Shown here one piece after another: positions 1 through 38,658 of a DNA stretch of 38,658 nt. The notes under the pieces were generated by a model that did not search any database, was not told where the DNA came from, and was given only the letters and a program-made list of their open reading frames with translations. The stretch lies in the NCBI GenBank assembly GCA_018609755.1, contig JAHENZ010000198.1, forward strand, positions 1 through 38,658. Reading direction: 5' to 3'. Numbering within the stretch: the first letter of the stretch is position 1; the number at the start of each line of letters is the position of its first letter. The stretch comes from Salinivenus sp. GTDB taxonomy: Bacteria > Bacteroidota > Rhodothermia > Rhodothermales > Salinibacteraceae. A program made the position numbers and the translations under genes.

Positions 1-327
1 CGGGCGGAGTCGCATCGTGCCGGGGGAGAGATTGAGGTCGTCCACCACCACGATGAGCTCAGAGGGGGATACGTCGAAGTGCTCACACAGGGGCGCCACC
101 GATTCGCCGCTGCGGTTCATGAGCGTCAGGGGCTTCGCGAGGCCGAGCCGTCGATTCTTGTGCTGTCCCCAGCCCACGAGTGCTCGGTGGGCCCGTTCGA
201 AGGAGGACACTCGCAGTCGGTTGGCCAGGGCATCGACCAGCCGGAAGCCGACGTTGTGTCGGGTGTGTTCGTATTCGGGGCCGGGATTGCCGAGGCCGAC
301 GACGAGGCGGGACGGAGAGGGAGGCAT
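1..327 (-). CDS. pth: Peptidyl-tRNA hydrolase, N-terminal 109 residues (cut by window edge)
   Basis: Peptidyl-tRNA hydrolase frees tRNA from peptidyl-tRNA that has dropped off the ribosome. Reading the minus strand from an ATG at 327 gives an open frame to the window edge. It shows the family motifs in order: VVGLGNPGPEYEHTRHNVGF at residues 9-28 (Asn14 and the catalytic His24), MNRSG at 70-74 (Asn71), and VVVDDLNLSPG near 93-103 (Asp96). These match the substrate-binding and catalytic positions of the Escherichia coli enzyme. The C-terminal part, roughly 80-90 residues, lies outside the window. It follows rplY, an arrangement conserved in many bacteria (prs-rplY/ctc-pth). A strong terminator after rplY suggests at least part of its transcription is separate. 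No clear Shine-Dalgarno sequence precedes the start. Confidence 0.93.
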   Translation of the reverse strand, partial: MPPSPSRLVVGLGNPGPEYEHTRHNVGFRLVDALANRLRVSSFERAHRALVGWGQHKNRRLGLAKPLTLMNRSGESVAPLCEHFDVSPSELIVVVDDLNLSPGTMRLRP

Positions 328-452
328 GGCGAGCGATCGTATGTTGTGAAGTCGTCGGCGGAAGCTGGCTTGCCAGCAGTTGTCCCGTGATCTTGAGGGA
401 GCACGGGAGAGCGGGAGTGGAGAGTATTGCGGCCGACGAGAGCAGAAGCGGC

Positions 453-486
453 AAAAAAAGAAGGGCGACCGGGACCGGCCGCCCTT
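453..486 (-). terminator. Rho-independent terminator after rplY
   Basis: Read on the minus strand, the arm AAGGGCG (480-486) pairs with CGCCCTT (461-467). The sequence between the arms can extend the stem through CCGG/CCGG. The stem is followed by a T-run (seven A on the plus strand, 453-459). This is a textbook intrinsic terminator 43 bases beyond the rplY stop codon and 126 bases before the pth start. Confidence 0.85.
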
Positions 487-528
487 GCGAGATTCAAAAC
501 GTAGGTACCGAGGTGCCGCAGTGCACGG

Positions 529-1251
529 TTACTCTTCTCCGGGCACTTCGCCCTCTTCGCCTTCGCCCTCTTCCTCCTCGGCTTCTTCGGCGGCGGCTTC
601 GAGCTCGGCGAGTTCCTCGTCCGAGAGCTCGGCTTTCTCCTCTTCGGTGAGGTCGTCGAGCGTCCGGGCCTCTTCTTCCTCTTCCTCGACTTCCTCCGCA
701 GGTGTAACCTCGATGTGCGGCGCGACGACCGTTACGAGCGTCTGCGCGTCGGCCATCTTGATGTCGTAGTCCACGTCGAGGTCGTAAATGTGGATCGAGT
801 CGCCAATCGCCAGGTCCTCGATGTCGATGTCGATCTGCGCCGGGATGTTTTCCGGGAGGACCGAAATCGTGAGCTCACGGACGATCATCTGGGTGTCGCC
901 CCCGTTTTTCTGTCCGAGGGGCACGCCCTGGAAGTGGATGGGCACCGTGAGGGTGACCTTGCGACCCTCTTCCAGCGCCTGAAAGTCGGCGTGCAAGGGC
1001 CGATCCGTAATCGCGTGCAGGTCGAAGTCCTTCAAGATGCAGTTGTAGGTTTCCCCGTCCAACTGCACTTCCGCCACCGGTGCCGTCCGACCGTGGATGA
1101 GTTTGTTGACGGCCGGAATCGGAACTTGCAACGGCGTCGACTCCACGGTTGGACCGTAGAGGATACACGGAACATTGTCGTTTTTGCGAACGGCGCGTGC
1201 GGCCTTCGAGCCGGTCTCGCGCGACTGAGCTTCGATGACGGTGGCGTCCAT
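529..1251 (-). CDS. rplY: 50S ribosomal protein L25 (TL5/Ctc type) with long acidic tail
   Basis: L25 binds 5S rRNA at the central protuberance of the large subunit. The start is the ATG at 1251, where the product begins [20 protein letters not shown]. An open frame runs 24 codons further upstream but has no L25-like sequence. The N-terminal 5S-binding barrel (about 1-95) includes [14 protein letters not shown] and the C-terminal TL5/Ctc domain covers about 96-185. The last 50 or so residues are almost all Glu, Asp and Ala. Ctc-type L25 proteins often have an acidic C-terminus, but this one is long and fits adaptation to high intracellular salt. At 240 residues it is somewhat longer than many Ctc proteins (about 200-220). 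It lies between prs upstream and pth downstream, all on the minus strand. Confidence 0.95.
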
Positions 1252-1380
1252 GACGGCAAGTCGGTCCAGTGAAATCAGCGGTCCTCGAATCCCGCACAGG
1301 TCGAGCCTGTGTGCAGAACCCATCCTAGCGCGGGACGTCGCTCAGGTTCCCGTTGCGTCCTCGATTCAAGCAAAATGGAC

Positions 1381-1575
1381 GGAGGAGCGTGGGCGTATGG
1401 GAGTAGAGCACGTGGGGGCATGGGCGTGAAGCGTGCGGGAGAGAGGGGGAGAGTGGGAGCGTAGGAGAGGACTCTGTTCTGGCCGGCTCCGTTGGAGGAG
1501 GTAGGGAGAAACATCGATGGCGTTCGGTGTCCTACTCCCATTCCCCCATGCGCCCTTTCGCCCGTGCTTTCCAAG
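1381..1575. repeat. Low-complexity element: G-rich arm then C-rich arm
   Basis: From 1381 to about 1475 the plus strand is a purine-rich array with G-runs roughly every 7-8 bases (words such as GGGCGTATGGGAGTAG). From 1529 to 1575 the strand switches to C-rich words (CTACTCCCATTCCCCCATGC). ATGGGAGTAG at 1397-1406 has an exact inverted copy, CTACTCCCAT, at 1532-1541. The element is therefore an imperfect inverted repeat around a centre of about 55 bases. The same architecture recurs at 18636-18757 and 26147-26283. Confidence 0.75.
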
Positions 1576-1595
1576 CAGTACCATCGACCAGGGGC

Positions 1596-1615
1596 AAAAG
1601 AGCCTCAAGGCCTCT
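1596..1615 (-). terminator. Weak terminator-like hairpin after prs
   Basis: On the minus strand AGAGGCC, loop TTGA and GGCTCT form a short stem with one bulged G, followed by TTTT. It lies about 20 bases past the prs stop codon. The stem and T-run are both short, so function is uncertain. Confidence 0.35.
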
Positions 1616-1635
1616 AAGAATGTGTTGTCGAATGC

Positions 1636-2583
1636 TCAATCGGTAAAGAGGGTGGAGACGGACTGGTCGGTGTAGATGTGGCGGATGGCTTTCGCGAAGA
1701 GATTCGAGACGCTTACCACCTCGATGGAGTCGGACGGGCGCTTCAACGGAATCGTGTCGGTCACGATGAGCCGTTCGATGGGCGAGCTTTCGATGCGGTC
1801 GTAGGCCGGGCCGGAGAGTAGCCCATGCGTGCAAGCGGCCATGATGCGGAGGGCTCCGTAGTCCTTTAGGGCCTGTGCGGCGCGCGTGAGGGTGCCGGCC
1901 GTGTCCACAATGTCGTCGATAATGATGACGTTTTTGTCCTCCACGTCCCCAATCACGTTCATCACGCGGGCCTCATTTTGATTGGGGCGTCGCTTGTCGA
2001 TGAGGGCGAGGTCCACGTCCAGGCGTTTCGCGTAGGAACGGGCCATGCCGAGTCCTCCCACGTCCGGCGCCAGCACCACGAAATCCTTGAGGTCGAACTG
2101 GCGAACGTGATCGATGAGGACGGTGGACCCGTAGAGGTGATCGACGGGGACGTCGAAGAAGCCCTGGATCTGCGAGGCGTGCAGTTCCATCGTGAGGATG
2201 CGGTCCACACCCGCCGAGGTGAGCATGTTCGCCACCAGTTTCGCGGCAATGGACACGCGCGGCTGGTCCTTGCGCTCCTGCCGGGCATAGCCGAAGTACG
2301 GAATGACGGCCGTCACGCGGGCGGCGGAGGCGCGCTTCGCAGCGTCGATCAGGAGCAACAGCTCCATCCAGTTGTCGGCCCGTGGATGCGTGCTCTGGAT
2401 GATGAAGAGGTCTGCCCCGCGGATAGACTCCTCGAAGTGTACGTAGATCTCCCCATCGGCAAAGTCGCGAATCGTGAGGTCACCTAGGGTGGTGCCGTAC
2501 GACTCGGCGATGTTTTGTGCGAGGGCGGGGTTCGAGCGCCCGCCGAAGATGGCGACGGGCCGGTCGTTGCTGGACGTGCGCAT
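1636..2583 (-). CDS. prs: Ribose-phosphate pyrophosphokinase (PRPP synthetase)
   Basis: The enzyme makes PRPP from ribose 5-phosphate and ATP for nucleotide, His, Trp and NAD synthesis in the cytoplasm. The 315-residue product has the usual class I length. It has an N-terminal FADGE motif (about 41-45), the ATP-binding flexible loop YARQERKDQPR (99-109), and the ribose-phosphate loop IIDDIVDTAGTL (221-232) with all three Asp residues. The start is the ATG at 2583 (MRTSSNDRPVAIFGG). The longer open frame upstream runs through the tRNA-Gln gene and cannot be coding. It is the canonical copy. A diverged paralogue lies at 11491-12486. The promoter probably lies at or upstream of the tRNA. Confidence 0.96.
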   Translation of the reverse strand: MRTSSNDRPVAIFGGRSNPALAQNIAESYGTTLGDLTIRDFADGEIYVHFEESIRGADLFIIQSTHPRADNWMELLLLIDAAKRASAARVTAVIPYFGYARQERKDQPRVSIAAKLVANMLTSAGVDRILTMELHASQIQGFFDVPVDHLYGSTVLIDHVRQFDLKDFVVLAPDVGGLGMARSYAKRLDVDLALIDKRRPNQNEARVMNVIGDVEDKNVIIIDDIVDTAGTLTRAAQALKDYGALRIMAACTHGLLSGPAYDRIESSPIERLIVTDTIPLKRPSDSIEVVSVSNLFAKAIRHIYTDQSVSTLFTD

Positions 2584-2681
2584 GAGAAGAGAGTGCGAGG
2601 GCGGGCCGTTGGGTGGGGGGCGACAGAGTAGGCAACAGGACCCGACGGAAAACGCGACGACGAGGATGGGGCCCCAAGGTG

Positions 2682-2752
2682 CTGCCCGGGATGGATTCGA
2701 ACCATCACTAACGGCTCCAAAGGCCGCTGTCCTGCCATTAGACGACCGGGCA
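2682..2752 (-). tRNA. tRNA-Gln (anticodon UUG)
   Basis: The minus strand folds as a 71-nt cloverleaf. The acceptor arm is TGCCCGG paired with CCGGGCA, the anticodon stem GCGGC pairs with GCCGT around the loop CTTTGGA, and the T-arm is GATGG-TTCGAAT-CCATC. The discriminator base is G. The anticodon UUG corresponds to plus-strand 2718-2720. The U1-A72 first pair is a typical tRNA-Gln identity feature. The 3' CCA is not encoded. It lies 98 bases upstream of the prs start on the same strand. Confidence 0.95.
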
Positions 2753-2906
2753 AGAGTCTCTGCGAGTGCTACCCTCACAGGAGTATAAGAGTATGAAAGG
2801 CTAGGGACGGTATCAACGAGTGGGCCTAGCCTCGGTTCGTGAAAAGGGTCTGAGGACCCGTCGTGAGACGGGACATGGGGCTCGCGACGAGGGAACGATC
2901 GATAAC

Positions 2907-4190
2907 TTACTTCCAGGATCGCAGCTGCTCCAACTCGTCGGCGAGAGTGGCAATCCCCTCGGGGGAGTGTATGCCTCGCTCCGTGATGATGCCGCCCGTC
3001 ACGAGATCCGGCGGCGTCTCGTCAAAACGAGGAGCAACGACCTGAACGTCAGCGCCGCCCTCATAGACGGATCGGGGATCAGCGGTTTCGGAGATCGTCG
3101 AGTCCTCAACGGAAATCTTGTCGACGGCGCACGCGGCGTAGAAGGGCACCTCCTCGCGGCGGGCGGCGAGGGCGGTCCCGCGGGTGCCGACTTTGTTGAC
3201 GACACGGCCGGACGAGTGAATGGTATCGGCCCCCACGAGGACGGCGTCGACTTCGCCCGTCGCGAGGGTGGCGGCCACGGCCGCGTCGGGGAGGAGGGTC
3301 ACGTCTAGTCCGTGCCCGGCCAACGTCTCGGCGACCCCGATGCCCTCCCGGCCGGGATGAGAGTCGGCCACCAGAACGGAGGGCGCCGGATCGGCCATCC
3401 GGAGCGCATCCAGCACCGTGCCCGAGCGCGAGAGTGTCAGCACGCGATGGCCCGCAATCTGCTCGGCGGTGCGGCGGGCCGCTTCGGTATCCGCATCAAT
3501 CGCCCGGCCGATGGCGTCGTGTGCATTTTGCTCTATGCGTTCCGGGGTGGGCTCGGGGTGACTCGCGTGCATCACGCGGTGAATGCGGTTGGCGAGGGCC
3601 GCCATGGACGGACGGGCGTCGAGCAGGCGCTGAGCCGTCTCGACGAGGCGGGCACGAGCGTCTTTAATGTCCGGGGCGTCCGTGGTCGCGAGAAGAGCCG
3701 CCCGGTCGCGCAGTACCTCCAGCGCCCGGAGGGACAGGTACGAGGAGCCGTGACTCGTGTCGTCGGTGAGGTCTACGATGGACGGGGCCACACTTCGGTA
3801 TGATCGCCAGAGGTCCGGCACTACGTCTCGTCGAAGGATGGCCGTAGGGGAGGTCCATTCCGCCTCGTCAGTTTCCCAGTTGAGGGACACGTCTCGGGTG
3901 GTCGCGTCGAAGAGGAACGGATGCACGACCCACTCCGTCCCCCGGTCCTCATCTTCAACCGAAAATGACGGTCCCTGTCGTACGAGGGACACCTCGTGCT
4001 CGGATCGTCCCACCTCCTCGTCAATTTCCGACAGGGCTGCGTCCAGTGGGTCGTCGTCTTCCAAATGGCCCGCCACAGCGCCCCACTGGCCCGCATAGGA
4101 CCCGACGTCGTCGCTTCTGTGAAGAAGAAGCACGTCGCCCCGGTTTCGGAGAAAAACCGTAACGACGGAGGTGGAGGGGACGTCAGGCAT
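2907..4190 (-). CDS. Nudix domain fused to eIF2B-alpha/ribose-1,5-bisphosphate isomerase-like domain
   Basis: The 427-residue product joins two domains. Residues about 5-135 are a Nudix fold. The Nudix box (41-62) keeps the metal-binding Glu pair of the EIDEEVG segment, but Ser replaces the Arg of REUxEE and the spacing is one residue short. Residues about 150-427 belong to the eIF2B-alpha/MtnA/ribose-1,5-bisphosphate isomerase family, with VLVADSHPGREG (272-283) and VGADTIHSSGRVVNKVGTRG (319-338), including Asp322 and Lys333. Where MtnA-type isomerases have a catalytic Cys (THCNAG-like), this protein reads TLSRSG, placing Ser254 there. I recall similar Nudix/IF2B fusions in haloarchaea, so transfer is plausible but untested. 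The start is the ATG at 4190. It is divergent from the TPR lipoprotein. The substrate is unknown, with a sugar-phosphate or nucleotide-derived compound most likely. Confidence 0.82.
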   Translation of the reverse strand: MPDVPSTSVVTVFLRNRGDVLLLHRSDDVGSYAGQWGAVAGHLEDDDPLDAALSEIDEEVGRSEHEVSLVRQGPSFSVEDEDRGTEWVVHPFLFDATTRDVSLNWETDEAEWTSPTAILRRDVVPDLWRSYRSVAPSIVDLTDDTSHGSSYLSLRALEVLRDRAALLATTDAPDIKDARARLVETAQRLLDARPSMAALANRIHRVMHASHPEPTPERIEQNAHDAIGRAIDADTEAARRTAEQIAGHRVLTLSRSGTVLDALRMADPAPSVLVADSHPGREGIGVAETLAGHGLDVTLLPDAAVAATLATGEVDAVLVGADTIHSSGRVVNKVGTRGTALAARREEVPFYAACAVDKISVEDSTISETADPRSVYEGGADVQVVAPRFDETPPDLVTGGIITERGIHSPEGIATLADELEQLRSWK

Positions 4191-4349
4191 TACGAGGAAC
4201 GGATTGCATGTGCAGGCGCGACTCAGTATTCCCCCCTGCTTCTCACGCACCCAATTGTAGAGCGATCCAAGCCAGCGGGCAATGATTGGGTTTTTGCTTC
4301 GGGTTTATTATTATCATGGTAGTAGAAAAAGATCGAATTGCTACGCGCC

Positions 4350-5756
4350 ATGAATCACCAGTATCTGCTCCTCCTGTTGGCGTGCGTGTGGATCGGATGT
4401 GCCACGGTCCAATCGAACGACGGGAACCCTTCTTCGACATCGGATGCTCCTGTCGATTCGTCCCGAGAGGACGCACAGACGGTTTCCTCGACGGCCGGTT
4501 CGGCGCGACACTCGATTTCCGCCCTGCGTTCGGCTTACCTGCACGGGGACTACGAACGCGTCATTCGGGGAGTACGGGAGCGACTCCGCGATTCACTTTC
4601 TCAGTCGACCACCAGTACGCTCTACACGCTTCTCGGTCAGGCCCAGCAAGCGCGGAGGCAGCACGAGCACGCCCTCAAGTCTCTGCAGGCCGCCCGGGCG
4701 AATGCGTTCGAGACGGACCGGTCGCTTGTGCATCTCGACCGTGCGCTGGGGGAAAGCTACGCGGCGCTGCGGCGCTGGTCCCTGGCAGCGTCGGCCTTTC
4801 ATCGGGTTCTGGAGACCGATTCGACCGACTGGGCTACGCGGCAGGCGCTCGCCGAGGTCTATCGGCGTGCCCGTCGGTGGAAGGACGCGAAGCAGCAGTA
4901 CGAGCGACTTGTTCGACGGGATTCTACAAACGGACAGTGGTGGGCCCGCCTGGCGAACTGTGAGATCGAGCTCGGCCAGGTCGGACGGGCCATTCCCCAC
5001 TTTGCTCAGGCCCATAGGTTGCAGCCGCAGTCAGCAGATGTGGCTCTCACCCTTAGCCGCTTCTATCAATCTACGTTTCGTACGGAGAAGGCGCAGCGAG
5101 TCGTTGACACGACCCTCTCGTATCGCGCAGGTGATTCACGGCTGTGGCGTCGACGCGCCGACCTCGCATTTAAGCAGGAACAGCTTGGCCGGTCCCGCCG
5201 CGCCTACCGTCGAGCACTTGCCACCGGCGATTCCTCGGCGACGCTTTATCGGAGAATTGGACTCATTGACGTGAAAAACCAGCAGTACCAGCGCGCACTC
5301 TCGTCTCTTCGACGTTCGTATCAGCGTGATTCTACTCACACCCGAACGGCGCTTTACCTGGGGATTTCTTACTTGAGGGTGGATAGTCTTCAGCAGGCGT
5401 CCGCTTATTTGCAACGGACGATTGACCTAGAGACCCAAGGTCCCATCACCGAGGCTTTGATGCAGAAGGGAAACCTCCACAATCAGCGTGGAAACATGAC
5501 CGCAGCAATACAGGCCTATCAAACCGCGCGTCGACTACGACCGTCGCGAACCGACGTGTACTTTCACCTTGCCCATGTGTACGATGAATACTATCGAGAC
5601 AAGACGACGGCTGCCCGCTACTATCGCCGGTTTCTTCGAGCCTCCGACTCGACCCAGCAGCAACTCCGATCGTACGCTCAAAACCGCTTGACATCCCTGA
5701 GAGGTGCGCTTCACATGCAAGAGGGGTTGCCATCGGACAGTATGCTCAGGAAGTGA
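4350..5756 (+). CDS. TPR-repeat lipoprotein
   Basis: The product has 468 residues. It begins MNHQYLLLLLACVWIGCATV, a short hydrophobic export segment with Cys12 and Cys17 as lipidation candidates. LLAC fits the lipobox better, while IGC gives a more normal signal length. After a Ser/Asp-rich linker (about 18-55), residues 60-455 are tandem helical repeats of about 34 residues with TPR spacing, for example ALAEVYRRARRWKDAKQQYE and AIQAYQTARRLRPSRTDVYF. TPR lipoproteins are usually scaffolds in envelope assembly, but nothing here identifies the partner. The ATG at 4350 was preferred over an in-frame TTG at 4338 because the signal sequence begins there. It shares its upstream region with the divergent Nudix/eIF2B gene. 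Confidence 0.85.
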   Translation: MNHQYLLLLLACVWIGCATVQSNDGNPSSTSDAPVDSSREDAQTVSSTAGSARHSISALRSAYLHGDYERVIRGVRERLRDSLSQSTTSTLYTLLGQAQQARRQHEHALKSLQAARANAFETDRSLVHLDRALGESYAALRRWSLAASAFHRVLETDSTDWATRQALAEVYRRARRWKDAKQQYERLVRRDSTNGQWWARLANCEIELGQVGRAIPHFAQAHRLQPQSADVALTLSRFYQSTFRTEKAQRVVDTTLSYRAGDSRLWRRRADLAFKQEQLGRSRRAYRRALATGDSSATLYRRIGLIDVKNQQYQRALSSLRRSYQRDSTHTRTALYLGISYLRVDSLQQASAYLQRTIDLETQGPITEALMQKGNLHNQRGNMTAAIQAYQTARRLRPSRTDVYFHLAHVYDEYYRDKTTAARYYRRFLRASDSTQQQLRSYAQNRLTSLRGALHMQEGLPSDSMLRK

Positions 5757-5984
5757 CGGTTCGGAAGCAGGGGGCTACGGCATCGTGTCGGTATTGCAAC
5801 GACTGGCCTGAACAGGGAACCGATTCGTGGATTGAGTCTTCACAAAACCCTATCTCTTTGGAAAACGAAATTAGTCTTCTTGAGGTAGAAAATCCGGCAC
5901 GATTTTTCCTCTGAAGACTCCTATAGCGGGAAGGCAAACGTGAGGCCGCCCGTCCGATTCCTTTCGACCGACTCCTCTCTGCCC

Positions 5985-6608
5985 ATGACGTTCTCTGACC
6001 AGCAGTCGAAATTACTCCAATTCGTCGTTCTTGGGCTCGTCCTATTGTTTTCGGGAGCCGAGATGGTCATGGCGCAAACCGTGTCGTTCCGCGGGAACGT
6101 GGGGGCCTCCTTCTTTCGCTCTCCGGATCTGCAGAGTGAGGTGCTCAACTCGGGGACGAGTCTCGGCCTTGAAACGGGCATTCGAGTGTACCGGGGGCTC
6201 GAAATCACGGCCGGGGGAAGCTACGACGGCTTCACGCTGAACGAGGAAAACGCACGTCTCTTCGGGTCCGGAGGCGGCGATCTGTCGTTCCTGAGCGGCA
6301 CCCTGGGCCTGCGCTACACCTATCTCAACAGTAGTGACGCACATCCCTACCTGACGACGGGAATCGGCTTGTACCGGTTGCAGAGCACCAATCGCCGAGA
6401 GGTTTCGAATGGAGAACTCGTGTCTGCGGGAGAGAAGGTGCAGGAAGTGAAAAAAGGAGCCCACCTCGCGCTCGGCTCGCTCTTTCGGCTCGACGACACC
6501 TACGCCGTCTTTTTCGAGCCCCGCTACGTCTTCTATGATCTCGGAGTGGGAATCGGGAACAGCGCGCGCTACTTCATTCTCCGTCTCGGCGTCGACGTGC
6601 AGCTATAA
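5985..6608 (+). CDS. Small outer-membrane beta-barrel protein (porin-like family)
   Basis: The product has 207 residues. A signal peptide (about 1-28, hydrophobic core FVVLGLVLLFSG, probable cleavage near VMAQ) is followed by alternating polar/nonpolar strands separated by Gly/Asn turns. Examples are SLGLETGIRVYRGLEITAGG and GTLGLRYTYLNSSDAHPYLT. It ends ILRLGVDVQL, a typical barrel C-terminus, although the last residue is Leu rather than Phe. The overall pattern fits an eight-stranded barrel of the OmpA/OmpW or outer-membrane-protein beta-barrel class. The ATG at 5985 is used; a GTG at 5940 in the same frame would add 15 charged residues before the signal peptide. It converges on the Nfu-type gene with 17 bases between stop codons. 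The function is not determinable. Confidence 0.8.
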   Translation: MTFSDQQSKLLQFVVLGLVLLFSGAEMVMAQTVSFRGNVGASFFRSPDLQSEVLNSGTSLGLETGIRVYRGLEITAGGSYDGFTLNEENARLFGSGGGDLSFLSGTLGLRYTYLNSSDAHPYLTTGIGLYRLQSTNRREVSNGELVSAGEKVQEVKKGAHLALGSLFRLDDTYAVFFEPRYVFYDLGVGIGNSARYFILRLGVDVQL

Positions 6609-6629
6609 CCATCCAGGGGGGACGGTTAT
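6605..6629. terminator. Stem-loop across two convergent stop codons
   Basis: ATAACC (6605-6610) and GGTTAT (6624-6629) form a stem, with a further TCC/GGA pairing possible inside. The left arm contains the TAA stop of the barrel gene and the right arm contains the complement of the nfu-type stop codon. It could end transcription in both directions, but there is no T-run on either side. Confidence 0.4.
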
Positions 6630-6928
6630 GCTGCGGCAGCGGCATTCACGGCCTCCACGCGCTTGACATCTGGCACCGACCGCTTGAGTGCCTGCTCAAT
6701 GCCCGCCCGGAGCGTCATGGTGCTCATCGGGCACGAGCCACACGCCCCCAAGAGCTCCAGCTCCACGACATTGTCGGAGGTCACGTTCAGGAGCCGGACC
6801 GATCCCCCGTCCGCCATCAGGTACGGGCGGATGGTGTCGAGTGCTTCCTCAATCTGGTCGCGCATTTCGGGGTCGACGGTTGATTCCGAAGCGTCGGTGT
6901 TGGTAGGCGAGGACACGTCGTCGGACAT
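6626..6928 (-). CDS. NifU C-terminal-domain (Nfu-type) iron-sulfur carrier
   Basis: Nfu-type proteins bind a [4Fe-4S] cluster between subunits of a dimer and deliver it to target enzymes. The 100-residue product has an acidic, disordered N-terminus (1-20) and then the NifU-C domain (about 22-95) with IRPYLMADGGSVRLL and the cluster-binding CxxC in GACGSCPMS (Cys63, Cys66). The start ATG at 6928 is unambiguous. It lies 82 bases downstream of mrp on the same strand, so the two Fe-S assembly proteins are probably co-transcribed. In Bacteroidota relatives similar small NifU-domain proteins are often encoded beside mrp (established knowledge, not checked here). Confidence 0.92.
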   Translation of the reverse strand: MSDDVSSPTNTDASESTVDPEMRDQIEEALDTIRPYLMADGGSVRLLNVTSDNVVELELLGACGSCPMSTMTLRAGIEQALKRSVPDVKRVEAVNAAAAA

Positions 6929-7010
6929 GAGTCGTCGGGACCGTTAGGGAAGTAGTGGAGTAGCCAGCGTCGTATTAATAACGGACGCGTCCGGCAGAAG
7001 ATCAGTTTCG

Positions 7011-8135
7011 TTACTCGTAGAGAATTTCGACTTTCTGCGTCGGGTCGGACTCGGCGTTCCGGATGGCGACCTGCTCCACCAGTTCGTCGGCGATCGCATC
7101 GAAGGCCTGTGCCGAGTAGCTGTCCGGATGGGCTCGCACGATCGGCGTCCCCTCGTCTCCCGTTTCGCGGACCTTCTGTTCAATGGGGACCTGTCCGAGA
7201 AAGGGAACGTCGAGCTCTTGCGCAAGCTGTTTGGCCCCCTCGCGACCGAACAGGTAGTACTTGCGGTCCGGCTGGTCGGGGGGCGTGAAGTAGGCCATGT
7301 TCTCCACCATTCCCACGACGGGGACGTTTACGTTGTCGAACATCGCCTTGCCCTTGCGTGCATCGGCCAGGGCCATGTCCTGTGGCGTTGATACAATGAC
7401 GGCTCCGGTGAGGGGGATCGTCTGGACGACGGTCAACTGGACGTCGCCGGTGCCGGGGGGGAGGTCGAGAATCATGTACTCGATGTCTCCCCAGTGCACG
7501 TCCCCCAGGAACTGGCGCACGGCCTTCGTGACCATCGGCCCGCGCCACACCACCGCTTTGTCGGGGTCGACCATGAAGCCCATCGAGAGCAGCTTGATGC
7601 CGTGCTTCTCTAGAGGCTCGATCTTCCGCTCGTCGTTCACGCGTGGCTTCTCGCCCTCCATTCCCATCATCTTCGGAACGGACGGCCCGTAAATGTCGGT
7701 GTCTACGAGGGCCACGCTGTAGCCCTGATCCGAGAGGGCCATTGCCAGGTTGACGGCCACCGTGCTTTTGCCCACGCCGCCCTTTCCGCTGGCCACGGCA
7801 ATGGTGTTCTGAACGCCGTCCTCCCCGCTCGTTTGTTGCTTCTCGCCGCTTTGATCGCCCACCGTCAGGTCGTCGCCGAGTGGAATCATCTCCGTGTCCA
7901 ACTCCACGTCCACCTCCAGGTCTCGGCTCACCTCCTCGTGGATCACGCGCGTGCAGGCCTCCTCTACCTGTTGGGCAAACGACGAGCGCGGCTCCTTAAT
8001 CACGACGGTGAAGGACACGCGTTGTCCGTCAATCGAAAGATCCTTCACCATGTCGAGCCGAATAATGTCCTTCTCGCGGTCAGGATGGACGATTTTCCGG
8101 AGGGCGTCCACCACGTCTTCGCGGGTAGTGGCCAT
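7011..8135 (-). CDS. mrp: Mrp/ApbC/NBP35-family P-loop ATPase (Fe-S cluster carrier)
   Basis: The product has 374 residues. An N-terminal FSCA/DUF59 (MIP18-like) domain covers about 1-90, followed by an acidic linker. The ParA/MinD-type ATPase has the deviant Walker A motif SGKGGVGKST (116-125), then DTDIYGPSVPKMMG and LDLPPGTGDVQLT. These proteins hold and transfer [4Fe-4S] clusters in the cytoplasm. The usual CxxC after NMxYF is missing: this one reads MAYFTPPDQPDRKYYLFG, a form I associate with Bacteroidota Mrp proteins. Cluster ligation therefore cannot use that pair. The start is the ATG at 8135; the longer frame upstream is Arg-rich and unlike the family. It is followed by the nfu-type gene. 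Confidence 0.93.
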   Translation of the reverse strand: MATTREDVVDALRKIVHPDREKDIIRLDMVKDLSIDGQRVSFTVVIKEPRSSFAQQVEEACTRVIHEEVSRDLEVDVELDTEMIPLGDDLTVGDQSGEKQQTSGEDGVQNTIAVASGKGGVGKSTVAVNLAMALSDQGYSVALVDTDIYGPSVPKMMGMEGEKPRVNDERKIEPLEKHGIKLLSMGFMVDPDKAVVWRGPMVTKAVRQFLGDVHWGDIEYMILDLPPGTGDVQLTVVQTIPLTGAVIVSTPQDMALADARKGKAMFDNVNVPVVGMVENMAYFTPPDQPDRKYYLFGREGAKQLAQELDVPFLGQVPIEQKVRETGDEGTPIVRAHPDSYSAQAFDAIADELVEQVAIRNAESDPTQKVEILYE

Positions 8136-8366
8136 CGGCAGAGAGGGGAATTCAGAGAAAAAGACTCGCGGATCGGTATGCCACCGTAGGGCCGGGGGGA
8201 TGTTCCTGGCGAAACGGGTGGGGGACGCGATCTCAACGTAAAAAGGTTGGTTGCGGCTGGGGGGACGGCGGAGGAGCGTGCCCCGAACCGATGCAGGGGA
8301 CGTTCGCCGTCGAGCCTCAAACCGAACCCGCAAGAGAGCGGGGCAACTGGAGCGGTCGTGATGCGA

Positions 8367-8810
8367 TTAAGACGAGACCGTGAGTCGTGAGAGACGGCAG
8401 TTTTCCTTGAGTCGGCACCCCATCCGGCTGACGAGCAGCAGCGTCTTGATCGGATCTCGGCTGTCGTCCAGAACGAAGGTGCCGTGATGGGCTCCGGCGT
8501 GGAGGGTACGGTCCAGCGGGGAAATGCGCGCCTGCTGATCCTCCTCGAGACTCAAAGACTCATTGTACCGGACGACGTAGGCCCCCTCCTCCAGCGTCCA
8601 CCAGGCGTAGTCGTCCTCCGGATCGTCGAGTACGGGCGTCAGGGATTCGTGAGGGGCCGACGCAAATTCGCTGCCCCCAAAGTCGAGTTGACCGTGTCCC
8701 GTCGTCCGGAAGACAGTATCCACCGTAAGATCAATGCCGTTCGGCGCACGCTGCGTGTCGAAGTGGACGAGGCCATCTAACTGCCGTGCGAGGCGATCGG
8801 CTGAGAGCAT
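8367..8810 (-). CDS. Probable dUTPase/dCTP-deaminase superfamily protein
   Basis: The 147-residue product contains RAPNGIDLTVDTVFR near the N-terminus, resembling the P(N/S)(G/S)xDL(T/R) core of the trimeric dCTP deaminase/dUTPase fold. It continues DDYAWWTLEEGAYVVRYNES, like the turn before the central strands in archaeal family members. It ends in a Leu/Ser/Arg strand. That resemblance is from memory of haloarchaeal dUTPase-like proteins, so the activity (dUTP hydrolysis or dCTP deamination) is an inference. The ATG at 8810 (MLSADRLARQ) fits the fold. An ATG at 8885 would add 25 mostly hydrophobic residues and would span a stem-loop at 8852-8873. It stands alone 231 bases upstream of mrp. 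Confidence 0.6.
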   Translation of the reverse strand: MLSADRLARQLDGLVHFDTQRAPNGIDLTVDTVFRTTGHGQLDFGGSEFASAPHESLTPVLDDPEDDYAWWTLEEGAYVVRYNESLSLEEDQQARISPLDRTLHAGAHHGTFVLDDSRDPIKTLLLVSRMGCRLKENCRLSRLTVSS

Positions 8811-9211
8811 ATTCCAGAGTAGGGTTCCTGAGAGAAGTGATGTGACGATAGCCCCCAGAGCAGATCCTGGGGGAAAGTTGACCATGTTTCAAAATGAGTG
8901 GTAAGCGGACAGGTTCACGTTCAGTCTCTGGTCAGAGAAATAGACATAGAGTCATTTTAGGAATACGGGCTCTCGACTGGAGAGGAGGAGAAAGAATAGC
9001 AATAATCCAAAAACTCTATTTTACATTTTCCAAAGTATATCCAGTCCCCGCTCCGAAAAGAGGGTTGATCAATCCGGGTGTAGTGATTATACTTCAGGTC
9101 CGTTTGGGAGCACGTTCATGCATCCTTTGATGCAAAGTGCTGAACGTAATTATCGGCTGAGATGTGCTCTTCCAGTCTCTTGATTTCCTCAGGCCAACTC
9201 CATTTGTGCTC
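8811..9211. other. Divergent intergenic region, dUTPase-like and PAS genes
   Basis: These 401 bases separate two divergent starts and should contain both promoters. The stretch 8995-9060 is much more AT-rich than its surroundings and is the likeliest promoter zone. The only clear structure is the stem-loop at 8852-8873. No supported gene is present. Confidence 0.65.
8852..8873. promoter_or_regulatory. Stem-loop upstream of dUTPase-like gene
   Basis: CCCCCAG (8852-8858) and CTGGGGG (8867-8873) are perfect complementary arms around an 8-base loop, 42 bases before the minus-strand start at 8810. It could be a 5'-UTR hairpin or an operator. There is no T-run, so a terminator is unlikely. Confidence 0.35.
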
Positions 9212-9604
9212 ATGCGGTCCGCTCCTGCGCTGTTTACTCCCGCCTCCGACTCTTCTCTTGACCAGTCTCGGAAGCGCTTCCAAGAAAAAGATCTTCCTCC
9301 TCTTCCCATTTTAATTCTTGATCGGGACGGCAACATCCAGTCTCTCACGCGGGCCGCCCGCACGGTTCTCGAATATACAGCCGATGACCGGGTAGACGAG
9401 TGTTTCTTCTCCCACGTGCACAAGCGCAACATGCAGCGCGTCATGCACGACCTCGCGAACATGGTGTGCCGGGGCAAACAGCGAGCGAAGTGGCTCCTTC
9501 GGCTCCGGACCGGCAATGATCGCTGGCGATGGTACCGGGTTCTGGCCAAGAATCAACTCGGACAGCACGAAGACCACATTCTTTTACGTCTCCGCTCCCT
9601 TTAG
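9212..9604 (+). CDS. Single-PAS-domain protein
   Basis: The product has 130 residues. After a short N-terminal tail (about 1-35), one PAS domain fills the rest: LPILILDRDGNIQSLTRAAR (PAS core start, about 36-55), the VLEYTADDRVDECFFSHVHK helical segment with the HVH of the PAS loop, and a C-terminal three-strand sheet (KWLLRLRTGNDRWRWYRVLA) of PAC type. There is no output domain, so it may act as a sensory partner in trans. The nearest candidate is the histidine kinase 477 bases downstream on the same strand. The ATG at 9212 was chosen over a GTG at 9164 that adds a non-PAS leader. The ligand is unknown. Confidence 0.78.
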   Translation: MRSAPALFTPASDSSLDQSRKRFQEKDLPPLPILILDRDGNIQSLTRAARTVLEYTADDRVDECFFSHVHKRNMQRVMHDLANMVCRGKQRAKWLLRLRTGNDRWRWYRVLAKNQLGQHEDHILLRLRSL

Positions 9605-10081
9605 AAGCTATTCTACCGATACGTGAATACGTTTTTGAAATCCACTGTTGCTCACGGTTGTGTTCGGTCCCCATCTAATGCGGATTGACTTTCCCTTACT
9701 TTCTCACGGATCGGTAATTTCACACGCTGCAAAGCTGCCGGTGCGTGACGACTGCAGACGCGTCCATTCCAGCCGTGCGTTCAGATGCATGTGTTCCAGT
9801 TTGAGATACGGACTTGAAAAAGCGATCGCGAATGTGAAGGTAACCCTAAATTAAAACAGGTTCTTGGGCTTTCCGGGGCAATGTCGAGGGAAAGGAGAAA
9901 ACAGTACGGCAGGGAAGATTCACCAAATATCGATGGGGGAATGCGCGGAAAGCTTCAAAGAGGAGAGGAGGAACCCCCGATCTTGGAGGGTGCCTCTGCC
10001 GTGTGTACAGGTTCTACTTGTGTCCTCGTTTCGGATGGGGAAGGTGAGGTCCTACCACCTTATACTCTCAACTCTTCCATT
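9605..10081 (+). other. Region between PAS protein and histidine kinase
   Basis: These 477 bases hold no gene that I can support. A 68-codon frame at 9648-9854 has no recognisable features. The frame of the kinase is open back to 9881, but the translated stretch has no domain-like pattern and the kinase family start fits the ATG at 10082. The bases around 9838-9860 are AT-rich and may hold a promoter. Confidence 0.6.
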
Positions 10082-11296
10082 ATGCCGACCGTTGACGCCT
10101 CTGAGCATGAACGCGTTCTTCTCCTGGCCTCAACGGAGGCGCGCGCTACGTGCCTAGCAGCGTCCCTGCAGGCGACCGAGGTTCCGCTGGAGCAATTCAC
10201 AACCCTGTCGCCGCTCACCGACGCGTTGCAGGAGGGGGCCGGAGCGATTGTCGCCGACGAAGATGCCATTACGGAGGAGGCCGCGCGCCTGCTGTCGATC
10301 GCCATGGCCCAGAGTGAGCCGTGGTCGAATCTGCCCATCATTATTCTGACCAGTGGAGAGCCTGCGGCCATTGAGCGTCTGAACGAACTCGACCTCTTTG
10401 GGCCTGCTGCGTCTAGTAACGTCACCATCCTCGAACGGCCTGTGCACGAGGTGACGCTGGCTACCGTGGTCCGGTCCGCTCTTCGGGCGCGGCGGCGGCA
10501 GTACGAGGTTCGCGACCTGATGCAGAACCTCAAGACGACGAACGAGAAACTGCGTGAGAGCCAAAAAGCGCTGCAGAATGCCAACGAGAGGCTGGAAGAG
10601 CGGGTGGCTGATCGCACCGAGCAGGTGCGCGAACTTGCGCTTGCTCTGGCGACGGCTGAGCAACGCGAGCGCACCCGCATCTCGCAGGTTTTGCACGATC
10701 ATCTCCAGCAGCTCGTCCATGGGGCTCGGATTTGGGCGGATTCGCTGGCGGAGGAGAGCGAGGCGTCCCCCCCAACGGCTGTGGTCCGGATCCTGGAGTT
10801 GTTGGACGAGGCCATCGAGACTACACGGTCGATGACCGTCGAACTTAGTCCGCCCGTGTTACAGGAGGACGGTCTCTCCGCGGCCCTCGACTGGTTGGCC
10901 TCCCACGTTGAGAAGACGCACAATTTTCGACTGGAGTTGGAGGTGGAGTCCTCCCTGCAGAGGATTGAAGAAGATCTCCGTACGCTCCTTTTTCGCTCCA
11001 TTCGAGAGCTGGTGTTCAATGCCATAAAGCACGCGGACGTGGACCGGGCGCACCTCCGAGCCCGCCAGGGAGACGAGCAACTCACGATTGAAGTGCGAGA
11101 CGAAGGCGTTGGGTTTGAACCAGAGGAACTGCACGAGGAGGAGTCCGAGGCCCACTTCGGGCTCTCCAATGTTCGGAAGCGGTTGGATCTGGTTGGGGGA
11201 GAGTTGACAATTGAGTCCGCTCCTGGCGACGGAACGTACGCACGGATTGAGGTTCCGCTTCCGGAGGAGGCGTCACCCGTGAGGGGAGAGAGGTAA
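10082..11296 (+). CDS. NarL-type (HisKA_3) histidine kinase with receiver-like N-terminus
   Basis: The product has 404 residues. Residues 9-140 look like a receiver fold of the type found at the N-terminus of some soluble kinases (GAIVADEDAITEEA, LPIIILTSGE, NVTILERPVHEVTLATVVRS). Asp59 is a possible but not clear phospho-acceptor. A charged coiled coil (about 142-195) leads into the HisKA_3 dimerisation domain with the H-box ERTRISQVLHDHLQQ (His205). The HATPase_c domain has an N-box (ELVFNAIKHAD, 309-319), G1 (DEGVGFEP, 340-347) and G2 (FGLSNVRKRL, 359-368). No membrane segment is present, so it is cytoplasmic. No response regulator lies nearby, so the partner must be encoded elsewhere. The PAS protein upstream is a possible input. 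Confidence 0.88.
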   Translation: MPTVDASEHERVLLLASTEARATCLAASLQATEVPLEQFTTLSPLTDALQEGAGAIVADEDAITEEAARLLSIAMAQSEPWSNLPIIILTSGEPAAIERLNELDLFGPAASSNVTILERPVHEVTLATVVRSALRARRRQYEVRDLMQNLKTTNEKLRESQKALQNANERLEERVADRTEQVRELALALATAEQRERTRISQVLHDHLQQLVHGARIWADSLAEESEASPPTAVVRILELLDEAIETTRSMTVELSPPVLQEDGLSAALDWLASHVEKTHNFRLELEVESSLQRIEEDLRTLLFRSIRELVFNAIKHADVDRAHLRARQGDEQLTIEVRDEGVGFEPEELHEEESEAHFGLSNVRKRLDLVGGELTIESAPGDGTYARIEVPLPEEASPVRGER

Positions 11297-11422
11297 ATCT
11301 TAGGGCGTGCACGAGTCCCGCCAGGTCATTCGCTTCCCGTCTCCCGCACCAACCTCATGTTTCTCTGGGCAGGGCGGGGGACAAACCATTTCTTCTCTAC
11401 GGTTCGTGTGCAGCCCAGGACT

Positions 11423-11516
11423 ACTTCTTCACTTCGTTCAGGGCGCGATCTAAAATCACTTCTTCACTTCGTTCAGGGCGCGATCTAAAATCACTTCTTC
11501 ACTTCGTTCAGGGCGC
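11423..11516. repeat. 35-bp tandem repeat, 2.7 copies, duplicating the 3' end of a gene
   Basis: A 35-base unit beginning ACTTCTTCACTTCGTTCAGG starts at 11423, 11458 and 11493. The first two copies are identical, and the third matches for 24 bases and then continues into the coding sequence. On the minus strand the unit contains the last codons and stop of the PRPP-synthetase paralogue (ALNEVKK, stop) plus the following 11 bases. The gene's end has therefore been copied twice downstream of the functional stop. Confidence 0.95.
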
Positions 11517-12486
11517 TCACGGAGGCTTCCGTGTGGATGGCACGGACGGCGTCGGCAAAGCGAGGGGCGGCGTCGCAGATTGTCAGTTTCTTGGCGGCAG
11601 CTGTGCCTTTGAGGCGAAAGGGGGCGACGGTATTCGTCACGTATAGACTGTCGAGCGGCGCGGCGGCCAGCCGTTCAGGGGCCTCACCGGAGAAGAGGCC
11701 GTGCGTAGCGGCGGCCACGACCGTGCGCGCTCCCCCGTCGACACAAGCGGCGGCGGCCTGTGAGAGGGTGCCCGCCGTGCTGATGAGGTCGTCCACAATG
11801 ACAGCCACGCGCCCGTTCACCGGACCCACGAGCCGTCCTCCGGTCACTTCCTCTGCTTTTTCAATGCGCATCTTTTCGACGAACGCCGTTGGCACCTCGC
11901 GTCCGAGCATGGCTCCAAGGCCACCGGCGAACTTGCTGGCCCGCTTCACTCCGCCCTCGTCCGGAGAGACGACTACCACGTCTTCGTTTTCAATCTTCTG
12001 GGCAATTTCCTGTACGAAGAGGGGACGGGCCTCCAGATGCTCCGCCACGGTGTGAAACGAGTTTTGGAAAACCGCGAGGTTGTGCACGTCCATCGCGAGC
12101 ACCCGGTCCACGCCGATGGAGTTGAAGAGGCTGCCGAGATAGCGGGTGGTCACCGACCCGCGCGGCTTGCTCTTGCGGTCCTTGCGCTGATAACAGAGGA
12201 AGGGAACCACCGCCGTGACCCGTTCGGCTGCGGCGTCGCGCAGGGAGCCGAGGAAAAACAGCAGCCGACACAGCTTGTCGTTTACGCTGAGGTTCGGCTC
12301 GGCGTACAGCGACTGAATGACGAAAACGTCCCGTCCCCGCACGTTTACCTCGGACCGCATCTCGTGCTCCCCGTCAGTAAACGTTTTTTCGTAGTGGGCA
12401 TCGAGTTCCGTGCCGAGTGCAGAGGCGACGGCACGTCCAAATTCGGCACTCTCAGAGGGGGCGAAAAGGCGCAGGTCGTCGGACAT
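11491..12486 (-). CDS. Second ribose-phosphate pyrophosphokinase-like protein
   Basis: This is a 331-residue paralogue of PRPP synthetase. The fold is intact: FTDGEHEMRSEVNVRGRDVF (36-55), an ATP loop reading CYQRKDRKSKPRG (98-110), SPDEGGVKRASKFA (174-187), and the ribose-phosphate loop VDDLISTAGTL (231-241). The canonical third Asp of this loop (DDxxDTAGT) is Ser236, and the flexible loop differs from the housekeeping copy at 1636-2583 (RQERKDQPR). It may be a class II-like or Pi-independent enzyme, or a regulatory paralogue; the sequence alone does not decide. The start is the ATG at 12486 (MSDDLRLFAPSESAEFG), as 115 upstream codons are unlike the family and overlap the small membrane ORF. 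Its 3' end is part of a tandem repeat. Confidence 0.88.
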   Translation of the reverse strand: MSDDLRLFAPSESAEFGRAVASALGTELDAHYEKTFTDGEHEMRSEVNVRGRDVFVIQSLYAEPNLSVNDKLCRLLFFLGSLRDAAAERVTAVVPFLCYQRKDRKSKPRGSVTTRYLGSLFNSIGVDRVLAMDVHNLAVFQNSFHTVAEHLEARPLFVQEIAQKIENEDVVVVSPDEGGVKRASKFAGGLGAMLGREVPTAFVEKMRIEKAEEVTGGRLVGPVNGRVAVIVDDLISTAGTLSQAAAACVDGGARTVVAAATHGLFSGEAPERLAAAPLDSLYVTNTVAPFRLKGTAAAKKLTICDAAPRFADAVRAIHTEASVSALNEVKK

Positions 12487-12536
12487 AGAGGCGGAAGCTG
12501 TACGCAGGGGAATGGGGGAAAGAAGCGGGCAAGGCG

Positions 12537-12707
12537 CTACACCGTGTCCGGATTCCCGAGATAGACGAGCAGCACGAGCAGGAGGGCCGGGAGCAGAACG
12601 GCCAGAACCGTCATCCATTCGAGACCTGTCCCGAGGGGGGCATCTGGGCCAAACTGGGTGCTGCGCTGGAGAAGGCGAGAGACGAGCAGAAGGTACGTGC
12701 CAATCAT
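12537..12707 (-). CDS. Possible small membrane protein, 56 residues
   Basis: On the minus strand an ATG at 12707 opens a 56-codon frame ending TAG at 12537-12539, 50 bases before the PRPP-synthetase paralogue. It has a hydrophobic N-terminus (MIGTYLLLVSRLL), a polar middle (QRSTQFGPDAPLGTGLEW) and a strong membrane segment (MTVLAVLLPALLLVLLVYLG, residues 32-51) with a short tail. That arrangement looks like a genuine small single- or double-pass protein. However, it is short, no Shine-Dalgarno is visible, and I know no family. It may be co-transcribed with the paralogue. Confidence 0.5.
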   Translation of the reverse strand: MIGTYLLLVSRLLQRSTQFGPDAPLGTGLEWMTVLAVLLPALLLVLLVYLGNPDTV

Positions 12708-12845
12708 TGTGGGTCGGGAGGTGGAGGGAATTCGAGAGCCATACCACTTCCAAGTCTAAGTGACGGCCTCTAAAGGATAAAGAGCAGAGTTGGTGAGAAA
12801 CGGTACAATTAAGACAACTCACGCGTCCCAATTCTGGGAGGACGG

Positions 12846-15686
12846 TTAATGGAAGACGGGTGTCTTCTTGCTTGACAACTGGTAGGGGAGCCGAATCGTG
12901 AAGGTTGTCCCTTCCCCTTTTTGACTCTCAACGTCAATGGTCCCCTCCATCAACTCGACGAGCTCTTTGGTGATGGAGAGGCCCAGGCCTGTGCCCTGAT
13001 GTTCACGCTGGAGCCCCTCACTTTCCTGCGTGAAGGCATCGAAGAGATCGGGAATAAATGCCTCGTCGATCCCTATACCGCTGTCTTCAATCTGAAGGAG
13101 GACACAGGAGGACGTTGGACGGACCCGCACGGTCACGTGTCCGCGCTCCGTGAACTTGATGGCGTTGGTTACGAGATTCGTCAGGATCCGGTCCAGGCAG
13201 TTTGCGTCGAGCGCCACCTCAATGCGTTCGGCGGGGACCTCAATCCGAAAGTCGAGATTTTTGCTCTCGGCCATCGGGCGAAGGAGCTCTACCCGCTGGC
13301 GGACTTCCTCGGCAAGGTCGAAGGAAGAACAGTGGACTTGGTATTCGCCCGCCTCAATCATCGAGAGGTCGAGCACGGAGTCGAGCGTCTCCATGAGGCG
13401 CCGTCCGCTCTGTACAATTTTTTCAGCCTGGTCCTTCTGCGCGTCCGGCACTTCGTCGGCGAGGATCTCAGCAAAGCCAATGATGGAGGTGAGCGGCGTA
13501 CGAATTTCGTGGCTCACGTTGGCGAGGAAGGCCGATTTGAGACGGCTCATTTCTTCGGCTTCCTCTTTGGCGGTACGAAGCTCCTGCTCCGCCTTTTTCC
13601 GCGCGGTGATGTCCATGATAATGCCACTCAGGCGCTGGGGCTGTCCCGAGTCGTCCCGGAACACACGACCGCGAAGACGGACCCACCGAACGCCATCCTC
13701 ACGAGATTGAACACGGTGCTCAATTTTGAAACCGGTTTCATCCTTAAAAACCGTTTCGATCTCGTTCAGAACCCGGGCCCGGTCGTCCGGATGGACCCGA
13801 GCGAGAAAAATCTCCTGCAGGTTTTCTGTTCGGCTTTGCGGCACTTCGAGGATCGAATACGTCTGGGGCGACCACGTGGCCGTCTCGGGTTCGGCGGTCC
13901 AGTTCCACGTTCCCATCTGCGCAGCGTCCAGGGCCATGCGGAGCCGCTCCTCATTGGTTTGCAGGCGCTGGATGGAGGTCGACAGCTCCCGGGTCATGGC
14001 GTTGAACGTGGTGGCCAGTTCTCCCAGTTCGTTGTTTTGTGCTACGTGTACGCGTGTGCTGAGATCTCCTTTTCCGACCTGCCGGGCCGCGTCGATGAGG
14101 CGATCCAGGGGGGTCACCACCCGCCGCGACACGTAGAAGCTCAGGGCAAGTGCCCCGCCCCCGATGAGAAGGACGATCATGGCCATCGACAGTAGCATCT
14201 CGAAGACGTGGAAGTACGCGCGAGCACGGTTTTGTTCGACCACGACGTGCCCGGCGAGTCCGTCGATGGGGGCAATCGCCCCGATCACGTCGGCACCGCG
14301 TCGCCCCCGCGGCACCTCGGCGGTGGAGGCAGACGACTCCAGAAGGGCGTTCACGAGCGCCTCCGCACGTTGGGCGGAGTGGGACGCGTCGGAGGAGGGG
14401 CGGGTCGGTAGAAGAATGGGGGTCCGGTCCTGATTGACCAGATAGAGACGGCTCTGGTCCCGATTCCAAATGTCGAGGGTGCGCCGAAGCGTGGATGCGG
14501 TCAGGTACCCCACGGTGACGGAAGAAAAAGACGAGGACAGAGGCTCATCCCCGGAGGTCGAGGGAAGAACCAGGGCAATCCCGTGCGCGGCCGTGTCTGG
14601 AAGCGGGACGAACGCCCGCTGCGTGCGGCCCGTATTCCGGGCCCGGTCCACGAGGGGCTGGACGTGTTCGGAGACGGGCATCGAGGACCCGGTCCGTTCG
14701 ATGCGCCAGAAGAACGTGGAATGATCGGGGCGCGAACGCGTTTGAAAGCGCAGCAGATCTTCGGCCCGGTCGAGCTCCGTGGCGAGGATTCGAGCGGCGG
14801 CCCGGCTCTGATCGCGGAGGTGCTCTTTGGTCTGTGTTTGCGCGACCTCGTAGGCCCGCTCCATGACGAGCCGACCCGCAAAGAAGAACGTGGCTATAAT
14901 GAAGAGCGGGAGGCCGTAGCGAAGCTGATTGGCCACCGAAAAGAGCCGGCGCTGAAGGGCCGGCCATAAGGCCATGCCCAAGAGGACACTGATGAGGGGA
15001 AGCGTCGTCCGTTCGAGGAAAAACAGGAGACCACCCAGCTCAAATTTGAGAGGCGAGGGGGCGATCCCAGCGCCAGTCCAGAAGGCCAGCAGGCCGAAGG
15101 TAGAGCCGAAGATGCTCGCGGCGTAGAGGGCTATTGCCGTCCGCCAGCCTTCTCCGGAAGGGACAAGATGGTCTCGAATCCCGCTCCGGACCGGGGGGAG
15201 AGCAGTGAGCAGAAGGACCCCGACGACGAGGACACCGCTTCCGGACCACAGAAGCGAGAGCATGGTCTCTCGGGTGTGCTCCACCACAAGGAGTCCCCCG
15301 AGAAGTCCGAGAGCAATTCCCCACACGCTCCACCACGCCCGGCGCCCGCGGACCAGGAGGGCCGTAGTGAGAGCAGACATCCCGCCCAGGAGGGGACTCA
15401 GTCCGTCCAGCGCCGTGTATGGAGTAATCACCTCGGACATCGCGGCTCCGACCACCGAACTGAGTGGGCCGTATACAGGGCCCATCAGAAGGCCCAGCAG
15501 TGGGTGCAAGGTCTCATGCAAGGGCCACCCCGATCCCGCGCCGTCCAGCGGAATGGAGATCGAAACGAATCCGAAGGCGATGATCGCGGCGACAGCGCCG
15601 GCCATTCCAATTCCCTTTCCCCTCCATGTAAGCGCGGAAAACGGCGCGTAGGGGGGGCGGGGCTCATCACTGACAGAGTGCGCCAT
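12846..15686 (-). CDS. Membrane histidine kinase: multi-TM sensor, HAMP, PAS, HisKA, HATPase
   Basis: The product has 946 residues. Residues about 25-260 contain seven or so membrane helices, including LLGLLMGPVYGPLSSVVGAA, which resembles the substrate-binding (S) subunits of ECF vitamin transporters. A further helix (about 270-290) precedes an extracytoplasmic region (about 295-480, Cache-like), closed by a helix near 485-505. Then come HAMP (about 505-560), a PAS/PAC domain (about 575-695, ending GIIMDITARKKAEQELR), HisKA with phospho-acceptor His726 in NVSHEIRTPLTS, and HATPase_c (NLVTNAIKFTERG, DSGIGID, GTGLGLSITKEL). There is no receiver domain. It autophosphorylates and passes phosphate to an unlinked regulator. 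It starts at the ATG at 15686 with a soluble leader. The ligand is unknown. Confidence 0.9.
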   Translation of the reverse strand: MAHSVSDEPRPPYAPFSALTWRGKGIGMAGAVAAIIAFGFVSISIPLDGAGSGWPLHETLHPLLGLLMGPVYGPLSSVVGAAMSEVITPYTALDGLSPLLGGMSALTTALLVRGRRAWWSVWGIALGLLGGLLVVEHTRETMLSLLWSGSGVLVVGVLLLTALPPVRSGIRDHLVPSGEGWRTAIALYAASIFGSTFGLLAFWTGAGIAPSPLKFELGGLLFFLERTTLPLISVLLGMALWPALQRRLFSVANQLRYGLPLFIIATFFFAGRLVMERAYEVAQTQTKEHLRDQSRAAARILATELDRAEDLLRFQTRSRPDHSTFFWRIERTGSSMPVSEHVQPLVDRARNTGRTQRAFVPLPDTAAHGIALVLPSTSGDEPLSSSFSSVTVGYLTASTLRRTLDIWNRDQSRLYLVNQDRTPILLPTRPSSDASHSAQRAEALVNALLESSASTAEVPRGRRGADVIGAIAPIDGLAGHVVVEQNRARAYFHVFEMLLSMAMIVLLIGGGALALSFYVSRRVVTPLDRLIDAARQVGKGDLSTRVHVAQNNELGELATTFNAMTRELSTSIQRLQTNEERLRMALDAAQMGTWNWTAEPETATWSPQTYSILEVPQSRTENLQEIFLARVHPDDRARVLNEIETVFKDETGFKIEHRVQSREDGVRWVRLRGRVFRDDSGQPQRLSGIIMDITARKKAEQELRTAKEEAEEMSRLKSAFLANVSHEIRTPLTSIIGFAEILADEVPDAQKDQAEKIVQSGRRLMETLDSVLDLSMIEAGEYQVHCSSFDLAEEVRQRVELLRPMAESKNLDFRIEVPAERIEVALDANCLDRILTNLVTNAIKFTERGHVTVRVRPTSSCVLLQIEDSGIGIDEAFIPDLFDAFTQESEGLQREHQGTGLGLSITKELVELMEGTIDVESQKGEGTTFTIRLPYQLSSKKTPVFH

Positions 15687-16220
15687 CGCAACTGCAGGGG
15701 CCTGCGTGCCGGGATCGTCGGGAGGAGAACGAAAGCCGGTGGTGGGGACGTCCGTTTATCGTCTCGGTTAGGATTCCCGTCGAGACCGAGAGGCCTACGT
15801 CACACCAACGTTACAGTAATGAATCGCACGGGGAAAGTCTAGTGGGCTGTTCTGGTGAGCAGGGTAATCGTATCTTGAAGCCCAGAACTGAAGAGAGGCA
15901 GCTCGATTGCCTCTATCGGCCGGTTTTGCCTGAAAGAGAGGGCGCGTGGGAGTGCTGTAGAAGGTCCGACCGGTCTGCTGAAAGCAGAAAAGAGACTTCA
16001 GAATTAAGATCTAGTCGCTCGGGGTCTGGTGACGAAGCGGTTGTACGTTGAAAAATTGTTCTGAGGGACGGCGGCTCGTCCGCTGTTCTCTACCATTTGG
16101 GCGGAGTGTATGTGAGTGTGGCGTGTGGGAGAGAATCCGGACCGCTTTGAACGAGAGTCGAATTATACCAGCTACTGAGGATCGTTGTCCACCTAATCGG
16201 TTTGCATGGAACGGGAAGCG

Positions 16221-16244
16221 CGTCGCGAGGCGCGCCTCGCGACG
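16221..16244. repeat. 24-bp perfect palindrome
   Basis: CGTCGCGAGG (16221-16230) and its exact complement CCTCGCGACG (16235-16244) flank a self-complementary CGCG centre. An outer pair, GGAACG (16208-16213) and CGTTCC (16248-16253), extends the symmetry across an internal loop. There is no T-run, so this is more like an operator or cruciform than a terminator. Confidence 0.85.
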
Positions 16245-16392
16245 ATTCGTTCCGAGAATCCCGCAGTGAAGTGCACCGTAATCCTTAGCATTTGGTATTA
16301 GAACCTGTTGTTTTTGGATCGCGCGACTTCCGCGGTTTACGTACCATCCATTACGCTCATGAGGGATTGATGAGCGCCGACAACCGATTGGA

Positions 16393-16400
16393 TATCTTTG
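16393..16400 (+). promoter_or_regulatory. Candidate Bacteroidota-type -7 box for the RraA-like gene
   Basis: TATCTTTG matches the Bacteroidota -7 consensus TAnnTTTG exactly. A TTG occurs at 16367-16369, 23 bases upstream, near the -33 position. The box is 63 bases before the ATG at 16464. The spacing is slightly long and the organism may not follow the Bacteroides consensus. Confidence 0.3.
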
Positions 16401-16463
16401 AGTCCGATCATTACCCTAACGCGGTGCGTTTCACGAAACCCTTTTCATTGATCGAATTCCCCC

Positions 16464-17279
16464 ATGCGACGCTCTGATTTTTTCGGCCTTTTCGGCTTGC
16501 TTCTCGCCCTTTTGCTACCGCTTGGTTCAGCGACTGCTCAGTCGCCCGACACCAGCTACGCAGTAAGCAACGACTCGCTTCTGGCGCTCTACGAGGGGCT
16601 GCGAGTGGCAGACGTCTCCGACGGCATGGACGTGGTCGGGCTCCGCGATGTGGGGCTCATGGATCAGCGCATCCGGCCTCTCTGGCGCGACATCGAGTCG
16701 TTCGACCACCAGTTCGTCGGAATTGCCGTCACGGCCCGCTACGTGCCCACCAACGACCCGGTGCCCGACTCCACCTCGTACGAGAACTTTCAGGAGTGGG
16801 CGGGGCAGTGGTACAACGAAAAATCCCCCGAGCCCTTCGTGCAGCACATTGAAGAGGGCAGTGCCGTGGTGATCGATGCCAGTGGGGACGGGGACACGGG
16901 CTCGATCGGGTCTTACAACGCGCTTGCCTGGATGGGCGAGGGCATGACCGGTCTCGTGACGACCGGGGCCACCCGCGACACCGACGAGATCATCAAGCAG
17001 GACATTCCCCTCTATTACGATCCCCTTGAGCGCGGACGCGGCATTCGGCCCGGGCGCAACGAGTTTGAGTCGATGATGGAGCCGGTCGAAGTCGGCGGCG
17101 TGCTCGTCGAGCCCGGCGACGTGGTCGTGGGCGACGGTGACGGCGTGATCGTGGTCCCGCGCAAGTACGCCGTGCCGGTGGCGAAGGCCGCTCGGAAGGT
17201 GCTGCAGTCCGACAAGGAGGCCCGGCGGCAGCTCTACAAAGAGCTCGGTCGCCCAATGGACAATACCGTCGAGCAGTAG
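16464..17279 (+). CDS. Exported RraA-like (HMG/CHA-aldolase fold) protein
   Basis: The product has 271 residues. A clear signal peptide (MRRSDFFGLFGLLLALLLPL..., cleavage near ATAQ at 26) is followed by an RraA/MenG-like swivelling domain. The motifs are LRVADVSDGMDVVGL (46-60), GSIGSYNALAWMGEGMTG (146-163), VTTGATRDTDEI (165-176, with the Arg171-Asp172 pair that binds substrate and metal in HMG/CHA aldolases) and VVVGDGDGVIVVPR. RraA homologues are normally cytoplasmic aldolases or RNase E inhibitors, so the signal peptide points to a periplasmic or outer-membrane role, perhaps oxo-acid cleavage or decarboxylation. This is inference. It converges on the Ste24 gene with 26 bases between stops. 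Confidence 0.85.
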   Translation: MRRSDFFGLFGLLLALLLPLGSATAQSPDTSYAVSNDSLLALYEGLRVADVSDGMDVVGLRDVGLMDQRIRPLWRDIESFDHQFVGIAVTARYVPTNDPVPDSTSYENFQEWAGQWYNEKSPEPFVQHIEEGSAVVIDASGDGDTGSIGSYNALAWMGEGMTGLVTTGATRDTDEIIKQDIPLYYDPLERGRGIRPGRNEFESMMEPVEVGGVLVEPGDVVVGDGDGVIVVPRKYAVPVAKAARKVLQSDKEARRQLYKELGRPMDNTVEQ

Positions 17280-17305
17280 ACGGCATCGTTCTGGCGCGTC
17301 TCTCT

Positions 17306-18550
17306 TTATCCCGACGTCGGCGTCTTCCGGATGGAGGCAATGCGCTCCAGGAGCGGGGGATGCGAGTAGTCGAGCGTGACGGTGAGCGGGTGGGGCGTGA
17401 GATTGGAGAGATTGGTCTCGGCGAGGCGCTTGAGGCCGCTGACGAGCGTCTCGCCGCGGCCGGTCGTATTCACGGCAAACCGGTCGGCCTGGAATTCGTG
17501 GTGCCGCGACCAGGCGTTGAGGGGGAGGGAGAGCAGGAGGTCGACTGGTGAGTACAGCAGGCCGAAGAAGAGCAGGCCGGTGTACACGGCGGGCTGGTCG
17601 ACGTAGAAGGCCTCAAAGAGACCGTCGACCTGCAAGAAGACGGACAGCAGAAGGAAGAGAACGCCGGTCTGGATGACGCTGATGGCGATGCGCTGCGGGA
17701 TGTGGTGGAGCTTGTAGTGCCCCATCTCGTGCGCGACCACCGTTAGCAGTTCGTCCACCTCCAGTTGCTCCACCAGCGTGTCGAAGAGGACGATGCGCCG
17801 GTTTGCCCCGAAGCCCGTGAAGAAGGCATTTGCCTTGTTCGAGCGCCGCGAGCCGTCCATCACGTACACCTCGTTCACCGGGAAATCGACCGAGTCCGCG
17901 TAGGAGAAGATCGACTCGCGGAGCTCGCCCTCCTCCAGCGGCTCGAAGTCGTTGAAGAGCGGCATCAGATAGCGGGGGGCAAAGAACTGGAGGAGCAACA
18001 TCACCGCGGTCACCGCGACCCAGGCATACACCCAGCCGTACGGGCCGGTCGACTGAAAGAACCAGAGAATGGCGGCCAGCAGCGGCCCGCCGATGGCCAC
18101 GCCGAGCGCGAGACTCTTGAAGAGGTCCACCACGAAGGTTTTCGGCGTCGTTTCGTTGAAGCCGAAGCGCTCCTCGATCACGAACGTCGAGTAGATCGAG
18201 AACGGGAGGGAGAAGGCGCTTCGCCCAAGCACCAGCAGTCCGATGTAGAGCAGGCCCGTTATGATCGGTCCGAAGCCCCAGCCTCGAACGAGGGTATCCA
18301 GCCATTCAAAGCCGCCCGCGAACCAGAAGGTAAGGAGTACGGCAATGCCGAACGTAGAGGAGAGGAGCCCAAAGCGCGTTCGGGTGCGGGTGTAATCCTG
18401 CGCGCGTTCGTACTCCTCCTCGTCGAACGTGTCCCGAAACTCGTCCGGCAATTCCGGCTGCAGGTGGCGCAGGTTCAGCAGGTCCGAGACGACGTTCAAG
18501 GCGTACTCGGCCAGCAGGGCTGCGAGGATGACGACGGCGTAGAGGTTCAC
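17306..18550 (-). CDS. Ste24-type membrane zinc protease (M48 family, CAAX protease 1-like)
   Basis: The product has 414 residues from a GTG at 18550, a length that matches Ste24 proteins. Several membrane helices occur in the first 200 residues, followed by the zinc protease core: VVAHEMGHYKLHH (HExxH with His274, Glu275, His278) and the third ligand in RHHEFQADRFAV (Glu352). NKANAFFTGFG and RRIVLFDTLVEQL are family signatures. In bacteria these enzymes cut proteins within or next to the membrane and help quality control. True CAAX prenylation is not expected. The frame extends 57 codons upstream, but that part is translated low-complexity repeat (HPHTPTRPYA), so the GTG is preferred. It follows the amidohydrolase gene on the minus strand, separated by the repeat element at 18636-18757. 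Confidence 0.93.
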   Translation of the reverse strand: MNLYAVVILAALLAEYALNVVSDLLNLRHLQPELPDEFRDTFDEEEYERAQDYTRTRTRFGLLSSTFGIAVLLTFWFAGGFEWLDTLVRGWGFGPIITGLLYIGLLVLGRSAFSLPFSIYSTFVIEERFGFNETTPKTFVVDLFKSLALGVAIGGPLLAAILWFFQSTGPYGWVYAWVAVTAVMLLLQFFAPRYLMPLFNDFEPLEEGELRESIFSYADSVDFPVNEVYVMDGSRRSNKANAFFTGFGANRRIVLFDTLVEQLEVDELLTVVAHEMGHYKLHHIPQRIAISVIQTGVLFLLLSVFLQVDGLFEAFYVDQPAVYTGLLFFGLLYSPVDLLLSLPLNAWSRHHEFQADRFAVNTTGRGETLVSGLKRLAETNLSNLTPHPLTVTLDYSHPPLLERIASIRKTPTSG

Positions 18551-18635
18551 GGAGGCAGCAGTTGCACTATTGGCAGGAAAAGCGAGAATCAGGGGAGGAG
18601 CGAGTCCAATCTCGTCTGCTCCCGGTCCGATAGCG

Positions 18636-18757
18636 TAAGGGCGTGTGGGAGTGTGTGGGTGCGTGCGTCGGCTGCATGCCTTCCTCAGCTTGTTTTGCAT
18701 ATCCCCCGCAAACGCACACACTCACAAACGCCCATACACCCATACCCGAATACTCAA
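18636..18757. repeat. Low-complexity element: G-rich arm then C-rich arm
   Basis: The plus strand reads GGGCGTGTGGGAGTGTGTGG and similar words from 18639 to about 18668. After a unique centre of about 35 bases it reads in the opposite sense (ACGCACACACTCACAAACGC, CCATACACCCATACCC) to the end of the amidohydrolase gene. The arms are imperfect inverted copies. The C-rich arm ends at the last codons of that gene. This is the same architecture as at 1381-1575. Confidence 0.7.
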
Positions 18758-20475
18758 TCTTGAATCAGCCAGGCCCGATCGATGGCCCCATCGGTCACCC
18801 GGTAGAGAACCACCTGCGTGAAGGGGCGGTCGTGGTTGGGGAGGTCGTACAGCGTTTCGTGGGCCGTCACTGTATTCCCAATCGTCGTGTGGTAATGAAG
18901 CTGTCCGTGAAGTGTTGTAGCCGTATCGAGAAGGGGACGGTACTGCGCCGCGAGGGTGTCGCGCCCTGTTGTAAGCGGGGTATTTGGATGCTCGTACACC
19001 GCTACGTCCGGAGCAAAGGCGTCGAGGAAGGCCGTTGCATCGTGGGTGTTGAAGGCATTCTGGGCCTGAAGGAGCACCTCTTCGGGCGTGCGGGGCACCA
19101 GCGCATCCGGAGCGAAGACACGTCCCTTTTTTACGATCCGGTGGATGGACCGCGTGTGGGTGACGTCTACAAAGGGATTTTTATTTAGGACGACCAGGTC
19201 CGCCTGCTGCCCGGCCGCCAGTTGGCCCAGGTCTTCGGACCGATTCATCAGACGGGCGCCTCCGGCAGTGGCCGTGGTCAGGACCTCGCGCGGCGTGAGG
19301 CCGGCGGCCTGCATGAGGTCGAACTCGCGGAAGAGGGCCGGGCCGTGCGGCGTGCCGATGTTGCCGGCGTCGGTCCCGGCGGCAATGGCGACTCCCGCAT
19401 CGTGCAGTCGCTTGAGGTTGCGCAGGGCCGTGGTATCCGACGGAACGGCGGGCGCCTCGGCGATGCGCTGACGGAAGCCGCGGGGCACGAGCGAGTCAGG
19501 AAGCGTGCGGAGATCGGTGAGGGATTGGATGACCTCCTTTTGCCCGATTCTATGTTCGGGGAGCGTCAGGTCCAGCTGCTGGGCAAACGTTTCCCGGTAG
19601 CGCTCGCGCACCATGAGGGTCGGGATGTAGAGCACATCCTCCTCCAAGAGCAACTGCACGAAATTGTCGTCCACCGGCTCATCGAAGACGCTATGGACCA
19701 GAATGTCGGCTCCAGCCTCGACGGCTGCCCGAGCCGTTTCGAGTGCGGTTGCGTGCACCGCCACGCGTTTGCCGGCGGCGTGCGCCTCGTCCACCGTTGC
19801 GTCCACGACCGGGCGGTAGCTGGCGGGGGAGTCGCCCGCCGTGATGTACCAGATCTTGATGAGATCGACGCCGGCGTTCACCTGCTCCTGTACTTCGGTG
19901 CGGGCCGCTTCGGGCGTCGTAATTTGCAGAATGGGCGGGTCGCCCGTGTCGAGCCGAGGACGCGAGACACTGGAGATGAGCGGTCCGGCCGTGACCACGG
20001 TAGGGGCCGTCGCCGTCGTGTCGGCGCGGGCCCGGACGTCGAGATTCCACATCGGCCCGCCCACGTCGACCACGCTCGTCACGCCGCTCCGCAGATAGCG
20101 CCGAAACGTGTCCGGCAGGCGCTCTTTGATCCGGCGCAATTCCTCAGGGTAGGGGCGCTTGCTCCGCAGGTCCAGGGCGTCGGGGCGCGTGTAGAGGCCT
20201 CCGCTCTGAAAGAAGTGCACGTGCCCGTCGATGAGGCCCGGAATCACGTATTTGTCCGGGAGTTCGTGTACGGTGGCATTTTCCGGGACCGCCACTTCGC
20301 TCGACGGGCCCAAAGCAGTAATGCGGCCGTCGTTCATCACGATGGTCGCATCGTTGATGACGGTCGAGTCGGCCGGGTTGAGCGTGGTGGGACCCACGAG
20401 GGCCGTGGGCTGAGCCCTGGCCGTGGAGACGAGAAGGAAGAAGAGCAGGCCGACGTGTGCGACACGACGAATCAT
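18754..20475 (-). CDS. Exported metal-dependent amidohydrolase with C-terminal NTF2/SnoaL-like domain
   Basis: The product has 573 residues. The signal peptide is MIRRVAHVGLLFFLLVSTARA, cleaved before QPTALV. The amidohydrolase barrel (about 22-455, imidazolonepropionase/prolidase-like subgroup) has the metal ligands in IDGHVHFF (His85, His87), IKIW (Lys207), HATAL (His241), VHSV (His261) and AGTDAG (Asp369), so both metal sites look intact. Residues about 462-573 (PEEVLLQAQNAFNTHDATAF, GRDTLAAQYRPLL, VLYRVTDGAIDRAWLIQD) are a SnoaL/NTF2-like cone fold, an unusual addition. Exported relatives hydrolyse peptides, cyclic imides or lactams; the substrate here is unknown. The start ATG at 20475 gives the signal peptide. 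It may be co-transcribed with the protease downstream. Confidence 0.88.
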   Translation of the reverse strand: MIRRVAHVGLLFFLLVSTARAQPTALVGPTTLNPADSTVINDATIVMNDGRITALGPSSEVAVPENATVHELPDKYVIPGLIDGHVHFFQSGGLYTRPDALDLRSKRPYPEELRRIKERLPDTFRRYLRSGVTSVVDVGGPMWNLDVRARADTTATAPTVVTAGPLISSVSRPRLDTGDPPILQITTPEAARTEVQEQVNAGVDLIKIWYITAGDSPASYRPVVDATVDEAHAAGKRVAVHATALETARAAVEAGADILVHSVFDEPVDDNFVQLLLEEDVLYIPTLMVRERYRETFAQQLDLTLPEHRIGQKEVIQSLTDLRTLPDSLVPRGFRQRIAEAPAVPSDTTALRNLKRLHDAGVAIAAGTDAGNIGTPHGPALFREFDLMQAAGLTPREVLTTATAGGARLMNRSEDLGQLAAGQQADLVVLNKNPFVDVTHTRSIHRIVKKGRVFAPDALVPRTPEEVLLQAQNAFNTHDATAFLDAFAPDVAVYEHPNTPLTTGRDTLAAQYRPLLDTATTLHGQLHYHTTIGNTVTAHETLYDLPNHDRPFTQVVLYRVTDGAIDRAWLIQD

Positions 20476-20951
20476 GGGACGGAAGGGGGGAATCGAAAAT
20501 CAGGAGGGAAGATGATGGCCCGCAGTTGACGCACGAAGATCAACAGATCCGTTTTGGTACGAGATCCGTAGTTTCAGAGGGGACGAGGGGGCGCCTTGAG
20601 ACTCGGAGGTGAGCAGAGACAGGTCTCCTATTTCCTGAAGGGAGAGAGTCTCCATTGTCACTGCTCACGGTCACACACTTCAAGTGATGGGCAAGACACC
20701 GTGACCGTCCAGGAGGTGCCTGAAGACGGAAGATTTGAAAGACGAACGGGTGTTCTTCCTCCGACCGGGCGATCATTTTAATCTCGGCACGCGAACGGTG
20801 ATCTCGAATCCCCTTCAGAATCCGTAGAATACGTCGTGTTGGGAAATTTTTGTCAACGGGATACTACTTTCATCCGTCGTGACGTTGTTTTTGCGGGAAA
20901 AATGACAACCACCCTACAAAATCCAATTTCCGTTCCTGACGGCGCCGATTT
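20476..20951. other. 476-base divergent intergenic region
   Basis: It lies between divergent starts of the amidohydrolase and ATP-grasp genes. No supported gene is present. An inverted repeat, ACGGTCAC (20667-20674) and GTGACCGT (20701-20708), could be a regulator site or hairpin. The AT-richer stretch at 20845-20935 is the likeliest promoter zone for the ATP-grasp gene. Confidence 0.6.
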
Positions 20952-22025
20952 ATGCCGAACCCCGTGCAATCACTGAAGAGGGAAGCCGGGGAGTGGCGGT
21001 TTTCCATGCAGAAGACCCACCTTATCCTCAGTCATCTCTACCTTCTCCCGTGGTTTGCACGCCAGTTCATGGGGTGCGAGCTTCCTCTCCGTCCCTTTCT
21101 GGACGCCAACCCAAGCCTTGAGCTTGGCGGCCTCCCGATTGCGCCGAAGCACACCCGTTACGGAGACGCTCCGCCCTATCTGCCGAGCCTGATGATCGAC
21201 GACGCCACTGATCGCTCGTCGATTGCGGAATTTGCGGACGCGCATTCATTTCCGCTCGTGTTGAAACCGCTTTTTGGGGCTCACAGCCGGGGGGTGCGGA
21301 AGCTCATGGACCGAGACGAATTGCAGGCCATTTCGGCGGAAGAGCCGATGATTCTGCAGCCCTATGTGGACGCGCCGAAGGAGTACGGCATCAACGTGAT
21401 TCGCGTCGGGCCGCGGATCAAGATCTACGGCCTCACGGAAATCACGCTTCGGGCCGTATGGGGCGACGGCACACGCTCGCTCGACGTGCTCGTGCGGGAC
21501 GAATACGGGGACGACGTGGCCGAAACGCTCGACGATGGGGACTGGGTCCCGGACGAGGGCTGTTACGTGCCCCTGCAAACGGCGGCGGACGTGCAGGGCG
21601 GAAGCTCCTTTCGGGACATCACCGACGAGGTGACGCCGGCGCTCCGGGAAACATGTCAGGATGCCGCCGACCAAATCGATCTCCGGTTCGGTCGCTTCGA
21701 CGTGAAGGCTCCGTCACTATCGGCCCTCAAAGACGGCGAGTTCTACGTCATGGAGGCCAACGGCTCCCCGTCGCTCGACCTCACACTTTACGATGATGCC
21801 CATTCCCTCTCCGTCAAGATTGAGCGTCTACGCGCCCACTGGGATCAGTTTTTTCAGCAAGCCCAGCCCTGTCATTCCTGCAACCAGAACAGTTGGCGAC
21901 TGCTCTCGCACCTCCTTTGGTTCCTCCTGTCGCCGAAAGAGTGTGCGGTCTCATCCTGGAATGAAGTCGATGACCGTGAACTCGCTGCGGGTGCCGAGGC
22001 GGAACGGCGGGCCCCACGTGGCTGA
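20952..22025 (+). CDS. ATP-grasp ligase-like enzyme (RimK/D-Ala ligase-like)
   Basis: The product has 357 residues. ATP-grasp enzymes join a carboxylate to an amine or thiol using ATP. The ATP-binding half is seen in FPLVLKPLFGAHSRGVRKL (100-118, Lys105 and the Gly-rich loop) and MILQPYVDAPKEYGINVIRV (133-152). Metal ligands are in RFDVKAP (Asp250) and FYVMEANGSPSLDLTLYD (Glu268, Asn270). The N-terminal 95 residues would be the pre-ATP-grasp fold. The substrate cannot be told; RimK-like amino-acid ligases and cyclic-peptide makers are both possible. The final 45 or so residues (from about 305) look unlike the family, rich in Cys, Trp and then Ala/Arg, and the last 75 bases overlap the convergent phosphoesterase gene. 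An original stop may have been lost. Met19 (21006) is an alternative start. Confidence 0.75.
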   Translation: MPNPVQSLKREAGEWRFSMQKTHLILSHLYLLPWFARQFMGCELPLRPFLDANPSLELGGLPIAPKHTRYGDAPPYLPSLMIDDATDRSSIAEFADAHSFPLVLKPLFGAHSRGVRKLMDRDELQAISAEEPMILQPYVDAPKEYGINVIRVGPRIKIYGLTEITLRAVWGDGTRSLDVLVRDEYGDDVAETLDDGDWVPDEGCYVPLQTAADVQGGSSFRDITDEVTPALRETCQDAADQIDLRFGRFDVKAPSLSALKDGEFYVMEANGSPSLDLTLYDDAHSLSVKIERLRAHWDQFFQQAQPCHSCNQNSWRLLSHLLWFLLSPKECAVSSWNEVDDRELAAGAEAERRAPRG

Positions 22026-22988
22026 GCCCTGACTCACGTGTAGCATCGTGCGGTCGTACCAGTGCGAGCCGGTGACGTGCGGAAACTCGATGTAGCCAAG
22101 GTAGCCAAGGGGCCAGATCTGCCCGTTGTGCACGTGGCCGCAGAGAATGGCATCCGGCGTCGCCGAGAGCAACGTGTCGATCTTTTCCGGCTTGTGTTTT
22201 AGCACGACGCGCGGACGGCGGGCGTTCTGAAAATCCTCCGCGAGCGACGTGCTCTCCTCGTCCGTGGTACGGAATCCGATGCCGAGAAAGCTAGCCGCGT
22301 CCGTCTCCTCGACTGCCCCTTCCAGCGGGGTTACGCCAATCGCGCGCAGGGCGTCGAGCAGGTCGTCCCGCTCCGTGTAGCTGTCGTGATTGCCCGAGAT
22401 GAAGTACACCGGCACGTCAAACGCCTGTAGCGGCGTCACGAGGTCGGCATCCACCGGCTCCATGCCGTCGAGCAGGTCGCCCGTGATGACGACGCAGTCC
22501 GGGCGGTAGTGGCTCGCCTTTCGCACAATGCGAGCGAGGTCGCGCTTCGACCAGATGTCGCCGACGTGGAGGTCCGTGAGCTGGAGGAGGCGCAGCGAAT
22601 GGTCGTAGTTGCCCTCTACGCGACGGTAACAGGCCTTCGGGTGCTTTGCACGATAGTAGCCCACTCCCCCAAGCAGGCCCGCCGACAGCCAGACCGTGCC
22701 GTCGCCAATCAGAAAACCGGAAAATTCCAGCAGAGACTGGCCGACGAACGCGAGGCCGGCGAGAAACGCGAGGCCCGTCCACACGAAGGCCGTACGGACG
22801 AGGAAGCGCGTGACGGTATTGCGCGGGGCTTTGATGAGAGCGTATCCGGCCACCGTAAGCCCGCCCAAGAGGCCAATCGCAAGATCGCCGGAAAGTGGCT
22901 GTGTGCATTGGATGAGGGCGTAGTGGAGCCCGAGAAAGAGGCTCCCCACGAAGATGGCGATGTGGCCGAAGACCGTAATGCCGGGCAT
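21951..22988 (-). CDS. Membrane-anchored metallophosphoesterase (YkuE/YaeI-like)
   Basis: The product has 345 residues. Four hydrophobic helices occupy about 5-110, then a calcineurin-like phosphoesterase domain follows with all metal motifs: LTDLHVGD (Asp139, His141), ITGDLLDG (Asp171), ISGNHDSY (Asn200, His201, Asp202), LKHKP (His265) and LCGHVHNGQIWP (His285, His287). The arrangement resembles bacterial membrane phosphodiesterases acting on phospholipid-linked substrates such as UDP-diacylglucosamine-type lipids or lipid pyrophosphates. The sequence does not fix the substrate. The start is the ATG at 22988. The gene is convergent with and overlaps the tail of the ATP-grasp gene by 75 bases. 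Confidence 0.88.
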   Translation of the reverse strand: MPGITVFGHIAIFVGSLFLGLHYALIQCTQPLSGDLAIGLLGGLTVAGYALIKAPRNTVTRFLVRTAFVWTGLAFLAGLAFVGQSLLEFSGFLIGDGTVWLSAGLLGGVGYYRAKHPKACYRRVEGNYDHSLRLLQLTDLHVGDIWSKRDLARIVRKASHYRPDCVVITGDLLDGMEPVDADLVTPLQAFDVPVYFISGNHDSYTERDDLLDALRAIGVTPLEGAVEETDAASFLGIGFRTTDEESTSLAEDFQNARRPRVVLKHKPEKIDTLLSATPDAILCGHVHNGQIWPLGYLGYIEFPHVTGSHWYDRTMLHVSQGSATWGPPFRLGTRSEFTVIDFIPG

Positions 22989-23203
22989 GCAGGGTGGGGG
23001 CTGCAGAAAAGGAATAGAAAAAGCCGAAGGGAAGAGACTCCTCTTTGTCCTTCAGGGGTGCGACTGCTCCTGTACCGTACCGTAGATAGATTTCTCCGTT
23101 TCGCCGAGGGAAAAACAATCGCGAAACAGCACTGGCTTTAAGAAATCATCATCTGGACGAGCGAACTTTCTGGAGAGAGATCAGCTTTAAATTATTCCTC
23201 TTT

Positions 23204-23223
23204 TTGACTGACTGGTCAGTCAA
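23204..23223. promoter_or_regulatory. TetR-family operator overlapping the tetR leader
   Basis: TTGACTGAC and GTCAGTCAA are perfect inverted arms of 9 bases around a TG centre. The palindrome ends 4 bases before the TetR start codon. Its size, symmetry and position are those of autoregulatory TetR-family operators, so repression of the downstream export operon by its own regulator is strongly suggested. Confidence 0.85.
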
Positions 23224-23227
23224 TATT

Positions 23228-23833
23228 ATGCCAACGTCTTCTGAACGACGCACGCAGATTCGAGAGGCAGCCCTGCGTGTTTTTGCCAGAAAGGGATATC
23301 AGGCCACCGTCGTGGAGGACGTGGCCGAGGAGGCGGGGGTGAGCAAGGGAACCATTTACACCTACTTCGACCGGAAGGAAGAGCTGTTGGGGGCGGTGTA
23401 CGAAGGGATGTTCGAGGAGATGGAGGCCCGTCAGGCCCAGATTCTGGAAAGTGATCGTTCTCCTCTTGAGAAGATTCGGGCGTTGCTCCACGACTTCGTG
23501 GAGATTGTAGGAGGACAGGAGGGGCGAGCCCAGGTGCTCCTCGACATCTGGGTGGCCGGGATGAGAGACCCCGATCGGTTTGACATCAACTTTGCCGAGG
23601 CGTACGCCCAGTACCGTGCCCTTCTGCGCGACCTGTTACGAGAGGCGAAGTCGCGAGGCGAGGTGCCCGACGATCTTCCCGACGTAGCCCCCTCCGTACT
23701 CATCGGTGCCATCGACGGATTGCTTCTCCAGTGGCTCCTCGACCCCGATAGCGTGGACTTTCCCGGGTCTGCCGACGACGTGCTCAACGTGCTGTACCGG
23801 GGCGTCGCGGCCAACGATGGTGCTGGCGGTTGA
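23228..23833 (+). CDS. TetR/AcrR-family repressor of the export operon
   Basis: The product has 201 residues. The N-terminal helix-turn-helix domain (about 8-55) reads RREAAL-type helix 1, then EDVAEEAGVSKGTIYTYFDRKEEL, the standard TetR recognition-helix pattern. The C-terminal ligand domain (about 56-195) is helical and not conserved. It begins at the ATG at 23228, immediately after the palindrome at 23204-23223; a TTG at 23204 lies inside the palindrome and is rejected as start. Downstream on the same strand are the four parts of a tripartite ABC exporter, so this protein most likely represses its own operon until a toxic or signalling ligand binds. The ligand is unknown. Confidence 0.93.
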   Translation: MPTSSERRTQIREAALRVFARKGYQATVVEDVAEEAGVSKGTIYTYFDRKEELLGAVYEGMFEEMEARQAQILESDRSPLEKIRALLHDFVEIVGGQEGRAQVLLDIWVAGMRDPDRFDINFAEAYAQYRALLRDLLREAKSRGEVPDDLPDVAPSVLIGAIDGLLLQWLLDPDSVDFPGSADDVLNVLYRGVAANDGAGG

Positions 23834-23892
23834 CGCTTCTCTTGCTTCGCCGTATCGTAAATATTGCATTTCGAGATCAAAAGGCAATTCTC

Positions 23893-25281
23893 ATGTCTGG
23901 CCGTTCGTCACTTCTCCGGATCGTCGCGCTCGGACTTGGAATTTTTCAGATGACGGGGGGCGTGTTGAGTGCGGAGGCGCAGTCCACCAATCGGGCCGAC
24001 ACCCTGACGGCGGATGCGGCGGTCCGGCGCGCGCTCACGGACAATCCACGGGTGCAGTCCGCTCGGCAGCAGCGCTCGGCCGCCGCGGCATCGGTACGGG
24101 AGGCGAGGAGCGACTGGTTTCCCGTGGTGGAGGGGCAGGCCCGCTTCCGGCGCCTCAGCGACAACGTCGACTACACGGTTGATTTTCCTTCTCTTCCGGG
24201 AGGCGGGGGCGGGGAATCCGTGACGTTCGCCCCGGCCATTTTGAATCGCTACGCCGCACAGGCTCGGGTGGAACAGCCCCTCTTCACCGGCTTCCGCATT
24301 CCGAATCGGTTGAATGCGGCACAGGCTCAGACGCGGGCCGCCCGTGCTGAGGTGGAAGCGACCCGGACGACCGTCGCCTACGAGACGCGGGTCGCGTACT
24401 GGCGGCTCTACGAGGCCCAGGCCCGCGAACGGGCCGCGACCGATGCCCTCCGGCAGATCAAGCGGCGGTTGACGGACGTGCAGAATCGTCAGGCCGAAGG
24501 CATGGCCACGGAGACCGATGTTCTTCGCGTGCGGGCCCGGCGGGATCAGGTGCGGGTCGAGCAGATCCAGGCGGCGAACGAAGTGCAAACCGCTCGCCGC
24601 CGGCTCAACGACAAGCTGAGCCGCCCGCTCGATGCTCCGGTCGTGCTGGCGGATACGGTGACGCTCGACGATTCGGCAGTGCGGGACTCGAATCTCGTCG
24701 CACAGGCCCGAACGCAGCGTGGAGACCTGGAGGCTCTTCGACAGACGATACAGGCGCGGTCGGCAGAGGTAGACGGTGCGCAGTCCGGCTGGTATCCGCA
24801 GGTCTCTCTGTTCGGGTCGTATCTCTACGCCCGGCCAAACGAGCAGCTGTTTCCGCCGGAGGATCAGTTTGAAGGCTCGTGGGAGGCCGGGGTCACTCTT
24901 TCCTGGCGGCTGTCGATGGGCGGGCGAACGGACGCGGCGGCCGATCGGGCGCGGGCGCGTAGGCTGGCGGCGGAGTACGAGTTGCAGGACCGGCGAGAGG
25001 CCGTGACTGTCGAGGTGCGGACGCAGGTGCAGAATGTGCGGCAGGCGCGCGAAGCGGTTATCGCCGCAGAGACGAGCGTGCAGAGTGCACAGGAGGCCTA
25101 CCGGTCCACGCAGTCGCGCTACGAGGAGGGGATGGTCGTCGTGTCGGACCTTCTGGACGCCGAGCAGGCCCTCCGCCAATCTCGGGCCCGCCTGGCCACC
25201 GCTCAGGCCGAGTATGCACGTGCCCAGGCGGCGCTCGATCGGGCACTCGGGCGGGGCACGGAGGCGGCATTGCCCGAATGA
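23893..25281 (+). CDS. TolC-family outer-membrane efflux protein
   Basis: The product has 462 residues. The signal peptide is about 1-29 ([20 protein letters not shown], cleavage near AEAQ). Two OEP (outer-membrane efflux protein) repeats follow, with long heptad helices such as [20 protein letters not shown] and [20 protein letters not shown] in the first half and [22 protein letters not shown] in the second. Two barrel-strand segments occur near 70-110 and 280-325 ([13 protein letters not shown]). The protein would form the trimeric channel that carries substrate across the outer membrane. The start ATG at 23893 is the one with the signal peptide, 60 bases after tetR. It is the second gene of the export operon. 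Confidence 0.93.
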
Positions 25282-25357
25282 ATTGCTATTTTCGACGACC
25301 GCCGACCGGTTCATCACAGAGAGCAGCATCCCCCAACGGTCCCATCCTTTGACTGTC

Positions 25358-26146
25358 ATGCGAAATATCTTTCAAGACGTACTCGGCGGAGATACGGCGC
25401 CGGTCGACGCGCTGGACATCGATCTCCGGTCCGTCGAGATGGGCGACGTGGTGTTCGAGACGCAGGGGGTAACGAAGGTCTACGAGATGGGCGAGACCCA
25501 GGTGCATGCGCTTCGGGGCATTGATTTGGAGTTGCACGCGGGGGAGATGGTCGTCATGCTTGGGCCTTCGGGCAGTGGAAAGTCGACCCTCCTCAACATC
25601 ATTGGGGGGCTCGACACGGCCACCGAGGGCACCGTCCACTATCGCGGCTGGGACCTGACGCGGGCCGATGAGGCGCAACTTACGCTCTACCGCCGCTTCC
25701 ACGTGGGGTTCATCTTCCAGTTTTACAACCTGATTCCGAGCCTCACGGCGGAGGAAAACGTCGCGATTGTCACCGAAATTGCCCGCGATCCGATGGAGCC
25801 GCGAGCGGCCCTGGACCTGGTGGGGCTCGCCGACCGGGCCGATCACTTTCCGGCAGAGCTGTCTGGCGGGCAGCAGCAGCGGGTGGCCATCGCCCGGGCC
25901 GTAGCCAAGCGTCCGTCGGTGTTGCTCTGCGACGAGCCGACCGGGGCGCTCGACTCCGACACGGGCGTCATCGTGCTCGACGTACTGCAGACGATCAACG
26001 ACGAATTGGGGACGACCACGGCGATCATAACGCACAATCAGGTGGTGTCGAAGATGGCGCAGCGGGTGATTCACCTGAGCGATGGGCGCGTGAGTGAGAT
26101 CGAGGAGATTGCGGAGCAGGTGTCGGCGCGGGAGCTGGCGTGGTAG
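25358..26146 (+). CDS. ABC transporter ATP-binding protein (MacB/LolD class)
   Basis: The product has 262 residues. After an unusual acidic leader (1-30) it has all ABC motifs: Walker [10 protein letters not shown] (69-77), the Q-loop in [14 protein letters not shown], signature LSGGQQQR (168-175), Walker [14 protein letters not shown] (188-200) and an H-loop in IITHNQVV. The [14 protein letters not shown] segment after the Q-loop is typical of the MacB/LolD/DevA class that pairs with FtsX-type permeases. It drives the permease encoded next and acts as a cytoplasmic dimer. Start ATG at 25358; an earlier frame start lies inside the tolC-like gene. It is separated from the permease by a low-complexity G-rich/C-rich element. 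Confidence 0.95.
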
Positions 26147-26283
26147 GACGAGGGGCGAGAGGGCGAGAGGCGAAGGGCGAGAGGCGAAGGGTGAGAGGCG
26201 AGGGGCGATTGAGAATGGAGAATGGAGGATCGAGGGCAGACGGCGAAATTCCACATTCCCAATTCCACATTCCACACTCGGAC
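26147..26283. repeat. Low-complexity element between ATPase and permease genes
   Basis: Right after the ATPase stop, GGCGAGAG, GCGAAGGG and related words repeat with a 7-8 base period to about 26200. TGAGAATGGAGAATGGAGG follows to about 26230, and then the strand switches to C-rich words (TTCCACATTCCCAATTCCAC) to 26279. It again has a G-rich arm followed by a C-rich arm. An in-frame ATG at 26222 lies within it and would add 21 residues of repeat-encoded sequence to the permease. Confidence 0.75.
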
Positions 26284-26284
26284 G

Positions 26285-28642
26285 GTGTTTGCAATCGGGA
26301 AGAAATTGCTGCGGGACCTGTGGGGGATGCGGGGGCAGGCCTTGGCCATCGCGGTCGTGATTGTGAGTGGGGTGGCAATGTTTATTGCGGCGCTGGGCAC
26401 GATGGATGCGCTCACGCGATCGCAGCGGTCGTTCTACGAGAATGCCCGGTTTGGAGAGGCCTTTGCGTCGCTGAAGCGGGCGCCGACCGACGTGGAGCGC
26501 CGGCTGCAGGCGCTGGAGGGAGTGGCGACAGTGCAGACGCGGGTGATTGCGGATGCGCGGCTCGACCTGGCGGCTTTCGACGAGCCCATCACCGGCCAGT
26601 TGCTCTCGCTACCCGAACGCGGTCAACCTGCGCTGAACCGGCTGGTCGTGCGAGAGGGACGGCTGCCCCGGCGGGGCACGGAGACCGTTGCGAGCGAGGC
26701 CTTTGCGGAGGCGCACGACCTACATCCCGGGGATAAGGTCACCGCAATCATCAACGGCCGCCACCGTTCTCTCACGATCGTCGGCGTCGTACTTTCGCCC
26801 GAGTACGTCTACCAGATTCAGCCCGGTGGCTTTTTTCCCACCCCCGAGCGCTTCGGCGTCCTCTGGGTGCCCCGCGCCACGCTCGGAGCGGCCTACGGCA
26901 TGGAGGGGGCCTTCAACAGCGCGTCGTTCACGTTCACGGCCGGTGCGAACCCGCAGAACGTGCTCGACCGCGTCGACGAGGTGCTGGCGCCGTACGGGGG
27001 ACGGGACGCGTATCTTCGGGAGGATCAGGTGTCGCATCGCTACCTCACCGAAGAGCTGAAGCAACTGGAGCAGCTGGCCACGACGATGCCGGTCACGTTT
27101 CTGGCCGTGGCGGCCTTTCTGCTGAACGTGGTGATTGGCCGGCTCATTCGCACCCAGCGGGAGGTAATTGCCACCCTGAAGGCCTTCGGGTACAGCGATT
27201 GGGCGGTGGGGCGGCACTACGTGGGCATGGTGCTGGTGATCGTGGCGATTGGGGCGGTGGGCGGGACGGCGCTGGGGACGTGGCTGGGCCGGCTGTTGTC
27301 GCAGATGTACTTGCAGTTCTACAAATTCCCCGAGCTCCACTATTCGCTGGGAATCGAGACGGTCGTCGTTTCGGTCGGGGTGACGGCTCTGGCCGTTCTC
27401 GGCGGGACGCTCTACGCGGTGTGGCAGGCCGTCTCGCTTCGGCCCGCTCAGGCCATGCAGCCGGAGCCGCCGGCTACCTACCGCGAGACGATCGTGGAGC
27501 GCCTGGGGCTGAAGGCCCTCTTCGACCAGCCGACGCGCATGATTTTGCGGCACCTGGAGCGACGCCCCCTCAAGGCGCTGTTGTCGATGCTCGGAATCGC
27601 GGCCTCGATCGCCATTTTGATGACGAGCACCTTCTTCGCCGACGCGGTGGACTACATGATCGACGTGCAGTTCAACCGTGCCCAGCGCCAGGACCTGACG
27701 GTCACCTTCACTGGGCCCACCTCCGACGAGGCGTTGTACGAGTTGAAGAGTCTTCGCGGCGTGACGACAGCGGAGCCGTTTCGGAGCGTGCCCGCCCGCT
27801 TCCGGCACGAGCACCGGCAGTACCGTACCGGCATCGAGGGACTTTCTCCACATCCGGTGCTTCGCCGCCCGCTCACCGACGATTTGGAGCCGGTCCCCCT
27901 CTCGGCAGAGGGGGTCGTGCTCTCCGACTACATTGCCGACGTGCTGGCGGTGGAGCGGGGGGACACGCTGACGGTGGAGGTGCTGGAGGGGACGCGTCCG
28001 ACCCGGAAGATTCGGGTGGCGGGCCGAACGAAGCAGTTTATCGGTGTAGGGACGTACATGCAGATCGATGCGCTCAACCGATTGGTGCGTGAAGGAGGGG
28101 CTCTTTCCGGCGCGTACCTCGCGCTCGATCCCCGCTACGAGGAGGAGACGATTTCGGCCCTCACGAGACGCCCCGGTGTGGCGAGCGTTCAGTTGCAGCA
28201 GCGCGCCGTCCAGTCGTTGCTCGACACGATGGGCGAGACGGTGCTCACCTTCACGTTCGTGATGGCGCTCTTTGCCGGGGCGATCGCATTTGGGGTGATC
28301 TACAACGCCGCCCGGATTGCGTTGTCCGAGCGGGCCCGCGAGCTGGCGAGCCTCCGCATTCTCGGCTTCTCACAGGGAGAGATCGGGTACGTGTTGCTGG
28401 GGGAACTGGCGCTTTTGACGCTGCTCGCCATTCCGGTCGGCTTTGCGATGGGCTATGGGCTTTGCTACGGCACGGCGGTTGGGGCGCAGACGGAGCTCTT
28501 CCGCATTCCGCTCGTGCTGGAACGACGCACCTATGCCCTGTCCGCCCTGGTCGTTCTGATTGCTGGACTTGCGTCGGGCGTCGTGGTGTGGCGACGGCTC
28601 GGAAATCTCAACCTGGTCGACGTGCTGAAGACGCGGGAGTGA
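26285..28642 (+). CDS. FtsX/MacB-type ABC transporter permease, two FtsX domains
   Basis: The product has 785 residues from the GTG at 26285 (VFAIGKKLLRDLWGMRGQAL). There is an N-terminal helix (about 18-40), a periplasmic MacB_PCD-like region (about 45-240), three helices with an FtsX domain near 255-390 (VTFLAVAAFLLNVVIGRLIR, VGMVLVIVAIGAVGGTALGT), a second helix (about 430-450), another periplasmic region, and a second three-helix FtsX domain at 640-775. This duplicated layout is that of the large 780-850-residue permeases that work with a separate ATPase and an HlyD-type adaptor. GTG is chosen because an ATG at 26222 lies in a low-complexity repeat and codes a His/Thr-rich leader. It is co-directional with its ATPase and adaptor. 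Confidence 0.9.
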   Translation: MFAIGKKLLRDLWGMRGQALAIAVVIVSGVAMFIAALGTMDALTRSQRSFYENARFGEAFASLKRAPTDVERRLQALEGVATVQTRVIADARLDLAAFDEPITGQLLSLPERGQPALNRLVVREGRLPRRGTETVASEAFAEAHDLHPGDKVTAIINGRHRSLTIVGVVLSPEYVYQIQPGGFFPTPERFGVLWVPRATLGAAYGMEGAFNSASFTFTAGANPQNVLDRVDEVLAPYGGRDAYLREDQVSHRYLTEELKQLEQLATTMPVTFLAVAAFLLNVVIGRLIRTQREVIATLKAFGYSDWAVGRHYVGMVLVIVAIGAVGGTALGTWLGRLLSQMYLQFYKFPELHYSLGIETVVVSVGVTALAVLGGTLYAVWQAVSLRPAQAMQPEPPATYRETIVERLGLKALFDQPTRMILRHLERRPLKALLSMLGIAASIAILMTSTFFADAVDYMIDVQFNRAQRQDLTVTFTGPTSDEALYELKSLRGVTTAEPFRSVPARFRHEHRQYRTGIEGLSPHPVLRRPLTDDLEPVPLSAEGVVLSDYIADVLAVERGDTLTVEVLEGTRPTRKIRVAGRTKQFIGVGTYMQIDALNRLVREGGALSGAYLALDPRYEEETISALTRRPGVASVQLQQRAVQSLLDTMGETVLTFTFVMALFAGAIAFGVIYNAARIALSERARELASLRILGFSQGEIGYVLLGELALLTLLAIPVGFAMGYGLCYGTAVGAQTELFRIPLVLERRTYALSALVVLIAGLASGVVVWRRLGNLNLVDVLKTRE

Positions 28643-28725
28643 GAAGGGGCGAGAGGGCGAAAGGGCGAGAGGGCGAAGGGGGGAGAGGCGTCTGGGCGTG
28701 TGGGGGAGGGAGAGGGAGTATGAGC
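28643..28725 (+). repeat. G-rich octamer-like array between permease and adaptor genes
   Basis: Directly after the permease stop the plus strand reads five G-runs of three or more at 28646-28683 with spacers of 5, 5, 5 and 4 bases. This is a canonical G-quadruplex pattern on the RNA-sense strand. Looser G-rich sequence follows to 28725. No C-rich partner arm is visible. Confidence 0.75.
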
Positions 28726-28754
28726 TGCGATTTTTCACGTGATGTGATGGAGTC

Positions 28755-29951
28755 ATGATTTGGAATCGGAGAGTTGCGATTGGCATTGTCGTCGTACTTC
28801 TGCTGGGGCTGCTCGTCTATGGCTTTTGGCCGTCGGCGACCGCCGTAACGATAGAGCGGGCCACGCGAGACTCGCTGCGGGTGACGGTGGAGGAAGAGGG
28901 GCAGACGCAGCTCCGGGAGCGGTACGTGGTGTCGGCCCCCACTACGGGGTATCTGAAGCGGGTGCCGGGAGCGGCGGGGGACTCGATTGCGAGGGGCGAG
29001 GTGCTGGCCCGTCTCGCCACACTGCCTTCCAATGTGCTCGATGCCAGCGGCTACGAGGCGGCTCAGGCACAGGTCGAGTCGGCCCGGGCGGCCCTCCGTC
29101 GAGCGGAGGCGGAGGCGTCGGGGGCGGCGGCCGCGCTCACGTATGCGAAGGAAGAGCACCAGCGTCTCCAACGATTGCACGAGAAGGGCACCGCTTCCCA
29201 GCAGCAGCTCGACCAGGCCCGGGTGGAACGTGAACGAGCCCAGGCCAAGCATCAGGCGGCCCAGCAGGCTGTAGCACAGGCTCGGGGGGAGCTCCGGGTG
29301 GCTCGCAGCCGACGTTCAACAGAATCGCTGGATTCGGAGGCATTGCCGTCGCGGAAGACGATCCGTGCCCCAGTCGACGGGCACATCCTGCGCGTTCATC
29401 AGGAGAGCGCGAGTGTCGTACAGGGTGGCACGCCGCTCTTCACCGTAGGACATCCCGACTCGCTGGAGGTCTCGGTGGACGTGCTATCGTCCGACGCCGT
29501 ACGTATCACGGAGGGTACGCCCGTGGAGCTGGTTCGGTGGGGGGGAGACGCGTCCCGACCGCTGTCGGGACGGGTGCGCGTGGTGCCCCCGCAGGGAGAG
29601 ACCGAGGTTTCTGCGCTCGGGGTTCAGGAGCAGCGGGTCGAAGTGATCGTCGATCCGATGGAGTCGTCCGCGAAGTGGCAGCGGCTTGGGGCAGGCTACC
29701 GCGTGGTGGCCCGGTTCGTTCTGTGGGCCGGCGCCGACGTCTTGCAGGTGCCGCAGAGCGCCCTCTTTCGTCACGACGGCGGGTGGGCTGTGTTCGTTGT
29801 CCAGGACGGCCGGGCCCAGCGCCGATCCGTGACGGCCGGGCACCGCAGCGGTCTGCAGGTGGAGATTACCGACGGGGTGAGCGAGGGAGCCCGCGTGATA
29901 ACCCATCCCGGCAACCAGCTCTCGGACGGAGCGAGGGTAACGGCACGGTGA
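28755..29951 (+). CDS. HlyD/MacA-type periplasmic adaptor (membrane fusion protein)
   Basis: The product has 398 residues. One N-terminal membrane anchor is present (VAIGIVVVLLLGLLVYGFWP, about 7-26). A lipoyl/biotinyl-like half-motif (SAPTTGYLKRVPGAAGDSI, about 58-76) follows, then a long coiled-coil hairpin (about 95-195, Ala/Gln/Glu heptads), the returning lipoyl half (TIRAPVDGHILRVH), and beta-barrel and membrane-proximal domains (about 220-398). It links the inner-membrane ABC permease to the TolC-type channel. Start ATG at 28755. It is the last gene of the operon; no strong terminator follows, though a GGTCCC/GGGACC stem with a 13-base loop lies about 20-45 bases downstream. Confidence 0.93.
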   Translation: MIWNRRVAIGIVVVLLLGLLVYGFWPSATAVTIERATRDSLRVTVEEEGQTQLRERYVVSAPTTGYLKRVPGAAGDSIARGEVLARLATLPSNVLDASGYEAAQAQVESARAALRRAEAEASGAAAALTYAKEEHQRLQRLHEKGTASQQQLDQARVERERAQAKHQAAQQAVAQARGELRVARSRRSTESLDSEALPSRKTIRAPVDGHILRVHQESASVVQGGTPLFTVGHPDSLEVSVDVLSSDAVRITEGTPVELVRWGGDASRPLSGRVRVVPPQGETEVSALGVQEQRVEVIVDPMESSAKWQRLGAGYRVVARFVLWAGADVLQVPQSALFRHDGGWAVFVVQDGRAQRRSVTAGHRSGLQVEITDGVSEGARVITHPGNQLSDGARVTAR

Positions 29952-30717
29952 GATTCTCCATGGTCCTCCAAGGGTCCCAAACCCTGCTTGCGGGACCGCT
30001 GGTTCAGGACACCGAAATATGGTTCCAGATGACCGATCCCGTTTCGAGCGTCGGAAGAACAGCAGGAGACCGCTAACGCCTTTTCGGAGTATATCCTGAA
30101 ATTGCGTCTCCCGAGCATGTGTCAGGGACGGGGTACCAGATATATTTTGGTGTAAAGGGTTTCGGTCTGAAAACTGTCCGGTATGAAGCCTAGAGACCAC
30201 GATTTTTAAAGTGTGCCGTGTATCTGATTGTGACAAAAGCTGTATATATCGTGACAATGTCGGTTTTACTACACTATTTGTCTCTTTTGGAAGGGCTATA
30301 AGGTAGACATTCTATGAAGCCCTCACTTTCCTGTCTGTTGCGTCACTTCTCTGGGAAGGGTCCGTCAGGCGTGGGGGCACTTCTTTCTGGCGGGCCCGGT
30401 TCCCGGGTTTTGGTGTTTCTGGTTCGTTTGCGAAGCTGGTTCGTCTGCGAAGGTTTCCGTCTCCGGTGCCGTTGATCTTTTCCGGCGACCTGTTTTCTTT
30501 CGGAGGAGAAGCGCTGGAGATTGAAGGTCAAACGTGCAGCAGCTCTGTGGCCTTCACTGGGCGTCAGCGCAACGGGTTTGCCGATCCGTGAAGAGATTCA
30601 CGGGAATCGTGTCTGCCGTTGAGACACCGGTTCCCGCTCTCCTACGAAAATGTAGAATCGTACTCTTGTACGGATTGGCCGCTTCGACCGGAATTTGAAC
30701 AGCAGTAGTGTTTTCCT
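29952..30717 (+). other. 766-base region between export operon and SDR gene
   Basis: No gene can be supported with confidence. The stretch 30085-30310 is clearly AT-richer than its surroundings and contains two GTGACAA sites (30230-30236 and 30251-30257) exactly 21 bases apart around a TATATAT core. An unsupported 53-codon frame starts at 30314. A 17-base tandem duplication (30419-30435 and 30436-30452, one mismatch) lies inside that frame. The SDR promoter is probably near 30600-30700. Confidence 0.55.
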
Positions 30718-31359
30718 ATGCAGGTTGCAGTCATTGGTGCGAACGGCGGGATTGGCCGCCGGCTCCTTCCCCGGCTCCACGATGTCGGGCACGATCCCAT
30801 TGGCGTCGTTCGTGACGAGGAGCAGTTCGACAGTATTCGGGAGCGAGAAGGAACGCCGCGCCTCGGCGATCTCGAAGGGACGTTCGCTTCCGCCCTAAAA
30901 GACGTTGACGCCGTGGTCTTTACGGCCGGTTCCGGGGGGAGCACCGGCTGGGACAAGACGTTGATGGTAGATCTCTGGGGGGCCCGTCGGGTCGTCGATT
31001 CGTGCGAAGAGCAGGACATTGATCGGTACGTCATGATTAGTGCCCGCGGGGCCGCGGATCCGGATACGGGGTATGAGCCGCTCCGTCCCTACCTCGTGGC
31101 CAAGCGGTGTGCGGACGATTACCTCCAGCAGTCGGATCTCGCGGCGACGATCTTGCGGCCCACCACGCTTACCGACGAGGAGGGGAGCGGACGGATTTCG
31201 AGCGCATTTGCCCCGGCCGGGGGCGGCCCGGACGTTTCTCGTGCCGACGTGGCCGCTGCGGTCGTGGCGTGTCTGGACGATGACGCGACCATCGGTCACA
31301 CCATCGAGCTTTACGGGGGGGACACGCCGGTGGAAGAAGCGGTTCATCCGCCGAGTTGA
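30718..31359 (+). CDS. NAD(P)-binding atypical SDR oxidoreductase (NmrA/YwnB-like)
   Basis: The product has 213 residues. A Rossmann dinucleotide site sits at the N-terminus: VIGANGGIGRRLL (GxxGxxG at Gly7, Gly10, Gly13). AVVFTAGSGG follows as the second half of the cofactor site. RYVMISARGA and RPYLVAKRCADDYL (a K-containing helix in place of the classic YxxxK) lead to LRPTTLTDEE. This is the SDR_a5-type group of short NAD(P)H-binding proteins, often of unknown substrate and sometimes used as redox sensors rather than enzymes. The length is typical (about 210). Start ATG at 30718. It is a single gene, flanked by long noncoding DNA on both sides. Confidence 0.85.
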   Translation: MQVAVIGANGGIGRRLLPRLHDVGHDPIGVVRDEEQFDSIREREGTPRLGDLEGTFASALKDVDAVVFTAGSGGSTGWDKTLMVDLWGARRVVDSCEEQDIDRYVMISARGAADPDTGYEPLRPYLVAKRCADDYLQQSDLAATILRPTTLTDEEGSGRISSAFAPAGGGPDVSRADVAAAVVACLDDDATIGHTIELYGGDTPVEEAVHPPS

Positions 31360-31461
31360 GTCGGGCCTACGCCGTTCTCTTCTGTAGTGCGGATCTGGAC
31401 GGGAGGGGCATAGCCGTGGGGCCACGCAGGGATCCATTGTGTGCCTGAGGAGGAGATCGTC

Positions 31462-31770
31462 TCACCAGCCGGGCACGAGATTCGCGCCCACGAATCCGTT
31501 CTTGTCGGGTCGCTGGAAGGGAACGGCGTAGAAGACTTCCAGAATGAAGGTAGTGAGTTCGGTTCTCACGACCGGTACTCGTTCGTTGGTGTCGCGGGCC
31601 CACCCGAGGTTCGGTTCGTCCTCTGCGGTCCAGGCAATGTCCGCATCGACGAACACAGCGGGCTCCGTGGGAAGGTACGGAAACGGGAGCAGTCCGTAGT
31701 CGGCCGTTCCGAGGAACGGGATCCGGATTTCGACGCTGGCGGGGGGAGGAGGGCCCGGTCGATATCCTCA
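31462..31770 (-). pseudogene. Remnant of a C-terminal outer-membrane beta-barrel protein
   Basis: One minus-strand frame, closed by stops at both ends (TGA at 31768-31770, then about 100 codons to the end at 31462), contains PASVEIRIPFLGTADYGLLP, FPYLPTEPAVFVDADIAWTA and the ending ILEVFYAVPFQRPDK...GANLVPGW. This strongly resembles the last beta-barrel strands of TolB/WD40-like exported proteins of this lineage, from memory. It has no start, the upstream part is missing or scrambled, and a stretch before ILEVFYA seems shortened by about nine residues. An opposite-strand frame (31441-31923) is a shadow. The remnant is likely a relic of a deleted gene. Confidence 0.6.
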
Positions 31771-32321
31771 CACTTCCGCGAGCCGAAGGAGGCTCTTCGG
31801 GTGATCGATCTCATCGAGGCTCGGGCTCCTCGCGCGTTCGTGAGTGTGGAAGAGCTGCGGACGACGTATTGGGGGCGGTTCTGTCCGTCTGATCGCCGAC
31901 CGGCCCGACTGGTGCGGCGATAGGGGAGGCCGCTTGCTGCCCGTATCCGGAACGATGAGCGGTTCTGGTTACTCTTGCGTAGTTGAGGAAACGCACGCAT
32001 CCGACTGCCCCGTTGTTAAAAAATGATGGGCCCAACGCGTCGCAAGGTTTATTGCAGGTTCTCGTTGGGTAGGAGACCTACGGCAATCGCATCTTGCTTT
32101 CGGAACCGGGCGCGACTTCCAGTAGAGGCACGCTGGCCGCTCTCCCACACGCCCATACCCACAAACATTCCGGCGCAATCCGCCGGAGGAACGGGCAGGC
32201 GAGCCACCTGCACTCGACTGGAGCTTTAACATGCGATTGCCCTGGCAGGTGACCAAGAGAGTTGAAATGATTGAGGACGGAGCCCTACTTTTTGCCAGTC
32301 TCCTCTTCTGTAGCCCGACGG
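31771..32321. other. Noncoding region between the remnant and the first repeat element
   Basis: I see no gene in these 551 bases. It contains a C-rich low-complexity stretch near 32139-32165 (CCACACGCCCATACCCAC), similar in style to the C-rich arms elsewhere, and a stem-loop with arms TCCGGCG (32169-32175) and CGCCGGA (32181-32187). Parts upstream could be further decay of the barrel-protein gene. Confidence 0.55.
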
Positions 32322-32494
32322 TAGTGGGCTTGCACAACTGAAACGCGAGAAATCGCAGAGATCGTGACGTTGTTTCCGTCTGTATTTACTGTGCGGACTA
32401 TGCTCGGGATCGACCGCTGCCAGCAACCGCGGACGATTGTGGCGTCAGGGAACCGACGTTCGAAACCGCCAGAGTCGTTGTGCACGGTCAGTAG
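32322..32494. mobile_element. MITE-like element, copy 1 (173 bp)
   Basis: This 173-base stretch is repeated at 33244-33416 with about 18 mismatches and no gaps (about 90% identity, counted by eye). Its ends are imperfect inverted repeats: TAGTGGGCTTGCACAAC at the left against TACTGACCGTGCACAAC, the reverse complement of the right end (13 of 17 match). It encodes no transposase. The CTTGCACAAC core recalls the termini of some IS5-type insertion sequences, an unverified impression. Confidence 0.6.
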
Positions 32495-32645
32495 CCCCTA
32501 TACAGAATCGCGATCCGCTGAAGGAGGTACCCCCACTTTCCTTCGAGGGATCGCGTCTCCACCTTGATTCATTCGGAAACGTACCACGCTACTGTACTTC
32601 GTTACTCAAAGCCTCCGTCCTGAGTCCGGCCGACCGGCTAACCGA
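32495..32645 (+). other. Upstream region of the ECF sigma gene
   Basis: This 151-base leader lies between repeat copy 1 and the sigma start at 32646. It contains the purine-rich GAAGGAGG at about 32519-32526, which is too far from the start (about 120 bases) to be its ribosome-binding site. Any sigma promoter must lie here or inside the repeat element. No TAnnTTTG box was found. Confidence 0.45.
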
Positions 32646-33200
32646 ATGTCAACCTCCGATCGCGTTTCCCGAGACCAACGCTGGGCACAGCAGATCGCTG
32701 AAGGGAAGTACGAGGCCTTCGAATCCCTTTTCCGGGCCTACGCGTCGGATCTCTGCGACTTCGTCAACTCGTTTGTTGAGGCTCCGGACGTTGCGGAGAG
32801 CCTCGTGCAGGAGGTGTTTCTTACCATCTGGGAAGGGCGAGACTCCTGGACGCCCCCGGACAATGTCAAATCGTATTTGTACACCGCTGCTCGCAATAAG
32901 GCCCTCGACCATCTCGATCACGCGGAGATAACCGACGATTGGCGCGACGCCACCTCGTCGCAAGAACCCATTCGACGAACCCCCCTGGAGGAGCTTCACT
33001 ACGAAGAACTTCGGGAGGAGGTGGAGGCGGCCATACGACAGTTGCCTGAACGGCGCCGCCAGGTCTTTACACTAAGCCGGCAGCACGGCCTTACCTACCA
33101 GGAAATTGCGGACGTGCTCGACATCTCCATCAAGACCGTGGAGACGCAGATGACCCGTGCCCTAAAGGCGCTCAGGGAGGAACTGTCCGCGTATCTTTAA
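32646..33200 (+). CDS. ECF sigma-70 factor (FecI/RpoE-like)
   Basis: The product has 184 residues. Sigma region 2 covers about 20-90: FESLFRAYASDLCDFVNSFV, then the DVAESLVQEVFLTIWEGRDS segment that binds the -10 element, then VKSYLYTAARNKALDHL. Region 4 covers about 125-180: LPERRRQVFTLSRQHGLTYQ and IADVLDISIKTVETQMTRAL, a helix-turn-helix for the -35 element. There is no region 1 or 3, as in ECF sigmas. In Bacteroidota such factors sit beside a FecR-type anti-sigma gene and a SusC receptor, exactly as here. The sigma would turn on the uptake genes when the receptor signals. The ATG at 32646 starts the family sequence. It is flanked on both sides by copies of the 173-base element. Confidence 0.93.
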   Translation: MSTSDRVSRDQRWAQQIAEGKYEAFESLFRAYASDLCDFVNSFVEAPDVAESLVQEVFLTIWEGRDSWTPPDNVKSYLYTAARNKALDHLDHAEITDDWRDATSSQEPIRRTPLEELHYEELREEVEAAIRQLPERRRQVFTLSRQHGLTYQEIADVLDISIKTVETQMTRALKALREELSAYL

Positions 33201-33719
33201 CCAGGGGCGGGGGATAAACGGTTGTTGCTTTCCGCTCGACTGCTAGTGGGCTTGCACAACTGAAACGCGAGAAATCGCAGAGATCGTGAGGCTGTCTCCG
33301 TCTGTCTCTCCTGCGGGGAATATGCTCGGGATCGACCGCTGCCGGCAAGCGGGGACGATTGTGGCGTCAGGGGACCGACGCTCAAAACCGACAGAGTCGT
33401 CGTGCAAGGTCAGTAGCGTCCGATAGGTCTTCAAATCAAGGAGCGCGCGAATCGTGGGTATTTCCCAGCGTTTCGGCGGCATCGTGCGTGATTCTGTCCG
33501 TCTGGAATTAGCCTGAGCCAAAGGCGCTTCGGTTTTGAACATTGGCTCGTTTGGAGATTCTGCCCCTGGTTTATTACGCCTTCACCCTTTCTTCGTCGTT
33601 TCTCCACCTCAGGTCGGATTTTTCTGTAGGGGGATTCCGGATCTGAGTCGTCTTAAGAGTGAGAGCAAAATTGAAAAGGGGCCGCGTTTATTTTTCGCGC
33701 GCAATCACGCTCACTGGAC
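33201..33719. other. 519-base gap between sigma and anti-sigma genes, holding repeat copy 2
   Basis: Sigma and FecR genes are normally a few bases apart. Here repeat copy 2 occupies 33244-33416, and 303 bases of noncoding DNA follow. A minus-strand frame across 33243-33542 runs through the repeat and has no family features. The last 40 bases before FecR are AT-rich (TTGAAAAGG, TTTATTTTTCG) and may provide a promoter for fecR. Confidence 0.6.
33244..33416. mobile_element. MITE-like element, copy 2 (173 bp)
   Basis: This is a direct repeat of the element at 32322-32494 with the same length and orientation. The terminal inverted repeats are TAGTGGGCTTGCACAAC and TACTGACCTTGCACGAC (13 of 17 match). 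The first 46 bases are identical between copies and most changes lie in the middle. TAG occurs at both outer ends of both copies, either as part of the element or as a short target duplication. Confidence 0.6.
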
Positions 33720-34781
33720 ATGCCGGACGGCATCGACGACGAACTTCTATTCCGTTACTTCGCGGACGAGTGCAGTCCCGAGGAGGAAGCGGCTGTGGAG
33801 GAATGGGTCGCAGAGGCGGAGCCTCATCGGGATCACTTTGAGGAAATGCGTCGGCTCTGGACGCTGACCGAGCGTTCGGCATCGAACTGGGAGGTCGATC
33901 GCATGTGGGCGTCGCTGTCCAACCGGATTCAGGAGGAGAATGGATCCTCCGAAGGGCGAAAGGAGCGACGGGCTCGCGACCCCAAGCGGCGTCGCAAACG
34001 ACCGTCCTGGCAGATGGGGGCTCGCGCTGCAGCCGGTCTCGTGGTGGCTGTCGTGATTGCAACCGTCTCCTGGTTTGTGTTTTCCTCCGGGCCGCAGTCG
34101 CCGTCTGGTGAAACTGCCCAGGCGGAAGCACAGACGTACCACACGGACGAGGGCGAGCGAGCGCGCGTTCAGCTGAGTGACGGGTCGCAGGTTGTGCTCA
34201 ATGCCAAGAGCCGGCTCACCGTTCAACCATTCACCGACAGTACGCGAGACGTATCGCTTGAGGGAGAAGCGTTGTTCACGGTCAGCAAAGATCGAGACCG
34301 GCCCTTCCGGGTGCGCGCTGATGGGAGCGTCACGCGTGTACTTGGTACCGTCTTCTCCGTTGCGGCCTACCCCGGCGAAGATACGGTCGACGTCGTGGTG
34401 GCAGAGGGAAAAGTTCAGCTTCGGTCCGAACGTGCCCAGAGGGGAGTGGATCTGACCGCCCGAGAGCGCGGCCGGCTTGCTGCCCGGGATACGTTGGCCA
34501 CAGAAGACGTAGTGGATCCGACACAGTTTCTGGCCTGGACCGAGGGGCGACTGGTATTCCGAGACGCTCCCTTTCACGAAGTGGCGCGGCGACTGGGGCG
34601 CCAGTACGGACTTGAGGTGCAAAAGGCGGACCCCTCGCTTCGGGTCGATCGCCTCAACGCCACCTTCAGCACCGACCAGTCCGCCTCTGAAGTTCTGAGC
34701 ATCGTTGCGCGAACCCTTTCCCTGGAGTACAGCCGAGAGGAAAAGACTGTCACCTTCTCCCGAGAATCCTCTTCCGGCTGA
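33720..34781 (+). CDS. FecR-type anti-sigma factor
   Basis: The product has 353 residues. The cytoplasmic N-terminal domain (about 1-95) binds the sigma factor: DELLFRYFADECSPEEEAAV and EWVAEAEPHRDHFEEMRRLW. A basic stretch (KRRRKRPSW) precedes one membrane helix (about 101-122). The periplasmic FecR domain (about 137-240) includes VQLSDGSQVVLNAKSRLTVQ, DVSLEGEALFTVSKDRDRPF and TRVLGTVFSVAAYPGEDTVD. A DUF4974-like C-terminal domain (about 268-350) starts FLAWTEGRLVFRDAPFHEVA. It receives the signal from the STN domain of the SusC-type receptor and releases the sigma factor. Start ATG at 33720. It lies 82 bases before the receptor gene. Confidence 0.93.
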   Translation: MPDGIDDELLFRYFADECSPEEEAAVEEWVAEAEPHRDHFEEMRRLWTLTERSASNWEVDRMWASLSNRIQEENGSSEGRKERRARDPKRRRKRPSWQMGARAAAGLVVAVVIATVSWFVFSSGPQSPSGETAQAEAQTYHTDEGERARVQLSDGSQVVLNAKSRLTVQPFTDSTRDVSLEGEALFTVSKDRDRPFRVRADGSVTRVLGTVFSVAAYPGEDTVDVVVAEGKVQLRSERAQRGVDLTARERGRLAARDTLATEDVVDPTQFLAWTEGRLVFRDAPFHEVARRLGRQYGLEVQKADPSLRVDRLNATFSTDQSASEVLSIVARTLSLEYSREEKTVTFSRESSSG

Positions 34782-34863
34782 GTGCGGATTGATCGCTGAC
34801 GTTTTTCCGCAGTCGGTACCGGCGAGTCCATCGTAGAATTATTTGGTAACACCCACTGAAAGC

Positions 34864-37800
34864 ATGTATCGATTCTATACGTCTTCGTCACCTGATTCGA
34901 GTTCGGAAGCGTTTGCAGTTTCCGGTGCGGTGGCCCTACTGATGCTGAGTTTCGGCCTTCTCGTGCCTGTTCAGACAGTTCTCGGCCAGACGCAACCGGT
35001 TACAGAAACTGCCGAGCGCGTGTTGGCGGAGCATCAGCCGATGGATCGGACTGCGGAGCACCAGCCTCCGGCCGACGAGTCCGACGGTCATTCGAATTCT
35101 GCTCTCGACCGCACCATCCACCTGAACATTTCGGATGCGACGGTGGAACAGGCGCTTCGCCAAGTGGCCCAGAAGGCCGGTATGCGGCTGTCGTACGGGA
35201 GTGGGACGATACAGCCGTCCGCTCGGCTCGTCACCATTCAGGATCAGCAGATGACGGCGGGCCAGGCCCTCCGTCACATTCTGGAGGGGATGAACGTGCG
35301 GATTCTTCCGTATGGAAGTCGGCAGGTGATCCTTGCGGAGGGGAACGCGGGGCAAGGGCAGAAAACGGAAGACGCATCGGGCCTCGTTGACCTCCGGAAG
35401 GCCCAGCTGGTGTCCATGCAGAAACAGGAGGGCACCATTCGAGGCCAGGTAACGGACGCCAAAAGCGGAGAGCCCCTTCCCGGAGTGAACGTCATTATTG
35501 CCGGTACGCAGCAGGGGACGGCCACGAATGCGCAGGGAGAGTACACCATTGAAGGCGTGAGTGCGGGGACGTACGACCTCCGCGCCTCCTTTATTGGGTA
35601 CGAGACGCGCCGCAAAGAGGGGATCACGGTGAACGCCGAGGAGACGACCGTCGTCAATTTCTCGATGGAGACGAAGGCCGAGTCCCTCGATGAGATCGTC
35701 GTAGTCGGCTACGGCGAGCAGCAGCAGCGGGACGTGACCGGCGTCGTGAATAACGTGAGCAGCGAAGACTTCAGCAAGGCGCCGGCCGTGAGCCCCGATC
35801 GGCTCCTGCAGGGCAAGGTGGCCGGGGTGCAAATCCAGTCCAATTCTGGACGTCCGGGTGGGCAATCCTTCATCCGGATTCGCGGAGGGACCTCAGTGAA
35901 TGCGAGCAATCGCCCGCTCTTCGTGGTGGATGGCGTTCCCCTCAACGATTCGCCCCACAGTCCGGGCGGCCTGTCAGAGGGACGGAATCCGTTGAATTTC
36001 CTGAATCCCAATGACATCAAGGACATCACCGTGCTCAAGGACGCCTCTGCGGCGGCCATCTACGGCGCCCGGGGGGCAAACGGCGTCGTGCTCATTACGA
36101 CCAAGCAGGGGGGGAGTGAGGAGCAGGTTTCGTACGAGGGCTCCGTCTCGTCCACGAATGCCGTGGATACCCGCGACGTTTTGAGTGCACAGCAGTTTCG
36201 GGACGTGGTAGGAGAGCGGTTTCCGGACAAAGTGAGTGCGCTCGGCGATGCGAACACGGACTGGCAAGATGCTGTGCTCGAACAAGCCCTAGGCCAGCAG
36301 CACTCGGTGAGCTTTTCCGGAGGATCGGCGTCGGGGGAGCAGTTTCGGTTCTCTCTCGGGTATCAGAGTGAGGAAGGCGTGGTGCGGACCTCCCGGACGC
36401 AGCGGACGAGCCTGTCGGCCAAATACACGCGGCCGTTCCTCGACGACCGGCTGACGCTGGACGCGAATCTTCGGGGCTCGAAGACGAATGATCAGTTTGC
36501 CCCGAGTGTGATTGAAACGGCGACGAGCTTCGCGCCGACCCAGCCCATCCGGGATGCGTCCAACGAACGCACGGGCTATTTTGAATGGACTGGGTTTTCT
36601 GATCTCTCGGAAAACAATCCGGTCGCTACGATTGACCTCACGGACGAAACCGGAGATTCGTACCGGAGCGTCGGGAACGTAGAGTTTGAGTACGAGCCGA
36701 CGTTCGTCGACGGCCTGAGTGCCGCGGCCAACCTGGGGTACGACGTGTCGAGCGGTGAGCGTGAGCGCTTCCTGCCGACCAATCTGCAGAGTCAGGTGGA
36801 AAGCGACAAGCCCGGACAGGTCGATCGGGCCAACTTCACGCGGCTCACGAAGCTTCTGGACCTCACGCTCAACTACCAGAATCGCTTTGATGAAATCGAC
36901 AGCCGAGTCAACCTCACCGCAGGGTACTCCTACCAGGACTCCGACGAGAAGTATCCGGAGATTACGGCCCAGGGCCTCGCAACGAACGTGTTGGAATCCA
37001 ACAGCACGTTGCCGGCCAGCGACGTCAGCTCGTTCGTCAGTGAAGTGCCGAATCGCTTGATCTCAACGTTTGGGCGGGTCAACTACACCCTGAAGGGCCG
37101 GTACGTGGCCACGGCGACCGTCCGGCGAGACGGATCCTCCCGGTTCGCACCGTCCAACCGCTGGGGCGTCTTTCCGTCCGCGGCCCTTGCGTGGCGCATT
37201 CACAATGAGCCGTTCATGGAGCCGGTGTCCGATGTGCTGTCGGCCCTGAAGCTCCGCGGGTCGTGGGGCGTCACGGGAAATCAGGAGATCGGCGATTTCC
37301 TCTACGCGAAGACGTACCAGTTCAGCAATGAGCACGGCCGCGTCCAGTTTGGCGACAATTTCGTCACCACGATTCGTCCGAGTGCGGTCGATCCCAATTT
37401 GAAGTGGGAGGAGACCACGTCCGTGAACGTGGGCCTGGATTATGGGCTGTTCGGAGGGCGGCTTTCCGGGGCCATTAACTACTACCGGAAGACCACGAAC
37501 GACCTGCTCTTCGAGACTACGGTACCGGCCGGGGGAAATCTCTCCGACCTCGTACTCACGAATGTCGGGTCGGTGCGGAATACGGGCATCGAATTCGACC
37601 TCAACGCGGCGGTGGTGCAACAGGACGAGTTTTCCTACAACGCGCAGTTCAACGCGTCCACCAACGACAACACGCTCTTGAAGCTGACGGACACGCCGGG
37701 TGCAGGGTCGCAGGGCATTCTTACCGGGAATATCACCGGGGGCGTGGGCAACCGCGTCCAGATTCTCAAAGAGGGAGAGCCGGTAAACTCCTTCTACGTG

Positions 37801-38397
37801 TTCCGTCACAAGACGAACGACCAGGGCAAACCGCTCACGGACGGGGAAGACCACAACGGCGACGGGACGGTCAATCTCGCGGACATGTACGAGGACACCA
37901 ACGGCGACGGAGTCGTGAATGACGAGGACAAGGTGGCCACCAAGAGCCCGCAGCCGAACTGGACGTTCGGGCACACCTCGCAGGTGCGCTACGGGGGCTT
38001 TGACCTGAGCGCCTCCGTCCGCGCGCAGCTTGGAAACTACGTGTACAACAACATTAGCTCGAATTTCGGGACGTACAACCGAATTCGAGAGTTTTCCCCG
38101 ACGAATCTCCAGGAGAGTGTGCTGGAGACGAATTTCGACCAGCCGCAGTACTTCTCCGACTACTACGTCGAGGACGCGTCCTTCCTGCGAATGGACAACG
38201 TCACGCTCGGATACAGCTTCGACGGACTCGCCGGGGTTGATCGCCTCCGCGTGTATGGAAGCGTGAGCAATGTTTTCGTGATCACCGGCTACAGTGGCCC
38301 GGAGCCGGAGATTGGAAACACCACCGGTGTCGGGATCGACAACGACGTCTTTCCCCGAACACGAACGTTCACTGGTGGGCTCAACCTTCAGTTCTAA
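34864..38397 (+). CDS. SusC/RagA-type TonB-dependent receptor with STN signalling domain
   Basis: The product has 1177 residues. A long, weak signal region with hydrophobic core VALLMLSFGLL (about 22-41) is followed by a linker and an STN (secretin/TonB N-terminus) domain at about 82-157 (IHLNISDATVEQALRQVAQK). A CarboxypepD_reg-like domain at about 192-255 (GQVTDAKSGEPLPGVNVIIA) precedes SLDEIVVVGYGEQQQRDVTG, the SusC plug signature. The plug (about 285-415) contains DASAAAIYGARGANGVVLIT. A 22-strand-type barrel follows to the end (GGLNLQF, C-terminal Phe). The STN domain marks it as a signal transducer for the upstream FecR. It imports an oligomer, probably glycan or peptide; the substrate is unknown. 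Start ATG at 34864; a TTG at 34843 is less likely. Confidence 0.95.
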   Translation: MYRFYTSSSPDSSSEAFAVSGAVALLMLSFGLLVPVQTVLGQTQPVTETAERVLAEHQPMDRTAEHQPPADESDGHSNSALDRTIHLNISDATVEQALRQVAQKAGMRLSYGSGTIQPSARLVTIQDQQMTAGQALRHILEGMNVRILPYGSRQVILAEGNAGQGQKTEDASGLVDLRKAQLVSMQKQEGTIRGQVTDAKSGEPLPGVNVIIAGTQQGTATNAQGEYTIEGVSAGTYDLRASFIGYETRRKEGITVNAEETTVVNFSMETKAESLDEIVVVGYGEQQQRDVTGVVNNVSSEDFSKAPAVSPDRLLQGKVAGVQIQSNSGRPGGQSFIRIRGGTSVNASNRPLFVVDGVPLNDSPHSPGGLSEGRNPLNFLNPNDIKDITVLKDASAAAIYGARGANGVVLITTKQGGSEEQVSYEGSVSSTNAVDTRDVLSAQQFRDVVGERFPDKVSALGDANTDWQDAVLEQALGQQHSVSFSGGSASGEQFRFSLGYQSEEGVVRTSRTQRTSLSAKYTRPFLDDRLTLDANLRGSKTNDQFAPSVIETATSFAPTQPIRDASNERTGYFEWTGFSDLSENNPVATIDLTDETGDSYRSVGNVEFEYEPTFVDGLSAAANLGYDVSSGERERFLPTNLQSQVESDKPGQVDRANFTRLTKLLDLTLNYQNRFDEIDSRVNLTAGYSYQDSDEKYPEITAQGLATNVLESNSTLPASDVSSFVSEVPNRLISTFGRVNYTLKGRYVATATVRRDGSSRFAPSNRWGVFPSAALAWRIHNEPFMEPVSDVLSALKLRGSWGVTGNQEIGDFLYAKTYQFSNEHGRVQFGDNFVTTIRPSAVDPNLKWEETTSVNVGLDYGLFGGRLSGAINYYRKTTNDLLFETTVPAGGNLSDLVLTNVGSVRNTGIEFDLNAAVVQQDEFSYNAQFNASTNDNTLLKLTDTPGAGSQGILTGNITGGVGNRVQILKEGEPVNSFYVFRHKTNDQGKPLTDGEDHNGDGTVNLADMYEDTNGDGVVNDEDKVATKSPQPNWTFGHTSQVRYGGFDLSASVRAQLGNYVYNNISSNFGTYNRIREFSPTNLQESVLETNFDQPQYFSDYYVEDASFLRMDNVTLGYSFDGLAGVDRLRVYGSVSNVFVITGYSGPEPEIGNTTGVGIDNDVFPRTRTFTGGLNLQF

Positions 38398-38447
38398 ACG
38401 CCCGACGCCCCACCCCCGAGATTTTGCCAATGCAATTGTGTCTCGCC

Positions 38448-38658
38448 ATGAATACCAAGATTTTGTTTCGATCCATTCTCATCGCAGCCCTTACCGTCGG
38501 CATCGTCGGCTGCGACGCGGGTGTGCAGCCCAAGAGTTCCACCACGACTGAACGTGTCTTCACGGACGAGGGCTCCTACCGGGCCTTTCTGGGAAAGATT
38601 TACGGCGGCCTCGTCCTGACCGGCCAGGAAGGGCCTGCCGGGAATCCCGACCTCCAGC
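38448..38658 (+). CDS. SusD/RagB-type lipoprotein, N-terminal 70 residues (cut by window edge)
   Basis: The frame MNTKILFRSILIAALTVGIV... carries a lipobox ending in Cys22 (VGC), then a Thr-rich stretch and EGSYRAFLGKIYGGLVLTGQEG, the conserved start of SusD/RagB proteins. It starts 50 bases after the SusC gene, the normal arrangement. SusD forms the hinged lid over the SusC channel and captures substrate at the cell surface. An in-frame ATG at 38430 would add six residues. The rest of the gene lies beyond the window. Confidence 0.93.
   Translation, partial: MNTKILFRSILIAALTVGIVGCDAGVQPKSSTTTERVFTDEGSYRAFLGKIYGGLVLTGQEGPAGNPDLQ

Follow-up and report, generated by a model that had tools for sequence, protein, structure and literature searches.

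Two repeats flanking an ECF sigma factor gene in a Salinivenus genome are, in all probability, independent insertions of a TA-targeted MITE family

Background

The question raised by this locus is whether two short repeats bracketing a gene for an ECF sigma factor had a part in bringing that gene to its place or in its expression, or are mobile sequences that settled beside it. The gene in question (32646-33200, plus strand; Pfam Sigma70_r4_2, 1.5e-20, and Sigma70_r2, 1.8e-11) lies in the window analysed here, namely, the whole 38,658-nucleotide stretch that represents contig 198 in the 5.0-Mb, 328-contig assembly of Salinivenus sp. It is followed, 519 bp after its stop codon, by a FecR-type anti-sigma gene (33720-34781, plus strand; Pfam FecR, 6.6e-20, and FecR_C, 1.3e-14), and a TonB-dependent outer-membrane receptor gene with carboxypeptidase-regulatory-like, plug and barrel domains (34864-38397, plus strand) completes the locus. 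The first repeat (copy 1; 32322-32494, plus strand) precedes the sigma gene by about 152 bp, and the second (copy 2; 33244-33416, plus strand) follows its stop codon at a distance of 43 bp. A previous, sequence-only reading had described two 173-bp copies in the same orientation, about 90% identical, one upstream of the sigma gene and the other between it and its anti-sigma partner; this description holds, including the identity of the two genes, with 155 of the 173 positions identical between the copies.

We find that the repeats belong to a dispersed family, and our explanation, which we hold with high confidence, is that a non-autonomous DNA transposon (MITE) inserted twice, independently, at this locus; its source most likely was of the IS630/Tc1-mariner type.

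A dispersed family of TA-flanked elements

The two copies are direct repeats, 922 bp apart, and the similarity between them stops at both edges. The element proper spans 32324-32491 in copy 1, with flanking TA dinucleotides at 32322-32323 and 32492-32493, and 33246-33413 in copy 2, with TA at 33244-33245 and 33414-33415. Both begin with the left terminal inverted repeat (TIR) GTGGGCTTGCACAAC (32324-32338 and 33246-33260, plus strand), and the 17-base left end is found more than 150 times in the genome. In the right TIRs (32477-32491 and 33399-33413, minus strand), the 15 bases adjoining the TA on its inner side read, as the reverse complement, CTGACCGTGCACAAC for copy 1 and CTGACCTTGCACGAC for copy 2, compared with GTGGGCTTGCACAAC for the left arm. 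The TIR core, CTTGCACAAC, is unbroken at the left end of both copies and contains a single mismatch at the right end of each (GTGCACGG for GTGCAAGG in copy 1, GTCGTGCAAGG in copy 2), and over 20 bases the left and right arms match at 11 positions only. Imperfect as they are, the inverted repeats noticed in the sequence-only reading are real: the 17-base left end, with up to two mismatches, has 80 + 71 matches in the genome versus 0 + 1 for a reversed control pattern, and a pattern that fits both ends has 85 + 89 matches (174) versus none in the control.

When copy 1 was used as a query against its own genome, 131 first-look candidates were obtained, and all 40 of those that were scored were significant. 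The loci of this family, hereinafter family A, were taken from approximately 100 stretches (1.52 Mb) picked for holding the ends. They number 97, of which 71 have a length of 150 bp or more; given the choice of stretches, this is a lower bound on the copy number, and the densities are not genome-wide. Search of the genome with the 173-base repeat and alignment of the copies, the check proposed in the sequence-only reading, thus reveal a dispersed family with TA-flanked ends. That reading had taken the repeats for MITE-like mobile sequences, with local duplication as the alternative should the genome hold no other copies; it holds about 100. In an alignment of 70 full copies of family A and seven copies of a second family (family B), the family-A consensus is bounded by TA on both sides, with GTGGGCTTGCACAAC at the beginning and GTTGTGCAAGGTCAC at the end; its TIRs, GTGGGCTTGCACAAC and GTGACCTTGCACAAC, match at 13 of 15 positions, and the termini of the element can also be written TAGTGGGCTTGCACAAC and TAGTGACCTTGCACAAC. 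The longest open reading frame of the consensus is about 56 codons, and at 168-173 bp the element is too short for a transposase gene. Small size without a transposase gene, TIRs, dispersal at high copy number and shared ends are all features of family A, which accordingly fits the set of features of bacterial MITEs as reviewed (PMC10969869, PMC2229807). Seven contigs (C50, C110, C112, C169, C233, C241 and C263) end within or beside family-A copies, so the family probably fragments the assembly.

The flanks of the copies point to the target. The commonest state is CTAG on both sides (34 of 76 copies); the T of position 2 is present at both flanks in 67 of the 76, and the A of position 3 in 61. 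The outer base is mostly C or T before the left TA and mostly G or A after the right TA, so that the target resembles YTAR/CTAG. There is also covariation between the right-terminal base and the base that precedes the left TA: the G/G combination is found in 5 of 8 cases versus 2 of 68 (P = 6e-5). Duplication of the 2-bp TA accounts for most of the flank data, and the G/G covariation would suit a 3-bp duplication, so we put the duplicated target at 2-3 bp. A search for the paired flanks within the same genome yielded tandem junctions with another family only (see below). With identities of only 74-81%, the congeners yielded no empty site that is exact to the base; in the comparison with one of them (G009) at L054:6021-6189, the MITE is absent but the adjacent sequence differs too, so the correspondence is imprecise.

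Family A is not alone: TA-targeted MITEs are common in this genome and comprise at least four families. The seven full copies of family B (L067:14736-14908 and others on L088, L103, L104, L106, L059 and L086) are also about 173 bp long and have approximately 20 bp in common with family A at each end, but in their interiors the two families are not convincingly similar (best match 10 bp, E 0.02); the combination of the same ends with unlike interiors indicates mobilisation in trans. Family D, with 35 copies, measures 122 bp between the flanks, starts with TA followed by GTGGTCAGTCAAG, and lacks the G/G covariation pattern of family A. Family E is about 100 bp long with ends CCGATCCGTGA; most of its copies are cleanly flanked by TA at either end, and therefore TA-targeting transposition does occur in this genome; a copy of about 100 bp, with ends CCGATCCGTGA and TCACGGATCGG, is present in the window at 9616-9714.

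These families also form compounds. Families D and A are joined, in the same order, at four loci (L118:614-800, L071, L062 and L085), and either the CTAG at the edge of a MITE is a favoured target or D and A move as one unit. Element E occupies one and the same internal position of family A at eight loci (L078:5724, L092:55, L097, L098:3395, L099:1953, L105, L214 and L230), and the resulting compound form, about 275 bp in length, is found also in a congener, G008 (L206). With E at the same internal place in both genomes, family A either predates their divergence or has passed between them.

The distribution of family A is otherwise narrow. Among 12 congeners, it was detected in G008 only, at approximately 70-74% identity, and among 244 class-level genomes, a divergent version with paired ends was likewise seen in this one congener only. 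The exact ends occur in eight contigs among 85,000 GTDB genomes, with a paired end only in G008, and searches of plasmids, phages and viral contigs gave no family-A matches. At the G008 loci L205, L206 and L208, the left end is longer and includes a small internal palindrome (TTGCACAGCTAGGCTGTGCGGCACAAC). A literature search for MITEs of Salinibacter found no description.

Search for an autonomous partner

The sequence-only reading had suggested a search for an insertion sequence (IS) with matching termini; the search was carried out, and no such element turned up. Specifically, there is no full-length IS with family-A ends in the 1.52 Mb examined or among the listed genome-wide exact-end positions, no transposase between paired family-A ends in the 1.52 Mb, and no partner in the other GTDB contigs or the 244 class-level genomes. 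The three DDE_3 (IS630-type) loci of this genome (on C84, C236 and C211) and its seven DDE_Tnp_1 loci are all without family-A ends. A candidate 1.7-kb element with family-A ends on L064 was rejected; judging from its protein reading, it appears to be an IS110-like gene near a MITE fragment. The fragmented assembly would lose precisely such an active, high-copy IS.

The closest approach to a source is a degenerate IS630-type element of 1229 bp (L043:858-2086) with ends TAGTACCGCGTCAG and TA at both ends. It shares with families A, B and D a start in which the TA is followed by GT, a layout that makes an IS630-type source plausible without proving it. We therefore favour such a source but do not claim membership in the IS630 group, because no IS630 element in the sequence examined has family-A ends. 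The family-A transposase might, alternatively, have belonged to the IS5 group (IS427-like, with a TA target) rather than to IS630/Tc1-mariner. Elements of the IS5 group are able to duplicate TA or CTAG as well, and the seven DDE_Tnp_1 loci are compatible with this origin; but the start shared with three of the MITE families belongs to the degenerate IS630-type element, and neither group carries family-A ends. An IS5-group source thus seems possible, if rather doubtful, and the IS630/Tc1-mariner type is the one that we retain.

Genomic position and the possibility of a role

Genes were called with a simple codon-usage caller of our own, which designated 78% of the sequence as coding. Overlap with a gene call exceeds 60 bp in none of the 71 full copies, with the proviso that the caller may fail to call genes through an insertion, and all classifiable copies are intergenic. 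For the 66 intergenic copies that were classified, we counted 27 copy edges at a distance of at most 50 bp from a gene 3' end, versus 11.7 +/- 3.3 expected, and 7 equally close to a 5' end, versus 12.2 expected; the orientation relative to the upstream gene is evenly divided (16:16). Copy 2, 43 bp behind the sigma stop codon, is typical of family-A placement. The enrichment near 3' ends may be the outcome of selection against harmful insertions or may reflect a target preference.

This placement invites the idea that the copies have been co-opted, copy 1 as part of the promoter region of the sigma gene and copy 2 as a spacer, a site of processing or an attenuator between the sigma and fecR genes. 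Such roles are on record for Correia elements and ERIC (PMC10969869), and both the positions of the copies, 152 bp before the sigma gene and 43 bp behind its stop codon, and the family-wide enrichment near gene 3' ends would fit. The searches for promoters, terminators and RNA folds, however, provided no positive evidence of a regulatory role of the copies at the sigma locus. The proposal of the sequence-only reading that the repeats supply promoters found no backing: there is no match in 32000-34000 to a model of sigma-70-like, as distinct from Rhodothermota/Bacteroidota-type, promoters. The covariation term that RNAalifold returned for family A was -0.12 kcal/mol, and double changes were seen in 2 of 39 pairs; this is negligible support, and we rejected a structured RNA or riboregulator function for this reason; the only Rfam match in the window is a tRNA. 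The terminator-like matches inside the copies are weak and on the minus strand. Moreover, both copies have diverged as ordinary family members do, and the 3'-end enrichment is equally expected from selection against insertions on the promoter side. We consider co-option unlikely. Less likely still is a broader variant in which a lineage-specific burst placed copies behind stop codons as a shared 3'-UTR or spacer that reset the ratio of upstream to downstream gene expression, in this case, that of the ECF sigma factor to FecR. In our preferred explanation, namely, insertion of MITEs that persist where they do no harm, the copies probably have no function at this locus.

Neither did copy 2 break up a tight operon, as the sequence-only reading had envisaged. 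It contributes about 170 bp of the 519 bp between the sigma and fecR genes, a gap that would be about 349 bp without it, and in the two closest paralogous sigma-fecR pairs of the same genome the gaps are 158 bp (C307) and 516 bp (C58). The 516-bp gap contains no family-A copy; a different, unrelated dispersed repeat is found there (L127:5304-5521). Among more distant sigma-fecR pairs, from the congeners and in some cases from this genome, close spacing or overlap prevails (-40 to 282 bp), and one pair is an outlier at 933 bp. Given that the nearest paralogous pairs are loosely spaced, the MITE enlarged a gap that was already there.

Relationships between the copies

The 70 copies of family A have a mean pairwise identity of 89% and a mean distance to the consensus of 6.2%, compared with 6.9% for copy 1 and 7.5% for copy 2. 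Their tree is star-like, with long tips and only one well-supported branch among 67 inner branches. In the order of closeness, the two window copies rank 22 and 25 to each other, that is, each has at least 21 closer relatives elsewhere. The 90% identity between them, which had been read as the mark of an old duplication, is merely the family average, and since the copies are not sisters, two independent insertions are indicated.

The same data bear on the view that the two copies are the ends of a composite transposon that brought the sigma gene in. They do directly flank the gene, and compound units evidently can spread, given that the D-A junction recurs at four loci and A with an inserted E at eight. 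Nevertheless, the sigma gene and its flanks occur only once in the genome, the flanking copies are not sisters, and the gene resides in a normal sigma-fecR-receptor context, as do its paralogues. The suggestion that the repeats mobilised the sigma gene is therefore very improbable. Local segmental duplication of the first copy beside itself, with no mobile element involved, might be read from the 922-bp distance and the common orientation but was rejected as extremely improbable, in view of the genome-wide copies (about 100 elsewhere), the similarity that ends exactly at the TA-flanked ends with no match beyond the 173 bases, and the at least 21 nearer relatives of each copy in the tree.

Proposed mechanism and comparison with known systems

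The course of events that we envisage under independent MITE insertion is the following. The family-A unit, about 168 bp between imperfect TIRs and without a transposase gene, would have been moved by a transposase encoded elsewhere that bound the shared ends and inserted the element into the TA of CTAG-like (YTAR) sites. The source IS, most likely of the IS630/Tc1-mariner type, may since have been lost or may be absent from the assembly. A single burst probably raised the family to about 100 copies, followed by decay (approximately 6% divergence per copy), and the copies would have persisted where harmless, that is, between genes, chiefly just behind gene 3' ends.

The finding accounts for the repeats, which can no longer serve as evidence for a mobile sigma gene, while leaving the understanding of sigma regulation unchanged. 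It also puts on record that MITEs have expanded in a Salinibacter-like genome, where the TA-targeted families number at least four. With several contigs ending at its copies, family A is relevant to the assembly or typing of this lineage, and it offers a test case for MITEs that outlive their own transposase.

Family A is a new MITE family of an already known kind, with clear precedents among bacteria. The nearest in behaviour is RUP of Streptococcus pneumoniae, a 107-bp element with about 108 intergenic copies, TIRs and a TA target, for which mobilisation in trans by an IS630-type transposase, that of IS630-Spn1, has been proposed (PMC2229807). Both are short and intergenic, with TIRs, a TA target and about 100 copies; family A, however, is longer (168-173 bp), is unrelated in sequence, resides in a halophilic Salinibacter-like host, has no autonomous IS with matching ends that could be found, and has copies that appear more diverged. 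Another case is the Correia/NEMIS elements of Neisseria, with more than 120 copies in N. gonorrhoeae, which are approximately 100-200 bp long, have TIRs ending at TA and lie mostly near genes (PMC10969869, PMC2229807). By contrast with these, family A has no sigma-70-like promoter match and no RNA covariation, and no sequence relation was noted; furthermore, Correia elements are often situated immediately upstream of a gene, while the enrichment of family A is near gene 3' ends. Finally, compared with the IS630/Tc1-mariner elements themselves, family A contains no transposase gene and its TIR differs from those IS630 ends that can be determined in this genome, but the two have in common the TA at both ends and the YTAR-like target preference.
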